NCBI GenBank assembly: GCA_951812745.1
Contig: OX638327.1
Location: 682,001 to 746,000, forward strand
Direction: 5' to 3'
Source: an uncultured Nitrospirales bacterium
Lineage (GTDB): Bacteria > Nitrospirota > Nitrospiria > Nitrospirales > UBA8639
Length of the DNA: 64,000 nucleotides
Numbering within the stretch: position 1 is the stretch's first letter; the number at the start of each line of letters is the position of its first letter. The notes beneath the pieces were generated by a model. It did not search any database, had not been told where the DNA came from, and saw only the letters and a list, made by a program, of their open reading frames with translations. Of this stretch, positions 1 through 64,000 are shown one piece after another. The translations under genes and the position numbers were made by a program.

Positions 1-1
1 C

Positions 2-247
2 TGTCTCCGCGGACTGTATCGCCTGCTGGATCGTCCATCGAACATGAAATCTCCGGAAGTGTTGGATGAGCTGAACGCCACGTTAGACGTTGATCCTTCA
101 GTGTTCCTCGAAGCCTGGCGCTTGAAACGCGGCCTCAGTACCCCGGGGAAGCATGAACTGCCCAAGCTGTTGGAACGATATCTTACAGGCTTGGGGCAAC
201 TGGTGGGCAAGGTAGACTCGATGAAACATGAGGAACGGGTTCAATAA
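2..247 (+). CDS. C-terminal end of an unrecognised protein (cut by window edge)
   Basis: An open frame runs from the first bases of the window to a TAA at 245-247, so this is the 3' end of a longer gene. An internal ATG at 44 exists, but the frame is open upstream with sensible residues (LRGLYRLLDRPSN), so the start probably lies outside the window. The visible 81 residues are mostly charged and helical, with a Leu-rich stretch near the end. No motif is recognised and I assign no function. It is followed by a 72-base gap and a gene on the same strand. Confidence 0.5.
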   Translation, partial: CLRGLYRLLDRPSNMKSPEVLDELNATLDVDPSVFLEAWRLKRGLSTPGKHELPKLLERYLTGLGQLVGKVDSMKHEERVQ

Positions 248-319
248 CCACGATCCAGCATCCTATAGTTAGGCAGAACTGCTTCTTAAGCAATGGTTGG
301 GTAAAGAAGGAGAGCAACC

Positions 320-955
320 ATGAGGTTTAGAACAGTTGAAATAGTATCATTCTTGATTCTCGCAACGCTGTTGCCAGGTCTAGCTGGAGGGGCTGCTCCC
401 AGTAACTACGATGAGTGCATATTGGAGTCGATGAAAGGAGTTAAAAGCGATCTGGCGGCAAAGTCTATCATGAGGTCGTGTCGCAATATATATCCAGAAG
501 GATCAAACAGGAAACCCAATGAGAACTTTTCGACCCCGAAAGGGCACCAAAGGGAACTAAAGCCGGCGATGGACTCCTATCATGATTGGATGGTCGAAGC
601 TAAGAAGCTTAATCCCGACGCTACCGACGCCGACCTGACGGCCTACTATGAGCGCAAATATGGGAGTAAAAACGCTCGAGCACTCACAGATAAAGAAGTG
701 AGCCAACTGACAGGAAGGGGTGGATTTTACAGAGGCAACTTCTCAGGCAGAATTCACAATGGAAATGCAAATGTCACGATATCTAAAGTCACAATACAGA
801 TAACTACAATAATAGGTGGGAAGGAAGTCACGAAGCTGTATAGAGATGATGTCACTATAGAACCACAAACAACGGAATTTTTTATGTTCGAAGCCTTGCG
901 GGGCGATAAAGACGCAGATTATTCATGGGCTATTAACAGCGCAATAGGCTATTAG
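320..955 (+). CDS. Secreted hypothetical protein with a YDECILESMKG motif
   Basis: A 211-residue protein with an N-terminal signal peptide: basic start MRFR, hydrophobic core over residues 8-22, and a likely cleavage after LAGGAA. Just after it comes YDECILESMKGVKSDLAAKS, then a Cys in MRSCRN. This Cys-containing short motif recurs after signal peptides in many uncharacterised small secreted bacterial proteins. The middle (about residues 70-130) is charged and helical. The C-terminal third has alternating beta-like segments (ISKVTIQITTI, TKLYRDDVTI). An AAGGAG-type ribosome site precedes the ATG. Base composition is AT-richer than the housekeeping genes, which fits an accessory origin. No function is assigned. 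Confidence 0.65.
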   Translation: MRFRTVEIVSFLILATLLPGLAGGAAPSNYDECILESMKGVKSDLAAKSIMRSCRNIYPEGSNRKPNENFSTPKGHQRELKPAMDSYHDWMVEAKKLNPDATDADLTAYYERKYGSKNARALTDKEVSQLTGRGGFYRGNFSGRIHNGNANVTISKVTIQITTIIGGKEVTKLYRDDVTIEPQTTEFFMFEALRGDKDADYSWAINSAIGY

Positions 956-999
956 CTTTAACAAGTTGAAGAAAAGTAATCCCTAATCTCTTGAAAAAA

Positions 1000-1578
1000 A
1001 TGCAGGAACAATTCTCAAGATTACTGCGCTACCGTTTCGACGAAAGGAACCGCCGAATGCACGAGCGGTTTCTTCAGGAGAAGCAACGATACAATGCGCG
1101 TGGGATTCTCTATTCATCAGAGACGGTCAAGGCGATGCATAAAGTGCTTGAAACGGAATTCAAAGAGAGTGTGGATGTCGTGGTAACAACAGCGCTAGAT
1201 GTCGTTGGCAAGAATGGCTTGCTGCCTGTCGAGAAGAAACTTCAAACGTTGTGCTTGGAAGCACTCTCACAGAGAAAAAATGAAGCTGAAGGGCTGTTTC
1301 TGGGAGCCATTCGCCCAATCGAAGAAGGACTGTTAAATACGACACTGCTTAAACCATATATGTCATTAGGAGACTTCTACCTCTTGCAGCGAGAAGAAAT
1401 GCTTATTAGCCTATCTCATGCGTATGCCAAACACAAAGGAGATAGGGGCGTCAACTTAGCGGAAGCAATTAAGAATAGATTTCTCAATCACCCGATAGTG
1501 GCTTGGCCTGCCGTTGCGATAACAGCGATTATTGTTATTGCCTCGTTGATTGGCGCGATCAATTTATTGCTAAGTTGA
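1000..1578 (+). CDS. Hypothetical protein with a C-terminal membrane anchor
   Basis: An acidic/basic helical protein of about 192 residues that ends in one strong membrane segment (WPAVAITAIIVIASLIGAI) directly before the C-terminus, so it is predicted to be tail-anchored with the body in the cytoplasm. A TTG at 991 would add three residues (MKK); neither start has a clear ribosome site. The body is rich in Glu, Arg and Leu and is probably alpha-helical. It follows the secreted protein at 320-955 by about 45 bases on the same strand and may share its transcript. No family is recognised. Confidence 0.55.
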   Translation: MQEQFSRLLRYRFDERNRRMHERFLQEKQRYNARGILYSSETVKAMHKVLETEFKESVDVVVTTALDVVGKNGLLPVEKKLQTLCLEALSQRKNEAEGLFLGAIRPIEEGLLNTTLLKPYMSLGDFYLLQREEMLISLSHAYAKHKGDRGVNLAEAIKNRFLNHPIVAWPAVAITAIIVIASLIGAINLLLS

Positions 1579-1615
1579 AATGTCGGCGTAGATACTAATG
1601 TGAAGATCGAAACCC

Positions 1616-1783
1616 ATGAAAACTGATTCCAATTCTAGAATCTACTTGCAAAACGAATTGACCCAGCAAAGCTTGCGCGAATCGGCCGATCTGTATGCCG
1701 AAACTTACGAGAAGGATGACGAAACGCAAGAATGGACCGATGCGGCTCTGTCGGATTGGACTTTGAGATCCAGGAGTAACTGA
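1616..1783 (+). CDS. Small antitoxin-like protein (55 aa), possibly orphan
   Basis: ATG at 1616 and TGA at 1781-1783 give a 55-residue acidic protein. Its middle, QSLRESADLYAETYEKDDET, followed by an Ala-Leu-Trp segment (WTDAALSDW), resembles the C-terminal toxin-binding part of small CopG/MazE-like antitoxins. That comparison is from memory and weak. No toxin-like frame follows within 170 bases, so if it is an antitoxin it is an orphan or a remnant. The overlapping minus-strand frames look like shadows. The upstream gene ends 38 bases before it. Confidence 0.35.
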   Translation: MKTDSNSRIYLQNELTQQSLRESADLYAETYEKDDETQEWTDAALSDWTLRSRSN

Positions 1784-1957
1784 GATCAGATCCTGAGGCA
1801 TCGGATGTTTTGTAAAGCATCGCACATGACGGATCAGGCCCAATACCGTATAATGAAGCGGATTTGCTGCTTAATTAATGGTTATATGATCTGATAGCGT
1901 GATGATGGGCAAACCATCTGATTTCAGGATCGAACTATAATCAGGAGGATCAGACTG

Positions 1958-2185
1958 ATGGATGATCTCCTAACTATAGCCCAAATCGAAGCACAGTTTT
2001 CCTCAGAATGGGTTCTCATCGAAGACCCACAGGTCAATGACGTCTTGGAAGTGCAAAGCGGCAAGGTACGTTGGCACAGCAAGGATCGCGAAGAGGTTTA
2101 TCGCCAAGCCGTAACCTTGCGCCCTAAACGGTTCGCCGTCCTGTACACGGGGAGGATGCCCGAAGACACGGCGATCGTCCTATGA
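1958..2185 (+). CDS. Small acidic protein paired with the aspartic protease
   Basis: A 75-residue protein preceded by a strong ribosome site (AGGAGG about 8 bases before the ATG). The text includes IAQIEAQFSSEWVLIEDPQV and RWHSKDREEVYRQAVTLRPK; it has no signal peptide or membrane segment. Its stop overlaps the start of the next gene by 4 bases (ATGA), which points to translational coupling. Small partners of this type upstream of a short retropepsin-like protein recur in accessory DNA of several phyla (established as a pattern, not as a mechanism). Function unknown; an adaptor, substrate or antitoxin-like partner of the protease is conceivable. Confidence 0.7.
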   Translation: MDDLLTIAQIEAQFSSEWVLIEDPQVNDVLEVQSGKVRWHSKDREEVYRQAVTLRPKRFAVLYTGRMPEDTAIVL

Positions 2186-2565
2186 GTTTTTCCTTTGACC
2201 CGCAACAGGGCTTGATCTTTGTATCAGCAGAGTTGTGGGGACCGAGCGGCAGTGCCGTCCTTCGCCTCGCACTTGACACTGGAGCGACGTTCACTGTGGT
2301 GAACATAGGGATGCTGGTTGCCCTCGGTTACGACCCAGCATTAATATCTGACCGTATCCAAGTAACTACAGGTAGTGGCGTCGAATTTGTGCCACGCGTC
2401 CCACTCGACAAGATCATGGCTCTGGGGCAGAAACGTACCGACTTTCCAGTACTGGGGCACACCTTACCACCGAGCACCGGCGTTGACGGCCTTCTTGGCC
2501 TTGATTTCTTTCGAGGCTGGAGTTTGAACATTGATTTTCGTGCAGGACAAATGGCATTAGACTAA
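2182..2565 (+). CDS. Retropepsin-like clan AA aspartic protease (127 aa)
   Basis: The catalytic motif ALDTGATFTVV (Asp-Thr-Gly-Ala) lies at about residues 30-40, and the hydrophobic-hydrophobic-Gly element of the family is seen near the end as DGLLGLDFFRG (about residues 100-110). Size and single DTG motif fit the retroviral-type aspartic proteases, which act as homodimers. There is no signal peptide, so it should act in the cytoplasm. It overlaps the 75-residue gene by 4 bases, so the two are almost certainly co-translated. Substrate unknown. Confidence 0.8.
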   Translation: MSFSFDPQQGLIFVSAELWGPSGSAVLRLALDTGATFTVVNIGMLVALGYDPALISDRIQVTTGSGVEFVPRVPLDKIMALGQKRTDFPVLGHTLPPSTGVDGLLGLDFFRGWSLNIDFRAGQMALD

Positions 2566-2616
2566 CTTGGCATTGGAGCGGAGAGCCCACCTGAAACGCT
2601 TTTCCCACGGTTTCAA

Positions 2617-3375
2617 ATGAGAAAATTGTTGGCTGACAAGATACTGCGGCGTGCAGTGCCTATGTTTTTTCTGCTTTTTCTGCTTGTTTGGGTATCTCCC
2701 GGTTCGGCCGGTGCCGCCGGAGGAGAGAAGAAATCTGTTTTTCCGACGCCGCTTGGTTATGTCAGCGACTATGCGGATTTGATTGATCCTGACTGGCAAA
2801 GCCGAATCCGTGAGGTCTGCAAAGAACTCGAAGACCGGACCGGTGTGGAAATGATCGTCGTAACCATAGCGACAGCCGGCCCTCACTCGCATGCGCGGGA
2901 CTATGCCCAGGGATTATATAAGGAATGGCATATTGGCTCGGCGCAACAGGAGAAGGGGATGTTGTTGCTGGCTTCGTTGAAGGAGCGGCAAGCCGTGGTG
3001 GTACTCGGACGGAATTTGCTTTCGGTGATCGGGAAGCCACAGTTGGATGAACTGTCAACGCAGTATCTCGTTCCCATGTTCGAAAATGCCGGGTACGGAG
3101 AATCCTTGTATCGTACGACTGTAGAATTGGCGACAACCGCAGGCAGCGCGGTCCAAGCGGCCGGAGAACGCAAACGCTCCTCGAGTGCGGGCTTTTGGAT
3201 GAACGTGGCCGCAGCATTGGCCATGTTGTTTGCCCTCTGGCGGTTTACCCGACCGGAACGGCGACATCCTTTTCAACGTTGGCGACGGGGCGGGTATTGG
3301 AGTGCCGGCCAGGGTGGATTCGGGGGGAATTTCGGCGGGTTCGGCGGGAGCACGAGAGGGCAGGGGTTGTCGTAA
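2617..3375 (+). CDS. TPM-domain (YgcG-like) secreted or membrane protein
   Basis: A 252-residue protein with a signal peptide (hydrophobic core VPMFFLLFLLVWVSPGSAGA). A TPM domain spans roughly residues 45-165: it begins with GYVSDYADLIDPDWQSRI and includes TGVEMIVVTIATAG and the EKGMLLLASLKERQAVVVLG segment. A membrane helix follows near residues 193-207 (WMNVAAALAMLFALWRF). The tail is Gly-rich (GGFGGNFGGFGG), as is typical for this family. TPM domains occur in envelope proteins linked to membrane-protein turnover and in phosphatases; the exact role here cannot be read. ATG at 2617 is 51 bases after the protease gene. Confidence 0.8.
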   Translation: MRKLLADKILRRAVPMFFLLFLLVWVSPGSAGAAGGEKKSVFPTPLGYVSDYADLIDPDWQSRIREVCKELEDRTGVEMIVVTIATAGPHSHARDYAQGLYKEWHIGSAQQEKGMLLLASLKERQAVVVLGRNLLSVIGKPQLDELSTQYLVPMFENAGYGESLYRTTVELATTAGSAVQAAGERKRSSSAGFWMNVAAALAMLFALWRFTRPERRHPFQRWRRGGYWSAGQGGFGGNFGGFGGSTRGQGLS

Positions 3376-3426
3376 AGGAGGGTCCTTTGCGGACGACCAT
3401 ATTGGGGAGTCGCAGGGCCATAAGAT

Positions 3427-3553
3427 CCTCTCCCCTGGAAGGAGAAGGTAGGGTGAGGGGGCGACACGTTGTAGCGGCGGTAGTTCCCGATCAGGGCCAG
3501 GGACAGGTTAATACAGCCTGGAAAAACTTTTTGGGCGGGCACATGGCCCGCCC
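3427..3553. repeat. Intergenic repeat patch with hairpins
   Basis: Between the two convergent genes lie two short palindromic blocks. One is a cctctcccctgg / ggagaaggtagggtgaggg type block at 3427-3461, which has relatives near 11312, 45622, 54990 and 60503. The other is a perfect-looking hairpin at 3533-3553 (GGGCGGGC-ACAT-GGCCCGCCC). Either could end transcription from both sides, but no T-run is present. No coding signal is seen here. Confidence 0.5.
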
Positions 3554-3575
3554 CTACAAGGGAAACCACTGCGCG

Positions 3576-4247
3576 TTACAGCGGCTTATGGTTCTCAAAC
3601 GTGATGGTACGCGTCACCGTGGCGCCTTTTTCATACGAGATAATGCGGCGGAAAGCAGGCAGGTCCGCATTGCCCACTCTGGCGTGAGAGTCCGAGAAGC
3701 TCTCCACGTTTGTCAATGAGCCATCCTTCGGCGAGTAGTAATACACGGTATAGCGGGTCGTGAGGTATTTCTGATCCTGGGTCAACGCGCTATCTTCGAC
3801 GTTGATCGTAAAGGCCACGTGCGGCATCTTCCGGTTGATCTGGGTGATGCGATCATCTTTGATGCGATAGGTGGAACCCATGGAATCGCCCAGGCTGATC
3901 CGCGGCCCCTGGGGATGATTTTCTTCACCCGCAAGCGACAGATTGTATTTTCCATCGGATTCCTCGAAGTTTCGCGGCCCCCGATGCGAGGCGATCATCG
4001 AAATTTGACCTTGAGCCCACTGTTGAAGCTCTTCATTCGGAAGAGACACTTCGACTTCTTTTGAGGACTTCACCGTGACTTTCCCGCTGGTTTCCTCACC
4101 ATTCACGTTGATGCGAAGATCAGCTTCAAACCCGCCGAAGTTATCGGGCCACCGTGACGTTTTCTCAAATGCCCGTCGCAACAACTCGCGAGCTTTGGAG
4201 TTATCGGCGGTTTCGGCTTTCGCTTCTTCGCGCGTATAGGTTTCCAT
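3576..4247 (-). CDS. DUF3386 family protein
   Basis: A 223-residue protein beginning METYTREEAKAETADNSKAR, with the body organised as alternating beta strands: FGGFEADLRINVNGEETSG, MGSTYRIKDDRITQINRKM, TTRYTVYYYSPKDGSLTNVE. Length, N-terminal helix and strand pattern match DUF3386, a family best known from cyanobacteria. No signal peptide is visible. The gene is transcribed toward the TPM-domain gene (convergent). A cleaner start than ATG 4247 is not available; an AAGGAG site (ggaaggagcgtc) precedes it. Function is not known for the family. Confidence 0.8.
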   Translation of the reverse strand: METYTREEAKAETADNSKARELLRRAFEKTSRWPDNFGGFEADLRINVNGEETSGKVTVKSSKEVEVSLPNEELQQWAQGQISMIASHRGPRNFEESDGKYNLSLAGEENHPQGPRISLGDSMGSTYRIKDDRITQINRKMPHVAFTINVEDSALTQDQKYLTTRYTVYYYSPKDGSLTNVESFSDSHARVGNADLPAFRRIISYEKGATVTRTITFENHKPL

Positions 4248-4479
4248 TGTGACGCTCCTTCCTCATAATAAACTCGGCATGGATAAGTGAACTATTCTCA
4301 TGATCGTATCATAGAAAAATCACCGGAGCAGGACAACTGGTGTTTTCCGCCAAGCGGACCCGTCCCGGCGCAAACACATCGCATGGAAGTTTAATCTGCT
4401 AGTGATAATTTGGTAAGATAACTTAGAAATTCACTTCTTGAAAACAGTAGGCTAGGATGACAAATAAAGATTCTTGCTG

Positions 4480-4833
4480 ATGACCTTTACCTCTCAATTC
4501 CGAGTCATTGTTTCCCTTGTGATCCTTCTTGCCTTTCTGTTGTGTAGTTGGGGAAGCCTTTTTTGCCCTATGGTCTATGCTTCCGAGAAAGCGTTTCCCC
4601 ATCATTCGACTTCTCAGAGCGACCCCTTGGAACATGATGCGAAGTGCCCGGAACTAGCTGTAGCTTCCATCGTCTCTTGGGGGGACATTAATTCAGCTAT
4701 ACTTCCCATCGGCCTTGAGGCCACGATTTATCACAGGATAACATCTGCCTCAGCTTCTCTTCTCCCTGATAGAAGTCTGACCTCCTCTTCTTACCCTCTT
4801 CTCTTTCTCCTCTTATCGAATCTCAGGAATTGA
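4480..4833 (+). CDS. Small secreted protein at the head of the copper operon
   Basis: A 117-residue frame (a TTG at 4474 would add two residues) with a signal peptide: hydrophobic core VIVSLVILLAFLLCSWGSLF, likely cleavage after VYAS. The mature part starts with EKAFPHHSTS and has scattered His and Cys (HDAKCPE). A second hydrophobic stretch ends the protein (YPLLFLLLSNLRN). It sits 101 bases upstream of the TolC-like gene. Small secreted proteins of this kind often precede the efflux lipoprotein in copper-resistance operons, but this one has no recognisable metal-binding motif beyond those residues. Confidence 0.45.
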   Translation: MTFTSQFRVIVSLVILLAFLLCSWGSLFCPMVYASEKAFPHHSTSQSDPLEHDAKCPELAVASIVSWGDINSAILPIGLEATIYHRITSASASLLPDRSLTSSSYPLLFLLLSNLRN

Positions 4834-4934
4834 GATTTTCTCTCTTTTCCCTGCGTCTAAGTTAAATCACAGGTGAGGTGCCTTGATTTTGGGGGCAGGG
4901 CATATCTCACCCAAGGCATATCCAGGAGGGCATC

Positions 4935-6443
4935 ATGAGAATTCGACCACATAATATCCATTTCTCCTTTTTTGATAATTGTGACTCGAGCATCGGCAAC
5001 GGGGTGACTGTAACAGGACATTTGGTTCTTGTCGTATTGTTGTTTGCATTGAGCCAACTCGGGTGTTCCAAGCAATCTGTTCAAAGAACCGACTTGAATA
5101 GCCATCACGTTTCATCTTCTAAAAAAGAGACCGCTTTTGTCCAGACTTCGCAGAGACAACCTCTGTTCCTTAAAGATTCCATCACTACGGCTAATCTTAC
5201 CTTGGAACATCATGAAGGGAACATGGCTGGGCCTCTTACTTTGGAAACATTAGAAAGTCTTGCCAAGACAAACAACCCCACGTTGGTTCAAGCTCTAGCC
5301 CAGATTGAAGGGGAACAGGCAAAAGCTCAGCAGGCGGGACTCTATCCCAATCCCCGTATTGGCTACATCGGCGAGCAAATCGGTGTCAAAGGGACCGCAG
5401 GTGAGTTCCAGGGAGGATTCGTTCAACAGGAAATCGTGACGGCTGGAAAACTTCAGATGAGCCGAGAGAAATATCGCGCGCGTGCATCGGCGGCAGAATT
5501 TCAAGCTCTAGCCCAGGAATATCGCGTCGTTAATGAAGTGCGCATCAGGTATTACCGGACACTTGGGGCACAAAAGCGGTTAGCCATTCAACTTGAACGC
5601 CACGAGACTGCCCAGGATGCACTCCTCACAGTTCAGGAAATGATCAACGTTGGTCAGGCAAATCAAGCTGACCTGCATCAGGCCAAGGCCCTTTTGGAAG
5701 ACCAAACACTTAAGGTCAAGATGGCTGAAAACGATCTTGATCTGGAATGGGAATGGTTGATGGCGGTCGTAGGGGTGTCTCGACCGCGCGATATTCTGAA
5801 GGAACGCATAGAAGGTCAATCTACGGAAATCGAATGGGAGCCGGCTCTCCAGCGGTTGTTGGCTGAAAGCCCGGAATTGGGATTAGTCCGTGCGATTCTC
5901 AAGGAAGATGAAATTACCGTAAGACGGGAAAAGATGGAGCCCATTCCCAATCTCATTCTCCAAGCTCGGGCTGGACACAGCTTTGAACCTCGTGCCTCCG
6001 TGTTCGGCGTGGGAGCCTCTATCGAGTTGCCTATTTTTGATTGGAATCAGGGAACGATTCGGCAAGCTCAAGCGGATTTGAAACGACAACAGGCGGAAGT
6101 GCGTCTAACGGAACTCCGTTTGCGCCGTTCCCTGGCCACGCAGTTTCAGCAGTATCGAACGGCGCAACAACATGTAAAAAAATACCAGGAAGTCATTCTG
6201 CCAGAGACGCGCGAGCGTTATGCGACCAGACTGCGAAGCTATGGGAAGAATCGAGAGACTTGGCAATCCGTTCTCGAAGCCCAGGATGATTTTTTCCGTC
6301 GGCGATTAAGCTATGTTGATTATCTTGTCGCTCGGCAGGAAGCCGAAGTGGTTATCGATGGCCTGCTCCTGGTAGATGGCCTTACGCCACCATCGGGCGT
6401 ACCTGTGCCGGGACATATCGATGCGGTGCCTAAACCCAGGTAA
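4935..6443 (+). CDS. TolC/CzcC-type outer-membrane efflux lipoprotein
   Basis: A 502-residue protein with a lipoprotein signal (hydrophobic LVLVVLLFALSQLGC, lipobox LSQLGC, so lipidated at about Cys37). The body shows the two outer-membrane-efflux repeats: TLETLESLAKTNNPTLVQAL opens the first (about residues 95-285), with the coiled-coil segment RARASAAEFQALAQEYRVV, and the second runs from about 300 to 485 with RQQAEVRLTELRLRRSLATQ. Proteins of this type form the outer-membrane tunnel of RND or copper efflux systems. An inner-membrane pump is not seen in this window, so the partner must be elsewhere, or the protein serves the neighbouring oxidase. The next gene starts 66 bases later. Confidence 0.88.
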   Translation: MRIRPHNIHFSFFDNCDSSIGNGVTVTGHLVLVVLLFALSQLGCSKQSVQRTDLNSHHVSSSKKETAFVQTSQRQPLFLKDSITTANLTLEHHEGNMAGPLTLETLESLAKTNNPTLVQALAQIEGEQAKAQQAGLYPNPRIGYIGEQIGVKGTAGEFQGGFVQQEIVTAGKLQMSREKYRARASAAEFQALAQEYRVVNEVRIRYYRTLGAQKRLAIQLERHETAQDALLTVQEMINVGQANQADLHQAKALLEDQTLKVKMAENDLDLEWEWLMAVVGVSRPRDILKERIEGQSTEIEWEPALQRLLAESPELGLVRAILKEDEITVRREKMEPIPNLILQARAGHSFEPRASVFGVGASIELPIFDWNQGTIRQAQADLKRQQAEVRLTELRLRRSLATQFQQYRTAQQHVKKYQEVILPETRERYATRLRSYGKNRETWQSVLEAQDDFFRRRLSYVDYLVARQEAEVVIDGLLLVDGLTPPSGVPVPGHIDAVPKPR

Positions 6444-6509
6444 GACGCCAGACAGAATCTTAGTTTCCATTTTGCTATTGAGGCGCTCAATTTCAAGGGA
6501 GGCGATCAT

Positions 6510-7928
6510 ATGAAAGATGGTCTAACACGAAGACAAGTGATGAATGCGGGAGTTGCCATTGGATTAGGATCTCTATCGGCCCGCCTTGGCCATGCTGAAG
6601 ACGTCGGGCCTCAAACGGCAAACGAGCCGCAAAAGGGGGTGAACGAACCTGAAAAGGAATTTTCGAATTATTCACGATTTCATCCAAGTTTTGGAGGATC
6701 TCCAAACTCCGACCAGTTTTTGGGCAAATTGGTCCCGGGGTTTCGCCGGTCAGGGCTCGAACCGGTCATGGTCGAAACGCCGGATCTGGAGAAAGTCCCC
6801 TGGAAGATGGTCAATGGCGTCAAGGAATTCGAGCTTCGCTGTACGCCGGTCAAGCGGGAATTCCTGCCAGGGCAACGGATGAATGTATGGGGCTATAATG
6901 ATACGATGCCCGGTCCGATGATTGAGGCGTTCCAAGGAGATCGTGTCCGCTTTGTCATTCACAATGAGTTGCCGGAACCAACTTCCATACACTGGCACGG
7001 CCTGGAAATCCCGATCCAATACGATGGCGTACCAGGGCTCACTCAAGACCTTATCCCACCCGGAGGGACTTTCGTCTATGAGTACGACCTTCATCAGACG
7101 GGCACCTTCTTTTACCATTCGCACATTGCCATGCAAGAAGCTTTCGGAATGACTGGTTTGTTCATTATTCATCCTCGGATCGCCTATGATCCACCGGTGG
7201 ATCGGGATTTCGCGTTGATTTTCCAAAATTTTTTCATCCCGCCAAACTCGACGACGGCCGACTCCATGGCGATGGACTGGAATTGGCACACAATCAATGG
7301 TCGTAGCGGACCGTATGCCACTCCGCTGGTCTGCAAGCATGGAGAGCGAGTCCGTGTGCGTCTGGTGAATTTCAGCCCTATGCAGCACCATCCTATTCAT
7401 TTTCATGGCCATACGTTCTGGCTCACGGGAACCGAAGGTGGACGAATTCCTGAGACGGCCTGGATTCCCAGAAACAACACGCTCGTGGGTGTCGCGATGG
7501 CACAGGACTTTGAATTCATGGCTGTCAATCCGGGTGATTGGATCTTTCATTGCCATATGGTGCATCACATGATGAACCACATGGTGCAACAAGTGGGGCC
7601 ACGCATTCGTGAAGGGTTTAATATCTCACGGTATATGTCGTCTTTGTCGAACCGGCCACCTGCACACTCGGCCTTGAACGCGCTCCGCTTTCGTGTGCCG
7701 GGGTATCCTCAGAAAATGCAGGGCATGAACGTGAAGAAAGCCGGGGTGATGAAAATCATTCGTCGTCGTGAAGCCCGAGGGATGCGGGTAGGATGGGCCA
7801 AAGGAGTTAAAGGTCTCATGACGGTGTTGCGAGTTCTGCCGGAGGACCTCTACAACCGGGTAATGCTGAGTAATGAGGACATTAAGCCAGGAGAAATTTT
7901 TGAAGCTCTTATCAAAAGAAGCAAATAG
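6510..7928 (+). CDS. Multicopper oxidase (CopA/CueO-like), Tat-exported
   Basis: 472 residues. The N-terminus LTRRQVMNAGVAIGLGSL is a twin-arginine signal, as expected for a folded copper enzyme exported to the periplasm. All copper ligands are visible: SIHWHGLEIP and FFYHSHIAM (type 2/3, first domain), HHPIHFHGHTFWL and the blue-copper loop HCHMVHHMMNHM (His-Cys-His, then His, axial Met). It oxidises metal ions such as Cu(I) or phenolic compounds with O2; the substrate cannot be fixed from sequence. It follows the TolC-like gene closely, suggesting copper tolerance. The start has an AGGGAGG site before ATG. The last 80 residues are basic and not part of the oxidase fold. Confidence 0.92.
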   Translation: MKDGLTRRQVMNAGVAIGLGSLSARLGHAEDVGPQTANEPQKGVNEPEKEFSNYSRFHPSFGGSPNSDQFLGKLVPGFRRSGLEPVMVETPDLEKVPWKMVNGVKEFELRCTPVKREFLPGQRMNVWGYNDTMPGPMIEAFQGDRVRFVIHNELPEPTSIHWHGLEIPIQYDGVPGLTQDLIPPGGTFVYEYDLHQTGTFFYHSHIAMQEAFGMTGLFIIHPRIAYDPPVDRDFALIFQNFFIPPNSTTADSMAMDWNWHTINGRSGPYATPLVCKHGERVRVRLVNFSPMQHHPIHFHGHTFWLTGTEGGRIPETAWIPRNNTLVGVAMAQDFEFMAVNPGDWIFHCHMVHHMMNHMVQQVGPRIREGFNISRYMSSLSNRPPAHSALNALRFRVPGYPQKMQGMNVKKAGVMKIIRRREARGMRVGWAKGVKGLMTVLRVLPEDLYNRVMLSNEDIKPGEIFEALIKRSK

Positions 7929-8112
7929 TTCAGAGTCAGTTCAGATTGGATGAGCGAGACTCGAAAATGCTTTGGAGAAACCCGTTAATGTTCCCTCCCC
8001 CTAGCATCAAGCTCTGTCTTTCCTTTATGATACAAGTCTGTTCTCAAGGTCAAATCCATTGGCCCGGTAGTCCACGGCCAATCAATTCGCACGGAAGCAC
8101 AAGGCTCGTTTT

Positions 8113-8976
8113 ATGAAAAGATCTCGCAAGAATGCCGGCACCCGTCCGCTTATGGCTGACCTGGCCGATCCTCATGCTCTGTATGAAAAAAGCGTGCAAA
8201 GTCCGGATTATGATATTCCGTTTTTTACCGAGTACTTTGAGAACTATACGGGTCGTCCTTTGCGCTTACTGCGTGAAGACTTCTGCGGTACCGCCGCGTT
8301 GTCGGCGTATTTCGTGACTCAACACCCCGAAAACCGCGCCGTGGGCGTCGATCTGGATTGGCCGACGCTTAATTGGGGCATAAAACATCACGTGTCGCCC
8401 TTGCTCGTGGATCAGCAAAACCGCCTGACGCTCATCCATGGCAACGTGTTGGACCATCATCCCTCGTACGTTCAACTGGCCGTGGCTTTGAATTTCAGCT
8501 ACATGACCTTCAAGGATCGCCCGACGCTCCTGCAATATTTCAAAAGAGCGAAAGAATCGCTTCAGCCCGGCGGTATGTTTCTATTGGACATTTGGGGAGG
8601 CAGCGAAAGCCAGGTGTTGCAGGAAGAGTCCCGTGAAATTGCCAACCTCGAGGATGACGGCATTGGCGATTTTACCTTCATTTGGGACCAGGACGCCTTC
8701 GATCCTGCGACCTACTTCTGTACGATGCGCATGCATTTTACCTTTCAAGACGGCAGTGAAATGCGTAACGCCTTCGTCTATGACTGGCGCATGTGGACCA
8801 TGCCCGAAGTCATGGAACTCATGAACGAAGCCGGGTTTCGGGACGTACATTTCCTGTGGGAAGGCACCAACAGAAAAACGAACGAAGGGACCGGCACCTA
8901 TCACCGCGTAGAAAAGGGAGAAGCCGATTTGGCGTGGGTGACGTATATCGTGGCCTTCAATCCGAATTCGGATTGA
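8113..8976 (+). CDS. Class I SAM-dependent methyltransferase
   Basis: A 287-residue protein with the SAM-binding motif I as LREDFCGTAALSAYFV (about residues 52-67), an acidic ribose-binding segment AVGVDLDWPTL, and a late strand region QPGGMFLLDIWGG that corresponds to motif III. It then continues with FTFQDGSEMRNAFVYDWRMW, which may form the substrate side. The substrate is unknown. The gene stands alone between the oxidase (184-base gap) and purL (77-base gap), all on the same strand. Confidence 0.85.
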   Translation: MKRSRKNAGTRPLMADLADPHALYEKSVQSPDYDIPFFTEYFENYTGRPLRLLREDFCGTAALSAYFVTQHPENRAVGVDLDWPTLNWGIKHHVSPLLVDQQNRLTLIHGNVLDHHPSYVQLAVALNFSYMTFKDRPTLLQYFKRAKESLQPGGMFLLDIWGGSESQVLQEESREIANLEDDGIGDFTFIWDQDAFDPATYFCTMRMHFTFQDGSEMRNAFVYDWRMWTMPEVMELMNEAGFRDVHFLWEGTNRKTNEGTGTYHRVEKGEADLAWVTYIVAFNPNSD

Positions 8977-9053
8977 GGCGCGCTTTGCCCCGGCTAAGGC
9001 TTCTCGCGTAACCATATCGCCGACACTTTATTGAAGTTTTACTTTAATTTTTA

Positions 9054-11297
9054 ATGCAACACGTACCAACTCACATTACGCCGGAGATGATTCAACGGCA
9101 CGGTCTGACGGAGGAGGAATTCGAGCAGATCCTCAAACACCTGGGGCGTCAACCGAATCTGACGGAACTCGGGATCTTTTCGGTGATGTGGAGCGAACAT
9201 TGTTCGTACAAAAGCTCTCGGGTCCATTTGAAGCGTTTTCCCACCGAAGGGGAGCGGGTGGTCCAGGGACCGGGAGAGAATGCCGGAGCCGTGGATATCG
9301 GCGATGGACTCTCTGCTGTCTTCAAGATGGAATCCCATAATCATCCTTCGTTTATCGAACCTTTTCAAGGCGCCGCGACCGGAGTCGGCGGGATCCTGCG
9401 CGACATTTTCACCATGGGCGCACGGCCGATTGCTTTACTGGATTCCCTGCGATTCGGTGAACTGGACCTTCCGAAGAATCGGCATTTGTTGAAAGGCGTG
9501 GTATCCGGCATCTCCTGGTACGGGAATTGTATTGGAGTCCCCACAGTCGGCGGCGAAATCGTCTTTAACGATATCTACGCCAAAAACCCTTTAGTGAACG
9601 TGTTTTGCCTGGGCATTGTGAAAACCGATCAATTGCTTCGAGGCCATGCCGGCGGTGTGGGCAACCCGGTATTGTACATCGGTGCCAAAACCGGTCGTGA
9701 CGGCATCCATGGGGCCACGATGGCTTCGGACAGTTTTGACGAGGCTTCAGAGCAGAAGCGACCCAATGTACAGGTCGGCGATCCTTTTCTGGAAAAATTG
9801 CTCCTGGAAGCCTGCCTGGAATTCCTGGACCAACGTCTTCTGGTCGGTATCCAGGACATGGGCGCGGCCGGCCTCACGAGTTCATCCTGTGAAATGGCCT
9901 CTCGGGCAGGAACGGGTATTGAACTGGAATTAGCCGACGTGCCCCGCCGCGAGCCGAATATGACGCCCTATGAATTGATGCTTTCGGAATCCCAGGAACG
10001 CATGTTGCTCGTGGCCGAAGCCGGAAAAGAAGACCGGGTTATTGCCATTTGCCAAAAATGGGGGATTGACGCGGCGGTGATCGGGAAGGTCACGGACGAC
10101 GGGTTCGTGCGCGTGAAGGAGCAGGGAAGGGTGGTGGCCGAGATTCCCGCCAAGGCCCTGGTGGATGAGAGTCCCAAGTATGAGCGTCCGGCCAAGCCCG
10201 CCGAGTACCAGGAACTCCTGCAATCCCTGACGATTGACAATCTGCCCGAGGTCCAGGATGCCGGGGACGTCCTGCTCCGGTTACTGGATTCGCCGACGAT
10301 TGCCGGCAAATCCTGGGTCTATCGACAATACGACCACATGGTGGGCCTCAATACCATCGTCCGTCCGGGTTCGGACGCAGCCGTGGTACGCATCAAAGGC
10401 ACGAACAAGGCTTTGGCTGCCACAACGGACGGCAACAGCCGGTACTGCCTCTTGAATCCATACGTGGGCGGGACCCTGGCCGTGGCGGAAGCAGCCCGGA
10501 ACTTGGTGTGCTCGGGCGCGCAACCCATTGGGGTGACGGATTGCCTGAATTTTGGAAACCCCGAGCGGCAGGACATCATGTGGCAGTTCGTATTAGCCGT
10601 CGAAGGCATCGCCGATGCGTGCCGGACTTTTGGTATCCCCGTTGTCAGCGGCAACGTGAGCCTGTATAACGAAACTAACGGCCTGTCCATTTTCCCGACG
10701 CCCATTATCGGCATGGTCGGGCTCATCGAACCGGCCGAACGCGTGACCACCCAATGGTTTAAAAATTCCGGCGATCGGGTTATTCTTTTGGGGGAGACTC
10801 AGGAAGATTTAGGTGGAACCGAATATCTGAAAGTCGTACATTACCGGGAGCAGGGTTCTCCTCCCTGGATCAGTCTCGAGACGGAAAAAGCCTTGCACGC
10901 TTGCATGCTCCGATTGATTGCGGAAGGGTTGGTGCAATCGGCGCATGATTGTTCGGACGGTGGATTGGCCGTGACGTTGGCGGAATGTTCCTTTTCACCT
11001 CAGATGGCCCAAGGCAGACCGTTGGGCGCGACCATTCAACTTGATTCGACCGGACTTCGTACAGACGTCTTGCTTTTCGGTGAAAGTCCGTCGCGAATCA
11101 TTGTCTCGGTATCGCCCGCGTACGGCGAGCAGGTGCTGGCCATTGCTCGGGAGCATGAAGTGCCTGCCCAGGATATCGGCACGGTCGGCGGCGACCGTTT
11201 GATCATCCATGTGGATGAACACCCCGCGATCGACATGCCGGTCACTGAATTATTCGAACAATGGAGCCGAAGTTTGGAATCAAAACTGACAGCCTGA
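9054..11297 (+). CDS. purL: Phosphoribosylformylglycinamidine synthase subunit PurL
   Basis: 747 residues, the size of the short PurL type that works with separate PurQ (glutaminase) and PurS. It converts FGAR, ATP and ammonia from glutamine to FGAM in purine synthesis. Visible marks: [12 protein letters not shown] (His of the PurM-like fold), [20 protein letters not shown] (metal/ATP-binding), the internal repeat with [18 protein letters not shown], and the second-half signatures [10 protein letters not shown] and [11 protein letters not shown]. The ribosome site before ATG 9054 is poor. purQ and purS are not in this window. purF follows after a repeat-filled gap of 276 bases. Confidence 0.96.
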
Positions 11298-11311
11298 GTG
11301 AAGCGGTACCA

Positions 11312-11440
11312 TCTTTTCCTCCCCTTTGTAAGGGGAGGCCAGGTGGGGTAGAAGCACATTGCCAATGAGCACCGAGTCTCACAATCCTCAGCCTCTACCT
11401 CCCCTACACCCCTCCTTACAAAGGAGGGGCAAGAAAAAGC
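11312..11440. repeat. Inverted-repeat element between purL and purF
   Basis: Two arms, each itself palindromic, face each other: cctcccctttgtaaggggagg at about 11318-11338 and cctccttacaaaggagg at about 11411-11427. Each is flanked by matching sequence (aggtggggtag on one side and ctacctcccctac on the other). The whole block could fold into a large cruciform or RNA hairpin. It resembles a small non-autonomous insertion (MITE-like) rather than a gene. The rest of the gap to 11573 has a shorter palindromic patch and no coding signal. Confidence 0.6.
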
Positions 11441-11573
11441 TCCCTCTCCGATTTCCTGCATTAAGCGGGAAATAGGGAGAAGGCAGGGATGAGGGGGCAT
11501 TAGCAGCGAACTTGTGAACGCATATAAGATCAACAAAGCAGCACGCGAGGGTTTCACTCAAACGTTTTGAGCT

Positions 11574-13028
11574 ATGAGGATTTCACCAAAAAGAACACAG
11601 GCGGATCTGATTGCCCCTGACAAATTTCAGGACGAATGTGCGGTGTTCGGCATTTACGGGCATCGGGAAGCCGCGAATTTTACCTATCTGGGGTTGTATG
11701 CGTTACAGCATCGCGGGCAGGAAGGGTCTGGAATCGTCTCGTCGGATGAACGGAATTTCTACATGGAAAAAGGTATAGGACTCGTCTCGGATATTTTTAC
11801 AAAAAAAGAAATTCGCCGCCTGCGTGGAAACAAAGCCATCGGTCATAATCGGTATTCGACCGCTGGAGACAGCCACCTTCGGAACGTCCAACCGCTCACC
11901 GTCAATTTCGCATTCGGAAATCTGGCGGTGGCCCACAACGGGAACCTCACCAATGCATGGATGCTGCGTAGCGAGCTCGAAGCCTATGGCGCCATTTTTC
12001 AATCCGATGCCGATACGGAAGTCATTATTCATCTTATTGCCCATTCCAAGGGAGATACCTTACTCGAACGATTGATCGAGGCACTCTCCCTGGTCCGAGG
12101 AGCCTATTCACTAGTGCTGTTGACCGATCATGATCTGATTGCCGTGCGGGATCCCTATGGGTTCCGGCCCCTGTGTTTGGGAAAGTTCAAAGACGCCTGG
12201 GTGATCGCGTCAGAAACCTGCGCACTTGATCTCATGGGAGGCGAGTTTGTGCGGGAAGTCGAGCCCGGAGAACTCATCGTCATCAACGACGATGGGATGA
12301 CCTCGCATCATCCGTTTCTCCTGCCTGAACGTCCCGCAAAATGCGTGTTTGAATACGTCTATTTTGCGAGGCCGGATTCCAAAATATTCGGCGATCACGC
12401 CGTCTATCCCATTCGGAAAGCCTTAGGCCGGCAATTGGCCAAAGAAGCGCACGTGCCCGCCGACGTGGTCATTCCCGTCCCGGACTCCGGTGTGCCGGCG
12501 GCCTTGGGGTACGCGGAAGGGTCGGGGATTCCATTTGAAATCGGACTCACCCGCAACCATTACATCGGCCGGACGTTTATCGAACCCGAACAATCCATTC
12601 GGCATTTTGGCGTGAAATTGAAATTAAACGTGGTGCCCGAGGTGCTGAAAGGACGCCGCGTAGTCGTGGTGGACGATTCCATCGTGCGTGGCACGACGAG
12701 CCGGAAAATCATCAAAATGATCCGGAACGCCGGGGTCAAAGAGGTGCACGTGCGCATCAGTTCTCCCCCGACGATCGCTCCGTGTTTTTACGGCATAGAC
12801 ACGCCCACCCAAAAAGAACTGATCGGTTCGAGTCATTCCATTGAGGAAATCCGCAAATACATTACCGCCGACAGCCTCCAATACCTGAGTCTGGAGGGCA
12901 TGCTGACCGCGGCTCCTGGTCGAAACGACCACTACTGCCATGCCTGTTTCTCCGAACAATATCCCACCTCCTTCACCAAAGCCGAAGAACGACAACTCGG
13001 CTTGTTTGATGCGAATGCTTCCAAGTAG
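11574..13028 (+). CDS. purF: Amidophosphoribosyltransferase PurF
   Basis: 484 residues. It makes phosphoribosylamine from PRPP and glutamine, the first committed step of purine synthesis. After a 21-residue propeptide comes the nucleophile Cys22 (ECAVFGIYGHREAANF), which becomes N-terminal after processing. GHNRYSTAGDSHLRNVQP and HNGNLTN mark the glutaminase domain. The C-terminal phosphoribosyltransferase domain shows VVVVDDSIVRGTTSRKI. Four cysteines placed as in the Fe-S-cluster type (PAKCVFEY, IAPCFYG, and CHACF near the end) indicate an oxygen-labile Bacillus-type enzyme. Confidence 0.96.
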   Translation: MRISPKRTQADLIAPDKFQDECAVFGIYGHREAANFTYLGLYALQHRGQEGSGIVSSDERNFYMEKGIGLVSDIFTKKEIRRLRGNKAIGHNRYSTAGDSHLRNVQPLTVNFAFGNLAVAHNGNLTNAWMLRSELEAYGAIFQSDADTEVIIHLIAHSKGDTLLERLIEALSLVRGAYSLVLLTDHDLIAVRDPYGFRPLCLGKFKDAWVIASETCALDLMGGEFVREVEPGELIVINDDGMTSHHPFLLPERPAKCVFEYVYFARPDSKIFGDHAVYPIRKALGRQLAKEAHVPADVVIPVPDSGVPAALGYAEGSGIPFEIGLTRNHYIGRTFIEPEQSIRHFGVKLKLNVVPEVLKGRRVVVVDDSIVRGTTSRKIIKMIRNAGVKEVHVRISSPPTIAPCFYGIDTPTQKELIGSSHSIEEIRKYITADSLQYLSLEGMLTAAPGRNDHYCHACFSEQYPTSFTKAEERQLGLFDANASK

Positions 13029-13070
13029 CTCGTTGCTTTGTTAAGGAATCATTGAATTCCCGCGCCTTAG

Positions 13071-13400
13071 GTGGGCCTGGCTTCAGCATTGAAGCTGGCA
13101 CGTCGGCACGTGTTATTTGAGATGACGCATTGTCGCCTCTTTGGCAGCAACGATGTCAGGCCGATACATATGGCCGCGGCAGTCGCCTGCCCCGTTGTTG
13201 GGCTGTTTGGCCCCTCGAATCCGGCTGTCTGGGGCCCACGAGGCCCAGACACCAAAACGATTGACAAGGGACTTGATTGCCGGGAGTGCTTTCATCCCGG
13301 CTGCTCGCAGGGCGAGTAACGTTGCCTGACCCTGCTCACGATGCAGGAAATCTTGGAAGCGGCGAAAGAGTTTTTGTGGGACAACGGTATGATTGATGAG
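13071..13400 (+). pseudogene. Decayed 3' end of a glycosyltransferase family 9 (heptosyltransferase-like) gene
   Basis: Frame 13071-13319 encodes NDVRPIHMAAAVACPVVGLF and GPSNPAVWGPRG, the C-terminal signature of family 9 glycosyltransferases (usually NDSGPMHLAAA...GP), followed by CRECFHPGCSQGE. The expected continuation (CLTLLTMQEILEAAKEFL) appears in another frame from about 13320, so a frameshift separates them. The N-terminal two thirds are absent: purF ends 42 bases upstream. The normal active-site neighbourhood NDSGP has become NDVRP. This is a remnant, not a working enzyme. Confidence 0.7.
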
Positions 13401-13404
13401 CGGT

Positions 13405-14466
13405 TTACGGAAAGGGGGAGAGTGGGGCATAGGTCATGGGATAGGTCAACAAATCTTCGAGCCAGGCGGTCATCTCATCCATGGGCAAGGGCATCATATT
13501 CAACCGGACTTCCAGTTGATAGTGATTGTCTGTTCCCATGATCCCGATAATGGCCGCGGCATCCGGCTGATCGGGGAGAATCGCTTGCGTTCGGAATTCG
13601 GAAACCGTGGTGTAGATCCGGCCGCCTTTTCCAATAATGTCCAAAAGGGCGGGGAAATCCGTGAGGCAGGTATGCGCGGAGCAGCGATAAACGGTGCGCA
13701 CGCCGGGTTCGATAGCTTTGAACTCATTCAGGGCGTCCTGGGAAAAGCCGGTCAAATACATCCGAACCGTTGCCGTGGGTAGTCGATGCGTCGAGGCCAA
13801 TCCGCTGGCCGGTACGAGAAAGGCGAATGGGTCCGAGGAATTGAACTCGAATTGGCACGGTCCGAACGCATCCGGCCAGGAACAAAAGAACGGCACTTCT
13901 TCGTGAGCGTTGCGAAGCGTAACCCGGTCCTTTTGAATCGAGACGTCTATCGGTAAATCGAGCAGGTCAATTGCTTCACGGAACGCCGCTTGTCGTTCTT
14001 CCAGCCAGACCGGCCGTTGTTGGTCAGCATAGGGTTCGCCCTGGGCAATAATCGTCGCGGTATGGAATCGAATCCTGATGAATGAGTGCGTATGCCGAAA
14101 TCCAACCCAGAACATGGCAAGGGGTTGAAGTGTGGCTAGGGAGCCGGATAGATGCCATGGGTGGCTGATGGAGCAATACGCGCTGACTGATTGGTGGTGT
14201 TGGAAGGTCGAATGATAGTGTCCGGCCAGGAGAAAAAAGTCGTCTTTCCATGCATCGAGCACGTGAATCATCGTCACGTCCTCAAGTGGCCATTGATCGA
14301 GTCGTTGAATGGCCTCCGGCGCGGGAATTGGCCACTCTTCGATATAACAGATTCCTTCTTTTTCAGGATCGACGGGACGTAATCCTCTGGCTTGAAGTCG
14401 GTTGAGCAGGTCGAGGACCTGCGGGAAATTCAGGAATTGACGGGATTCCCAGCGCTGTTCACGCAT
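13405..14466 (-). CDS. Hypothetical protein (353 aa), unrecognised
   Basis: A long clean frame starting MREQRWESRQFLNFPQVLDL. It looks cytoplasmic and globular, with no signal peptide or membrane segment. It contains aromatic- and His-rich stretches such as HYHSTFQHHQSV and FRHTHSFIRIRFHTAT, and a later segment TVSEFRTQAILPDQPDAAAI. No catalytic motif is recognised. The product could be a metal-binding or hydrolase-like protein on His content alone, but that is only a guess. It is transcribed toward the decayed glycosyltransferase; its 3' end abuts the remnant. Confidence 0.6.
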   Translation of the reverse strand: MREQRWESRQFLNFPQVLDLLNRLQARGLRPVDPEKEGICYIEEWPIPAPEAIQRLDQWPLEDVTMIHVLDAWKDDFFLLAGHYHSTFQHHQSVSAYCSISHPWHLSGSLATLQPLAMFWVGFRHTHSFIRIRFHTATIIAQGEPYADQQRPVWLEERQAAFREAIDLLDLPIDVSIQKDRVTLRNAHEEVPFFCSWPDAFGPCQFEFNSSDPFAFLVPASGLASTHRLPTATVRMYLTGFSQDALNEFKAIEPGVRTVYRCSAHTCLTDFPALLDIIGKGGRIYTTVSEFRTQAILPDQPDAAAIIGIMGTDNHYQLEVRLNMMPLPMDEMTAWLEDLLTYPMTYAPLSPFP

Positions 14467-14581
14467 GAAGAAAACAAGAAATGGACGTATGTTGTGTGGT
14501 GGATGGGGTGGAGTACAGGCGAAGAATAAAGTAGAAAAGAGTCAAAAAAGAATTTTATCCGATTTTCCCTCACCGGTTCCG

Positions 14582-14832
14582 CTACTGAATCAACTTCAGT
14601 AACGCAACCGTGAGACCGACAATGCTGGCAGCCATGGCCCAAAGGTGCGGTAAAGCCGGGCTCCTTCTGAAGCCATGTCGGTTTTAGCCTCGGCAATATC
14701 TATGTTAGTGGCGACGTTTTCGCCTATGGCGTCACCGACCGTTGCAACGGCGGCTTCGGCCCAGGATTCATTGGCTCGGGCTTCCCGAAGGGCCTTGACG
14801 GCTTTATATGAGTCGAATGCTAAAGCAGTCAT
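14582..14832 (-). pseudogene. Frameshifted small coiled-coil/membrane protein (DUF1640-like)
   Basis: The frame from ATG 14832 reads MTALAFDSYKAVKALREARA, then VGDAIGENVATNIDIAEAKT, which matches the start of small coiled-coil proteins (DUF1640-like) that end in a membrane helix. After RLYRTFG the frame runs into unrelated residues. In the next frame the expected ending AMAASIVGLTVALLKLIQ is intact and stops at 14582. One base lost near 14640 therefore separates the body from its anchor. The coiled-coil part also looks shortened compared with the family. It may be a recent pseudogene or a sequencing error. Confidence 0.65.
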
Positions 14833-14959
14833 GAGTTGATCATACGCAAGGTGATAGGTAAGGTCAATCGGAACGCCATCCTCCGTTCAAATCCCGTCCA
14901 CTCAATGTAACAGGGTGACAAATCTTGAGCGGGAGTTTTCTTGTGAGGTTTTAGATAAA

Positions 14960-15050
14960 TGGCGGAGAGGGCGGGATTTGAACCCGCGGTAGGGGGTTAG
15001 CCTACGACGGTTTAGCAAACCGTTGCCTTCGGCCACTCGGCCACCTCTCC
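14960..15050 (-). tRNA. tRNA-Ser (GCT)
   Basis: Read on the minus strand, the acceptor GGAGAGG pairs with CCTCTCC and is followed by discriminator G and an encoded CCA. The anticodon arm is ACGGT-TTGCTAA-ACCGT with anticodon GCT. A long variable arm and a GGTTCAAATCC T-loop complete a class II serine tRNA. It reads codons AGC and AGT. Confidence 0.95.
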
Positions 15051-15301
15051 GAGGTTACGTTATTTGTTGACGTGTTGCTCTAAGTTTTTTGCGTTCGATC
15101 TGTCAATGATACGATGTACTGTAGGCGAAATTTCTGAAGAAGTCTAGCTTTAACAGCCCCGTAGGTCGATGAAATGGTCTTCTCCCTCTTCATTGATCGG
15201 CATCGGGTGTGCCAGGATGGAGACAGGCACCGCAACTCTCCAGGCGCAAAAGGGGGCGATCATGAAGGAGCTGACGACGATTGGTCGATGAAGACGATAC
15301 G

Positions 15302-15388
15302 GACGTCGTCCGTCGAGGCCAGCAGGGTGTCGCTTGTCGCCAATAGGCCGGAGATACGAGGGTAGGCCTGTTCCTGTCCTGCTCAAGC
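15302..15388 (-). repeat. Dispersed repeat copy A (matches 27019-27103)
   Basis: The minus strand here and the plus strand at 27019-27103 share about 85 bases at roughly 80 per cent identity, including an identical run ctcgtatctccggcctatt and the blocks gcttgagcaggacagg and ccctgctggcctcga. Overlapping frames in both copies are broken, so this is likely a shared non-coding element or fragment of the same decayed gene. The remaining bases of 15051-15478 contain a minus-strand frame of 78 codons (15150-15386) with no recognisable product; I see no convincing gene in that gap. Confidence 0.55.
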
Positions 15389-15417
15389 AAGGTCTTTCAA
15401 TATGAGAAGAACCCTAT

Positions 15418-15443
15418 GTGGGTTAGCGTAGCGTAACCCGACA
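15418..15443. repeat. Half-copy of the REP-like palindrome
   Basis: GTGGGTTAGCGTAGCGTAACCCGAC forms one arm of the repeat family seen in full at 30318, 37345, 49807, 51529 and 54565. It can fold as a short hairpin (GGGTTA-CG-TAACCC core). It lies just upstream of the small gene at 15479. Confidence 0.6.
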
Positions 15444-15478
15444 GCGATGCTAATAATCTGGAAAAAGGAGAAAAACTC

Positions 15479-15649
15479 GTGGCGGAAGTCAAAATTCAAG
15501 ATGGGATACTCAAAGTGACGGAACTGGACGTCCAGGATCCCCGGGTCGTAAAAATCCTGGAGGAATATCCACCGAACCGGTGGTGTGAAATCACGCGCCG
15601 CGCCATTAAAATCGGGCTCGGCTATTTGCAGGGTGGAGCCCAGGACTAG
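15479..15649 (+). CDS. Small conserved-looking protein (56 aa, GTG start)
   Basis: A GTG start with a strong ribosome site (AAGGAG about 8 bases upstream) opens a 56-residue frame: AEVKIQDGILKVTELDVQDP, then RVVKILEEYPPNRWCEITRR, ending AIKIGLGYLQGGAQD. It has beta-then-helix character, one Cys, no signal peptide and no membrane segment. The ribosome site and codon use make it a likely real gene despite its size. It lies 80 bases before the DUF4301 gene. Function unknown. Confidence 0.6.
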   Translation: MAEVKIQDGILKVTELDVQDPRVVKILEEYPPNRWCEITRRAIKIGLGYLQGGAQD

Positions 15650-15729
15650 CCGGACGATACGAAGTCCTCTTCCCTGAACAAGATGCATGAAAGGGTGATA
15701 ACCCGGACCGAAAGCCGGAGTGCCCCAAC

Positions 15730-17280
15730 ATGTCACGACCACTCGAAACGACACTGACGGCACAGGATCGCCGGCAACTCAAGGAACGGGGGATTTCCCT
15801 CCGAACGCTCGATCACCAACTTGCAACGTTTCAACGTGGGATTCCCTTTGCAAAGCTGAAAAGACCTTGTCGGCTCGACGACGGGATTCTCCCCCTCGGT
15901 TCTTTGGATTTGCCCGCCGTGATACAAGATTTCGAACGGGCTAGGGCCGCCGGCCGTATCACAAAATTCGTGCCGGCTTCCGGTGGCGGGACGCGCATGT
16001 TCAAGTCCCTGGAGGCCGCTTGTCTTCAGCGAGAAACCGGCCGATTGACACCAACAGACCAGTTGAAGCAATTTTTTTCCGGTCTTCCGAAATTTGCCTT
16101 TTACCACGACTTGAAGAACACGTTGTTGCGTCAGGGACACCAGCTCGATCAATTGATTGCTGAGAAGAAGTATCAGCCCGTCACCGACGCCCTTCTGAAT
16201 TCCTTGAACTATGCCAAGCTGCCCAAGGGACTGATCGCATTCCACAGATACGCCGACACGACGCGAACCCCGATCGAAGAACATCTGGTGGAAGCCGCGG
16301 ACTATGTCCAAGACGACAAAGACCGTGCCCGCGTCCATTTCACGGTTTCGCTGGACCATCAACGGGCCATCCAGGAACATATCGAGCAAGCCCGTCAGAA
16401 ACTGGTTCAAGGTGCCGCCACGTGGATCATCGACTGTTCCATTCAGAAACCCTCGACGGATACCGTGGCCGTTACCATGGACAACCGCCCGTTTCGTGAT
16501 TCTCACGGCAATCTGCTGTTCCGACCGGGAGGCCATGGAGCGCTACTTTCGAACCTTCACGAACTTCACGGCGACGTGGTCTTCATCAAAAACATCGACA
16601 ACGTCATGCCCGACCATCTGAAGGAAACGTCCTCCAAATATCAAAAGATACTTGGAGGGCTGCTCGTCGGGTTGCAAGATACGTTGTTCTCATTTTTGAC
16701 TCGGCTCGAATCCGGCACGGTCTCATCGGCCACCCTCGAACGGATCACGGAATGGACCGGGCATGCACTGGCCATGACGTTACCCGATGCGTGGAGCACG
16801 TACGCCAACGCACAAAAAACACAGTGGCTGTTCAAACGACTGAACCGGCCCATCAGAGTCTGCGGCATGGTCTCCAACGTGAACTCTCCGGGTGGCGGGC
16901 CTTTCTGGATACAAGGAGAGGATGGCACCACCTCGTTGCAAATCGTGGAATCCTCCCAGGTCGATCTCGATTCTCCAACCCAACGGGCCATCGTCACGTC
17001 ATCAACTCACTTTAATCCGGTGGATCTGGTATGCGGCGTTCGAGACTATAGAGGGAACCCCTTCAACCTGTATCACTTCGTCGATTCCGATACGGGATTT
17101 ATCGCAAAAAAATCTTACGAAGGAAGGGAATTGAAAGCCTTGGAACTACCCGGCTTATGGAACGGGGGTATGGCCAAATGGCATTCCGTGTTTGTCGAAG
17201 TGCCGCGCCGGACGTTCAATCCAGTCAAAACCGTGTTGGACCTACTCCTGCCGGAACACCAACCCCCGGAACGGCCCTGA
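15730..17280 (+). CDS. DUF4301 family protein
   Basis: 516 residues. The N-terminal third contains FVPASGGGTRMFKSL, a Gly-rich phosphate-binding loop similar to nucleotidyltransferases (about residues 80-95). The C-terminal part contains RPIRVCGMVSNVNSPGGGPF and the ending PRRTFNPVKTVLDLLLPEHQ. These features and the overall length match DUF4301, a family known from Bacteroidetes and others and annotated as nucleotidyltransferase-like. The substrate is not established. The gene precedes acs by 106 bases on the same strand. Confidence 0.82.
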   Translation: MSRPLETTLTAQDRRQLKERGISLRTLDHQLATFQRGIPFAKLKRPCRLDDGILPLGSLDLPAVIQDFERARAAGRITKFVPASGGGTRMFKSLEAACLQRETGRLTPTDQLKQFFSGLPKFAFYHDLKNTLLRQGHQLDQLIAEKKYQPVTDALLNSLNYAKLPKGLIAFHRYADTTRTPIEEHLVEAADYVQDDKDRARVHFTVSLDHQRAIQEHIEQARQKLVQGAATWIIDCSIQKPSTDTVAVTMDNRPFRDSHGNLLFRPGGHGALLSNLHELHGDVVFIKNIDNVMPDHLKETSSKYQKILGGLLVGLQDTLFSFLTRLESGTVSSATLERITEWTGHALAMTLPDAWSTYANAQKTQWLFKRLNRPIRVCGMVSNVNSPGGGPFWIQGEDGTTSLQIVESSQVDLDSPTQRAIVTSSTHFNPVDLVCGVRDYRGNPFNLYHFVDSDTGFIAKKSYEGRELKALELPGLWNGGMAKWHSVFVEVPRRTFNPVKTVLDLLLPEHQPPERP

Positions 17281-17386
17281 CAAAAGAATCTTGCACCATC
17301 AGTCGGACCTGCGCATAATGCCCCCATCGTCGTTTGGGCATGCACCGGTTTTCCTCCCATGCTTGACCCGTTAAGAGGACGCATCC

Positions 17387-19273
17387 ATGGCAGAAAAAAT
17401 TGAAACGTTATTGAAAACCTCGACCGTGTACTACCCGACCGGCAAGACTTTGGAACAGGCCTATATCAAGGACTATGAAGCCGCCTACAAGGAGTCGATT
17501 GCCGATCCTGAAAAATTTTGGGAAGGCATTGCCAAGGAATTGGAATGGTTCGCTCCATGGAACACGGTGCTGGAGTGGAATTACCCATGGGCGAAGTGGT
17601 TTTTGGGTGGGCGCTGCAATATTTCATACAACTGTTTGGATCGGCACGTGAACTCATGGCGAAGGAACAAGGTCGCGGTCATATGGGTGGGAGAGCACAA
17701 CGAAGAACGGATTTTTACCTATGCCGAGTTATACCGCCAGGTCAACCGCTGCGCAAACGCCCTCAAAGCCCTTGGCATGGAAAAAGGCGATCGCGTGACG
17801 ATTTACCTTCCCAAAATTCCCGAACAAATCGTAGCTATGCTGGCCTGTGCACGTCTCGGCCTGATTCATTCCGTCGTCTATTCGGGCTTCAGTGCGCCTG
17901 CGCTGGAATCCCGCATCAACGATGCGGAAGCGCGGCTCGTCATTACGGCCGACTACGGCTACGATCGCGGCAAACGCGTGCCCCTCAAAACGGTGGTGGA
18001 CGACGCGGTGGCAAACTGTCCGACCATCGAGAAAACGATTGTGGTGCGGAGGGAACCCCTCGGTATTGACCTGGATGCCCGGAAAGAACTCGATTGGGAT
18101 CACTGGCTTGACGGACAAGCCACGACCTGTGAAGCCGAGTCTCTCGACGCCGAAACCCCCCTCTATTTTCTCTACACCTCGGGAACCACGGGCAAACCCA
18201 AAGGCGTGGTCCACGTGCACGGTGGGTACATGGTCGGCACCTACATCACCACCAAATACGTGTTCGACCTGAAAGACGAAGACGTGTATTTTTGCGTGGC
18301 CGACCCGGGTTGGGTTACGGGGCACAGTTACATCGTGTACGGCCCGCTTCTGAATGGCGCAACCATCCTCACGGCTGAGGGCAAACCCGACTACCCCAAT
18401 CCGGGCCGCTGGTGGGATCTTATCCAGAAATATGGAGTGTCGATTTTCTATACCACCCCGACGGCTATCCGTCTCCTCATGAAATACGGTGAAGACTGGC
18501 CCGGAAAATACGATCTCTCCACCCTGCGCGTATTAGGTTCGGTAGGCGAACCCATCAACCCCGAAGCCTGGGAATGGTTTCACCGCGTCACCGGAGGAGA
18601 CAAACCGATCATGGATACGTGGTGGCAAACAGAAACCGGAGCGATTCTGGTGACTCCTATTCCCTGCGTCCCCCTCAAACCGGGGTCCGCCACACGTCCG
18701 TTTCTAGGAATCGAGGCGGACGTCGTGGATAAGAGCGGCAAGAGTATCGGCACTGGCGGAGGCTTCGCGGTCATTAAAAAACCGTGGCCTTCCATGATGC
18801 GGACTATTCACAAGGATCCTGATCGTTACTTGGGCTACTGGAACAACATTCCCGGCTGTTACACCGCGGGCGACGTCTGCCACAAAGACGAGGACGGCTA
18901 TTTCTGGTTCATGGGCCGTGCCGACGACGTGGTCAAAGTCGCGGGAAATCGTATCGGTACAGCGGAGGTGGAAAGTGCCTTAGTGAGTCACGATGCGGTG
19001 GTGGAAGCGGCAGTGATCGGCAAACCGCATAAAACCGCCGGAGAAATGATCAAAGCGTTCGTCATCCTGAAACAGGGGCAAAGCGAAAGTGCGGAACTGA
19101 CCAAGACTCTCAAGGCTCACGTTCAAACGGAACTGGGTAAAATCGCGGTCCCTCGAGAGATAGAAGTGGTGACCTCGCTTCCCAAGACCCGGTCGGGCAA
19201 GATCATGCGCCGCGTCCTGAAAGCCAAAGAACTCGGGCAGGATCCCGGAGATATTTCAACGCTGGAAGAATAG
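17387..19273 (+). CDS. acs: Acetyl-CoA synthetase (AMP-forming)
   Basis: 628 residues. It activates acetate (or a similar short acid) with ATP and CoA to acetyl-CoA. Signatures: YTSGTTGKPKGVVHVHGG (P-loop-like A3), WWQTETGAILVTPIP (A5), YTAGDVCHKDEDGYFWFMGR (A7), DDVVKVAGNRIGTAEVESAL (A8) and the C-terminal Lys in TRSGKIMRRVLKA, the usual site of regulatory acetylation. An AAGAGGA site precedes the ATG. It is a single gene with its own gaps on either side. Confidence 0.95.
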   Translation: MAEKIETLLKTSTVYYPTGKTLEQAYIKDYEAAYKESIADPEKFWEGIAKELEWFAPWNTVLEWNYPWAKWFLGGRCNISYNCLDRHVNSWRRNKVAVIWVGEHNEERIFTYAELYRQVNRCANALKALGMEKGDRVTIYLPKIPEQIVAMLACARLGLIHSVVYSGFSAPALESRINDAEARLVITADYGYDRGKRVPLKTVVDDAVANCPTIEKTIVVRREPLGIDLDARKELDWDHWLDGQATTCEAESLDAETPLYFLYTSGTTGKPKGVVHVHGGYMVGTYITTKYVFDLKDEDVYFCVADPGWVTGHSYIVYGPLLNGATILTAEGKPDYPNPGRWWDLIQKYGVSIFYTTPTAIRLLMKYGEDWPGKYDLSTLRVLGSVGEPINPEAWEWFHRVTGGDKPIMDTWWQTETGAILVTPIPCVPLKPGSATRPFLGIEADVVDKSGKSIGTGGGFAVIKKPWPSMMRTIHKDPDRYLGYWNNIPGCYTAGDVCHKDEDGYFWFMGRADDVVKVAGNRIGTAEVESALVSHDAVVEAAVIGKPHKTAGEMIKAFVILKQGQSESAELTKTLKAHVQTELGKIAVPREIEVVTSLPKTRSGKIMRRVLKAKELGQDPGDISTLEE

Positions 19274-19303
19274 AGTGGATGCAGAGCCGCGTTGCAATCG
19301 GTA

Positions 19304-20263
19304 CTACTGACGCACAAAATGCCCGCGCCGATTTTTTTGCCAGCAACTCGGCTCGGATTCCGTGCAAAACGGTCTTTCTTTCCCGTAACTGACGATGCGA
19401 ATCCTGGATTCTTGGATTCCCAAGTCAAGCAAATAATTCTTCACGGCTTGAGCCCGACGTTTCCCTAATTCCAGGTTGTACTCCACTGTCCCGCGTTCGT
19501 CACAGTGGCCTTCAATCAGCACGCCGGAATCCTTGTATGTGCTCTTCAGGAGTTCGGCATCCTTTTCCAGGATGGGGACGGCATCAGAACGAATCGCATA
19601 TTGATCGAAATCAAAGAAGACGTCGGACAGACTTGACTCGACAACCGGCGCGGGTGGCGATGGTTCCGGGCTAGGCGGTTCAGGTTCAGGAACGAAATCG
19701 TCCGGCTCAAGTTTGGCGATCTCCATTTCCGGTTCGGCCACGGGCTCTTCAGCGGGCACGATCTCCTCGACAATCGGTTCGGGTGCCGGTGGCGCGGGCT
19801 TCGGCTCGGGTGCCGGTGGCGCGGGCTTCGGCTCGGGTGCCGGTGGCGCGGGCTTCGGCTCGGGTGCCGGTGGCGCGGGCTTCGGCTCGGGTGCCGGTGG
19901 CGCCGGCTTCGGTTCGGGTGCCGGTGGCGCCGGCTTCGGTTCGGGTGCCGGTGGCGCCGGCTTCGGTTCGGGTGCCGGTGGCGCGGGCTTCGGTTCGGGT
20001 GCCGGTGGCGCCGGGCTGGGAGGAGGTTCCAGAGCCAAGACAAATGGTTCTGACAAACCTGCTGACGGGATGGGTTTCCCTTCGAACGGAATGCCGGTTT
20101 GATCACTTTCTGTCTCTGTCTCAGGAACGGTCTCTTGAGCTTTTGCACGTAAATCTTCTGTGCTCATGATTTCAGCATGTTTCGATGTCTCACATGCTGA
20201 TAACGTCACCAGAAGACACGTGCCAATAAAAATACAGGCAACAAAATTCCTGACCGTTCCCAT
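19304..20263 (-). CDS. Pal/OmpA-type peptidoglycan-associated lipoprotein with Pro-rich spacer
   Basis: About 319 residues from ATG 20263, which has an AAAGGAG ribosome site 8 bases upstream; a longer GTG start at 20284 would cover that site and is rejected. The lipobox is VTLSAC. After an acidic linker come nine copies of PAPPAPEPK (about residues 75-155). The C-terminal OmpA/Pal domain shows FDFDQYAIRSDAVPILEKDA, EGHCDERGTVEYNLELGKRR and SRIRIVSYGKERP, the peptidoglycan-binding signature. The spacer should form a rigid rod between outer membrane and cell wall. It ends with an unusual Cys pair (FCTESEPSCWQ). Confidence 0.85.
   Translation of the reverse strand: MGTVRNFVACIFIGTCLLVTLSACETSKHAEIMSTEDLRAKAQETVPETETESDQTGIPFEGKPIPSAGLSEPFVLALEPPPSPAPPAPEPKPAPPAPEPKPAPPAPEPKPAPPAPEPKPAPPAPEPKPAPPAPEPKPAPPAPEPKPAPPAPEPKPAPPAPEPIVEEIVPAEEPVAEPEMEIAKLEPDDFVPEPEPPSPEPSPPAPVVESSLSDVFFDFDQYAIRSDAVPILEKDAELLKSTYKDSGVLIEGHCDERGTVEYNLELGKRRAQAVKNYLLDLGIQESRIRIVSYGKERPFCTESEPSCWQKNRRGHFVRQ
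19771..20013 (-). repeat. 27-bp tandem repeat, nine copies, in the Pal-like gene
   Basis: Nine in-frame copies of a 27-base unit encode PAPPAPEPK. Copies differ by silent changes (ggctcg versus ggttcg, gcgggc versus gccggc) that come in neighbouring blocks, which indicates stepwise local expansion. Copy number is likely to vary between strains. Confidence 0.9.
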
Positions 20264-20275
20264 CCTGCAATCTCC

Positions 20276-20319
20276 TTTCTTCACGCTTTCTTCACGCTTT
20301 CTTCACGCTTTCTTCACCC
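20276..20319. repeat. 11-bp tandem repeat upstream of the Pal-like gene
   Basis: The unit tttcttcacgc occurs three times and a fourth copy ends in ccc. The first copy overlaps the ribosome-site region of the minus-strand Pal-like gene, so unit number may change its leader. The rest of the 390-base gap to 20655 is AT-rich and holds the divergent start regions; no gene is seen in it. Confidence 0.75.
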
Positions 20320-20654
20320 TCGAACATTCATGGAGGACTCCCGAAATGCTCGGTCTCGCATGTATCAGCATTTGCTGGAGTAGGGGGTAAACAACGACCG
20401 GAAGAAGTTTGAGCCTACATCGAGACTGGAATAATTAATCTATTAAAAAAGAATCCATCAGACTTGTCAACAAAAAATCGTGTATTATTCCATAGTATGA
20501 CATGAATTCTTGTTACTCGTTTCCTCTTGGCCCACCTTGACGAACACGTGTTCGGCCAGTATGCTCTTTTATCCTGCTGTGCCTCGTTGCCCGACATTCG
20601 ACCTGGTTGAGTTTGGTTCCGGGTAATACCCCGTTCTTTCCTTTCTGTGGTTTC

Positions 20655-21653
20655 ATGATCACCGTACAACACGTCTCGAAACACTATGGACGCCACACGG
20701 CCCTCGATGACGTGACGTTTCACGTCAAAACCGGCGAAATCCTGGCTTTCCTGGGCCCGAATGGAGCTGGAAAAACCACCACCATGCGCATTTTAACCTG
20801 TTTCATGCCCCAAAGTGAAGGCACGGCAACAGTTGCAGGATTTGATTGTCTGGATCAGCCGATGGGAGTCAAACGGCACCTCGGCTACCTGCCCGAAACC
20901 CCGCCTCTCTACCCGGAACTTACCGTTGACGAATATTTGACGTTTGTGGGTCGGTTAAAGAGACTCACGCCACGGCGCCTGGCATCGCGAAAGTCCCACG
21001 TGATCGACCAGGTGGGATTGGGCTCCGTGCATCACCGCGTGATCGGTCATCTCTCCAGGGGATATCGCCAGCGAGTCGGTTTGGCGCAGGCCCTGATCCA
21101 CGACCCGCCCGTGCTGATTCTGGATGAGCCCACCGTGGGACTCGATCCCAAACAAATCATCGAGATGCGCGGGCTCATCAAGAGTCTGGCCGGCTCACAT
21201 ACCATCATCCTCAGCACCCATATTCTTCCCGAGGCCATGGCCACCTGTGACCGCGTCGTGATTATTCACCGGGGTCGCATTGTCGCAGAGGATTCGCCGG
21301 ACCGGCTATCCAGCCGGTTGCGGCAATCCGAGAAAATGAGCCTCACCGTCAAACAGCCACGGCACGATTGGCTGGAACGTCTGAGAACGCTTCCAGGCGT
21401 GCTCAACGTTCTGCCGACCGCCGAGCCCAACACCTGCACCATCGACTGTCAACTGGAGCAGGATCTCCGCGAAACACTCTCGCAATTCGTCGTGAGCCAG
21501 GGGTACGGCCTGCTCGAACTCAAACCTCTTTCTCTTTCTCTGGAAGAGGTCTTTCTCCAACTCACCCACCAGGAGGAAGATGCAGGGATAGGTGAACTCA
21601 ACGACCTGGATCCCATCGGACAATCAAGCCGGAACGAGCAACCGCCTGCATGA
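20655..21653 (+). CDS. ABC transporter ATP-binding protein (Gld-type)
   Basis: 332 residues from ATG 20655 (MITVQHVSKHYGRHTALDDV); an upstream in-frame start at 20607 adds residues without family resemblance. Walker A is FLGPNGAGKTTTMRIL, the signature is HLSRGYRQRVGLAQAL, and Walker B is VLILDEPTVGLDP with the following H-loop STHILPEA. The last 90 residues form the C-terminal domain typical of ABC-2 exporters. It overlaps the permease gene by 4 bases (ATGA) and leads a four-gene operon. In Bacteroidetes related sets are linked to gliding; in other phyla the substrate is unknown. Confidence 0.92.
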   Translation: MITVQHVSKHYGRHTALDDVTFHVKTGEILAFLGPNGAGKTTTMRILTCFMPQSEGTATVAGFDCLDQPMGVKRHLGYLPETPPLYPELTVDEYLTFVGRLKRLTPRRLASRKSHVIDQVGLGSVHHRVIGHLSRGYRQRVGLAQALIHDPPVLILDEPTVGLDPKQIIEMRGLIKSLAGSHTIILSTHILPEAMATCDRVVIIHRGRIVAEDSPDRLSSRLRQSEKMSLTVKQPRHDWLERLRTLPGVLNVLPTAEPNTCTIDCQLEQDLRETLSQFVVSQGYGLLELKPLSLSLEEVFLQLTHQEEDAGIGELNDLDPIGQSSRNEQPPA

Positions 21654-22420
21654 CACCCTTCCAGACCATACTCGCGAAAGAACTACGGTGTTTTTTCGTC
21701 TCACCCGTTTTCTACGTCGTCGGTGCGGTCTTTCTTTTTATTTCCGGTTTGATCGCCCACCTGATGACGGCGAACGCCGGGCAGCAAGCGGTTCGATTCT
21801 TGCAAATTCAAAATACCTACGCGCAACTGAACCTGAATGAGTTGGTTTTCCGGTCACTGTTTTACAGTTTGGATTTCGTCCTCATGTTTCTCCTTCCGAT
21901 TCTGACGATGCGGCTGTTTGCGGAAGAACGGAAATTGCAGACATTCGAACTCCTGCTCACCTCGCCAGTCGGGATTAACGAACTGATATCGGCCAAATAC
22001 ATCAGTGTACTCTTGATCTATTTGGGACTGCTCTCCCTGACGAGCCTGACGCCCATCCTCCTGTCCCTGTACAGCAGCTTTCATTGGAATCCCATTCTGA
22101 CCGGATACGTGGCCCTGGCGTTGCAGGGCGGGTTTTTCCTGGCCTGTGGTCTCCTGGCCTCCGCCACGACCGAGAATCAAGTCGTCGCGGCTTTTTTGAG
22201 TTTCGGGATGATCCTGCTTATCTGGTTACTCGGGGGGCTGGGTTCATTATTGGGCGACACGACGATCGGAACCGTCCTCGCCTATTTGTCGTTCAGTGAA
22301 CATTATGACCGGCTCGTTCGCGGCCTCCTGGAGGCGAAAGACATCGTCTATTACGTGTCCGGTACCGTGTTGATGTTATTCATCGCACATCGAGTCGTTG
22401 ATTCACATCGATGGTCATAA
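21650..22420 (+). CDS. ABC transporter permease (ABC-2 type, Gld-like)
   Basis: 256 residues with about six membrane helices: VVGAVFLFISGLIAHLM, LDFVLMFLLPILTMRLF, YISVLLIYLGLLSLTSLTPI, LALQGGFFLACGLLAS, FLSFGMILLIWLLGGLG and YVSGTVLMLFIAHRVV. The conserved FAEERKLQTFELLLTSPVG cytoplasmic loop is the mark of this permease family. It overlaps the upstream ATPase gene by 4 bases and the downstream gene by 10, so the set is translationally coupled. Confidence 0.9.
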   Translation: MTPFQTILAKELRCFFVSPVFYVVGAVFLFISGLIAHLMTANAGQQAVRFLQIQNTYAQLNLNELVFRSLFYSLDFVLMFLLPILTMRLFAEERKLQTFELLLTSPVGINELISAKYISVLLIYLGLLSLTSLTPILLSLYSSFHWNPILTGYVALALQGGFFLACGLLASATTENQVVAAFLSFGMILLIWLLGGLGSLLGDTTIGTVLAYLSFSEHYDRLVRGLLEAKDIVYYVSGTVLMLFIAHRVVDSHRWS

Positions 22421-23934
22421 AACACCTGTTACCCGTTCTGGGCATATTGGGAGTGGGATTGGGGTTAGGAGGGCTCGTCCTTTCCCAAATGGATGCCAAT
22501 CGCCCAGGCACGATCTTCCTGTTGGAAGGGATCGCGTTACTGTGTCTCATGGTCTATTTCGCAGGGAACTGGACACGACTCAAAACCTTTTCCGGCTCCC
22601 GGGCAACGCGACTCGGATTCAACGGCATCCTGGCCATTCTCCTCATGGCCGGCATCCTGACCATCATCAATTTTCTGGTCATCCGGCACGGCGGCCGGTG
22701 GGACCTATCCGAAACGCAACACTTTTCGTTGGCCCCGCAAACCCTGCAAGTGCTCGGACAACTCAAGAACGACGTCCGGGTCCTGGTATTTGCGCATGAG
22801 CGAAGTCCCGGATTTCGGACGTATCGCGACCTGTTGGAAGGGTACGTCCATGCAAGCCAGAAAATTTCCGTGACCTACATCGATCCTGAAAAAGAACCGG
22901 GCAAGGCTCGCGAATATGAGATTGCCAAAATCGACACGGCCGTCTTTGAAAGCGGCGGGCAAACCATCCACGTTCCCAAACCCAGTGAATCGAACCTGAC
23001 GAGCGCGTTGATCCGCGTGACGAAAGAGCAATCCAAGCGCCTCGTTTTCCTGGAAGGACACGGTGAACGCCAAATCACGGACCAGGAACGAGGTGGGTTA
23101 TCACTGGCCAGGAAAAATCTCGAAGCACAAGGGTACCGGATCGCACGAGGCTCGCTCCGGAAAGACCCGACCCTGCTGGATGACACCGCCGTGCTCATCA
23201 TTCCTGGACCTCGTGAATCCGTTGGGCAAGAGGATTTGAACCACATCACGAACTTCGTAGCCGGGGGCGGACGACTCCTGTTACTGCTCGATCCGCAAAC
23301 GTCGAGCGGTCTCGAAGAATGGATCGTCCAATGGGGGCTGACGCTCGATCCGGGGATCGTGGTCGATCCTGAGGATCGCGTGGCCCAAGGCAGCCCGACA
23401 GCCTTACTCGTCCGTCGATTTACAGACCATCACATTACCAGCGGATTTACCGCTCCGATTCTCCTGCCCGTCGTGCAACCGGTTGCGTTTGAACAACCCC
23501 CCGGGACCGCTCTGAACTTTACGTCTCTGTTACAATCGTCGGAACAAAGCTGGGCCGAAACAAACTTCGACCGGACCACTCCGGAATTTGAAGAAGGGTC
23601 TGACAGGAAAGGCCCGTTTACGCTCGCCGGCGCATTAGACCGGAAAGGCACCGACTCAGATTCAACTCCCGCGCTGGTCCTCGTTGGAAATTCAGCGTTT
23701 GCCGGCAACGCCTATTTGCAGTTTCCGGGGAATACCGATTTCTTGTCCAATGCCGTCGCCTGGCTGGCGGATGAAAACACGTTGATTTCAGTCAGCCCCA
23801 AAGAATCCTCGTTTCCGCCGTTTATTCCAAATCCCACCCAGGAACACATGCTGTTCGCCGTACAGGTCTTCTCGGTTCCTTTCCTCCTGCTCCTGTCGGG
23901 CCTGACGGTGTGGCGACGTCGAAGCCGCCTCTGA
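22411..23934 (+). CDS. GldG-like ABC-associated membrane protein
   Basis: 507 residues. Two N-terminal membrane segments (VLGILGVGLGLGGLVL and IFLLEGIALLCLMVYFAG) and a third near residue 75 (GILAILLMAGILTIINFLV) precede a large extracytoplasmic domain. That domain has the family motif KNDVRVLVFAHERSPGFRTY, then VLIIPGPRESVGQEDLNHI with the Gly-rich GGGRLLLLLDPQ. A last helix (LFAVQVFSVPFLLLLSGLTV) ends with a basic tail (WRRRSRL). This fits the GldG / ABC-type uncharacterised auxiliary component. It probably forms one complex with the ATPase and permease. Confidence 0.88.
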   Translation: MVIKHLLPVLGILGVGLGLGGLVLSQMDANRPGTIFLLEGIALLCLMVYFAGNWTRLKTFSGSRATRLGFNGILAILLMAGILTIINFLVIRHGGRWDLSETQHFSLAPQTLQVLGQLKNDVRVLVFAHERSPGFRTYRDLLEGYVHASQKISVTYIDPEKEPGKAREYEIAKIDTAVFESGGQTIHVPKPSESNLTSALIRVTKEQSKRLVFLEGHGERQITDQERGGLSLARKNLEAQGYRIARGSLRKDPTLLDDTAVLIIPGPRESVGQEDLNHITNFVAGGGRLLLLLDPQTSSGLEEWIVQWGLTLDPGIVVDPEDRVAQGSPTALLVRRFTDHHITSGFTAPILLPVVQPVAFEQPPGTALNFTSLLQSSEQSWAETNFDRTTPEFEEGSDRKGPFTLAGALDRKGTDSDSTPALVLVGNSAFAGNAYLQFPGNTDFLSNAVAWLADENTLISVSPKESSFPPFIPNPTQEHMLFAVQVFSVPFLLLLSGLTVWRRRSRL

Positions 23935-23942
23935 TCGTTCCC

Positions 23943-25313
23943 ATGACGCCGTATCGAACCACGCTACTCCTGGCCGTCATCTTTGCGGGACTCGGGGTGT
24001 ACGTCTATACCATCGACGTGCCCACTATGGAACACGACGCGATTCAACAGACCGAGGCACAACGACTCCTGCCTTTCGATTACCGGGACGTGACGCATCT
24101 GGCGTATGCCACGCGAACCGAGCGGATCCGGATGAGTCGTGACGAACGGAATCGTTGGCGAATCGTCGAACCGGTGGAGGCGCGGGGTGACGCCCGCGAG
24201 ATTGAAAGCGTTCTGCGGGCCCTGGAAATCGGCAAAATCTCTCGTGTCGTTCAAGAGGAAGAGACGGAAAAAGGAATGATCACCGAACAATACGGGTTAA
24301 AATCACCGTACGTGATCATCGACCTGACAACACCGGAGTATACGGAATCATTGGCTCTGGGCAACACGGGACCCCTATCGTCCACCCTGTATGCGCAACG
24401 AGAATCGGATCAAAAAATTCTGCTGACCACGCTCATGGTTGGAGACTTCCGGACAAAATCCCTGGAGACCTTTCGCCTGAAGGATATCCTCTTCTTTGAC
24501 CGGACAGGTGTTGAACGCATCCAACTGCAGACACCGGGCCAAACCATCACGCTCCAACGTGGAGCCGGTTTCCATGGCCCTGTTCCCGGGTGGAATTTCA
24601 CGTCTCCGGTGAACGCCCCGGCCGATAAAACCGCCGTTGGCATTCTGCTGATGACGCTCAAAGACTTGATGGCAACGGGATTCATCGATTCACTGGCCGA
24701 GAAGGAAGCCCTTCTGAAAAAACTCGGAACCCCGTCGTTGACGGCCACCGTTCATACGAAACAACGAGGTCATCACGTCGCGTTCTTTGAACCGCTGGCA
24801 CCCGACGAAGAGGCGTACGCCGTCACGTCCTTGAGGGAACCCATCTATCGGATACCGGCCCACGTGTCTCAGAAACTGCCGCGTGAAATGTTTCACTTAC
24901 AGGATAAACGCTTATTCGGCATGGGAGTCGGGGAAATCGCGCTCTTAACCGTCAGGACCGATGATTTGCGGTACACTCTGATTCAACAGCACGGGGAATG
25001 GTATCTCGAAGGAAAGGAAGCAGAGCCAATCGATCAGCAACAAGTCAAATTATTCGTCAGCCGTCTCGTTGATCTTCCCGCGGAACTGTCCGTCAGTGAA
25101 ACGAACAACAATCCGGATCAATACGGTCTCACGCCACCCGCCACTGAAATTACAGGGATTGATCAAAAAGGACGACCCCTCGGGCATCTGGCATTGGGTA
25201 CGCGAGAGAAAGGCCTGGTCTACGCCACGGGAGCCGGATTACCCGGCATTTATCAGGCACGCTCCCTGATTCTGGGTCAGATTCCTTCTCCCGAAACCCT
25301 GCTGGACCACTAG
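23943..25313 (+). CDS. DUF4340 domain protein, last gene of the ABC operon
   Basis: 456 residues from ATG 23943 (MTPYRTTLLLAVIFAGLGVY). A GTG at 23910 would overlap the previous gene by 25 bases and lacks family support. One N-terminal membrane helix anchors a large periplasmic domain made of two DUF4340-type units, seen as RNRWRIVEPVEARGDARE and later HGEWYLEGKEAEPIDQQQ, each followed by a strand/helix pattern. DUF4340 regularly follows GldG-like genes, which supports an accessory role in the same exporter. Confidence 0.85.
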   Translation: MTPYRTTLLLAVIFAGLGVYVYTIDVPTMEHDAIQQTEAQRLLPFDYRDVTHLAYATRTERIRMSRDERNRWRIVEPVEARGDAREIESVLRALEIGKISRVVQEEETEKGMITEQYGLKSPYVIIDLTTPEYTESLALGNTGPLSSTLYAQRESDQKILLTTLMVGDFRTKSLETFRLKDILFFDRTGVERIQLQTPGQTITLQRGAGFHGPVPGWNFTSPVNAPADKTAVGILLMTLKDLMATGFIDSLAEKEALLKKLGTPSLTATVHTKQRGHHVAFFEPLAPDEEAYAVTSLREPIYRIPAHVSQKLPREMFHLQDKRLFGMGVGEIALLTVRTDDLRYTLIQQHGEWYLEGKEAEPIDQQQVKLFVSRLVDLPAELSVSETNNNPDQYGLTPPATEITGIDQKGRPLGHLALGTREKGLVYATGAGLPGIYQARSLILGQIPSPETLLDH

Positions 25314-25316
25314 TGC

Positions 25317-25637
25317 TTACGAAGGATTGGGTGCCATAAAGACGAGTACCCTTAGTCTGGCTCCGGAATGATTGGTGACGGCGTGTTCTTCCCCGGCCGG
25401 AGCCAACGTCCCTTGGCCGGGCCCCAGGACGTGCTCCTGATTGCCGACGCGAAAGGTGCCCTGCCCCTCCAGCACCATGTACACTTTATCTTCGTTGGCA
25501 TGAACGTGCCCTTTTTGGACTTGATCCGGTTCAAAACAGTAGACGTCACAAAAAAATCGAGGCGTTTCAAATACGTTATGCTTTTTCATCTTCTCACTGG
25601 AAAATTCCTGAAAATCCGCCAAACTGATGATCTGCAT
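25317..25637 (-). CDS. Small cupin-domain protein
   Basis: 106 residues forming a single cupin barrel. Motif 1 is seen as KGHVHANEDKVYMVLEGQGT (two His and a Glu metal ligand set) and motif 2 as PAGEEHAVTNHSG (third His). The function of single-domain cupins of this kind is diverse (metal-binding enzymes, sugar binding). It converges with the ABC operon, leaving only three bases between stops. Confidence 0.88.
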   Translation of the reverse strand: MQIISLADFQEFSSEKMKKHNVFETPRFFCDVYCFEPDQVQKGHVHANEDKVYMVLEGQGTFRVGNQEHVLGPGQGTLAPAGEEHAVTNHSGARLRVLVFMAPNPS

Positions 25638-25864
25638 TCTCTCCTGACCTCCCTGCTTGCTTGTTTGGTAGAATCGTCAATTCAGGCATTGTACCAAAGG
25701 CACGTCCCCTTCCCAAGCCTGCTCTCGACGCTGGTCATCGATCCTCGATCGAGTGGAGGACATGATCTGATCGTGATTCATTCGATTTTGCCTCTCGATA
25801 CCGCGCATGATACCGTGTTAAACAACGTAACGGGGTTCCGCATTCAGCAACCAAGGAGCGAGAG

Positions 25865-26500
25865 ATGAACGTCTTGCAAAAAGGAGGAATCATCCTTTCA
25901 GGTGGGATCGTCTTCCTCCATCTGTTCTTCGTGGGCGTCCAAGCTGCGGAACGATTGCCGGGTGATTATCAGGTGATAAAGGGTGAACGCTCCCTCCATA
26001 CACCGGGGAAAGTCCTCCTCTTGGAATTCGCCGATTTTTATTGCCCGCATTGTCACCTCTTCGAAAAGGTCGTCACTTCACAACTGAAGAAAGAATTCGG
26101 TGAACGACTGGAAGTCAGGTTGGTCGGGTTTCCCGTCATCCGCGGCAAACTGCCTACGGCTTTTGAAATGTATGAGCAAGCCAGGGCGATGGGAAAAGGT
26201 TCCGAAATGAAGACGGTCTTATTCCGCACGATCCATAAAGAAAAGATTCAGGTGTTTGATCGAGGCCTCCGTTCATTGCTGCTTCGTGAGGTCGGGTTGG
26301 ACGGCAAAGCCTTCGAGGCTGGACTGGCCAGCGGAGAGCCGTACAAGGCCTTGGAAAAAAGCAGAGCTTGGGGCGAACGTATCAACGTCAAGCATACGCC
26401 CACCGTCGTTCTGGATGGAAACCTCGTGGTTCCGAATCTGGATATCGATAATCTTCGTACCTTGATCAACGGCATTCTCAAGAAAGACAAAACCTCATAG
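25865..26500 (+). CDS. DsbA-like thiol:disulfide protein, periplasmic
   Basis: 211 residues with a signal peptide (GIVFLHLFFVGVQAAERLPG). The thioredoxin-fold active site is FADFYCPHCHLFEK (CPHC, the DsbA-type pair) and the cis-Pro loop is VKHTPTVVLDG. The helical insert lies between them, as in DsbA. It should catalyse disulfide formation in exported proteins. An AAGGAG site (accaaggagcgagag) precedes the ATG. A DsbB partner is not in the window. Confidence 0.9.
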   Translation: MNVLQKGGIILSGGIVFLHLFFVGVQAAERLPGDYQVIKGERSLHTPGKVLLLEFADFYCPHCHLFEKVVTSQLKKEFGERLEVRLVGFPVIRGKLPTAFEMYEQARAMGKGSEMKTVLFRTIHKEKIQVFDRGLRSLLLREVGLDGKAFEAGLASGEPYKALEKSRAWGERINVKHTPTVVLDGNLVVPNLDIDNLRTLINGILKKDKTS

Positions 26501-26547
26501 GATCATCAGGATCATTGATATACACATAACGAACGACAGCCCTAATC

Positions 26548-26631
26548 TGTCATTCCGGGCGTAGCGAGGAATCTCTCGTTCAACCACCGAATGCATGGAA
26601 AAGCAGATCCTTCGCGTTGCTCAGGATGACA
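26548..26631. repeat. Palindromic intergenic repeat (TGTCATTCC type)
   Basis: The left arm tgtcattccgggcgtagcg and the reverse complement of the right arm (tgtcatcctgagcaacgcg) are close matches, giving a long imperfect inverted repeat. It lies in the 242-base gap between the DsbA-like gene and the small gene at 26743. This type of repeat is widespread in intergenic DNA of diverse bacteria. Confidence 0.6.
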
Positions 26632-26742
26632 ACAGGATTTGTTATGGCTCCTTTTTGTCATAGAAATTGCTATAATCCTTCAAGCAATCCATGGCCGTAA
26701 AGGCCATGCTTTGCATGTTATACAAACCGGAGGAACGCTCCC

Positions 26743-26955
26743 ATGAGCAAAAAAAAGTTGCCGAAAGTCTCCTTCCCCGAGTTGGAGGCCATGCTCGAAG
26801 ACATGAAGGAATTACTCACGGACGAATATGGAAATCCCCTTCCACCCGACCATCCACAGGTGAAAAAGCTCCAACTTCTTGCCGAACAAATGGAAACCGG
26901 CACGCCGTCCCTACCTGAAAACGAAGGCGGTGAATCGTTGACCGGCCAGGCATAA
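26743..26955 (+). CDS. Small acidic protein (70 aa), unrecognised
   Basis: The ATG is preceded by a clear GGAGG site (accggaggaacgctcccatg). The protein is helical and acidic (FPELEAMLEDMKELLTDEYG, NPLPPDHPQVKKLQLLAEQM) with a Pro turn in the middle and a flexible tail. No signal peptide or membrane segment. Base composition and ribosome site support a real gene. Function unknown. Confidence 0.65.
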   Translation: MSKKKLPKVSFPELEAMLEDMKELLTDEYGNPLPPDHPQVKKLQLLAEQMETGTPSLPENEGGESLTGQA

Positions 26956-27018
26956 GCAGGTCTGTCGGATTACGCGACCCTAACCCGTTTTTGGTTTCCT
27001 CCCAATATGGGAAACCTG

Positions 27019-27103
27019 GCTTGAGCAGGACAGGGATAGGCGTGCTCTCGTATCTCCGGCCTATTAGCGCCGCCGCCCTGCTGGCCTCGATGAACGACGC
27101 GCA
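27019..27103 (+). repeat. Dispersed repeat copy B (matches 15302-15388)
   Basis: This copy shares about 85 bases with the minus strand at 15302-15388, with a 4-base gap in the middle. Just upstream, 26960-26985 carries a fragment of the REP-like palindrome (tgtcggattacgcgaccctaacccg). No gene is supported in 26956-27149. Confidence 0.55.
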
Positions 27104-27149
27104 GTAGGGGGAGGAGTCACCGCCGACGTGCCATTTCATGATGGCCGTT

Positions 27150-29735
27150 TCACGGGTCGAACGAGATTTTGGCGGTCAGGAAGAACGTGCGTCCTCTGGT
27201 GGAATCCAGCGTCATGTCTATTTGCTGCTGAATGCCGGTCGTGGACGGACCGCGATTCCCGATATTGAGGATACCACCTGCGAGGTCCATCCCTTTCACG
27301 CCCAGCGCATCCTGCCAGCGGATCGTGACGTTGTGCCCCATCCAGGCCTTGTAGCGGCCGGTTCCGTCGTCATTCGAATAACCTGAAACCGCAATGACGC
27401 TCCAGTGTGCGGTAACGCCGCCCCTGCTTGCGCGAAGCAATGCGTGGACTCGGTTGCGTGGGTAGTCGCCGGGTCGTATTTTGCCGGCCACCCGGGTTTC
27501 GTCTTCAGTCAGGTGCGACCAGTAGGCGGCAAAGACCATGTCCGCCCAATCGGTTTTCCAGTCCATATTGCCCTGAACGTTGAAACCGGCAACGTCGTTT
27601 TCCCCTTTATTGACGAAAGAAGAGCCTCTTATCAGTTCGATATTATCTCCGTGGCGTATGACCGTCACGCCCGGGGGCAACCGTCCCTCCGCTTCCTGGT
27701 CGATGATGGACTGTGGACTCAATGCTGACAGGGTTGGCTGGCTGGAAAGCCCGATCCGGAACCAGTCCGCGCTCAAGGAAAACGGCCCAAGCTTCATCAC
27801 GGCCCCGAGGCTGAAACTTTCGGCGTCGTCCGGCTTCAGGTTCGGGTTCCCGCCGATCTCAAATCTCACTTGTTGTATGCGACAATTCTCCCGATTGCCG
27901 GTGAACGTTTTTGTGTCGCAGACAAATGGATGGTAGATGGCCGGTTGTTGGTGAAGAAGAGCCAGGTCGGGAGCCCTGGAGGCCCGGTTCCAGGACCCGC
28001 GGAGCGTGAGGGCCTTGTGCACCCGGTATCGGCTCGTGATCTCGTGGGAAAAAGTCGTGCCCACGTCGTCGTGATTATCGAGCCGTCCCGCGAGGACGAC
28101 ATCCCAATCGTTGCGTACGGGGAGGAACACTTCCGTGAACCCGGACCAGCGATGGCGCTTGCCCGAAAACGTGTTTTCGCCACCGGACCCGAGCACGTCT
28201 GAGGCTTCGTAGGACCGGTTCTTTACGTCTCGATAATCGTAGATATCTTTTTTTTCTTCATGCGCGTATACGGCGCCCGCGGCCCATTTCACGTCGCCAC
28301 CGCCGAGAGCGAACGCCGGACCGTAGAAGTACAAGCGGGCCGTCTTGTGATCCGTGACCTCATCGTGGATCAGTCTGAGTCCGGTATCGCGGATGGCCGC
28401 CAGATGTGCCGGGTTCGTCGAGAACGGGTTTTCGATATCATATCGCCCCTCGTCGATGGCTTGCTGGATCAGGCTTGAGCTCACGAAGGTATCGCCGATT
28501 TCCACGGAGTCGTGACGATGGTACCGAGCGTAGGCGTTGTAGCCGATATTGTCGGACATTTGGCCTCTGAGGCCCAGCGTCACATCATATTCCTTCGCGT
28601 CCGTCCGCCAATCGCGGTTGCCGTGTCCAACGAAGCGATGGGAGAGGTCTACTGTGTCCGGGAGTTGCTGGCCGATATTTTGTGCTAGCCTATCGCGCGT
28701 TTTTTTCGAGAGCGCATTCGAAGTTGTGATGGCTTCCAAGTTGCCGACTGCGGGAGCGTAGCGCTCTGCGGTGTCGGCCCACCCAGCCCGGAAGTCGAGG
28801 TACATGTCCGCGTTTTTGCCAAGCGGGTGATCGAAATTGAAAAACAGGCTTTCCCGCTCATAACGAGCAAAAGGTTGCAGGTGCCACGAAATATCGGCAT
28901 ACGCAAAACCGCAGCCCGCGCCGGAACGGTCAAGTGTAAGGACGCCGGTATATGCGCTTCCTTTGCAGTCGCCCAAGGGACGTGCAATTGTTTTTTCATC
29001 TTCACCGGTGCCGGTGGTGATGGACAGGGTGTTGCCGCCTGTTGAAACGTTGGTCGCGTTGGCGAACGAGCCGCCGGGGGTCCACGAGGCGCGGCTGTAG
29101 TTCCGGTCCCTGTCTTGGATCTCTTCTCTCCGGAACAGGTCCGCACCGATCGTGAGATGCCCTCGTCCGATCGCACTTCCCCACAAGACGCTTCCTTGCC
29201 CGAAATCACCGCCCGCTTTCGTCGTCCAGGCGGGGCTTGCCTGGACCTGAAGGCCTTCATGATCTCGTTTGAGCACGATGTTGACTGCGCCGCCGATGGC
29301 GTGTCCGCCGCGCATGGCCGCGGCGCTGTCGCCCAGAATCTCGATACGCTCGACGCCCGCTATCGGCAGGGTTTCAAAGTCGAAGGTCGAATCCGAAATG
29401 CGGCGCCCGTTGATAAGTACCGCAACGCGGCCGGATCCGGCTACGAACGGCCGGAAGATGCCGAAGTTATTGTATGGCATCCGTCCCGCCAGGAGGTCAT
29501 AGACGTTTCTCATGCCGGAGAGATCGATATCCTCCCTGTCGATCACGGTGAGGGGGCGCACCACGTCCGCAGGAGCGGTGGGGATTTGGCCGGCCACGGA
29601 CGGCACCCAGTCGGCCGCCTCGACTTGTGGCGTGATTGCCGTCGGTCCGGTAACAAAAATCAATGCGGCGACTCGTATCGCGTTGGCAATCAATTCGCGA
29701 AACTGCAGAAGTCGAGTAGATGGCAATCCGTTCAT
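27150..29735 (-). CDS. TonB-dependent outer-membrane receptor
   Basis: 861 residues from ATG 29735, which has a GGGGAGA site 8 bases upstream; the frame opens earlier (29792) without a better site. The signal peptide ends near GPTAITPQVEA. The plug domain spans about residues 40-160, seen as VIDREDIDLSGMRNVYDLLA, VAVLINGRRISD and the end AAMRGGHAIGGAVNIVLKRD. The rest is a 22-strand barrel, ending with FFLTAKISFDP (terminal Phe-x-Pro rather than Phe, unusual). The ligand is unknown; the Oar/colicin-type plug suggests neither a clear siderophore nor a vitamin specificity. The gene behind it on the same strand (29805) is likely co-transcribed. Confidence 0.88.
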   Translation of the reverse strand: MNGLPSTRLLQFRELIANAIRVAALIFVTGPTAITPQVEAADWVPSVAGQIPTAPADVVRPLTVIDREDIDLSGMRNVYDLLAGRMPYNNFGIFRPFVAGSGRVAVLINGRRISDSTFDFETLPIAGVERIEILGDSAAAMRGGHAIGGAVNIVLKRDHEGLQVQASPAWTTKAGGDFGQGSVLWGSAIGRGHLTIGADLFRREEIQDRDRNYSRASWTPGGSFANATNVSTGGNTLSITTGTGEDEKTIARPLGDCKGSAYTGVLTLDRSGAGCGFAYADISWHLQPFARYERESLFFNFDHPLGKNADMYLDFRAGWADTAERYAPAVGNLEAITTSNALSKKTRDRLAQNIGQQLPDTVDLSHRFVGHGNRDWRTDAKEYDVTLGLRGQMSDNIGYNAYARYHRHDSVEIGDTFVSSSLIQQAIDEGRYDIENPFSTNPAHLAAIRDTGLRLIHDEVTDHKTARLYFYGPAFALGGGDVKWAAGAVYAHEEKKDIYDYRDVKNRSYEASDVLGSGGENTFSGKRHRWSGFTEVFLPVRNDWDVVLAGRLDNHDDVGTTFSHEITSRYRVHKALTLRGSWNRASRAPDLALLHQQPAIYHPFVCDTKTFTGNRENCRIQQVRFEIGGNPNLKPDDAESFSLGAVMKLGPFSLSADWFRIGLSSQPTLSALSPQSIIDQEAEGRLPPGVTVIRHGDNIELIRGSSFVNKGENDVAGFNVQGNMDWKTDWADMVFAAYWSHLTEDETRVAGKIRPGDYPRNRVHALLRASRGGVTAHWSVIAVSGYSNDDGTGRYKAWMGHNVTIRWQDALGVKGMDLAGGILNIGNRGPSTTGIQQQIDMTLDSTRGRTFFLTAKISFDP

Positions 29736-29804
29736 TAGCAATGTCTCCCCGGTGAATCCTTGCGACATTCGATTCTGCTGCTTGTATGACATTTATCCAT
29801 TTGC

Positions 29805-30167
29805 CTACTGCCTGCAATCCCAATCCTGTTGCAATTCCTGAATGCTCTCCAGCCATTCCGTGGTTTCCCGGCGAAGGGGTTCATCCAAAGCCTGCCCCTC
29901 TGCCGTAGCGGAATTGTTCTCCAGTGCCCGGGCGGCATGTCGCCTGCCCAGAGAAAGTAACGAGCAGATTCCGGACGAGACAGGTGTTTGCTCGCCGCTC
30001 TGTTGAAACAGTGCCAAGGCGCGATATACCTGTTCCTGTGTTCGAAACAGATCGACCATGAGCCGGTAGGGGGGTTGGGTTGCGTCAGAGTGCTTGCTGA
30101 GCTGAGAGGCCAGCAAAGCGGCCCGGCCGATACTGATGGCCGCGCCCTGGGGGTCCCCTTGCGCCAT
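29805..30167 (-). CDS. Helical hypothetical protein upstream of the TonB receptor
   Basis: From ATG 30167 the frame gives 120 residues: MAQGDPQGAAISIGRAALLA and later EQVYRALALFQQSGEQT, resembling TPR-like helical pairs. The frame remains open upstream to about 30290 and encodes a signal-peptide-like stretch (FAVTLLVLVVCVLSIAAQA) plus TDAKRELSRLQAQAEE, in frame with the body. No ATG, GTG or TTG starts this extension, although a GGAGGAG site lies near 30297. The true start is therefore unclear: a rare start codon, or loss of it through the REP-like repeat at 30318. As it stands it could be a secreted helical partner of the receptor. Confidence 0.55.
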   Translation of the reverse strand: MAQGDPQGAAISIGRAALLASQLSKHSDATQPPYRLMVDLFRTQEQVYRALALFQQSGEQTPVSSGICSLLSLGRRHAARALENNSATAEGQALDEPLRRETTEWLESIQELQQDWDCRQ

Positions 30168-30317
30168 GGATTCTTCTGCTTGCGCTTGCAGCCGTGAGAG
30201 TTCTCTCTTGGCATCGGTGGCTTGGGCCGCTATGGAGAGAACGCAGACAACGAGGACGAGGAGAGTAACGGCGAAGATGGAAGCGACGCCCTCTTCTCCT
30301 CCCCTGTGCAGGTCGTT

Positions 30318-30392
30318 GCAGGTCGGATTAGCATAGCGTAATCCGACGGTTTTGCAGATTGTCGGGTTACGCCTGCGGCTAACCCGACCTAC
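30318..30392. repeat. REP-like palindromic element, full copy
   Basis: Left arm AGGTCGGATTAGCATAGCG with TAATCCGAC, short spacer, right arm GTCGGGTTACGCCTGCGGCT with AACCCGACCTAC. Each arm is a hairpin and the outer ends are complementary. It sits immediately upstream of the possible start of the gene at 29805-30167, in the gap between two minus-strand genes. Confidence 0.8.
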
Positions 30393-30492
30393 GTGGCTCG
30401 GATTAACAAGTATGGGGTGCTCTTATTCCGTCAACGCCTGAGTGAACATGGACCGTCATGCCGGTTTCCGAATGGACCGCCGCGAGACGGGG

Positions 30493-31593
30493 CTACATGA
30501 TCTGATAGTCGAGATCCACCATCTTCGTGGCAACGTTGGCGGCTTCCCGCAGCTTTCTCATTTCGTCCGACGTGTCTCGAATGAGCCAGATCTTGATGTT
30601 GAGTTGTTCGATCGGTTCGATGGATTTTTCATTTCGGAGTTTGGCTATCGACCAGACGACTTCGGTAAGCACCGGAAAATCGATATCGGATGACTCGTCC
30701 ATGTCTTCCAAATTTTTATTGAGATAGTCGAGTAACGGTGGGGTGATATCGGGATCGCCGGTGAGGGCGCCGACCAATCCCAGTCCCTTGGCCGCGGCCG
30801 CTTGAATTTTCGAGTTTTTTGTCGTGACAAAAATATCCGTGAGTATGGGGGTTGCCGACCTGCCGAGCCCGGCCAGGGCGACAATCGCTTCTTCGGCATA
30901 CTCGGCGTTTTCGTCTCTGGCCAATTTCACTAAATGGGGAAAGGCGTGTTTTGATTGAACCCGTGAAAGGGTGGACAGAATGCGAAGTTTGCGGCGTTTA
31001 TCCGTATCCGGGTTCTGCAGGAGTTCAGCCAAACGCTCGGTATGTCCCCATTCCGTGGCGACCATGACCGGAAAATCGAACTCCTGTAATTTCAGGTTTA
31101 ATTGTTCCATGGCGTACTGCCCGGAACTCTTGGCTTTGGCTTTTCGAGCCGCGGCATAGGCGTCAACGAAATCGGTTCGGGTTTCTTTATACCACCCCAA
31201 GTCCCGGCCTTCGAGGCGATAATTGAAGAGACAAGCCGGCCCCGTCCACAGTCGAGCAGGGGCGTCGGCCAATTCCGCGTCTCCCCCCGAGCGCGTTGTG
31301 CCTGACCACCGTTTTCGTTCTTCACATTTGAGCCGAAATTCCACGTCATGGGGTTCTTTTCGGTCGGTCACGATGTTGTATCCGATGGCCTCCAGCCGTG
31401 TCTTTGCCGTTGCCAGCAGATCGGCCGGCGGGACACGCCCGTTTTCCGTCAGGGCGAGGACGCTCAGGTATATGGTTTGGACCTTGGCTAATTGTGCTTT
31501 TTGCTCGTTTGTCATGTGGGTTCGACGTGCCATGCTTTCGATCGTGGCCGTCAAAAGGAACAAACAGACGAGTATTCCCGTTACGTATCTCAT
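30493..31593 (-). CDS. Secreted HEAT-repeat protein, copy 2
   Basis: 366 residues with a signal peptide (GILVCLFLLTATIESMA) and an AGGAGG site before ATG 31593. The N-terminal half is a domain of unknown type (ALTENGRVPPADLLATAKTR, HDVEFRLKCEERKRWSGTTR, ARLWTGPACLFNYRLEGRDL). The C-terminal half consists of HEAT/Armadillo-like helical pairs (KHAFPHLVKLARDENAEYAE, ATPILTDIFVTTKNSKIQAA). It is clearly paralogous to the gene upstream on the same strand. Function unknown; HEAT repeats suggest protein binding in the periplasm. Confidence 0.75.
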   Translation of the reverse strand: MRYVTGILVCLFLLTATIESMARRTHMTNEQKAQLAKVQTIYLSVLALTENGRVPPADLLATAKTRLEAIGYNIVTDRKEPHDVEFRLKCEERKRWSGTTRSGGDAELADAPARLWTGPACLFNYRLEGRDLGWYKETRTDFVDAYAAARKAKAKSSGQYAMEQLNLKLQEFDFPVMVATEWGHTERLAELLQNPDTDKRRKLRILSTLSRVQSKHAFPHLVKLARDENAEYAEEAIVALAGLGRSATPILTDIFVTTKNSKIQAAAAKGLGLVGALTGDPDITPPLLDYLNKNLEDMDESSDIDFPVLTEVVWSIAKLRNEKSIEPIEQLNIKIWLIRDTSDEMRKLREAANVATKMVDLDYQIM

Positions 31594-31763
31594 TATGAAT
31601 CCTCCTGACAGGAATCAGGGTGAACCTGGAAAATCGGTGACTGGGATATGCATAGTACCGAATAATGGGTGTGCAAGGAAAGAGGGGGCTCCTCTGTTGC
31701 TGGGGCGCTCTCGTACCGTGTCTTGTGGATTCATGCGCGAAGGATTGCCGTATTGTAAGGGCG

Positions 31764-32870
31764 TCAACTCACGTGTCCGTCCAGGTCGAGTTGCTTGTAC
31801 GTCCAATTCGCCGCCTCCCGAAGGGCTGCCATTTCTTTTGAATTGTCTCGGATCAACCAGACTCTCTGGTTCAGTTCGTCCATGGGTTCGAGCGAGTCTT
31901 CGTCTCTCAGTTTACCGAGGCTCCAAACGACTTCGGTTAAAACCGGGAAATTGATATCGGCTGAGGTGTTGAAAGTCTTCAAGGCGACTTTGAGGTATTC
32001 GAGAAGCGGGGGAATGGCCGTTGGATTGCCGCTGCTCCCTGCCACGTCACCCAAAGCCTTGGCGGCCGCGGCTTGAATCTCGGGTTGCGTCGATGATTGA
32101 AACAGATCGGTGAGCAACGGGATGGAGTTTTCTCCGACGCCGGTCAGGGCCTCCACGGCTTCCTGCGCCAGATCTTTATCCTGCATCAGCTTGGTCAAAT
32201 GGGGCAGTGCCGCTTCGGCTTCGATTTCGCTCAACGTGGAGAGAACGAAGAGTTTGCGGATTTTCGGCGTATCCGGCATGTCCAGCAGGTTGATGAGCCG
32301 GTCGGGTTGCCCCCATTCCGCGGCCAACAGTACCGGAAAATCGTATTGCTGGAGGCGTTCGGCCAATTTGGTCAGGGCAAAGGTTCCCGCGTTTTTGGCT
32401 CCTGCGGTTTTGGCGGCCTCCATGGCATCCTGGAAGGACGTCCGGACTTCCTTATACCATCCGAGATTTTGCCTCTTGAGTAAATAAGTCAATAAACACG
32501 CGGGTCCTTTCCAAAGCCGGGATGGAGCATCTAACAGTTCGGCGTCTCCTCCTTCTGCAGTGGTCCCTGTCCATGTTTTTCGCTCTTCACATTTCACCTT
32601 GAATTCAACGTCATGAGCTTTCTTCCGATCGACGATCACGGAAAAGCCGACTTCTTGCAGCCGTTGGGAGACGAGATGCTGTAACTGTTCGGGATCGGTT
32701 CGTCCTTTCTCTGTGAGCGCAAGTGCGTTCACGAAGACGGTTTGGGCCTTTTGCAGTTGTTGTTTTTGTTCTGGCGTCAAGTAGGTTCGGCGAGCAGAAC
32801 TCTGGGGCACAAGAACGAGTGAGGCACTGAAGATCGCACAGAGTATGAGCGCCACGGGCCGGTTGTTCAT
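31764..32870 (-). CDS. Secreted HEAT-repeat protein, copy 1
   Basis: 368 residues, the first gene of the tandem pair. Signal peptide: ALILCAIFSASLVLVPQSSA. Shared blocks with the neighbour include ARRTYLTPEQKQQLQKAQT versus ARRTHMTNEQKAQLAKVQT, HDVEFKVKCEERKTWTGTT, RLWKGPACLLTYLLKRQNLG and YKEVRTSF. The HEAT part starts near residue 195 (ALPHLTKLMQDKDLAQEAVE, SIPLLTDLFQSSTQPEIQAA). A strong GAAAGGAGG site precedes ATG 32870. The pair probably arose by local duplication and later divergence. Confidence 0.75.
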   Translation of the reverse strand: MNNRPVALILCAIFSASLVLVPQSSARRTYLTPEQKQQLQKAQTVFVNALALTEKGRTDPEQLQHLVSQRLQEVGFSVIVDRKKAHDVEFKVKCEERKTWTGTTAEGGDAELLDAPSRLWKGPACLLTYLLKRQNLGWYKEVRTSFQDAMEAAKTAGAKNAGTFALTKLAERLQQYDFPVLLAAEWGQPDRLINLLDMPDTPKIRKLFVLSTLSEIEAEAALPHLTKLMQDKDLAQEAVEALTGVGENSIPLLTDLFQSSTQPEIQAAAAKALGDVAGSSGNPTAIPPLLEYLKVALKTFNTSADINFPVLTEVVWSLGKLRDEDSLEPMDELNQRVWLIRDNSKEMAALREAANWTYKQLDLDGHVS

Positions 32871-33054
32871 AAGGAGCCTCCTTTCGCATGGTTGGCATGC
32901 AGTGAGGGTGGCTGCTTTATGAGGATTTTACCATACTCCCGCCCGGCAAAAAAACAACAGGGCCTTTGAACGTCCCCGGTGAAGATGCGTGGGCGAGGGC
33001 TGTCGTTGGTCATGAGTTGAATGGGCGTACAATCCACGATATACTCCCCGTATT

Positions 33055-33909
33055 ATGCTGAAAGGAAAAAAGATCGCAATCATCGGGGCGGGGAACATGG
33101 CGGAAGCCATCGTGTCCGGTTTGTTGAAAAAGCGGTTGGTCAATGCCGGCCAGATTTGCGCCACGGATGTGGATACTCAACGGTTGGCGCATTTCCGGAG
33201 GATTTTCAAGATCCGTGTTTCTCACGACAACCACAAAGCCGCGACATCCAGTGACCTCGTTCTCCTGGCTATAAAACCTCAGGTTATGAATGAGGTTTTG
33301 GGGGGACTGGATCTATCCCGCAGTGGCAGGCGACTCATTATCACAGTCGCGGCAGGAGTTCCCATTGCCGCCATTATTTCAGGATTGCATCCGGGAACTC
33401 GTGTGGTCCGGGCTATGCCCAACACCCCGGCCGTCGTCCTGGAAGGCGTGACGGCTCTGGCCCGCGGACCCGGAGTGACGGCCGAACAATTCACGATGGC
33501 CCAGGCGGTGTTTGAGGCCATGGGACAAGTGGTGGTGGTCGATGAATCGCACCTGGATGCCGTGACCGGTCTGAGCGGAGGCGGGCCGGCCTATGTGTAC
33601 CTGTTTATCGAGGCGTTGGCCGATGGAGGTGTGAAAATGGGGCTCTCCCGTGCTCATGCCCAATTATTGGCAGCGCAAACGGTGTTGGGTGCGGCGAAGA
33701 TGGTGATCGAAACGAAGCAACATCCCGGCGTATTAAAAGACCAGGTGGCTTCTCCTGGCGGCACGACCATTGCCGGTTTGCACCGGCTTGAGGAAGGTCG
33801 CCTGCGAGGGACAGTGGTCAGCGCCGTTGAGAACGCGACTCTTCGTTGTCAGGAGTTACGACAGCAGGCTATTGTCTCCCGGGAATCCCCTGCTGACTCC
33901 AGCGGATGA
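33055..33909 (+). CDS. proC: Pyrroline-5-carboxylate reductase
   Basis: 284 residues. It reduces pyrroline-5-carboxylate to proline with NAD(P)H, the last step of proline synthesis. The N-terminal Rossmann motif is KKIAIIGAGNMAEAIVSGLL. MPNTPAVVLEGVTALARGPG and the ProC signature around SGGGPAYVYLFIEALADGGV and SPGGTTIAGLHRLEEGRLRG are intact. The size fits the family. It is divergent from the HEAT genes and followed closely by small genes on the same strand. Confidence 0.95.
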   Translation: MLKGKKIAIIGAGNMAEAIVSGLLKKRLVNAGQICATDVDTQRLAHFRRIFKIRVSHDNHKAATSSDLVLLAIKPQVMNEVLGGLDLSRSGRRLIITVAAGVPIAAIISGLHPGTRVVRAMPNTPAVVLEGVTALARGPGVTAEQFTMAQAVFEAMGQVVVVDESHLDAVTGLSGGGPAYVYLFIEALADGGVKMGLSRAHAQLLAAQTVLGAAKMVIETKQHPGVLKDQVASPGGTTIAGLHRLEEGRLRGTVVSAVENATLRCQELRQQAIVSRESPADSSG

Positions 33910-33997
33910 AGCGAACGGCGTCGTATCGTTGACGTCGAAGCCCATAAACAAAGAACCTTCAGGGGGCGTTACCTGGAGCGCGAAGAGGAGAAAGGTT

Positions 33998-34186
33998 GTG
34001 CAGTATTGGGTCAAAGTGGTGTTTACCGATAACCAGGAACTCATGGTCGGCGATGCTCTTCGTCATACGATCAGCGATGATATGGAAATTTTGGAAATTG
34101 ACACTCCCAAGGAGGTCATCATTATCCCCCTCAAACAACTGAAGTATTTTTCGTGTGATGCCGCGGTCTTCGGTCATAAGAAATAA
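33998..34186 (+). CDS. Small protein (62 aa, GTG start)
   Basis: GTG 33998 has an excellent ribosome site (AGAGGAGAAAGGTT). The sequence reads QYWVKVVFTDNQELMVGDAL, then HTISDDMEILEIDTPKEVII and PLKQLKYFSCDAAVFGHKK. The beta-strand pattern and conserved-looking acidic turn suggest a small folded domain. The same frame is open upstream into proC, but that part lacks coding character. No family is recognised. Confidence 0.6.
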   Translation: MQYWVKVVFTDNQELMVGDALRHTISDDMEILEIDTPKEVIIIPLKQLKYFSCDAAVFGHKK

Positions 34187-34268
34187 CTGCATGTTCTGGA
34201 CCGTCATCGCCGTGGGTTCACTCTGTTCCATGCAAAAGACTGTGCCGTGAAGATACCGTAGGGTAAGT

Positions 34269-34904
34269 ATGGAGCGACGGGTCACATCTCATACTGAAGA
34301 AGAGGAAATGAACCAGCGCCGGCACTTGCTGGCGTTGGCTCGGAAAGGGGACCAAAAGGCCGTTAATCAGCTGATGGAATTGTATCAGGTTCGGGTGTAT
34401 AGCGGTGACAGTCTCAAATCCCTAAAAATTCGCAAATCCCTTCCGGTGCTCAGTCCTCCCAAGCCGAAAGAAACGGCTTCTTCCGCCAAGCCGAAGGCTG
34501 TGAAGAGACACAAGGTTGGGGTCAAAAGCCCTAAAGCCAAACCGAAAGTCACACGCCCGGCAGCTTCGAGAACCACATCGGCAACGCCGAAGCCGACTCG
34601 ATCGAAAACAAAAGTTTCTTCTAAAATTCAGCCCAAACGACCGAAGCCCGTTGTTCGTAAACCCAAGGCGGCCCGGAAGGCTCAATCTGCCCAGAAACAG
34701 CCTGCTCGCACAGTTTCTGCTAAAGGTGTGACGAAAAAAAGTGGCACGCGCAAAGCGACGTTTGGAGTCCGGGCGCAGTCTCGTACGCAAGCACAATCCA
34801 AGGCAAAAGCTAAAACCAGGGTTAAGAGCCAGGTGAAGACCAAGACTCCGGCTACGAAAAAAGCCAAGTCCACTCCAGCCTCAAAAGCTAAACGATTGCG
34901 CTGA
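34269..34904 (+). CDS. Histone H1-like, Lys/Pro/Ala-rich basic protein
   Basis: 211 residues. The first 50 are a small helical domain (HLLALARKGDQKAVNQLMEL, YQVRVYSGDSLKSLKIRKSL). The rest is a low-complexity basic tail of Lys, Ala, Pro, Ser and Thr (KSPKAKPKVTRPAASRTTSA and KTRVKSQVKTKTPATKKAKS), like bacterial H1-type DNA-binding proteins. A better ribosome site (GAAGAGGAA) precedes an internal ATG at 34308 and may mark the true start. It likely binds nucleic acid; no direct evidence. Confidence 0.7.
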   Translation: MERRVTSHTEEEEMNQRRHLLALARKGDQKAVNQLMELYQVRVYSGDSLKSLKIRKSLPVLSPPKPKETASSAKPKAVKRHKVGVKSPKAKPKVTRPAASRTTSATPKPTRSKTKVSSKIQPKRPKPVVRKPKAARKAQSAQKQPARTVSAKGVTKKSGTRKATFGVRAQSRTQAQSKAKAKTRVKSQVKTKTPATKKAKSTPASKAKRLR

Positions 34905-35017
34905 CCAGGAGGTTTGGGCAGCCGTTGCGAAACGCACCATTCAACGGTTCATCCTGGACAATCGAACGGAATTTCGATCCGGCGCAAAAGAAAGCAAAGC
35001 GAGTGTAGAAAAATTGT

Positions 35018-35314
35018 TCAGCGAACGGCTACTCGCAACCCGCCGGCCGCCAGTTTCTTAGCGATCGTTTCAGCCGACTTGCGCGTTCCCTGATAGACTG
35101 GGGTGTTCCCATGATGATCGATGCGCCAAGCCAACTCAAAGGCCTTGGCTGACGTCATGCCGGGAATATGCCGGCAAAACAGGTCGATGACTTGTTGATA
35201 CGTGTGACAATCGCAATTATAAACGATTACTTCAGCTTCCCAGTCACGGCCGACGTCCAGACCGGTTTCCTGTTCCGTGACTTCCATCACTTCTGTCGTG
35301 GGAAGGGGACTCAT
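35018..35314 (-). CDS. clpS: ClpS-like adaptor of the ClpAP protease
   Basis: From ATG 35314 the protein has 98 residues; the frame extends to 35359, but the family starts near MSPLPTTEVMEV. The ClpS core is clear: EAEVIVYNCDCHTYQQVIDL, SAKAFELAWRIDHHGNTPVY and the end KKLAAGGLRVAVR. The segment WRIDHHGNT corresponds to the usual MxVHxxG region that reads N-degron residues. Here VYNCDC replaces the usual LLNDDY/VHNDD motif, which may alter N-end-rule specificity. No clpA is in the window. Confidence 0.82.
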   Translation of the reverse strand: MSPLPTTEVMEVTEQETGLDVGRDWEAEVIVYNCDCHTYQQVIDLFCRHIPGMTSAKAFELAWRIDHHGNTPVYQGTRKSAETIAKKLAAGGLRVAVR

Positions 35315-35402
35315 ACGATTTTGTGCCGACTCATTGTACCCAGGGGTTTCAGGCCGCACAAGAACGTTACGTCACGCTTGAATGACAGAAAGGGGAGGGC
35401 AC

Positions 35403-36401
35403 TTGAGTAGAACCATACTTGTTACGGGAGCGGCGGGATTTATCGGGAGCCATACCGTCCAGGCACTTGCGACCAGAGGCGACCGAGTCGTGGGACTGGA
35501 TAACCTCAACGACTATTATGACCCGGCCAGGAAACGCGCCAATTTGGACGAAGTCCGCCACGCCTTGACGCAGAATGGCTCAAACGAAGCCTTTACGTTT
35601 ATCCAGGGAGACATCCGAAACCGGCAAACCGTGGAAGAGATTTTCTTGACCCATGAGATTGAAGGAATCGTCCACTTGGCGGCGATGGCCGGCGTTCGCG
35701 TGTCGATTGAGAATCCCCATCTCTACTGTGACGTGAATATCAACGGCACACTGCACTTGCTGGATGCCGCCGTCGGCAGGATTGGGGGCCGGCGGTCCTC
35801 ACCCCCCATCTTTGTGTTTGCTTCCACCTCGTCCGTATACGGCAACGCTCAAGTCATCCCCTTTACGGAAAACGATCCTTGCAATCGACCCCTGGCGCCG
35901 TATGCCGCCAGCAAGAAGGCTGGTGAGTTGTTGGGGTATTCATATCATCACTCGTATGGATTGCCGTTTACGGCAGTCAGGTTTTTCACGGTGTATGGAC
36001 CGCGGGGACGACCGGACATGATGGCGTATAAGGTGCTGGACAATATCTTTTTCGGTCATGACGTCCCACTTTATAATTCGGGTAACATGCACCGGGACTG
36101 GACGTTCGTGAGTGACATTGTGCAGGGCGTGGTCAATGCCGTGGACCGGCCGTTCGGGTACGAGGTCGTGAACCTCGGACGAGGAGAGCCCGTTTCCTTG
36201 GCAGAGTTCGTTCGAGTGATCGAAGAGTGCGTCGGACAAAAGGCCAACGTCGTTTCCGCCCCTATGCCGGAAGCCGACGTCGTCTCGACCTGTGCCGATA
36301 TTTCCAGGGCGCGAGAGTTACTGGACTATGATCCGCAAGTCTCGGTGCGCGAAGGGGTGAGCCGGTTCTGGTCGTGGTATCAGAAACACGTGTTGGGTTG
36401 A
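35403..36401 (+). CDS. NAD-dependent nucleotide-sugar epimerase (UDP-glucuronate-type)
   Basis: 332 residues from TTG 35403, which has a GGGGAGGG site 5 bases upstream; the ATG at 35382 would place that site inside the gene. The N-terminal Rossmann loop is TILVTGAAGFIGSHTVQALA. The catalytic Ser-Tyr-Lys set is STSSVYGN and PYAASKKAGELLGYSY. Nucleotide-sugar-binding parts FFTVYGPRGRPDMMAYK and HRDWTFVSDIVQGVVNAV place it near UDP-glucuronate 4-epimerases of cell-surface polysaccharide synthesis. tRNA-Leu follows 67 bases later. Confidence 0.88.
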   Translation: MSRTILVTGAAGFIGSHTVQALATRGDRVVGLDNLNDYYDPARKRANLDEVRHALTQNGSNEAFTFIQGDIRNRQTVEEIFLTHEIEGIVHLAAMAGVRVSIENPHLYCDVNINGTLHLLDAAVGRIGGRRSSPPIFVFASTSSVYGNAQVIPFTENDPCNRPLAPYAASKKAGELLGYSYHHSYGLPFTAVRFFTVYGPRGRPDMMAYKVLDNIFFGHDVPLYNSGNMHRDWTFVSDIVQGVVNAVDRPFGYEVVNLGRGEPVSLAEFVRVIEECVGQKANVVSAPMPEADVVSTCADISRARELLDYDPQVSVREGVSRFWSWYQKHVLG

Positions 36402-36468
36402 TGAAGACCGCGGCCTGCGTGCGAATTCTTGCCACTCCGGTAGCGTGGTGCTAGAGTGAGTCTCCCGT

Positions 36469-36557
36469 GCTGGAGTGGTGAAACAGGCAGACACCCGGGA
36501 CTTAAAATCCCGTGCTTCGCAAGAAGCGTGCCGGTTCAAGTCCGGCCTCCAGCACCA
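36469..36557 (+). tRNA. tRNA-Leu (TAA)
   Basis: Acceptor GCTGGAG pairs with CTCCAGC, discriminator A, encoded CCA. The anticodon arm is CGGGA-CTTAAAA-TCCCG (anticodon TAA), with a long variable arm of class II type and a GGTTCAAGTCC T-loop. Its last 14 bases (GGCCTCCAGCACCA) recur at 38914-38927, so this tRNA has probably been an integration target. Confidence 0.95.
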
Positions 36558-36626
36558 TTTTCCTGCTCCATATCAGTCGCGTTGCCGACGCTGTGCTGAT
36601 CGGATTTTCCAGTGACCCCTGATGAG

Positions 36627-36956
36627 TTACGCATGCAAAACGTTTGTCGATTTCGATCTGCGTGTCCTGATCGGATGAACCCGGACCTCAACTCGATGAT
36701 TGAGCGTTGCCAGGATTTTTATCATTCGGTCCATGGAAAAGCCCTTGAGGTCGGCATTTCGGATGCGGGTAATGTCTGCCGGATCAATTCCTGTGATAGA
36801 GGCGGCCTTTCGTTTTGAAAGGTTGCGTGCATGGAGAATCCCAATAATTTCCGCTGCCAGTGTCGCGCGGGCATTTTCCAGTTCAGGATGAGGAAGGCCG
36901 GCGTCCCGGAAGGGATTATCACTGCCGCGTACGACTTCGATCTGTTCTTTTTTCAT
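36627..36956 (-). CDS. higA: HigA-like antitoxin, XRE-type DNA-binding
   Basis: 109 residues from ATG 36956, which has an AAAGGAG site 7 bases upstream (a longer start at 36977 is less likely). The helix-turn-helix is AAEIIGILHARNLSKRKAAS, TGIDPADITRIRNADLKGFS. The rest reads MDRMIKILATLNHRVEVRVH. This matches antitoxins paired with RelE/Gp49-like toxins. It overlaps the toxin gene by 4 bases, toxin first, as in HigBA modules. It should neutralise the toxin and repress the operon. Confidence 0.85.
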   Translation of the reverse strand: MKKEQIEVVRGSDNPFRDAGLPHPELENARATLAAEIIGILHARNLSKRKAASITGIDPADITRIRNADLKGFSMDRMIKILATLNHRVEVRVHPIRTRRSKSTNVLHA

Positions 36957-37294
36957 CGTATATTCTCCTTTAACCATTGTATCCTGTTCTTATTCTTAAT
37001 CACGTCGATATCTTGTTTGGGTGTTGAAACACCCTTCTTGGACTTTTTCTGAAAGGCATGAATCACCCATAAGTCAGCACCTATCTGCACGGCATAGACA
37101 ACGCGATAAGCACTGCTTTCGTGCCGTAGCACGATTTCATAGACTCCTGACCCGAGACCTTTCATGGGCTTGGCAATATCGGCCTTATGCCCTTGAGCCG
37201 CTATTTTGAGGGTGCGAATGACTTTTTGACGGGCCTCAAGAGGAAATTTCTCAAAAACTTTTTGAGCCGCCTTGACCCATGAAATCACCCTCAT
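36953..37294 (-). CDS. higB: HigB/RelE-type mRNA-interferase toxin (phage Gp49-like)
   Basis: 113 residues: ISWVKAAQKVFEKFPLEARQ at the start, the core GLGSGVYEIVLRHESSAYRV, and VYAVQIGADLWVIHAFQKKS with basic residues near the end. This is the phage-derived Gp49/HigB toxin fold of the RelE/ParE superfamily, likely cutting translated mRNA at ribosomes. It lies upstream of the antitoxin, inside the tRNA-Leu-bounded island. No truncation is visible, so the module looks functional. Confidence 0.85.
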   Translation of the reverse strand: MRVISWVKAAQKVFEKFPLEARQKVIRTLKIAAQGHKADIAKPMKGLGSGVYEIVLRHESSAYRVVYAVQIGADLWVIHAFQKKSKKGVSTPKQDIDVIKNKNRIQWLKENIR

Positions 37295-37344
37295 TCGCGA
37301 ATGGTGGTATATTTACCACTCTATGTCAAGTGGCCGTAGCAGCC

Positions 37345-37420
37345 GCAGGTCGGATTAGCGTAGCGTAATCCGACTATTCCGCTGTGCCGTTGGGTCACGC
37401 CTATGGCTAACCCGACCTAC
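37345..37420. repeat. REP-like palindromic element, full copy
   Basis: GCAGGTCGGATTAGCGTAGC with GTAATCCGAC on the left and GGGTCACGCCTATGGCTAAC with CCGACCTAC on the right, separated by about 18 bases. It lies upstream of the HigBA module and 93 bases before the membrane gene at 37513. Confidence 0.8.
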
Positions 37421-37512
37421 GGCCCTGATGATTTGACGGGCACGAAGGAACAAACCAAATTGGTGAACTTGCGTTAATTTGGGCAGAAACACTTTCTCAA
37501 AGGCGGAAACCC

Positions 37513-37800
37513 ATGAACAAATTTCTCGCTTCATCTCTTGCCGTGTTAAATGGAATGTTAGCTGTGATTATTATCCTCGTTAGTTCACTGGTTGGCTTTG
37601 GATATGGATCATGGTCTGGCTTGCTGTTTGGAGTTCAAGGTGATTTGGGACCATTGGGAGGAGTGTTGGGAGGAATCATTGGTGTCTTTGTTGCCGTCAT
37701 TGTTTGTGGAACGCTCGCCCTTTTCATTGATATGCGAAATGAATTGGCCCAAATTCGAAAAGCCTTGTCGCCTAAACGTTCATTTAACATTTCGTCATGA
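37513..37800 (+). CDS. Small two-helix membrane protein
   Basis: 95 residues with two membrane helices (VLNGMLAVIIILVSSLVGFG and VLGGIIGVFVAVIVCGTLAL) joined by a Gly-rich loop (YGSWSGLLFGVQGDLGPLGG). The tail is cytoplasmic and basic (MRNELAQIRKALSPKRSFNI). An AAAGGCGG site precedes the ATG. No family recognised; it is cargo of the mini-island. Confidence 0.65.
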   Translation: MNKFLASSLAVLNGMLAVIIILVSSLVGFGYGSWSGLLFGVQGDLGPLGGVLGGIIGVFVAVIVCGTLALFIDMRNELAQIRKALSPKRSFNISS

Positions 37801-37802
37801 AC

Positions 37803-37839
37803 CCTGCCAGGAAGTTTCGTATTGACAATTCCTGACAGG
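37803..37839 (+). terminator. Hairpin after the membrane gene, terminator-like
   Basis: CCTGCCAGGAA and TTCCTGACAGG form an 11-base stem with one wobble, closing a 15-base loop, three bases after the stop of the gene at 37513-37800. No T-run follows, so it may end or only protect the transcript. Confidence 0.4.
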
Positions 37840-37876
37840 TGGTGAATTTGCGATAACCCTTAACGAAAGGATTCAC

Positions 37877-37915
37877 ATGAACGTACGCGAACGAGCAGTG
37901 TGTAGGTCGGATTAG
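37877..37915 (+). pseudogene. Reading frame cut short by a REP half-copy
   Basis: The ATG at 37877 has a GAAAGG site and a leader (ggtgaatttgcgataac) similar to the one before the membrane gene at 37513. Only 12 codons (MNVRERAVCRSD) follow before the TAG carried by the REP-like half-copy at 37902. It looks like the 5' end of a gene truncated by the repeat. The remaining part of 37916-38111 shows no coding signal. Confidence 0.4.
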
Positions 37916-37931
37916 CGAAGCGTAATCCGAC
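37902..37931. repeat. REP-like half-copy
   Basis: GTAGGTCGGATTAGCGAAGC with GTAATCCGAC, one hairpin arm of the family. It interrupts the short frame beginning at 37877. Confidence 0.7.
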
Positions 37932-38111
37932 AATCACATAAGCCGACAGGGTAAGTTGCCAGAGAAAGCTGCTGGGGTGTCGGGGAGTGTTGGCTCTGAA
38001 AAACGAATAACAACCTCCCATACTTGGGCAATCTGGCATTGGTCCGATAAGGTGAGGATGGGAAGAAAGCGGCGGGAGTGGCAGGGTTGGCTGTGTTGGA
38101 GTCTGAATAAT

Positions 38112-38300
38112 ATGGAAGTTCAATTCTGTGAGTTCTGCAAGCAAAAGAAAGCCATTCCTCTAACGGACTTTCTATTGTGTCCTACCTGTCATGGAATTCA
38201 AGAGATTTGCCGGAAATGGTTAGAGGCTAGAGGGGGCTCGGATAAGTTTCCAAGGATGCTCGAAAAGAGGTTGGAAACCCTACAAGTGAGGTATGCGTAA
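38112..38300 (+). CDS. Small zinc-ribbon-like protein (62 aa)
   Basis: From ATG 38112 the protein starts MEVQFCEFCKQKKAIPLTDF, then LLCPTCHGIQEICRKW. The pairs CEFC and CPTC, about 16 residues apart, form a likely zinc ribbon; the helical basic tail (LEKRLETLQVRYA) follows. A GGAG site lies 10 bases upstream. The frame is open further 5', but without coding character. It could bind nucleic acid or protein. Confidence 0.5.
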   Translation: MEVQFCEFCKQKKAIPLTDFLLCPTCHGIQEICRKWLEARGGSDKFPRMLEKRLETLQVRYA

Positions 38301-38352
38301 AAACACTGAAATTGCGCGAGAAGGGACCTAGAATCGACGATCTTTTTTTTCT

Positions 38353-38748
38353 TTAATCCCAATCGCTAGTGTGCGCGTACGCGTCCAGAAGCCGCTCTTG
38401 GTCGGCAACCTTTTTTTGTAATGTAATGATCGTGTCGTTCTTTACAGAGAGTTCACGCTTGAGTTGAAGGTCTTGTGCTCTAAGATTTTCGAGTTCCCTG
38501 TCTTTCTTCGTCGTATGCTGAACCCTTAGTTGGGGAGGAATGTGTATCCCGCCAGGATCTATTGAAAATACTTCTTCATGTGCGGAAAATACTTCTTCAT
38601 GTGCGTGTAGGTTTCTTCCCTGGAATGGGCGTGCTCGCATGGAAAATTCTTTCATGATTTGTTCTATCGAATCGAGCCGTTTGGAAATGGAGGATAAGAG
38701 ATCTTCGGTTTGATTTCTTGTAGACGTGTAGTCAGGAGAAAAAGGCAT
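38353..38748 (-). CDS. Coiled-coil protein with a tandem duplication
   Basis: 131 residues from ATG 38748, which has a GGAGGT site 8 bases upstream. The start MPFSPDYTSTRNQTEDLLSS and RLDSIEQIMKEFSMRARPF are followed by the octapeptide-like duplication HEEVFSAHEEVFS. The C-terminal half is a coiled coil (DRELENLRAQDLQLKRELSV, NDTIITLQKKVADQERLLDA). No signal peptide. It is cargo of the tRNA-bounded island; function unknown. Confidence 0.55.
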   Translation of the reverse strand: MPFSPDYTSTRNQTEDLLSSISKRLDSIEQIMKEFSMRARPFQGRNLHAHEEVFSAHEEVFSIDPGGIHIPPQLRVQHTTKKDRELENLRAQDLQLKRELSVKNDTIITLQKKVADQERLLDAYAHTSDWD

Positions 38749-38890
38749 CTCAGCAGACCTCCATGTTAAACGGTTTATTGAACGTGACGATGCCGGGAGT
38801 GTAAATGATTGGAGGTAGAGAATCAATGTTTCTGTTGGGAATCACGTGGGGAAAGATTATCGAAAATCGTTAAAACACTTATGAATACAG

Positions 38891-38927
38891 GGATTTTAAA
38901 ATCCTAGGGTGCAGGCCTCCAGCACCA
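38891..38927 (+). repeat. Partial tRNA-Leu 3' end (candidate attachment site)
   Basis: GGGATTTTAAAATCC and GGCCTCCAGCACCA reproduce the anticodon-stem and 3' end of the tRNA-Leu at 36469-36557, with the variable and T-arms deleted. The last 14 bases are identical. In integrative elements such a copy marks the distal junction. The element between has no recognisable integrase left. Confidence 0.65.
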
Positions 38928-38944
38928 CTTCTCCCGCCCGGGCG

Positions 38945-39946
38945 TTACTTCGTTCCGACGACCATGGATTCGGGACCGGCCAGGTGTTCGACGCGCGTGT
39001 CCCGAAAGCCGGCTTCTTTCATCCACCCGCAGCAATCCGCGCCCGTATAGTCGAATCCGCCCGTTGTTTCAATGAGCATCGTGAGACTCAATAGCAACCC
39101 GAAAGTATTTTCCCGGCGTTCGTCGTCGATAATCGATTCGAAGACCAGCAGGACGCCGCCCTCGGGCAGGGCGTCGTAGGCTTTTTGGATCAACGTCTTT
39201 TTCTGCTCCAAGTTCCAATCGTGCAGGATATGGCCCATGGAAAGCACGTCGGCGGAAGGCAGAGCATCGTAAAAGAAATCCCCGGGGATGAATTTGAACC
39301 GATCGCTGAGTCCGAACGACGCTACGTATTCTTCAAAGATGGGTCCGGTGACGGGGAGGTCGAAGCCTCCGCCGGTCAGATGCGGATGCGCCTTGCCGAC
39401 TTCGACGATCAACCCGCCTTGAGCCGAGCCGATGTCGATCACGGTTCGATAATCCTGCCATGGAAATTTTTGGGCGATGGCTTTGCTGCTGCCCATACTG
39501 ACGCCGGTCATGGCTTGCATGAAGCTCGCCAGTTTGGCCGGATCGCTGTAGAGGACGTCAAAAATGTTTCCTCCGTCTTTGGCTTCGTTCTGGGGGAGGC
39601 CCGTTTTCAAGCCTTCGGTCAGCGACCCCCAAAACCGGTACAGGCGGGCGTTCATCATGGCCAGGAATCCGCCGATATACGACGGCTTGGCTTTATCAAG
39701 ATACAGGTCCGTCTCCGGTGTGTTGGAATAGAGCCCGTCCTGCCGGTCCAGCATGCCCAAGGCCACCAACGCATCAAAAAAATCCAAAGCGCTTCGCTCG
39801 TGCAGGCCCAGTTGCTTTCGCAGGGTTGAGGCATTCATGGGCCCTTTTGCCAAAACGGTAAACACTTCGAGTTCGACCGCGCTCAACAAGGTCTTGGATC
39901 CCCAGAATGCCGTGCCCAGTTGCATGATGTTTTCAGGATGGTTCAT
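38945..39946 (-). CDS. O-methyltransferase (hydroxyindole/caffeate-type)
   Basis: 333 residues from ATG 39946, which has a GGAGGT site 7 bases upstream; the upstream extension to 40111 lacks family resemblance. An N-terminal winged-helix dimerisation domain (residues 10-95) reads [20 protein letters not shown] and [20 protein letters not shown]. The methyltransferase domain has the SAM loop [33 protein letters not shown], the Asp-His catalytic region [20 protein letters not shown] and the late strand [16 protein letters not shown]. Similar enzymes methylate small phenolic or polyketide hydroxyls; substrate unknown. Confidence 0.85.
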
Positions 39947-40287
39947 GTATCGACCTCCGAATATGATATGGTGTTTTTTTAAGACGGTGTGGGCAGAAAA
40001 TGTACTGCGTGACATTTGGTTTTGCAACGCCGTGACCTTGTATCGCGAAAGAATGCCAACGCTCAGAATGGTCAACGTTGATTCATGTGTTTCCCACTCC
40101 TGCTCTTCCAACAGTCGTGAGCGGAAGCCCTCGCATGTATAGGACGAAATGCGATGTCTTCATGTATCGGGTCGCACCCCAATGAAGGTTTTGGCCGTAC
40201 CGGATACGGCCAAGAAGAAGGCGTCATGAGCCTGCCCTCGGCCTTGATCGGGGGATGACGCCGAGAAAGAGGAGAGAGACTTTTTCA

Positions 40288-41568
40288 ATGTGTACGGCTG
40301 AAATCATCGCGATCGGGTCGGAATTGCTCCTTGGCGGACGGGTTGATACCAATTCGCTTATTCTGAGCAAAGGGCTGGCAGCGCAAGGGATCGAAGTCCG
40401 CTTCAAGTCCGTGGTAGGAGACGACGTCGATGACATAGGTATGGCTATTGCGAGTGCGGCCAAACGGACGACACTCCTGCTGATCACCGGCGGTCTCGGC
40501 CCAACGATTGACGACGTGACCCGTGAAGCCGTGGCCAAGGTGACCGGAAATCCGTTACGCCTCCGTCCCCGGGCTCTCGAATCCATCAAGACGCGGCTGC
40601 AATCGGCGGGACGGTCCGTTTCCGACAACCAACGCCGGCAGGCGTTTCTGCCCGCCGGTGCGGTGCTGCTTTGTAATACTGCGGGGATCGCGCCCGGCTT
40701 TGCCGTGCAGTGGAAACGCTGTCTGATCGTTTGCCTGCCCGGGGTCAGCCATGAGGTCCGCAGGATGTGGACGGACTCGCTCCTGCCGATTCTTCGGCGA
40801 GAAGGATTTCTGTCGTCGGCCATTGAGACCAGGACGATTCACGTCTTCGGGCTGCTTGAAGGAGAGATCGATACTCGGTTAAGAGAGATCGTGCCTGCCG
40901 GAATGCCTTTTCATCTTGGCCTTCTCGCCTCGCCGCTCGGGGTTTCGGTGTCGCTGACACAAGAACGATCAGAACACATTGAACGAAGAAGGGCTGGAAA
41001 GAGCCATCAAAGAAAATCTAATGTATCGCTAGGAGTTTTAATGGATCGCATTACCAACAGGTTGGGGCAGCATGTCTTCTCCGCGAATGGAGAGCCGATG
41101 GAAGAAGTGGTGGGGCAGCTTCTTCTGGCTCGAGGAGTCACCATTGCTTTGGCTGAGAGTTGTACGGGTGGGCTGATTACGCATCGCCTGACTCAGGTGG
41201 CTGGAAGTTCGGCATATGTGGACCGGGGCGTGGTGTGTTACGACGATCGTGCGAAAATCGAACTACTGGGAGTTTCCGAAGCGTCGCTGAAAAAACATGG
41301 AGCGGTGAGTGCGCAAGTCGCCAAGTCCATGGCTCAGGGTATTCGCACGAGAAGCAAGGCGGACGTGGGCCTGAGCGTGACGGGCGTTGCCGGGCCTGGA
41401 GGCGGGACGGCGCGCAAGCCCGTCGGGCTGGTCTACGTCGGGTTGGCTACGTCGAAGAAATCCTATACGAAAGTATTCCAGTTTCATGGAGAACGCGAAG
41501 CGATTAAACTCCGGTCGTCGCAAGCAGCGCTCGATGTGTTACGGCGATGGTTGTGCAACGATTCCTAG
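40288..41568 (+). CDS. cinA: CinA family protein (competence/damage-inducible, nucleotide amidohydrolase)
   Basis: 426 residues from ATG 40288 (MCTAEIIAIGSELLLGGRVD), with a GGAGAGAG site upstream; the earlier ATG 40255 is not used. The N-terminal COG1058/MoeA-like domain shows TTLLLITGGLGPTIDDVTRE. The C-terminal PncC domain (from about residue 265) shows ALAESCTGGLITHRLTQVAG and VGLSVTGVAGPGGGTARKPV, expected to deamidate nicotinamide mononucleotide. It starts the cinA-thpR-recA run, a common DNA-uptake and repair operon. The 341-base divergent gap to the O-methyltransferase gene shows no other gene. Confidence 0.92.
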   Translation: MCTAEIIAIGSELLLGGRVDTNSLILSKGLAAQGIEVRFKSVVGDDVDDIGMAIASAAKRTTLLLITGGLGPTIDDVTREAVAKVTGNPLRLRPRALESIKTRLQSAGRSVSDNQRRQAFLPAGAVLLCNTAGIAPGFAVQWKRCLIVCLPGVSHEVRRMWTDSLLPILRREGFLSSAIETRTIHVFGLLEGEIDTRLREIVPAGMPFHLGLLASPLGVSVSLTQERSEHIERRRAGKSHQRKSNVSLGVLMDRITNRLGQHVFSANGEPMEEVVGQLLLARGVTIALAESCTGGLITHRLTQVAGSSAYVDRGVVCYDDRAKIELLGVSEASLKKHGAVSAQVAKSMAQGIRTRSKADVGLSVTGVAGPGGGTARKPVGLVYVGLATSKKSYTKVFQFHGEREAIKLRSSQAALDVLRRWLCNDS

Positions 41569-41580
41569 CGAAGAAGGCGC

Positions 41581-42168
41581 ATGTCTGAAGTGAAGATGGA
41601 ATTACGAACGTTTTTGGCGATTGATCTGCCTTCCTCTCTGCAATCGGTCATCGGGCAAAACCTACGAACGGTAAAACGGGAATTGCCTGAACTCTCATGG
41701 AGTAAACCAGAAAACTTCCACGTAAACTTAAAGTTTCTCGGTAATACGACGGAGGGCCAGATTGAGCAAATCCGCAAAGCAGTGGAACCGGCGGTTTCCC
41801 ACGTTACTCCCTTTGTTCTCGCACTCAAGGGATTCGGGGTCTTTCCGGATAACCAGTCCCCCCGCGTGTTGTGGATTGGTCTTGGCGGGGCCCTCGATAG
41901 CCTGACCACGTTGGCCGAGTGCGTGGATCGGGCAGTGGTCCCCGTGGGGTTCCCTCAAGAGAACAGGGCCTTTCGCCCTCACTTGACCGTGGCTCGCGTC
42001 AAAAAGGACTATCGTGCAGTCGGGCAGGCACTGGGTACCTTGGGTGTATTGACGACTCCGTTTCCCTGCGAGAATGTATCCGTTGAACGGGTCACCTTGT
42101 TTACAAGCGAACTTCGCCAGAGCGGAGCAGTCTATACGAAATTATGGGACGTCTCCTTGAAGGCGTGA
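41581..42168 (+). CDS. thpR: RNA 2',3'-cyclic phosphodiesterase ThpR (LigT-like)
   Basis: 195 residues of the 2H phosphoesterase family, starting MSEVKMELRTFLAIDLPSSL. The second catalytic motif is canonical (RPHLTVARVK), while the first reads FHVNLKFLGNT with Asn in place of the usual Thr (HxTx). The enzyme opens 2',3'-cyclic ends on RNA. It starts 12 bases after cinA and precedes recA by 92 bases. Confidence 0.88.
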   Translation: MSEVKMELRTFLAIDLPSSLQSVIGQNLRTVKRELPELSWSKPENFHVNLKFLGNTTEGQIEQIRKAVEPAVSHVTPFVLALKGFGVFPDNQSPRVLWIGLGGALDSLTTLAECVDRAVVPVGFPQENRAFRPHLTVARVKKDYRAVGQALGTLGVLTTPFPCENVSVERVTLFTSELRQSGAVYTKLWDVSLKA

Positions 42169-42189
42169 AGGGAGTGAGCTTGTTTTTTG

Positions 42190-42228
42190 CGAACGATGGT
42201 TGGCCTCATCTCGGGTTTTCAGTATGAT
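42190..42228 (+). promoter_or_regulatory. Likely recA promoter with overlapping LexA-like box
   Basis: A -10 box TATGAT (42223-42228) and a -35 box TTGGCC (42200-42205) are separated by 17 bases. Over the -35 lies CGAAC-GATG-GTTGG (42190-42203), one mismatch from the CGAAC-N4-GTTCG LexA (SOS) box of Gram-positive and several other phyla. This would let DNA damage release recA from LexA repression. No binding data exist. Confidence 0.5.
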
Positions 42229-42260
42229 AGACTCGTGACGGCTTGAATCGAGGAGGCGCT

Positions 42261-43343
42261 ATGGGAGATCAAACGACAGAAAATCAGGGAAAAATGAAAG
42301 CATTGGAACTGGCCGTGACCCAAATTGAAAAGCAGTTTGGGAAAGGCTCGATCATGAAATTGGGCAATGGCGACCCGTCGGAGGACGTGCCGGCTACGTC
42401 CACGGGGTCGTTGGCCCTGGATTTGGCCTTGGGTGTCGGCGGGTTGCCGCGCGGTCGAGTGGTGGAAATTTTCGGTCCGGAGTCCTCGGGGAAAACCACC
42501 TTGTGTCTCCATGCCATTGCGGAAACGCAGAAGGCTGGTGGATCGGCGGCGTTCATCGACGCTGAACACGCACTGGATGTGTCCTATGCGAGGAAGCTGG
42601 GGGTGCGAACCGACGATTTGCTGGTAGCCCAACCCGACACCGGGGAACAGGCCCTGGAGATTGCCGAGACGTTGGTCAGAAGCGGGGCGATCGATCTGGT
42701 GGTCGTGGATTCCGTGGCCGCCTTGGTGCCCCGTGCCGAAATCGAAGGTGAAATGGGCGATTCGCACATGGGGCTTCAGGCGCGCCTGATGTCCCAGGCC
42801 CTCCGTAAGTTGACCGGAGCCATTTCCAAATCCCTGACCACGGTGGTCTTCATTAACCAAATCCGGATGAAGATCGGGGTGATGTTCGGCAATCCCGAAA
42901 CCACGACCGGCGGAAACGCCCTGAAGTTCTATTCTTCGGTACGGTTGGACATCCGGCGGATTGAATCCATCAAGGATGGGCAGGAGGTGATCGGGAGCCG
43001 GGTCCGGGTCAAAGTGGTCAAGAACAAGACGGCGCCTCCTTTTAAGCAAGCCGAGTTCGACATCATGTTCGCCGAGGGGGTGTCCAAAGTCGGGGAACTT
43101 ATCGACCTGGGAGTTGAAAAGAAAATTATTGATAAGGCCGGCGCGTGGTATTCGTTTCGCGAGGAACGGTTGGGCCAGGGCCGTGAGGCGGTGAAAACCT
43201 TTCTGAAGGAAAACCCCGAAACCGCCGGAGACATTGAAACGAAGATTCGGGAGTTGGCCGGGCTGGCGATCGTTCCGAACGTGATGGGTTCGACCGAAAC
43301 CACCGCCGGGAAGAAATCGATCCCCACGAGAGGAAAGACCTAG
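42261..43343 (+). CDS. recA: Recombinase RecA
   Basis: 360 residues from ATG 42261 with a GAGGAGG site. Walker A is [20 protein letters not shown], Walker [21 protein letters not shown], loop L2 region [20 protein letters not shown]. The C-terminal tail is basic rather than acidic at its end ([10 protein letters not shown]). It forms filaments on single-stranded DNA, drives strand exchange and LexA cleavage. Third gene of the cinA run; pup starts 196 bases after it. Confidence 0.97.
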
Positions 43344-43539
43344 AAACAATGTCTTTCCACTAACCATGACGGGGATCTGCCGTGCAGTGGCCGCCAAGAG
43401 AAGAAGGCGTCAACGGCCGGGGGCAGGCTCATGAGGCGTGCCAACGATGATGGACGCATGCCGTATCTTGACCCCTTCCAGAAGCTGGGCTATCCTATCC
43501 TTATGGTACGGGTCTCCTTGAGAACCGGGAGGTAGGGCC

Positions 43540-43737
43540 ATGGAAAAGCAGGAACGGAAATCCGAGGCAGCAAAAACTTCCTCCCAGGATCAGGAAGTCA
43601 AGCCGAATCCGCAGGTCATTGAAACCGGCAAGAAGCTTCAGGAGGACATCGATCAGTTAGTCGAGGAGATCGATGAGGTCCTGGAAGAAAACGCTGCCGA
43701 GTTCGTCAAGAATTACGTACAGAAAGGGGGAGAGTAA
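43540..43737 (+). CDS. pup: Prokaryotic ubiquitin-like protein Pup (ends in Gly-Gly-Glu)
   Basis: 65 residues with a GGGAGGTAGGG site before the ATG. The N-terminal half is polar and disordered (MEKQERKSEAAKTSSQDQ). The C-terminal half carries the Pup signature: EIDEVLEENAAEFVKNYVQK then GGE. The actinobacterial Pup has the same IDDVLEENAEDFVRAYVQKG segment but ends in Gln. With Glu already encoded, no Dop deamidation is needed before PafA ligates Pup to lysines of substrates. No proteasome, dop, pafA or mpa gene is in this window, which is unusual because pup normally sits next to them. Confidence 0.93.
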   Translation: MEKQERKSEAAKTSSQDQEVKPNPQVIETGKKLQEDIDQLVEEIDEVLEENAAEFVKNYVQKGGE

Positions 43738-43908
43738 CTCCTCTTTCTGCCCTTTTGTACCGCTATCCATTTTTTCTTGTTTCGCCGGAACCGTGTGGCT
43801 AGGCCAACGACGAGGCTGGATGCTCGGCCTTTTCGTTTGACTCTCGTCGGATCAATTCCTATGATCGCTGCTGTTCACGGTTCCTCCAACCCACGTGAAG
43901 TTCCGTAT

Positions 43909-45609
43909 ATGACGATGCTTTCCTCACATTGGCGGGTGCGTTCGGTTGAGCCGACACAGGTCGCTGCCCTGGCTGAAGCCCTGGGACTTTCGCCCCTGAC
44001 GTCGACGGTCTTGTGTGGAAGAGGCGTGGTCGAGCCTGAACAGGGTAAAGCCTGGCTCTCGTCCTCAGGCGGCTCGACCCATGATCCGTTTGCGTTGCCT
44101 GATATGGAACGGGCCATCGATCGACTTCACCTGGCCATTCAACGAGGTGAACGGATCTGCGTTTACGGAGACTACGACGTTGACGGGATGGCGGCCACGA
44201 GTCTGCACTTCCTTTTCTGGCGACGCGTGGGTGCCAAGGCGGACGTCTATATTCCTCACCGGCAGGAAGAAGGGTATGGCCTGCATGAAGGGGCCATTCG
44301 GAAACTGGCCCATAGCGGCGTGTCCCTGTTGCTTACCGCGGATTGCGGCACCACCTCGCATCGGGAGATCGAGGTGGCTCGTTCCTTGGGCATGGACGTC
44401 ATTGTGACCGATCATCATCAGCTTCAATCCCGAATGCCGGAGCCGGTTGCGCTCATCAATCCGTATCGCCCGGATTCCGTCTATCCTTTTCAAGGGTTGT
44501 GTTCCGGGGGGCTGGCCTACAAGATGGTGGAAGCTTACGCCCGGAAGTATGGCGCCGCAGACGTGCCGGTCGAGTCGTTTCGCGACCTGGTGGCGCTGTC
44601 GTCCATTGCCGACATGGTTTCGCTCCGGGATGAGAACCGGGTCCTGGTACGGGATGGGCTGGCCCAAGTCGCTCGGGGGACACGATGCGGGATTCGGGCG
44701 TTGACCCAAGACCTGGGCCTGAACGGGACGTGTTCGGCCGGCACGATCGGGTTTCGGGTGGCCCCGCGTCTGAATGCGGCCGGACGATTGGCTCATGCCG
44801 AGTTGGGCGTCAGGCTGCTGACCACGGAGTCCGAACCCGAGGCGGTTCAACTTGCGCAACAGTTGGAACAACTGAACCGTCAACGGCGACAGATTGAAGA
44901 AGAGATGACCCGGGAAGCGATTGCGCAGGTGGAGGCCGGTGAACAGCCGCACGCGATTGTGGTTGGGGCGGAAGGGTGGCATAGTGGCGTGATCGGCATT
45001 GTCGCGGCGCGGTTGGTGGAACGCTATCACCGTCCTGCGGTCGTGGTGGCGTTCGATCAGCATGGTATCGGGAAAGGGTCGGTCAGAAGCGTGCCCGGTT
45101 TCGACGTGTGCCAGGCCTTGCAGGAATGTCACCAGGACCTGATGGCTTTCGGTGGGCATCCGATGGCAGCGGGTCTCACGGTCAGACGAGACATCGTTGC
45201 CGATTTCAGACGCAGGTTTTGGGGAGTCGTCGAGGGGTTGATGGATGCCGGGCCGCAAGGTCCCACCCTGGACGTGGATGCGGCTGTTGCCCTTGCCGAC
45301 GTTCAATTTCCCCTTCTTCAGGAGTTGGAGCGACTGCAACCCTTCGGGATGGGTAATCCTGAACCGACCTTTATGAGTCGAGGGGTATCGGTGCTGGAGA
45401 AAAGGGTGGTCGGGGAGAATCATCTGAAATTGGTCCTTCGTCAGCCCGGCTCCGTTCCTCTGGACAGTATCGGGTTTCGGATGGGAGGGCTTGCGAAAGA
45501 CATCGATGCGGGAAACGGACGGATTGACGCGGTGTTCAGTCCGGAGTTGAATCACTGGAAGGGATCAAGCCGCATTCAACTCCGGCTGTGTGACGTACGC
45601 GTGGAGTGA
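43909..45609 (+). CDS. recJ: Single-strand-specific exonuclease RecJ
   Basis: 566 residues from ATG 43909; the frame is open to 43777, but no ribosome site or homologous residues support that. The DHH-family motifs are GDYDVDGMAATSLHFLF, LLTADCGTTSH, VTDHHQLQ (DHH) and the DHHA1 part with RLNAAGRLAHAEL and GSVRSVPGFDVCQALQ and GGHPMAAGL. The end is the OB-like domain (FGMGNPEPTFMSRGVSVLEK). It degrades 5'-ended single strands in RecF-type repair. Confidence 0.93.
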   Translation: MTMLSSHWRVRSVEPTQVAALAEALGLSPLTSTVLCGRGVVEPEQGKAWLSSSGGSTHDPFALPDMERAIDRLHLAIQRGERICVYGDYDVDGMAATSLHFLFWRRVGAKADVYIPHRQEEGYGLHEGAIRKLAHSGVSLLLTADCGTTSHREIEVARSLGMDVIVTDHHQLQSRMPEPVALINPYRPDSVYPFQGLCSGGLAYKMVEAYARKYGAADVPVESFRDLVALSSIADMVSLRDENRVLVRDGLAQVARGTRCGIRALTQDLGLNGTCSAGTIGFRVAPRLNAAGRLAHAELGVRLLTTESEPEAVQLAQQLEQLNRQRRQIEEEMTREAIAQVEAGEQPHAIVVGAEGWHSGVIGIVAARLVERYHRPAVVVAFDQHGIGKGSVRSVPGFDVCQALQECHQDLMAFGGHPMAAGLTVRRDIVADFRRRFWGVVEGLMDAGPQGPTLDVDAAVALADVQFPLLQELERLQPFGMGNPEPTFMSRGVSVLEKRVVGENHLKLVLRQPGSVPLDSIGFRMGGLAKDIDAGNGRIDAVFSPELNHWKGSSRIQLRLCDVRVE

Positions 45610-45621
45610 AGATGGTTATTT

Positions 45622-45685
45622 CCTCCCCTCACCCCAGCTCTTGGATAAAGTCCGGGGCAGGCTCTCTCCCCCAGGGGAGAGGAGA
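45622..45685. repeat. Intergenic hairpin repeat between recJ and the Rel gene
   Basis: cctcccctcaccccagctct and ctctcccccaggggagagga make partial hairpins of the same general kind as those at 3427, 54990 and 60503. No gene is seen in this gap. Confidence 0.45.
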
Positions 45686-45737
45686 TGTGTGGCGGGAATT
45701 GTCAACGAATGAGTGAACACGTACGGGAACCCCTTTT

Positions 45738-47924
45738 ATGTCGTTGACCAGTGTAACAGCGATTGATGATCTGGTCCGGGAAGTGCAAAGTTGCCATCCC
45801 GAAGCTGACGAAGCGTTGCTCCGGCGCGCCTATGCATTTTCCGCAAAAGCGCATGAAGGGCAGACTCGCCGGTCCGGCGAACCCTACCTCCAACACCCGC
45901 TGGCCGTGGCCGGCATTTTAACCTTCCTCAAGCTCGACGTGACTGCCATCGTGGCCGGGCTTCTCCATGACACGTTGGAAGATACCGTGGCGACCCAGGA
46001 AGAGTTGCAGACGCACTTCGGCCACGAGGTCGCGCATCTGGTGGAAGGGGTGACGAAAATCGGCCAAATCCCTTTTCGGACGTACGAAGAGAAACAAGCC
46101 GAGAATTTCCGGAAGATGCTGTTGTCGATGGCCGATGACATCCGGGTGGTCTTCATCAAGTTGGCCGACCGTCTGCACAACATGAGAACGCTGGGCCATT
46201 TGCCGGAGGACAAACAAAAGCAAATCGCCCAGGAAACCCTGGAAATTTATTCGCCGTTGGCCAACCGGTTGGGCATGAGTTGGCTCAAGCAGGAGCTTGA
46301 AGATTTATGTTTTCAATATCTCAAGACGGAAGCCTATTCCTTGTTGAAGCTACGGGTGGCGCAACGGGACGAAGAACGGCAGGTCTCCGTCCAGTCGATC
46401 ATCCAGGAGACGGTCGATGCGTTGGCCGCTGCCGAGTTGTCCGGTCACGTGGTCGGGCGGCCCAAACATTTGTACTCCATTCATCAGAAAATGGAGAGCC
46501 AGGGCATCACGTTCGAGGAAGTGCACGACCTCGTGGCCATTCGCATTATCACCGGCACCAAGAGCAATTGCTATACGATTCTCGGCCTCGTGCATTCGCT
46601 ATGGCCGCCGGTTCCCGGGCGGTTCAAGGACTACATCGCCACGCCGCGTACCAATCTTTACCAATCGCTGCATACGACGGTGTTGGGTCCTCAAGGCGAT
46701 CATGTGGAATTTCAAATTCGCACGGAAGAAATGCACCGTCTCGCGGAATATGGTGTGGCGGCGCATTGGCGCTACAAGGAACAGGTCAACGTCGACGAGC
46801 GCGACGAAAAGGTCTTCAGTTGGCTCCGGCAATTCGTGGAATGGCATCAGGACCTTTCCGATAATCGCCAGTTCATGGATTCCGTCAAACTCGACCTCTT
46901 TCATTTGGACGTCTTTCACGACGTGGTCTTTGCGTTTACACCAAAGGGCGAAGTGAAGGAACTGCCGCTTGACGCCACGCCGGTCGACTTTGCCTATGCG
47001 ATTCATACCCAAGTGGGAGATCGTTGCGTCGGCGCGAAAGTGAACGGCAAGATTGTGCCCCTTCGCCAGGTGCTGGCCAGCGGCGATACCGTGGAGATTT
47101 TGACTTCGCCGACTCAGGTCCCGAAGAAAGAGTGGTTGAAGTTTGTTCGGACCTCCCGTGCGAAAGCGAAAATCAAACATTTTTTGAAAGGAGAAGAGCA
47201 AAAGCAGGGGTTGGAATTGGGGCGACGATTACTGGAGCGTGAATGTCGTCGTCGGCATCTCCCGTCCACGCAGTGGTTGCAAACGGACCGGTTGTCCGAA
47301 GTCGCCAGCGAGCGAGGCTATGAATCCATCGATGAGATAACGCGGATGGTGGGGTATGGCCGTCTGTCTGCCGTGCGCCTTGTCAATTGGCTCGTGTCGC
47401 CGGATGCAGAGACGGTGAAAGACAACGATCACGGGGTGTCCGAGGCGACCGCGGCGCAGAGCCCCCTGCAATCCGTCAAGGTCATGGGGGGGCGTGACGT
47501 CCTGATGCCGTTATCGAAATGTTGTGCGCCGGTGCCGGGCGATCCCATCTTGGGTTACATGACGCGCGGGCGTGGACTGACGATCCATGCAAAGGGCTGC
47601 CCCAAGCTGGAGACCATGGACTATGAGAAAGATCGCCTGGTGGAGGTGGAATGGGATCCTACGATCGAAGAGAAGCATTCGGTCAAGGTGTGCGTGTTGA
47701 CCATTGATCGCCCAGGCGTGTTAGCCAACGTGTCGTCCGCCATTTCCGCGTCGAAGGCCAACATCAGTCAGGCTGAGATTTCGACCGGCGAAGATCAAAA
47801 GGCCATTCTCGACTTCAGGATTGAAATTCCCCATACTCGTGATCTGGAACGTGCGCTCGAAGCCATAGTGCGCGTGGATGGGGTCATTTCAGCCAAGCGC
47901 GTGCGGGGCTGGGAAAAAGCATGA
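45738..47924 (+). CDS. Bifunctional (p)ppGpp synthetase/hydrolase Rel/SpoT
   Basis: 728 residues, full length. Hydrolase domain: AYAFSAKAHEGQTRRSGEPY and the HD motif AGLLHDTLEDT with LADRLHNMRTLG. Synthetase domain: PGRFKDYIATPRTNLYQSLH and EFQIRTEEMHRLAEYGVAAH. TGS domain: VVFAFTPKGEVKELPLDATP. C-terminal ACT: VCVLTIDRPGVLANVSSAIS. Intact HD and synthetase motifs predict both making and removing the alarmone. It follows recJ by 128 bases. Confidence 0.94.
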   Translation: MSLTSVTAIDDLVREVQSCHPEADEALLRRAYAFSAKAHEGQTRRSGEPYLQHPLAVAGILTFLKLDVTAIVAGLLHDTLEDTVATQEELQTHFGHEVAHLVEGVTKIGQIPFRTYEEKQAENFRKMLLSMADDIRVVFIKLADRLHNMRTLGHLPEDKQKQIAQETLEIYSPLANRLGMSWLKQELEDLCFQYLKTEAYSLLKLRVAQRDEERQVSVQSIIQETVDALAAAELSGHVVGRPKHLYSIHQKMESQGITFEEVHDLVAIRIITGTKSNCYTILGLVHSLWPPVPGRFKDYIATPRTNLYQSLHTTVLGPQGDHVEFQIRTEEMHRLAEYGVAAHWRYKEQVNVDERDEKVFSWLRQFVEWHQDLSDNRQFMDSVKLDLFHLDVFHDVVFAFTPKGEVKELPLDATPVDFAYAIHTQVGDRCVGAKVNGKIVPLRQVLASGDTVEILTSPTQVPKKEWLKFVRTSRAKAKIKHFLKGEEQKQGLELGRRLLERECRRRHLPSTQWLQTDRLSEVASERGYESIDEITRMVGYGRLSAVRLVNWLVSPDAETVKDNDHGVSEATAAQSPLQSVKVMGGRDVLMPLSKCCAPVPGDPILGYMTRGRGLTIHAKGCPKLETMDYEKDRLVEVEWDPTIEEKHSVKVCVLTIDRPGVLANVSSAISASKANISQAEISTGEDQKAILDFRIEIPHTRDLERALEAIVRVDGVISAKRVRGWEKA

Positions 47925-47929
47925 GTGTG

Positions 47930-48463
47930 CTATTTCGGCATCTCGATGGTGAGTGTGGTACCCGTGGTGAGCTTCAGCGTGGCGGCTTGTCCCGCGCGCA
48001 GTTCCAGGACCTGAACCGCAGCGGTTTTCGGCCGATAGCGTGGACATAGATTGTCGGTTCTCGTGCAAATCGGAACGTACCGTTCGAGATGAACGATGGT
48101 CCCGTCCCGGTCTAACCATAAAATATCCAAGGGCATTTTGGTGTTCTTCATCCAAAACGTCCAATAGCTTGGCTCTTGAAACTCCGGAAAGGTAAAAAGC
48201 ATGCCTCGATCAGGGGCCATTCGCGTTCGGTACATCAACCCCTGACTCCGTTTGGCCGGCGTATCGGCGATTTCACAATAAATCGTAAACCCGTCGGGTG
48301 TCGAAATCGTGGCCAAACCACCTGAGCCGGATAGGGGGGGAGGCGGCGCGGAGAACGCAAAGAGGCTCGTGCTCAGAACCAAGTAGACCAGCAGTGTGAG
48401 TCCATGAATCAAGAAGCGCCCTCGTGTTGAAAGCGAAACCACGACCTGTACCATGAAGGCCAT
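47930..48463 (-). CDS. Secreted DUF192 protein
   Basis: 177 residues with a signal peptide (GLTLLVYLVLSTSLFAFSAP) followed by Pro-rich PPPPLSG. The DUF192 core is FTIYCEIADTPAKRSQGLMY, RTRMAPDRGMLFTFPEFQE, SYWTFWMKNTKMPLDILWLD and the last strands AAVQVLELRAGQAATLKLTT. Family members are small secreted proteins of unknown role. It is convergent with the Rel gene (5 bases apart) and divergent from the pentapeptide-repeat gene. Confidence 0.88.
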   Translation of the reverse strand: MAFMVQVVVSLSTRGRFLIHGLTLLVYLVLSTSLFAFSAPPPPLSGSGGLATISTPDGFTIYCEIADTPAKRSQGLMYRTRMAPDRGMLFTFPEFQEPSYWTFWMKNTKMPLDILWLDRDGTIVHLERYVPICTRTDNLCPRYRPKTAAVQVLELRAGQAATLKLTTGTTLTIEMPK

Positions 48464-48570
48464 GCTAGGGCCTTTCGCAAAAATCTGTCAACCGCTGGAG
48501 ATGCCGTGCAGAGCTGCATCCTGGTCCATAGACCTGCTAAAGGAAAAGAAAGAGCCTCTGCCGACGCTTG

Positions 48571-49692
48571 ATGCCGCAGACTCTTTTCCATAGCGTCGTG
48601 TGCCCGTTGGTCATGCCGACGTCGATGTGGTCTGTGAGCGTCTTCTGCCTGCTTGCCTGGGGCGTGGGGTCGGCCATGTCCTGGGGTGTCTGCCGCGTCG
48701 AGGATGGCGCGGACTCCCGGGTGATGGTTCGCGAGTTGAAAGGAACCTGTAGCGACGAGGACCGGCGAGCGCTGGCAGTTTCGGCGGACGACGTGTTGAC
48801 GGCCTTGCACCAGGGCAGGGGAGTGGTCTTGAAAGGGGTCGTGTTGGCGGGTGACCTGCCTTTGGACCGGTTGAGCCTTCAGCCTTTTGAACCCGAGTTG
48901 GTCCGGCAGGCGGCGATCGCCGAACGCATCGAAGCCGAGCGGGTATCCGCGGTTCGTGTGATTGACGGGCCTTTCATTCTTGAAGGGGTGGAGGTGCAGG
49001 GCATTCTGGCGACCAACCTCATCGAGCCCGGGTACGTGGTGGTTCGAGGGCCGGTGAGCCTGCGAGGCAGCACCATCCGGCAGTCCATAGACTTGTCACG
49101 GATGGTCTTTCTGGATCGAGCCGATTTTTCCGACTTGCGCATCGGTTATGAAGGTTTTTTTATTCGAGCCATATTTGCGCGGGATGCCGATTTTACGCGA
49201 ACGTCGTTCGGCACCCATTCGCGGTTTCATCAGGCCCGGTTTCTGGGGAAGGCCGCGTTTACGGAAGCGCGGTTTCGCGGCCTCGCGGAATTCCTGGAAG
49301 TCTCCTTTGCGGATGACGCCGGGTTTGCACGCACGCGGTTTCTTCAGGGGACTGGCTTTTCCGGGAGCAGGTTTCATAAAACGCTGGATGTGTCAGAGGC
49401 CCGGTTTGACCGTGAAGCGTATTTTCGGTTTACCGAGTATCAGGGTAAGGCGGATTTCCACCGGGCGCTGTTCCGGAACACGGCGGATTTTACGGAAGCC
49501 CGGTTTCACGGGGCCGTTGATTTTCGAGCGGCGGTCTTCGAATACCCTCACCTGGTTTCCGGCGTCGATCTTCCCGACTTGAGGAGCAAGGGAGGAACGA
49601 GCGTCCGGGACCGTGATTTCCTCTTGCTGGTTTTTGTCCTGGCTCTGCTGGGGTTGGTGTTGCTGGCGGTCTGGAAGAAAAAACCCCGGTGA
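48571..49692 (+). CDS. Pentapeptide-repeat membrane protein
   Basis: 373 residues. Signal peptide (SVSVFCLLAWGVGSAMSWG), a mixed domain (about residues 30-165), then pentapeptide repeats: repeating A(D/N)F-type strips such as ADFSDLRIGYEGFF, AFTEARFRGLAEFLEVSF and DFTEARFHGAVDF (about 165-325). A membrane helix (FLLLVFVLALLGLVLLAVW) and basic KKKPR end the protein, so the repeats face the periplasm. Such repeats form right-handed beta helices. Function unknown. Confidence 0.82.
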   Translation: MPQTLFHSVVCPLVMPTSMWSVSVFCLLAWGVGSAMSWGVCRVEDGADSRVMVRELKGTCSDEDRRALAVSADDVLTALHQGRGVVLKGVVLAGDLPLDRLSLQPFEPELVRQAAIAERIEAERVSAVRVIDGPFILEGVEVQGILATNLIEPGYVVVRGPVSLRGSTIRQSIDLSRMVFLDRADFSDLRIGYEGFFIRAIFARDADFTRTSFGTHSRFHQARFLGKAAFTEARFRGLAEFLEVSFADDAGFARTRFLQGTGFSGSRFHKTLDVSEARFDREAYFRFTEYQGKADFHRALFRNTADFTEARFHGAVDFRAAVFEYPHLVSGVDLPDLRSKGGTSVRDRDFLLLVFVLALLGLVLLAVWKKKPR

Positions 49693-49806
49693 TTCCTGAC
49701 GAGCAAACCCACAAGATATAGAAGTTTCTATTGCCTCTATCCACTAAAAGTGGTATACCAAATGTGACAGATTGTCATGTCAAGATGGTAAACTAGCCGG
49801 AGTACC

Positions 49807-49881
49807 GTAGGTCGGGTTAGCCAAAGGCGTAACCCGACATCATAGCCTCATGTCGGATTACGCTCCGCTAATTCGACCTAC
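49807..49881. repeat. REP-like palindromic element, inverted arrangement
   Basis: Here the GTCGGGTTAGCC arm precedes the TGTCGGATTACGC arm, the reverse order of the other full copies. It lies 23 bases upstream of scpA. A frame across it (from 49850) would add 18 repeat-encoded residues to ScpA, which is artefactual. Confidence 0.75.
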
Positions 49882-49903
49882 TAAAAATGAGGCCGGTGGG
49901 ATC

Positions 49904-50719
49904 ATGGAACAGGTCGAAACCACATACGAGGTGAAGCTCGAGGCCTTCAGTGGTCCTCTCGATCTCTTGCTCCACCTCATTCGCAAGCATGAAATCAATA
50001 TCTACGATATCCCTATTGCCCTGATCACCCGGCAATATCTCGAGTATCTTCAAATCATGAAGGAACTCAATCTCTCGTTGGCCGGTGAGTTTTTGGTGAT
50101 GGCCGCGACCCTGATTCAGATCAAGTCTCGAATGTTGCTGCCCCAGGAGCCGGGCCCGGAGCCCTGTGACGAGGAGGGCGAAGATCCCCGGAGTGAGTTG
50201 GTACGCCGGCTCGTCGAGTACCAGCAGTTCAAGGAAGTCGCCGGGCGACTGTCCGAGCATGAACGACTGTGGCGGCAGGTGTTTCAACGGGAGCCTGAAC
50301 AGAGCCCGCCGCTCCGGGAGGTGTTTTCCGACGACGTGCAGGTTTTTGACCTCCTGAGCGCTCTGCAGGAAGTGCTGGCGCAGACCGCCGCTTCTGCGGG
50401 GCTCGAGTTCTCACCGGATACCATGACGGTTCAGGACCGCATCAACAGCGTGATCGAACGCCTGGAAGAGACTCCGGCTCTCACTTTTGCCGCGTTGTTT
50501 GAAGGTGCCACCGATCGGCTGATGGTGATCGTCACCTTTTTGGCGTTGTTGGAACTCGTGCGGATGAAACTGGTCCGTATGACGCAAGGGAACTTCGGGG
50601 GTCCCATCCGGATCACCCGCACGTTTCTCGCGTGGCAAGCCGAAGGTGACGGGGCACCGCCACACATCACGAACAATGACGACCACAATGGAGGCTTCAA
50701 TGGAAATGGAATCCTCTGA
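49904..50719 (+). CDS. scpA: Segregation and condensation protein A (kleisin)
   Basis: 271 residues from ATG 49904. The N-terminal kleisin part is YEVKLEAFSGPLDLLLHLIR, then INIYDIPIALITRQYLEYLQ and AATLIQIKSRMLLP. The C-terminal winged helix is FLALLELVRMKLVRMTQGNF. ScpA bridges the heads of SMC with ScpB in chromosome condensation. It overlaps scpB by 20 bases. Confidence 0.93.
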   Translation: MEQVETTYEVKLEAFSGPLDLLLHLIRKHEINIYDIPIALITRQYLEYLQIMKELNLSLAGEFLVMAATLIQIKSRMLLPQEPGPEPCDEEGEDPRSELVRRLVEYQQFKEVAGRLSEHERLWRQVFQREPEQSPPLREVFSDDVQVFDLLSALQEVLAQTAASAGLEFSPDTMTVQDRINSVIERLEETPALTFAALFEGATDRLMVIVTFLALLELVRMKLVRMTQGNFGGPIRITRTFLAWQAEGDGAPPHITNNDDHNGGFNGNGIL

Positions 50720-51497
50720 CAAGACACCCATGCCTGCCCTGAGCCCAGTCGAAGGGACCGAGGCCGTGGAATCGGCCACTGAGCACTCTCTCCCGTCCAT
50801 GGCCGGGGACGCTCCGAGCGTGAGTACCGAGAGTGAAGGCGCGGGCCTGGCCGATGGATTAAGTGAGCAGGAACTCAAGGGGATCATCGAAGCCCTGTTA
50901 TTCGTGTCCCGCGAGCCCCTTCTTCTCGACAAAGTCACCACGGTGTTGGCTGGTCCGCCCAAGGTGGCGGTGTATAATGCCATGAAGGCCCTTCAGCAGG
51001 ATTATGACCAGGAAGGCCGTGGGCTTCAGATTGTCGAACTGGCCGGCGGCTTCGCCATGGCGACCCGTCCGGATTGCGCCCCGTGGATCACCAAGCTCAA
51101 CAAGGTCAAAGCATCCGTCAAAGTGTCCCGGTCGGCCCTGGAAACTCTGGCGATCATTGCCTATAAACAGCCGACCATGCGCGCGGAAATCGAACAGATC
51201 CGCGGGGTCGAAACGTCAAGCGTGTTGCGGACGTTGCTCGACCAGAAACTCATTCGCATCGTCGGGCGAAAGGACATCCCCGGCCGTCCGATCCTGTATG
51301 GCACGTCCAAGACCTTCCTTCAAAAATTCGGGCTTCGGGACCTCCGCGATTTGCCGCCCCTTCGTGACTTCGCCGCACTGGGGCAGGGAGAGAATCCCGA
51401 CCTCTTCGAAGAAGCATCGGATGACCCTCATCAGACCGGTGCCGATCCGGTCGTCCAAGAGCCTGCCCAGGAGTATCCCGTACCCGTCGCCACGTAG
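50700..51497 (+). CDS. scpB: Segregation and condensation protein B
   Basis: 265 residues from ATG 50700 (MEMESSDKTPMPALSPVEGT), which has an AATGGAGG site. It overlaps scpA by 20 bases. The two winged-helix domains are seen as IIEALLFVSREPLLLDKVTT and SRSALETLAIIAYKQPTMRA, EIEQIRGVETSSVLRTLLDQ. Both ends are extended by low-complexity tails compared with the family average. It acts with ScpA and SMC. Confidence 0.92.
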   Translation: MEMESSDKTPMPALSPVEGTEAVESATEHSLPSMAGDAPSVSTESEGAGLADGLSEQELKGIIEALLFVSREPLLLDKVTTVLAGPPKVAVYNAMKALQQDYDQEGRGLQIVELAGGFAMATRPDCAPWITKLNKVKASVKVSRSALETLAIIAYKQPTMRAEIEQIRGVETSSVLRTLLDQKLIRIVGRKDIPGRPILYGTSKTFLQKFGLRDLRDLPPLRDFAALGQGENPDLFEEASDDPHQTGADPVVQEPAQEYPVPVAT

Positions 51498-51528
51498 GGT
51501 CGGTGTCCGCCTTGCTTCCGATATTGAC

Positions 51529-51619
51529 GTAGGTCGGATTAGCGTAGCGTAATCCGACAGTCGTGTGCGTTGTTGGGGCGTGGAATCGTCGGGTTACGCC
51601 TTCGGCTAACCCGACCTAC
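51529..51619. repeat. REP-like palindromic element, long copy
   Basis: GTAGGTCGGATTAGCGTAGC with GTAATCCGAC on the left, GTCGGGTTACGCCTTCGGCT with AACCCGACCTAC on the right. Its spacer (including gtggaatcgtcggg) is closely related to that of the copy at 54565, so both come from one larger element of about 91 bases. Confidence 0.85.
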
Positions 51620-51722
51620 AGGGTCCCTTCCCTTTCCAAACCATCGACTTTTTGGATATAGTTCCCTCTACGCGTACGTGAATCACGCGTTCTCCCGCAA
51701 TAGGCCGGAAGAAGGAAGACGT

Positions 51723-54578
51723 ATGGACCTCGTGCTCCCCGATAAATCCTCAGCCATTGGAGTGGATCTCAGGCGCCTCCTTGACTCCTCAAAAGTCAAG
51801 GATGACGCGTCCACCATACGTGCGTATGCGGTCGATGCCAGTATCTATCGCCTGACACCCCAAGTGGTGGTGCTCCCGGAACGTGAAACGGATATCGATC
51901 GGGTGATGGATTATGCCTTGACGCGGGGTATCCCTCTGACCGCGCGTGCCGCCGGAACCAATCTCACGGGGTCGGCCATCGGGTCGGGCATCATTGTGGA
52001 CGTGTCGCGTCTCAACCGGATTCTTGAAGTGAATGTCGAGGAGAGATGGGCGCGTATCCAGCCCGGGATCGTGCTCAACGAGCTGAATGCCCGGCTGGCC
52101 TCCACCGGCCTCATGTTCGGTCCTGATCCATCCAGTGGCGACATGTGCAAGTTGGGCGGGATGTTGGCGAACAATTCGTCGGGGCCGCACACGTTGCGGT
52201 ACGGGTCGGTCAAAGACAATGTGCTGGCCATGCGGGTCAGGCTTGAGTCGGGGGGGTGGCTCACCGCAGGCCGTGAGCCCGTGGACGGGGCAGGCTTCCC
52301 TCGGACACTCGCGGGCTTTCAGGGGTTGGACAGGATCTTTGACCTTGTGCGGGACAACCTGGATCTCATTCAAGCCAAGCGCCCTCGCGTCAGTAAAAAC
52401 AGCGCGGGGTATAACCTCTTTGACGTGGCGGAAGGCCTCACCCAAGGCGTCTTTGATCTTCCGAAACTGTTTGTGGGTAGCGAGGGTACCTTGGGCCTGT
52501 TCAGTGAAGCGACGATCCGGCTCGTCGATCGCCCGCGTTCGACCGTGACCGGCATGATCCATTTCCGGCACCTGGAGGAGATGGGCGAGGCGGTGCATCA
52601 CTTGTTGCGGCTCGATCCGTTGGCCCTGGAAGTGATGGATGCCAACACGCTGGACCTCATCGGCCGGACACAGCACCGGATTCCCGGCGAGGCTGCGGCA
52701 ACTCTGCTCATTGAATTCGATCAAGCGGGAGACCACGGCGGGATTGCTCAACTCCAGGAAGCCTGCCGGCACTATCGTCTGGCCGGTGATCCCGTCGTCG
52801 CAACCGATCCGGAGCATCAACGGAATCTCTGGAAAGCCCGAAAAGCCCTCTATCCCACGTTATACCGGTACGATGCCAGGAAAAAGCCCATCAACTACGT
52901 CGATGACGTGGTCGTGGCCGCGGAACACATGGGCGAGTTGATTCGCTACCTGGACGGGGTCTTCGGCCCCGCGAAGGTCCGGGTGGCGATTTTCGGACAC
53001 ATCGGCAACGGCAATGCCCACGTCGTGCCGTTGCTGGACGTGAATGACGAGCGCGATTTTCAGCGCATGGTGGAGACGTATTATGAGGTGCATGACACGA
53101 TTCTCGATCGGTTCCAGGGCTCCATTTGCGGGGAACACGGGGACGGCCGCGTCCGTGCCGAAATGGTCAGGCGGATGTTCGGCGACGAGTTGTACGGTCT
53201 CTTCGTGCAGGTCAAGCACGCGATGGACCCGGCCGGGATTTTGAATCCGGGCGTAAAAATCAGCGAGACCGCGTTTACCGAACATATCGACTATGAACGG
53301 TTGGGGAAATCCTGCGCCACGTGTGCCAAATGTAATTCGGTCTGCCCGGTGTACGACGTGTTTCAATCTGAAGACATGAGTTCCCGGGGATGGTATGAAA
53401 TCGTGACCGCCCCGGACTACAGCTATCTGGAATCCAAGCGTGTGGTGGAAGCGTGCTTGAATTGTAAATCGTGCAGGACCATTTGTCCGGCGGACGTGGA
53501 CGTATCCGAGCTGATCCTGCAACGACGGGCGGAACATCCGAACGCCCTGGCCGGGAAACTCTTTGCCCTGCACGCCCAACAGGAACGGTTCGGTGCGTTG
53601 ATCAAGTTGGCCGCGAAGACGCAATCGCTCTGGGATCGGCCGCTCATCCGAAAAATAGGCGAAGTGGTGTTGCGACCACTCCTGGCGCGACTCTCCGAAC
53701 GCGCACGGCTTCCCTGGAACATGAAACTGCCGCGCCTGGCGAAATCGCTGTTGCGTGAACGGCATCACGCGCTCTGTGTGACGTCTCCCCCTGATGCCGT
53801 TCCGGGAGACGAAGACGGTCACGGAACACGGGAAGGCGGGGCCCCGCCGAAGGTTGCGTATTTTCACGGCTGCGCCGCCAATTACTTTGATGACGGAGTG
53901 GGTGACGCCGTGCTCAACGTCCTGAAGCGATACGGCGTGACGCCGGACCTCCCGCCGCAACGATGCTCCGGGACGCCTATTGAAACGTATGGGCATCGTG
54001 CCTTGGCCAAGGAAGGAGCTCGTTACAACGTCAACAATCTTGCCGGGTATGACGTGATCGTCACGGGCTGTGCGTCCTGTACCCTGGCGCTCAAGGATTA
54101 TCCCAAGCTCTTCCAGGGTGAACCCGAGGAGCGACAGGCCCGGCGGGTTTCGCAAAACGTCAAACACATCGCGGAATACGTCATGGAGTTGGACCCTGAT
54201 CGTTCGAAACCGGCCGGGTCGAACGGGACGCGCAAGGTCACGTATCATTCGTCGTGTCACCTGCGCGCGGCGGGGGTAAGTGCCCAGCCACGGCAGTTGC
54301 TGGCCACGACCCCGGGCCTCAACTATGTCGAGATGCAGGACGCCGACCGCTGTGCAGGCGGGGCGGGAACCTACATCGTGAAGGAGTATGATACCGCACA
54401 ACAAATTTTCGAACGAAAGCGACGGGCGATCGAACAAAGCGGCGCGGACATTGTGGCGACGAGTTGTCCCGCCTGCATGATTCAATTGAAAAACGGCTTG
54501 CCCGACGGCACGGCCGTCAAGCATATTGCGCAGGTCCTGGACGAATCGGCCCAGATGAGCCAGCGTAGGTCGGATTAG
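51723..54578 (+). CDS. FAD-linked oxidase fused to Fe-S (GlpC/CCG) domain; D-lactate/glycolate-dehydrogenase-like
   Basis: 951 residues from ATG 51723 (GAAGGAAG site); the frame from 51570 begins in a repeat. Part one (residues 40-500) is a FAD-binding-4/FAD-oxidase-C enzyme: RAAGTNLTGSAIGSGIIVDV, GPDPSSGDMCKLGGMLANNS, FGHIGNGNAHVVPLLD, GEHGDGRVRAEMVRRMFG. Part two has two [4Fe-4S] sets, CATCAKCNSVCP and CLNCKSCRTICP. Part three has CCG-type Cys-rich motifs (YFHGCAANYFDDG, SSCHLRAAG, RCAGGAGTYI, SCPACMIQL). It likely oxidises a 2-hydroxy acid and passes electrons to a quinone or cytochrome. The stop codon is supplied by the REP-like element at 54565. Confidence 0.88.
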   Translation: MDLVLPDKSSAIGVDLRRLLDSSKVKDDASTIRAYAVDASIYRLTPQVVVLPERETDIDRVMDYALTRGIPLTARAAGTNLTGSAIGSGIIVDVSRLNRILEVNVEERWARIQPGIVLNELNARLASTGLMFGPDPSSGDMCKLGGMLANNSSGPHTLRYGSVKDNVLAMRVRLESGGWLTAGREPVDGAGFPRTLAGFQGLDRIFDLVRDNLDLIQAKRPRVSKNSAGYNLFDVAEGLTQGVFDLPKLFVGSEGTLGLFSEATIRLVDRPRSTVTGMIHFRHLEEMGEAVHHLLRLDPLALEVMDANTLDLIGRTQHRIPGEAAATLLIEFDQAGDHGGIAQLQEACRHYRLAGDPVVATDPEHQRNLWKARKALYPTLYRYDARKKPINYVDDVVVAAEHMGELIRYLDGVFGPAKVRVAIFGHIGNGNAHVVPLLDVNDERDFQRMVETYYEVHDTILDRFQGSICGEHGDGRVRAEMVRRMFGDELYGLFVQVKHAMDPAGILNPGVKISETAFTEHIDYERLGKSCATCAKCNSVCPVYDVFQSEDMSSRGWYEIVTAPDYSYLESKRVVEACLNCKSCRTICPADVDVSELILQRRAEHPNALAGKLFALHAQQERFGALIKLAAKTQSLWDRPLIRKIGEVVLRPLLARLSERARLPWNMKLPRLAKSLLRERHHALCVTSPPDAVPGDEDGHGTREGGAPPKVAYFHGCAANYFDDGVGDAVLNVLKRYGVTPDLPPQRCSGTPIETYGHRALAKEGARYNVNNLAGYDVIVTGCASCTLALKDYPKLFQGEPEERQARRVSQNVKHIAEYVMELDPDRSKPAGSNGTRKVTYHSSCHLRAAGVSAQPRQLLATTPGLNYVEMQDADRCAGGAGTYIVKEYDTAQQIFERKRRAIEQSGADIVATSCPACMIQLKNGLPDGTAVKHIAQVLDESAQMSQRRSD

Positions 54579-54655
54579 CGTAGCGTAATCCGACAGATGT
54601 GCGAATTGTCGGGGCATGGAATCGTCGGGTTACGCCTTCGGCTAACCCGACCTAC
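54565..54655. repeat. REP-like palindromic element, long copy overlapping a stop codon
   Basis: Same structure as the copy at 51529 (left arm GTAGGTCGGATTAGCGTAGC, right arm ending GCTAACCCGACCTAC). The TAG within GGTCGGATTAG terminates the FAD/Fe-S gene, so its last residues (RRSD) are repeat-encoded. Confidence 0.85.
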
Positions 54656-54701
54656 GGCCGTAGTCCGGGGCCGCCCGTCTTGCAGAAGGAGGATTTTCAC
54701 C

Positions 54702-54980
54702 ATGGTGACGATACGAGTGTTCGGACAGGTCCTGCTCCCTTGCGTGGACGAGCCGGAGATTCAATGTAAGATTTCCGCGCCGGTCAGTGTACGGGCGTTA
54801 TTGGAAGGAAACCCTGAATCCTTGGGCGGGTTGATGGAATTCCTGCGAAAGAGCGAATTGATGGTCACGATCAATCAAAAAGTCAGTACCATGGAATCGA
54901 TTGTCAACGACGGCGACGTGGTGAAATTTACGCACCAGTTCAACCCGGAACACGAAGGAGCCCTGTGGCATAATCCCTAA
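54702..54980 (+). CDS. MoaD/ThiS-like beta-grasp protein without a Gly-Gly end
   Basis: 92 residues from ATG 54702 with an AAGGAGG site. Strand order VTIRVFGQVLLPC, CKISAPVSVRALLEGNPE, ELMVTINQKVSTMESIVNDG and DVVKFTHQF resembles the ubiquitin-like beta-grasp of MoaD/ThiS, including the typical VND-GD-V turn. The protein ends EGALWHNP, lacking the Gly-Gly tail used for sulfur transfer. It may not act in sulfur transfer at all. It lies after the FAD/Fe-S gene. Confidence 0.6.
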   Translation: MVTIRVFGQVLLPCVDEPEIQCKISAPVSVRALLEGNPESLGGLMEFLRKSELMVTINQKVSTMESIVNDGDVVKFTHQFNPEHEGALWHNP

Positions 54981-54989
54981 CCTGACTTT

Positions 54990-55010
54990 CCTCTCCCTTG
55001 ATGGGAGAGG
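54990..55010. repeat. CTCTCCC hairpin repeat
   Basis: CCTCTCCC-TTGAT-GGGAGAGG forms a short hairpin 9 bases after the beta-grasp gene. Beyond it the gap to 55347 contains a fragment of the REP-like family (gactaacccaacctac) near 55059 and two weak reading frames (54998-55192, 55113-55304) without recognisable products; I see no convincing gene there. Confidence 0.45.
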
Positions 55011-55347
55011 ACAAAGGTGAGGGTGAGAAAACCAGCCCCTGCCCCCGCGGGTGCTGGACTAACCCAACCTACGATTCAACATTTGTAACCATGTTCATAA
55101 TCGCTCACCGAAGTGCTGTTTTACTGTCTGCAATCACCTCTAACCTGCTACCTCACATCTCTGATCGAGGATCGAACCCTACTCGTGCTTGATCTAATTG
55201 CCTTTATCACGGCATTATTTGACGTATTCCCCGGCCTAGTCGACGTCCAACACTATCCAGCGGCGAAGGTTCGAGAGACTGCTAATGGGATTTCACGGAT
55301 TTGATGGTTTGGGCCAAGGACTTCTGATTTCAACGAAATGACATACG

Positions 55348-58116
55348 ATGTCTCACGACGTTGAAACAGGCAAACCCATGCCGGCTTTTGAGGAATATAC
55401 GACCTACCCGACAAGACAGCCCTGGTATCCGCGCCACTCATCAGGATCAACGCAACCAACGATCAGTCTCGTCTTGGAGTTGCGCAACCGCTCGCGGCGG
55501 TTGAAGTCTCAGGCAACGGCTTTCCTGTTCTTGATCGTCGTCGCGCTAGTCGGTGGCATATTCGCTGTCGTTTGGTTGCCGAGGTTCGTGGCCGGAGAAG
55601 CAGGACAGATTGACCAGATCGTCGCAGTGTCTACACAAGTGGGGGTTCTGCAGGGAGAGAAGAAACGCTTAACGAAAGACTGGAATCAGCAACGGGATGA
55701 CGACATCCAACGGATCAGCGCTATTCTCCAAAGCGTCGCACCGCCTGATGGATACAGAAATGATCATCTCATGGCCGTGCATTTCGCAGATGACAAACAG
55801 ACCGGCTGGGCCGTTGGACGAGATGGGGTAATCCTCATCACGACCGATGGCGGCGCCAATTGGCGTAAACAGACAAGCGGTACATCGCAGGATCTCCGGG
55901 GCCTGCATATCGCAGATGACAAACAGACCGGCTGGAAGACCGGCTGGACCGTTGGGCAAGATGGGGTAATCCTCATCACGATCGATGGCGGCGCCAATTG
56001 GCGTGAACAGACAAGCGGTACATCGAAGGATCTCGTGGGCCTACATTTCGCAGATGACAAACAGACCGGCTGGACCGTTGGTTTCGATGGGGTAATCCTC
56101 ATCACGACCGATGGCGGCGCCAATTGGCGTGAACAGACAAGCGGTACATCGAAGGATCTCCTAGGCCTGCATATCGCAGATGACAAACAGACCGGCTGGG
56201 CCGTTGGGCAAGATGGGGTAATCCTCATCACGACCGATGGCGGCGCCAATTGGCGTGAACAGACAAGCGGTACATCGAAGGATCTCGTGGGCCTACATTT
56301 CGCAGATGACAAACAGACCGGCTGGACCGTTGGTTTCGATGGGGTAATCCTCATCACGACCGATGGCGGCGCCAATTGGCGTAAACAGACAAGCGGTACA
56401 TCGAAGGATCTCCTAGGCCTGCATATCGCAGATGACAAACAGACCGGCTGGGCCGTTGGGCAAGATGGGGTAATCCTCATCACGACCGATGGCGGCGCCA
56501 ATTGGCACGTACAGAAAACGGGGACATCGAAGCATCTCCGGGGCCTACATTTCGCAGATGACAAACAGACCGGCTGGACCGTTGGTTTCGATGGGGTAAT
56601 CCTCATCACGACCGATGGCGGCGCCAATTGGCGTGAACAGACAAGCGGTACATCGAAGGATCTCCTGGGCCTGCATATCGCAGATGACAAACAGACCGGC
56701 TGGGCCGTTGGGCAAGATGGGGTAATCCTCATCACGACCGATGGCGGCGCCAATTGGCACGTACAGAAAACGGGGACATCGAAGCATCTCATGGCCGTGC
56801 ATTTCGCTGCCGACAAACAGACCGGCTGGGCCGTTGGGCAAGATGGGGTAATCCTCATCACGACCGATGGCGGCGCCAATTGGCACGTACAGAAAACGGG
56901 GACATCGAAGCATCTCATGGCCGTGCATTTCGCTGCCGACAAACAGACCGGCTGGGCCGTTGGGCAAGATGGGGTAATCCTCATCACGACCGATGGCGGC
57001 GCCAATTGGCACGTACAGAAAACGGGGACATCGAAGCATCTCCGGGGCCTACATTTCGCAGATGACAAACAGACCGGCTGGACCGTTGGTTTCGATGGGG
57101 TAATCCTCATCACGACCGATGGCGGCGCCAATTGGCGTAAACAGACAAGCGGTACATCGAAGGATCTCCTAGGCCTGCATATCGCAGATGACAAACAGAC
57201 CGGCTGGGCCGTTGGTTTCGATGGGGTAATCCTCATCACGACCGATGGCGGCGCCAATTGGCACGTACAGAAAACGGGGACATCGAAGCATCTCATGGCC
57301 GTGCATTTCGCTGCCGACAAACAGACCGGCTGGGCCGTTGGTTTCGATGGGGTAATCCTCATCACGACCGATGGCGGCGCCAATTGGCGTAAACAGACAA
57401 GCGGTACATCGAAGGATCTCCTGGGCCTACATTTCGCAGATGACAAACAGACCGGCTGGGTTGTTGGGCAAGATGGGGTGGTACTGAAAATCCAGCTTCC
57501 CGATGTTCTTGAAGAACTCAGGAACCACAAAGATCCAGAGAAGTATATCAAGTCGTTGAATGAACTGGGGGAAAAACACAGAAATCCCAGTCTCCATACT
57601 TTGATTTCGCACGCCAACCAATTGAAGAAAGCGTTATCTAAGGCAGAGCAGGACCTCAAGGAAGCACAAGAGAATCTGAACACTCTACAATCGGTGAACA
57701 TTTATGGTGCGACCGTTGACTCCGCCCCGCCAAAAAGCTTCACCACTCGAAGCGATCAGGCCGGAAGCTTATCAACAAAAACCGCCCCAGAGGTTTCGGT
57801 CCAGATCCTGAAAAGCCGGGATGAGGCCGAGGCACGAAAAATCTTAACTGCAAATCTCACGCGGGTGGGGGTCATCGGGTTCTTCAGCTATTTCATCGCG
57901 CTCCTTGCCAATCTTTACCGCTACAAAGTGCGACTCGCCGTCTTCTACGACGGGAGGGCTGACGCGCTCAGCCTCGGCAAGCCGGACGTCACCAAGTTCG
58001 CCATGTTGGTCGACAAGTTCTCGCCTGACTCGATGCAGTTCGGCAAGCAGCCGGCCTCGTCGTTGGAGCACGCGACCACCGTCGCGGAGCGGTTCGCACG
58101 CATCTTCCGCAAATAA
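55348..58116 (+). CDS. Membrane protein with 14 near-identical Ycf48/WD-like propeller repeats
   Basis: 922 residues. A membrane helix near residues 57-77 (TAFLFLIVVALVGGIFAVVW) precedes a helical linker. Residues 140-712 hold 13 full 42-residue units and a partial 14th. A unit reads DLLGLHIADDKQTGWAVGQD then GVILITTDGGANWREQTSGT, the Ycf48/BNR beta-propeller blade (GWxVGxDG, TTDGGANW). Fourteen blades would give two seven-bladed propellers. A coiled coil follows (KALSKAEQDLKEAQENLNTL), then a second helix (VIGFFSYFIALLANLYRY) and about 65 cytoplasmic residues (YDGRADALSLGKPDVTKFAM). It neighbours a peptidase-hydrolase gene 309 bases downstream on the same strand. Function unknown; a sensor or scaffold is plausible. 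Confidence 0.85.
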   Translation: MSHDVETGKPMPAFEEYTTYPTRQPWYPRHSSGSTQPTISLVLELRNRSRRLKSQATAFLFLIVVALVGGIFAVVWLPRFVAGEAGQIDQIVAVSTQVGVLQGEKKRLTKDWNQQRDDDIQRISAILQSVAPPDGYRNDHLMAVHFADDKQTGWAVGRDGVILITTDGGANWRKQTSGTSQDLRGLHIADDKQTGWKTGWTVGQDGVILITIDGGANWREQTSGTSKDLVGLHFADDKQTGWTVGFDGVILITTDGGANWREQTSGTSKDLLGLHIADDKQTGWAVGQDGVILITTDGGANWREQTSGTSKDLVGLHFADDKQTGWTVGFDGVILITTDGGANWRKQTSGTSKDLLGLHIADDKQTGWAVGQDGVILITTDGGANWHVQKTGTSKHLRGLHFADDKQTGWTVGFDGVILITTDGGANWREQTSGTSKDLLGLHIADDKQTGWAVGQDGVILITTDGGANWHVQKTGTSKHLMAVHFAADKQTGWAVGQDGVILITTDGGANWHVQKTGTSKHLMAVHFAADKQTGWAVGQDGVILITTDGGANWHVQKTGTSKHLRGLHFADDKQTGWTVGFDGVILITTDGGANWRKQTSGTSKDLLGLHIADDKQTGWAVGFDGVILITTDGGANWHVQKTGTSKHLMAVHFAADKQTGWAVGFDGVILITTDGGANWRKQTSGTSKDLLGLHFADDKQTGWVVGQDGVVLKIQLPDVLEELRNHKDPEKYIKSLNELGEKHRNPSLHTLISHANQLKKALSKAEQDLKEAQENLNTLQSVNIYGATVDSAPPKSFTTRSDQAGSLSTKTAPEVSVQILKSRDEAEARKILTANLTRVGVIGFFSYFIALLANLYRYKVRLAVFYDGRADALSLGKPDVTKFAMLVDKFSPDSMQFGKQPASSLEHATTVAERFARIFRK
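55765..57486 (+). repeat. 126-bp tandem repeat array, 14 units
   Basis: Thirteen units of 126 bases and a partial last one; unit 2 has a 12-base in-frame insertion (a duplication of the GGCTGG-AAGACC part), and unit 14 starts at 57415 exactly as this spacing predicts. Variants occur as exchangeable blocks: DLLGLHIADD, DLVGLHFADD, HLRGLHFADD or HLMAVHFAAD at the start; AVGQ, TVGF or AVGF in the middle; REQTSG, RKQTSG or HVQKTG at the end. Near-identity at DNA level points to recent amplification or gene conversion. Confidence 0.95.
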
Positions 58117-58169
58117 GCGGTGGCAGGTTGTATCTGAGCCAAGGATAACCCGCCTTCATTCTTCCTATC

Positions 58170-58316
58170 GTGCGAGAGCCTTTCGTCGAGTGGAACTTCG
58201 AAGAACTGCCGGAAAGGCTTGGCGAGGCGGAGTTGCTCCCAGCACTCGATGTCTTTAGTATCCTGCCGCAGATTGCTGAATTCAAACTCGCGCTCGTGCC
58301 TGAAATACCCATCTAG
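58170..58316 (+). CDS. Small ORF (48 aa) between propeller and peptidase genes
   Basis: GTG 58170 to TAG 58314 encodes MREPFVEWNFEELPERLGEA, then LLPALDVFSILPQIAEFKLA and LVPEIPI. The residue mix is like a folded protein, unlike the alternate frames. There is no clear ribosome site and a stop lies in frame 27 bases upstream. It may be a genuine small gene or the remnant of a larger one. Confidence 0.3.
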   Translation: MREPFVEWNFEELPERLGEAELLPALDVFSILPQIAEFKLALVPEIPI

Positions 58317-58425
58317 CAAATTCGGATTGCCATTCGCGAGTTCTTAATACAGATGCCTGCGCGACGGGGGCGACGCGTTTATAATCAATTGAATGAAAAC
58401 AAGCGTTCGGAGGGAGGTCGCAGCA

Positions 58426-60264
58426 ATGAAAAACGTTGACAAAGTCTTGCCGAATGGGCGGGTGCTCAATGTCCGGCCGGATCCACCGGACATTCGCGAC
58501 AGAATGTATGAACCGGCACTCGTTTGGTTACGAGCAACTCTCGATCCGCCCGCTAACCTCACAATTCTAGACCAGGGCCAAGAGGGCGCGTGCACCGGCT
58601 TTGGTCTCGCCGCCACTATCAACTTTTTGCTAGACCGTCAGGGTCAGAGCAGCTTTCGTGTCAGTGCATGTATGCTCTACGAAATGGCCAAGCGTCACGA
58701 CGAATGGCCAGGTCAAGACTACGAAGGCTCGAGCTGTCGAGGTGCCATTCGCGGGTGGGTAAACATGGGCGTTTGTAGCGACAGCCTTTGGCCTTACAAC
58801 CCAGCGCGAACCGATGGGCGATTGACCATTGAGCGCGCTAAGAACGCCCGAAAGACGACGCTTGGTGCCTATTATCGGTTGCGCCCAAATATCACCGATT
58901 ACCACGCCGCATTAAATGAAGTAGGCGTGGTCTACGCGTCTGCGCGAGTCCATGACGGCTGGTATGACCCTAAAGGCCAACCAGCCGTCATTCGGCCACG
59001 GGCAAATTCCATCGGTGGTCACGCCTTCGCCATTGTCGGCTACAACGACAGTGGGTTTTGGGTACAGAATTCTTGGGGCCACAATTGGGGGCGGTACGGT
59101 ATCGCGCTTTGGCGCTACGAAGATTGGCTTGAAAACATCTCCGATGGCTGGGTCATGCGGCTTGCCCTGCCGGTGCCACAGATTTTCGGACTTAGCGCAA
59201 GATCTTCCCTTACCGGTCAGGACGCGGAATCGAGCGATCAAAGAAAGAAAAAGCCGCCGAAACGTGTCGAAATCGAAGGGCACTTTGTGCATTTCGACGA
59301 TGGCAGCTTGAAGTCACGGGGCAACTATTGGAGCAGCCATGACGACATCCAGCAGACCGCGGACCTCATCAAGAGCAATGATTACGAGCACCTCCTGATT
59401 TATGCCCATGGCGGACTGAACAGTCCAAAGGACTCGGCTGCCCGCATCCAGGCCCTCAAGAACGGCTTCATGAGGAACGGCATCTACCCGTTCCACATCA
59501 TGTACGACACTGGTCTAGTGGAAGAGCTGGGGGACGGCGTGCGGCGAGCGCTCGGGCTGTCGGAAGAGCGGGTCGGCGGATTCCTGGACTGGACCGACAA
59601 TATCATCGAAGACGCCGCGCGCAAGCTCATGACATCGATTTGGGAAGAAATGAAGCGCGATGCCAAGTTGCCCTTCGCCCACAAAAAAGCGGATGGCAGC
59701 CTGGTGATCCAGACCTTTGCTAAGAAACTGGCGAGCACCGGCAAATCGATTCATTTAGCCGGTCACAGCACGGGCGGCGTACTGATAGGGCACTTGCTCA
59801 ATGCACTAAACAGGCTTGATGTCTCCGTGAGCATCGACAGCCTGACACTTTTCGCGCCCGCCTGTAGGGTTGACTTCTTCGAACAGAACTATCAGCCTTA
59901 TTTGGGAGGACGAACCGGAAACGGGGTGCTTTTACCGCGCATGCTTGTCTATAACCTGACGGACGAGCTGGAACAGGACGACCATGTTGCCTTCGCCTAT
60001 CGCAAATCCCTACTCTACTTGGTGTCACGCGCGCTCGAGCGCGGCAAAGATCAGCCACTCCTCGGCATGGAGAAATACGCGAAAAAGATCGACTCTCACG
60101 ACAACTTAGAATTTATCTATTCCAAGGGGCGTGGACGGCGTAGTGCTAGTAAGACGCACGGCGGTTTCGACAATGATATTGCGACGATGAACGATTTGCT
60201 GAAGACGATACTCGGCAAAAGGTCATCGCGACCTTTCATCGAAGCTGAGATGGTTGGGTATTAG
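58426..60264 (+). CDS. Papain-like cysteine peptidase fused to an alpha/beta hydrolase
   Basis: 612 residues from ATG 58426 (GGAGGTCG site upstream; ATG 58393 is less likely). Residues 40-250 form a C1A peptidase: oxyanion Gln50 and Cys56 in LDQGQEGACTGFGLAATI, His199 in SIGGHAFAIVGYN, Asn215 in WVQNSWGHNWGRYGIALW. A charged linker (DQRKKKPPKRVEIEGHFVHF) leads to an alpha/beta hydrolase: HLLIYAHGGLNSPKD (oxyanion loop), nucleophile Ser448 in IHLAGHSTGGVLIGHLLNAL, probable acid in YNLTDELEQDD and His in SKTHGGFDND. Both active sites look complete. No signal peptide, so it should be cytoplasmic. Substrates unknown; pairing with the membrane propeller protein is inferred from position. Confidence 0.82.
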   Translation: MKNVDKVLPNGRVLNVRPDPPDIRDRMYEPALVWLRATLDPPANLTILDQGQEGACTGFGLAATINFLLDRQGQSSFRVSACMLYEMAKRHDEWPGQDYEGSSCRGAIRGWVNMGVCSDSLWPYNPARTDGRLTIERAKNARKTTLGAYYRLRPNITDYHAALNEVGVVYASARVHDGWYDPKGQPAVIRPRANSIGGHAFAIVGYNDSGFWVQNSWGHNWGRYGIALWRYEDWLENISDGWVMRLALPVPQIFGLSARSSLTGQDAESSDQRKKKPPKRVEIEGHFVHFDDGSLKSRGNYWSSHDDIQQTADLIKSNDYEHLLIYAHGGLNSPKDSAARIQALKNGFMRNGIYPFHIMYDTGLVEELGDGVRRALGLSEERVGGFLDWTDNIIEDAARKLMTSIWEEMKRDAKLPFAHKKADGSLVIQTFAKKLASTGKSIHLAGHSTGGVLIGHLLNALNRLDVSVSIDSLTLFAPACRVDFFEQNYQPYLGGRTGNGVLLPRMLVYNLTDELEQDDHVAFAYRKSLLYLVSRALERGKDQPLLGMEKYAKKIDSHDNLEFIYSKGRGRRSASKTHGGFDNDIATMNDLLKTILGKRSSRPFIEAEMVGY

Positions 60265-60436
60265 GACCCATCCCGAATCCGACTTTGACAGCTCGCAGAG
60301 GCTGAAGCGCAGTAAAGACGACTCCCGCCTCTTCAAGTCAGATCAGCTGCGTTTCCGACATTGGGACCAGGATATCCGGGTCGTCGTTCCGGACGCTATT
60401 TGCCCTGGTGCTGACGGCGCGCTGCTCACTAGATAA
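60254..60436 (+). CDS. Small ORF overlapping the hydrolase stop
   Basis: A TTG at 60254 opens 60 residues (GIRTHPESDFDSSQRLKRSK, DDSRLFKSDQLRFRHWDQD, VVVPDAICPGADGALLTR) overlapping the previous gene by 11 bases in another frame. There is no ribosome site. It could be a remnant of a longer 3' end that a frameshift has separated from the hydrolase, or noise. Listed because of its protein-like composition and position. Confidence 0.25.
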   Translation: MGIRTHPESDFDSSQRLKRSKDDSRLFKSDQLRFRHWDQDIRVVVPDAICPGADGALLTR

Positions 60437-60502
60437 CGCAAATAACCTAAACTAACGACTGGTACTAAAACCGGGGGCAGGCTTTCCCACCCTCACCTTT
60501 AT

Positions 60503-60561
60503 CCTCTCCCGTCAAGGGAGAGGAAAGTTGGGGTCTTTGTCCTCTCCGATCAAGGGAGAGG
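60503..60561. repeat. Two CTCTCC hairpins between the accessory patch and accA
   Basis: CCTCTCCC-GTCAA-GGGAGAGG (60503-60523) and CCTCTCCGATCAAGGGAGAGG (60541-60561) are two copies of the short hairpin, 17 bases apart. They lie just past the stop of accA (minus strand), where they could end transcription. Confidence 0.5.
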
Positions 60562-60574
60562 ATGATCGGGGCTA

Positions 60575-61528
60575 TCAAGTGTCGGCCAGTGCGGCCATTT
60601 GGCGGAATTTTTCGTGCCGGTTTGCCAGGAGTTGTTGCGTGGACAAGGCCAGAAGCTGGCCCAGTTGAGTGTGGAGGGTTTGGGCAACGGCTTGACTGAC
60701 GCTTTCGACGTCGCGATGCGCGCCACCGAGTGGTTCGGGAACGATTTCGTCGGCAATGCCTAATTTAAGCAGTTCCGCGCCGGTCATTTTCAAGGCCGCG
60801 GCCGCGGCTTGCGTTTTGGTTGCATCTTCCCAAAGGATGGCCGCGCACCCTTCCGGGGAAATGACCGAGTAAATGGAGTGTTCCAGCATCACGATCCGGT
60901 CGGCCACCCCTAACCCCAGCGCTCCGCCGCTTCCTCCTTCTCCGGTAATGATGGCGACGATCGGCACCTTGAGCCGGGACATCGCGAACAGGTTTCTGGC
61001 AATGGCCCTGGCTTGGCCGCGTTCCTCGGCTCCCACGCCGGGATAGGCGCCGGGTGTATCGATAAACGTGACGACCGGGCGTTTGAATTTTTCGGCCAGA
61101 TGCATCAGTCGCAAGGCTTTTCGATAGCCTTCAGGATTGGGCATTCCGAAATTTCGTTTCACCCGCTCCTTGAAGTTTTGTCCTTTTGCATGACCGATGA
61201 CGCAAAGGGACCGGCCCCGGAACGTGGCAAATCCACCGATGACGGCCTTGTCGTCTCCGAAGGTTCGGTCGCCGTGCAGTTCGAGAAAGTCCTCGCATGT
61301 GTGCTTCATATAGTCCAGGATCGACGGGCGTTGAGGATGACGGGCGATTTGCGTTTGCTGCCAGGGGGTCAGGTTGCCGAAGATGTCCTGCTCCGTCTTG
61401 GCTAACCGGGCCTGGAGAATGCGAATCAGCCGCGGGACGGCCTTTCTCTCGGAACCCGATTTATTCAGCTTTTCCAGCCGTTCTTCGAGTTCTTTCAGCG
61501 GCTTTTCAAATTCCAAAAAATCACGCAT
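60575..61528 (-). CDS. accA: Acetyl-CoA carboxylase carboxyltransferase, alpha subunit
   Basis: 317 residues. MRDFLEFEKPLKELEERLEK is the N-terminal helix. PQRPSILDYMKHTCEDFLEL, GDDKAVIGGFATFRGRSLCV, TFIDTPGAYPGVGAEERGQA and AIITGEGGSGGALGLGVADR mark the crotonase-like core that transfers CO2 from carboxybiotin to acetyl-CoA, first step of fatty-acid synthesis. It follows dnaE by 21 bases on the same strand and may share its transcript. Confidence 0.96.
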   Translation of the reverse strand: MRDFLEFEKPLKELEERLEKLNKSGSERKAVPRLIRILQARLAKTEQDIFGNLTPWQQTQIARHPQRPSILDYMKHTCEDFLELHGDRTFGDDKAVIGGFATFRGRSLCVIGHAKGQNFKERVKRNFGMPNPEGYRKALRLMHLAEKFKRPVVTFIDTPGAYPGVGAEERGQARAIARNLFAMSRLKVPIVAIITGEGGSGGALGLGVADRIVMLEHSIYSVISPEGCAAILWEDATKTQAAAAALKMTGAELLKLGIADEIVPEPLGGAHRDVESVSQAVAQTLHTQLGQLLALSTQQLLANRHEKFRQMAALADT

Positions 61529-61549
61529 GGCGGATTCGTCCTGGACGCG

Positions 61550-64000
61550 TCAGTAAAACGTCACGGTCTCTTTTCCGAGAATTTGCTCCACTTCATAGAC
61601 CAGGTCCGAACTCGGCAAGACGCTGACATTCGGCAATGGTGCACTTTCCGCTTGAACGTGCGAATCCAGATGAAAGTGAAAGGCGACCGAGGCCTGACCC
61701 GGGTGGCGGTGTAACACTTCCTTCAGTTTGGGCAGCTTGCCCCACGTGTCCGTCGTTTCCGCGAGGCGTACCACGACCTGTTTCACGGTTCTGGTTTGCA
61801 AGTCGTGCAGGGGCTCCAATTTGGTGGCCTTGAGACGGGCGCCGGAATCCATGTGATCCACCGTGCCCATGGCCTGGATGACGGTATCCGTATTCAGAAA
61901 CTCCGAACAGTTTTGAAAGAGTTCGGGAAACACGATGATTTCCACCAAGCCCTGCAAGTCTTCCAATTGGACGTAGGCCATCCGGTTCCCTTTTTTGGTG
62001 GTGGTGACTTTGATGCTGCCAATCACGCCGCAGATTTTGACTTCCCGGCCTTCGTGCGCCTCGTGGAGGGTGGTCGTGGTATGCGTCGACAGCAGGCGGA
62101 TGGCTTCGGCGTGTTGGGTCAACGGATGGGCGGTGATATAGAATCCGGTGAGTTCCCGTTCAAATTGGAGAATTTGGGCCTGTTGCCATTCGTCGATCGC
62201 GGGCAGCGGTCGAGTCAAGGCAGGCGAGTTCGAGTCATCCGCTTCGACGGCCTCGAATAAGGACGTCTGTCCCAAGGCGCGCTCCTTTTGAATAGCGTTG
62301 GCTTCATCCAGCGTTTGTTCCATCACAGCCATCAATTGAGCCCGTTTGGTCACCGTGGAGTCAAATGCGCCGACCTTGATCAAGCCCTCGATCACGCGCT
62401 TGTTGACCTTGTGCATGTCGATCCGGCAACAGAAATCCAAAAAGGACACGAAGGGCCCCTCGGCTTCCCTACGCGCGATGATGGATTCAATGGCACTGCC
62501 GCCGACGTTTTTAATGGCCGCCAGCCCGAATCGAATCCCTCCTTCCACGATGGTAAAGTTTTTCTGGCTTTCATTCGCGTCCGGCGGGAGGATGGGAATC
62601 CCGCGTTCGCGGCATTCGGTGAAATAGCCCACCATCTTGTCCGTATTCCCCATTTCACTCGTGAGGAGCGCGGCCATGAATTCCGTGGGATGATGCGCCT
62701 TCAGGTAAGCCGTTTGGAACGTCACCAGGGCATAGGCCGCCGAATGGGATTTGTTGAATCCGTACCCGGCAAAGTAGGCCATTTGGTCGAAGATCTTTTC
62801 CGCTTTCTTGTCCGTGAACCCGTTGGCCTTGGCCCCGTCGAGAAACAATTCTTTTTGCTTGGCCATCTCTTCGGGTTTTTTCTTCCCCATGGCCCGGCGA
62901 AGCAGATCGGCTTGCCCCAAACTGAACCCGGCCATGCGATTGGCAATGGCCATGACCTGTTCCTGATAGACGATCACCCCGTAGGTTTCCTTGAGAATGG
63001 GTTCCAGCTCCGGAGGGTCGTACGCAATTTTCAAGGGATCGCGTTTGCGTTTGATGAAGTCGTCCACCATGCCGCTTTCCAGGGGACCCGGCCGGTAGAG
63101 GGCGAGGATCGCGATGAGATCTTCGAAGCATTCCGGTTTGATGCGGACCAATAAATTTCGCATGCCCGAACTTTCCAGTTGAAAGATCCCGGAGGTTTTG
63201 CCGGAAGCCAGGAGGGCATAAGTTTCTGCATCACTCAGGGGAAGCCGTTCAATATCGAGTCGTTCTTCCGGAGTCCGGTTCTGGTTCACCATGGCGACGG
63301 CATGATGAATCATGGTCAGGGTTTTCAGCCCCAGAAAATCGAATTTCACCAGCCCCACTTTTTCAATATCCGTCATCGAATATTGCGTGACGATTTCGTT
63401 GTTGGCCGTTTTGTACAACGGCACGTGATCCATCAGGGGCTTCTGTGAAATCACCACCCCCGCCGCGTGCGTGGAGGCGTGTCGCGCCAGGCCTTCGAGG
63501 GATTGGGCCGTCGTCATGAGTTCCTTCATCCGCGTGTCGCTGTCGACCAACTCTTGCAGGCGCGGCTCTTGTGTCAAGGCCTCTTTCAAGGTGATGTTGA
63601 GTTGCGTAGGCACGAGTTTGGCGACGCGGTCCACTTCGGCGTAGGGAATATCCATTACGCGCCCAACGTCCCGGACCGCGGCTTTCGCGCCCAGCGTCCC
63701 GAACGTGATGATCTGGCACACGTGATCTTCGCCGTATTTCTCGATCACGTAATTGATGACTTCTCCCCGGCGGTCCATGCAGAAATCCATGTCGATGTCC
63801 GGCATGCTCACGCGTTCGGGATTGAGGAACCGCTCGAAGAGCAGGTTGTACGCGAGAGGATCCAAGTCGGTAATGGAGAGGGCATAGGCAATCAAACTCC
63901 CGGCTGCCGATCCCCGGCCGGGTCCCACCGGAATGCCGCGCGACCGGGCAAATTTGATGATGTCCCACACCACCAGGAAATAGCCGGCATAGCCCATCTG
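61550..64000 (-). CDS. dnaE: DNA polymerase III alpha subunit, C-terminal part (cut by window edge)
   Basis: At least 815 residues; the frame is open to the window end, so the N-terminal part (PHP domain and the first part of the polymerase) lies outside. Seen: GIPVGPGRGSAAGSLIAYAL, the catalytic Asp pair in SMPDIDMDFCMDRRGEVINY, GTLGAKAAVRDVGRVM, and VIVYQEQVMAIANRMAGFSL. The helix-hairpin-helix region lies near residue 500, and the OB fold reads VKICGVIGSIKVTTTKKGNR then AYVQLEDLQGLVEIIVFPEL. It is the replicative polymerase of the main fork. Confidence 0.95.
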   Translation of the reverse strand, partial: QMGYAGYFLVVWDIIKFARSRGIPVGPGRGSAAGSLIAYALSITDLDPLAYNLLFERFLNPERVSMPDIDMDFCMDRRGEVINYVIEKYGEDHVCQIITFGTLGAKAAVRDVGRVMDIPYAEVDRVAKLVPTQLNITLKEALTQEPRLQELVDSDTRMKELMTTAQSLEGLARHASTHAAGVVISQKPLMDHVPLYKTANNEIVTQYSMTDIEKVGLVKFDFLGLKTLTMIHHAVAMVNQNRTPEERLDIERLPLSDAETYALLASGKTSGIFQLESSGMRNLLVRIKPECFEDLIAILALYRPGPLESGMVDDFIKRKRDPLKIAYDPPELEPILKETYGVIVYQEQVMAIANRMAGFSLGQADLLRRAMGKKKPEEMAKQKELFLDGAKANGFTDKKAEKIFDQMAYFAGYGFNKSHSAAYALVTFQTAYLKAHHPTEFMAALLTSEMGNTDKMVGYFTECRERGIPILPPDANESQKNFTIVEGGIRFGLAAIKNVGGSAIESIIARREAEGPFVSFLDFCCRIDMHKVNKRVIEGLIKVGAFDSTVTKRAQLMAVMEQTLDEANAIQKERALGQTSLFEAVEADDSNSPALTRPLPAIDEWQQAQILQFERELTGFYITAHPLTQHAEAIRLLSTHTTTTLHEAHEGREVKICGVIGSIKVTTTKKGNRMAYVQLEDLQGLVEIIVFPELFQNCSEFLNTDTVIQAMGTVDHMDSGARLKATKLEPLHDLQTRTVKQVVVRLAETTDTWGKLPKLKEVLHRHPGQASVAFHFHLDSHVQAESAPLPNVSVLPSSDLVYEVEQILGKETVTFY

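What the first reader, a model, noticed from the sequence alone, without database searches (positions are those of the whole stretch)
55348..60436. Candidate undescribed module: membrane double-propeller protein plus peptidase-hydrolase fusion
A membrane protein with 14 Ycf48/WD-like blades and a cytoplasmic C-terminal tail sits next to a cytoplasmic protein that fuses a complete papain-like peptidase (Cys56, His199, Asn215) to a complete alpha/beta hydrolase (Ser448). Two small ORFs flank the second gene. The patch is bounded by intergenic repeats, and nothing housekeeping-like lies inside it. A sensor or scaffold with a two-headed hydrolytic effector is a layout expected of conflict, defence or signalling systems. 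That functional reading is inference; sequence shows only the domains, their intact catalytic residues and the shared strand.
Basis: partly seen in the sequence, partly recalled or inferred. Interest (0 to 1): 0.8.

Follow-up and report, generated by a model that had tools for sequence, protein, structure and literature searches.

The report
Imported hydrolase and propeller genes, hotspot
Two unusual genes, one for a two-headed digestive enzyme and one for a membrane protein made of near-identical repeats, sit together in a DNA insert at a genome site where sister species carry anti-phage systems, but the two genes are not found paired anywhere else, so they are better read as neighbouring cargo than as one conserved machine.

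Summary
The genes are as described. P0001 (55348-58116) is a membrane protein with 13 Asp-box blades plus a degenerate 14th. P0002 (true start 58426) fuses a xylellain-type papain peptidase to an alpha/beta hydrolase; both active sites are invariant in 51 of 51 aligned homologues. P0002 belongs to a large family (at least 576 loci, several phyla) and its tree position indicates horizontal transfer; in other lineages it sits beside signal-less peptidoglycan hydrolases. The defence context gains indirect support: the 5.5-kb insert occupies a site that is empty in two sister genomes but holds a type II restriction-modification pair, a decayed Hma system and a PADLOC candidate in three others. Neither protein convincingly matches a known defence family, and the genome has no T6SS sheath gene. 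Best reading: two horizontally acquired accessory genes in a defence-rich hotspot, P0002 a stored cytoplasmic lytic enzyme and P0001 a re-amplified envelope receptor. Whether they work together is unproven.

The parts
54597..54980 (+). ThiS-like gene, left flank of the hotspot (core genome)
   Evidence: Weak Pfam ThiS match, below cut-off; syntenic in sister genomes
54985..55039 (.). REP-like palindromic repeat, left border of the insert; inverted copy at 60474-60528 (91% over 55 bp)
55348..58116 (+). P0001, 922-aa two-TM protein with a highly repetitive Asp-box propeller
55513..55578 (+). P0001 first transmembrane helix (aa ~56-77)
   Evidence: hydropathy
55765..57483 (+). 14 blade units (13 with Asp-box, last without)
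   Evidence: four-stranded units in a low-confidence model
57850..58113 (+). P0001 second transmembrane helix and cytoplasmic tail, conserved in G046
58426..60264 (+). P0002, C1 peptidase / alpha-beta hydrolase fusion (612 aa from the conserved start)
58426..59175 (+). papain-like C1 domain with N-terminal segment (Q50, C56, H199, N215)
   Evidence: 3ois Z 28.9
59263..60261 (+). alpha/beta hydrolase domain (HGG 328-330, S448, E516/D519, H578)
   Evidence: weak Pfam matches; conservation; model
60474..60562 (.). REP-like palindromes, right border of the insert
60575..61528 (-). accA, right flank of the hotspot (core genome); dnaE follows
   Evidence: syntenic in sister genomes; gene name from own reading of the sequence

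Best explanation
The segment 54985-60500 is accessory DNA inserted at a defence-rich hotspot between a ThiS-like gene and accA. Shown: P0002 is a horizontally acquired member of a widespread family of cytoplasmic (signal-less) fusions of a xylellain-type C1 peptidase and an alpha/beta hydrolase with both active sites intact; P0001 is a rare two-TM protein with a freshly amplified Asp-box propeller; the two are not a conserved pair. Inferred: P0002 is a stored lytic effector that cuts protein and ester or lipid bonds when released or activated by cell damage, infection or lysis; in other lineages signal-less peptidoglycan hydrolases are its operon partners. Inferred: P0001 presents a renewable binding surface on the periplasmic side and signals through its conserved tail. 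A P0001-to-P0002 link is possible but unproven.
For: Insert absent from G006 and G008, other cargo elsewhere including type II RM, Hma and a PADLOC candidate. P0002 tree position among other phyla. All catalytic residues invariant in 51 homologues. Xylellain fold Z 28.9. Recurrent lytic partners: GH108 in 8 loci, GH19-like, M15, M10/astacin, trypsin, Amidase_2, CHAP. G046 homologue keeps TM helices and tail but has different blades.
Against: No enzymatic or phage phenotype is known. Many P0002 loci have ordinary neighbours. The GH108 link is confined to one clade, not the window's. No PG hydrolase lies beside P0002 in the window. Hotspot sample is small and only two of the other occupants are established defence systems.
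Confidence: 0.45

Rival explanations
1. A true two-gene defence system: P0001 senses an envelope or phage signal in the periplasm and its cytoplasmic tail switches on P0002, which kills or stalls the cell by proteolysis and lipid hydrolysis (abortive infection).
For: Same strand, adjacent, in one insert at a site with defence cargo in sister genomes; membrane plus peptidase layouts exist in described conflict systems.
Against: Pair found nowhere else; P0001-like gene in G046 without P0002; 309-bp gap; no convincing PADLOC match (weak repeat-region hit for P0001, none for P0002).
Confidence: 0.2
2. Release by lysis: P0002 is a leaderless digestive or anti-competitor enzyme exported by endolysin-based secretion (T10SS-like) or by lysis of a subpopulation; P0001 is unrelated cargo.
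For: Signal-less P0002 with signal-less GH108 directly downstream in 8 loci and other PG hydrolases in further loci; T10SS uses such enzymes (PMC10109510, PMC10847048, abstracts only).
Against: No endolysin or holin recognised next to P0002 in the window; not searched genome-wide.
Confidence: 0.19
3. Ordinary housekeeping protein turnover or lipid catabolism enzyme with an unrelated repeat protein beside it.
For: Variable ordinary neighbours in most loci; syntenic in five Alteromonas genomes.
Against: Patchy distribution (19 of 98 relatives), transfer between phyla, recurrent lytic partners.
Confidence: 0.16

Closest known systems
Xylellain (Xylella fastidiosa C1A peptidase, PDB 3ois)
   Same: Sequence (E 2e-16) and predicted fold (Z 28.9, 239 residues, rmsd 2.4) of the peptidase half, including its N-terminal segment
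   Different: Xylellain has no alpha/beta hydrolase half in the solved chain
Conflict systems of Kaur et al. 2020 (PMC7159879)
   Same: Peptidase linked with alpha/beta hydrolase; a membrane protein plus peptidase two-gene layout is described there
   Different: Those use caspase- or trypsin-superfamily peptidases, here papain-like; no NTPase or effector-associated domain was recognised in the window pair
Highly repetitive Asp-box propellers (Pereira and Lupas 2022, PMC9218822)
   Same: Near-identical consecutive Asp-box blades, recent amplification
   Different: Two transmembrane anchors, coiled coils and a conserved cytoplasmic tail
YCF48 photosystem II assembly factor
   Same: Asp-box blades; Pfam PSII_BNR E 6e-59, PDB 8am5 E 9e-19
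   Different: NCBIfam equivalog score 233, cut-off 326; 14 blades instead of 7, two TM helices; a separate YCF48-like gene exists in the genome

Membership tests
Papain family C1A | Gln-Cys-His-Asn active site | tested here: met
   Q50 C56 H199 N215 invariant in 51/51
Papain family C1A | Papain fold | tested here: met
   Predicted model, pLDDT 88; 3ois Z 28.9
Alpha/beta hydrolase superfamily | Nucleophile elbow GxSxG, oxyanion HGG, acid and His | tested here: met
   GHSTGG S448, HGG 328-330, E516/D519, H578 invariant; which acid acts is not known
Alpha/beta hydrolase superfamily | Assignment to a named family | tested here: inconclusive
   Pfam matches below cut-off; PDB profile search best E 0.03
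YCF48 assembly factor (equivalog) | Score above curated cut-off | tested here: not met
   233 bits against 326
Highly repetitive beta-propeller | Median blade identity over 60% | tested here: met
   Blade units of 42 aa, 68-100% identical in DNA
Type VI secretion effector | T6SS present in the genome | tested here: not met
   No VipB/TssC sheath gene in G000; 5 of 24 P0002 genomes have one
Known anti-phage system (PADLOC) | Match to a PADLOC model | tested here: not met
   P0002 none; P0001 only a weak repeat-region match, PDC-S05 E 8e-5, no stretch passing on its own
Two-gene membrane-peptidase conflict system (Kaur et al. system 4) | Caspase-superfamily (or cyclase) domain in the second gene | tested here: not met
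   Papain-like peptidase instead
Conserved P0001-P0002 module | Pair adjacent in other genomes | tested here: not met
   None of about 90 loci; G046 has the P0001-like gene only
Anti-phage activity | Protection in a plaque assay | not testable with these tools
   Needs the bench

The most novel reading that the evidence does not exclude
Signal-less C1-peptidase/alpha-beta-hydrolase fusions are a widespread, undescribed class of two-headed lytic effectors that team with endolysin-type enzymes or, here, with a membrane receptor whose propeller is repeatedly re-amplified, making an envelope-sensing anti-phage or self-lysis system.
Probability: 0.18. Interest if true: 0.72.

Novelty: new variant of a known kind. 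Interest (0 to 1): 0.42.

Why it matters
A large transferred enzyme family, named only 'C1 family peptidase' in most of the annotated plasmid records checked, turns out to carry a second, equally conserved hydrolase and recurrent lytic partners, and one copy sits in a defence-rich hotspot of this genus. That makes a role in lysis or phage defence directly testable. P0001 gives two cases in which anchors and tail are kept while the propeller blades are replaced, a pattern expected of a receptor under pressure to change.

Tried and rejected
T6SS cargo: no sheath gene in the genome. Conserved module: not adjacent elsewhere. Photosystem assembly factor: below cut-off. Phage or plasmid gene: the phage collection shows only weak C1-domain matches; the P0001 tail has no plasmid or viral relative. 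Vertical descent within the family: not supported by tree position (quick method). Wider search for the P0001 tail: 1 of 396 phylum genomes (own only), none in 369 and 297 genomes of two other groups; the latter two lack a positive control. 14-ring versus two 7-rings: the single-sequence model has pLDDT 54 and cannot decide. Promoter scan of the patch: no + strand site, fewer than in shuffles. PADLOC on ten linked partners: only weak trypsin-domain matches in one. PADLOC on other genes near the hotspot: weak PDC-M51A in G010.

Full report
Observation. P0001 (55348-58116) and P0002 (58393-60264, conserved start 58426) are real and on the + strand. P0001 has 13 Asp-box blades plus a degenerate 14th, in 126-bp units that are 68-100% identical; units 9 and 10 are identical. 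It has two hydrophobic helices; basic residues just before the first and just after the second suggest a periplasmic array and cytoplasmic ends (inference). P0002 has a complete papain domain and a complete hydrolase motif set; all eleven key residues are invariant in 51 homologues. The AF2 model has mean pLDDT 88.1 and pTM 0.86, and the first 250 residues match xylellain 3ois at Z 28.9. The hydrolase domain could not be assigned to a named family.

Is it a module? No conservation supports it. P0002 homologues occur in 19 of 98 genomes searched (own included) but in none of 13 other members of the genus. A genome-contig scan gives 576 relatives, the closest at about 61% identity in Kiloniellales and Nitrospinae. 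In about 90 loci no neighbour resembles P0001. The only other P0001-like protein is in G046: a frameshifted gene with TM1, Asp-box blades, TM2 and a 36%-identical tail, near ABC transporter-like genes, in a genome (83% complete) with no P0002 found. Its blades are unlike those of P0001 but again contain repeated units, so anchors and tail are kept while blades are renewed (inference).

History. The tree puts the window P0002 in a 15-row set of Pseudomonadota, Thermodesulfobacteriota, Verrucomicrobiota and Nitrospinota (support 98), away from the G016/G023 copies of the same family. This indicates horizontal acquisition. In G006 the ThiS-like gene and accA are separated by only about 85 bp holding one degenerate repeat; G008 is also empty. 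In the window the same gap holds 5.5 kb between REP-like palindromes, which are dispersed (20 sites). Sister genomes hold other cargo at the site: type II methyltransferase (E 2e-123) and restriction enzyme (E 4e-42) in G002; pieces of HmaA, HmaB and HmaC in several frames in G007, apparently decayed; a PDC-M36A candidate (E 3e-21) plus an alpha/beta hydrolase in G004; a RAYT-like gene (own reading) in G009; only small ORFs in G005 and G013. So the patch lies in an insertion hotspot that often carries defence genes. The sample is small.

Partners elsewhere. A GH108 muramidase follows P0002 directly in 8 loci and occurs at no other position among 979 ORFs (Fisher p 1.3e-9, not corrected for kinship; all 8 belong to one clade). 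Other unrelated peptidoglycan or proteolytic enzymes recur next to it or near it: a GH19-like gene with a PG-binding domain, M15, M10/astacin and trypsin, Amidase_2 and CHAP with PG-binding domains; in Paracoccus a trypsin domain is fused to the match. The GH108 proteins and nearly all P0002 homologues lack a signal-peptide-like hydrophobic start. Many other loci have ordinary neighbours. A lytic or lysis-linked role is the common thread. Two readings remain: infection- or damage-triggered self-destruction, and release by endolysin-type secretion (T10SS, PMC10109510, PMC10847048, abstracts). Present data do not separate them. T6SS is excluded for this genome as far as the sheath gene tells.

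Relation to the literature. Kaur et al. (PMC7159879) describe peptidase plus alpha/beta-hydrolase pairs and a membrane-protein plus peptidase two-gene layout in conflict systems, but with caspase- or trypsin-type peptidases. Pereira and Lupas (PMC9218822) describe recent blade amplification, including Asp-box propellers. I found no paper in the held library that describes this fusion family or P0001; the library lacks most subscription journals.

Verdict. Observation confirmed. The domain readings are right, apart from 'WD-like'. The module claim is not supported, and the defence context is supported indirectly by location.

Noticed in passing
60575-64000; L038:7407-14025; L039:3691-9214: Distant P0002-like genes lie beside dnaE(-accA) in three separate Nitrospirales settings, although the proteins come from distant branches; dnaE/accA may be a recurrent insertion site.
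   Followed up: partly
L147:2878-10613: Apparently decayed Hma (helicase-methylase-ATPase) defence system in G007 at the site that holds the insert in the window.
   Followed up: partly
L148:2708-5227: PDC-M36A candidate defence protein next to an alpha/beta hydrolase in G004 at the same hotspot.
   Followed up: no
54989, 60502, 60540 and 17 other genome sites: Dispersed REP-like palindrome TCCTCTCCC..GGGAGAGGA; RAYT-like genes (own reading) occur in G009 and G012 beside accA.
   Followed up: partly
L067, L086, L087, L101, L102, L104, L107, L115: Signal-less GH108 muramidase directly downstream of the P0002 homologue, a possible lysis or secretion cassette.
   Followed up: partly
L158:5267-6910: G063 (same order) has a different, probably exported, repetitive Asp-box propeller protein, about 51% identical in the blades, without the P0001 tail.
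   Followed up: no
L033:5239-7652: P0001-like gene of G046 is split by a frameshift; decay or assembly error not resolved.
   Followed up: no
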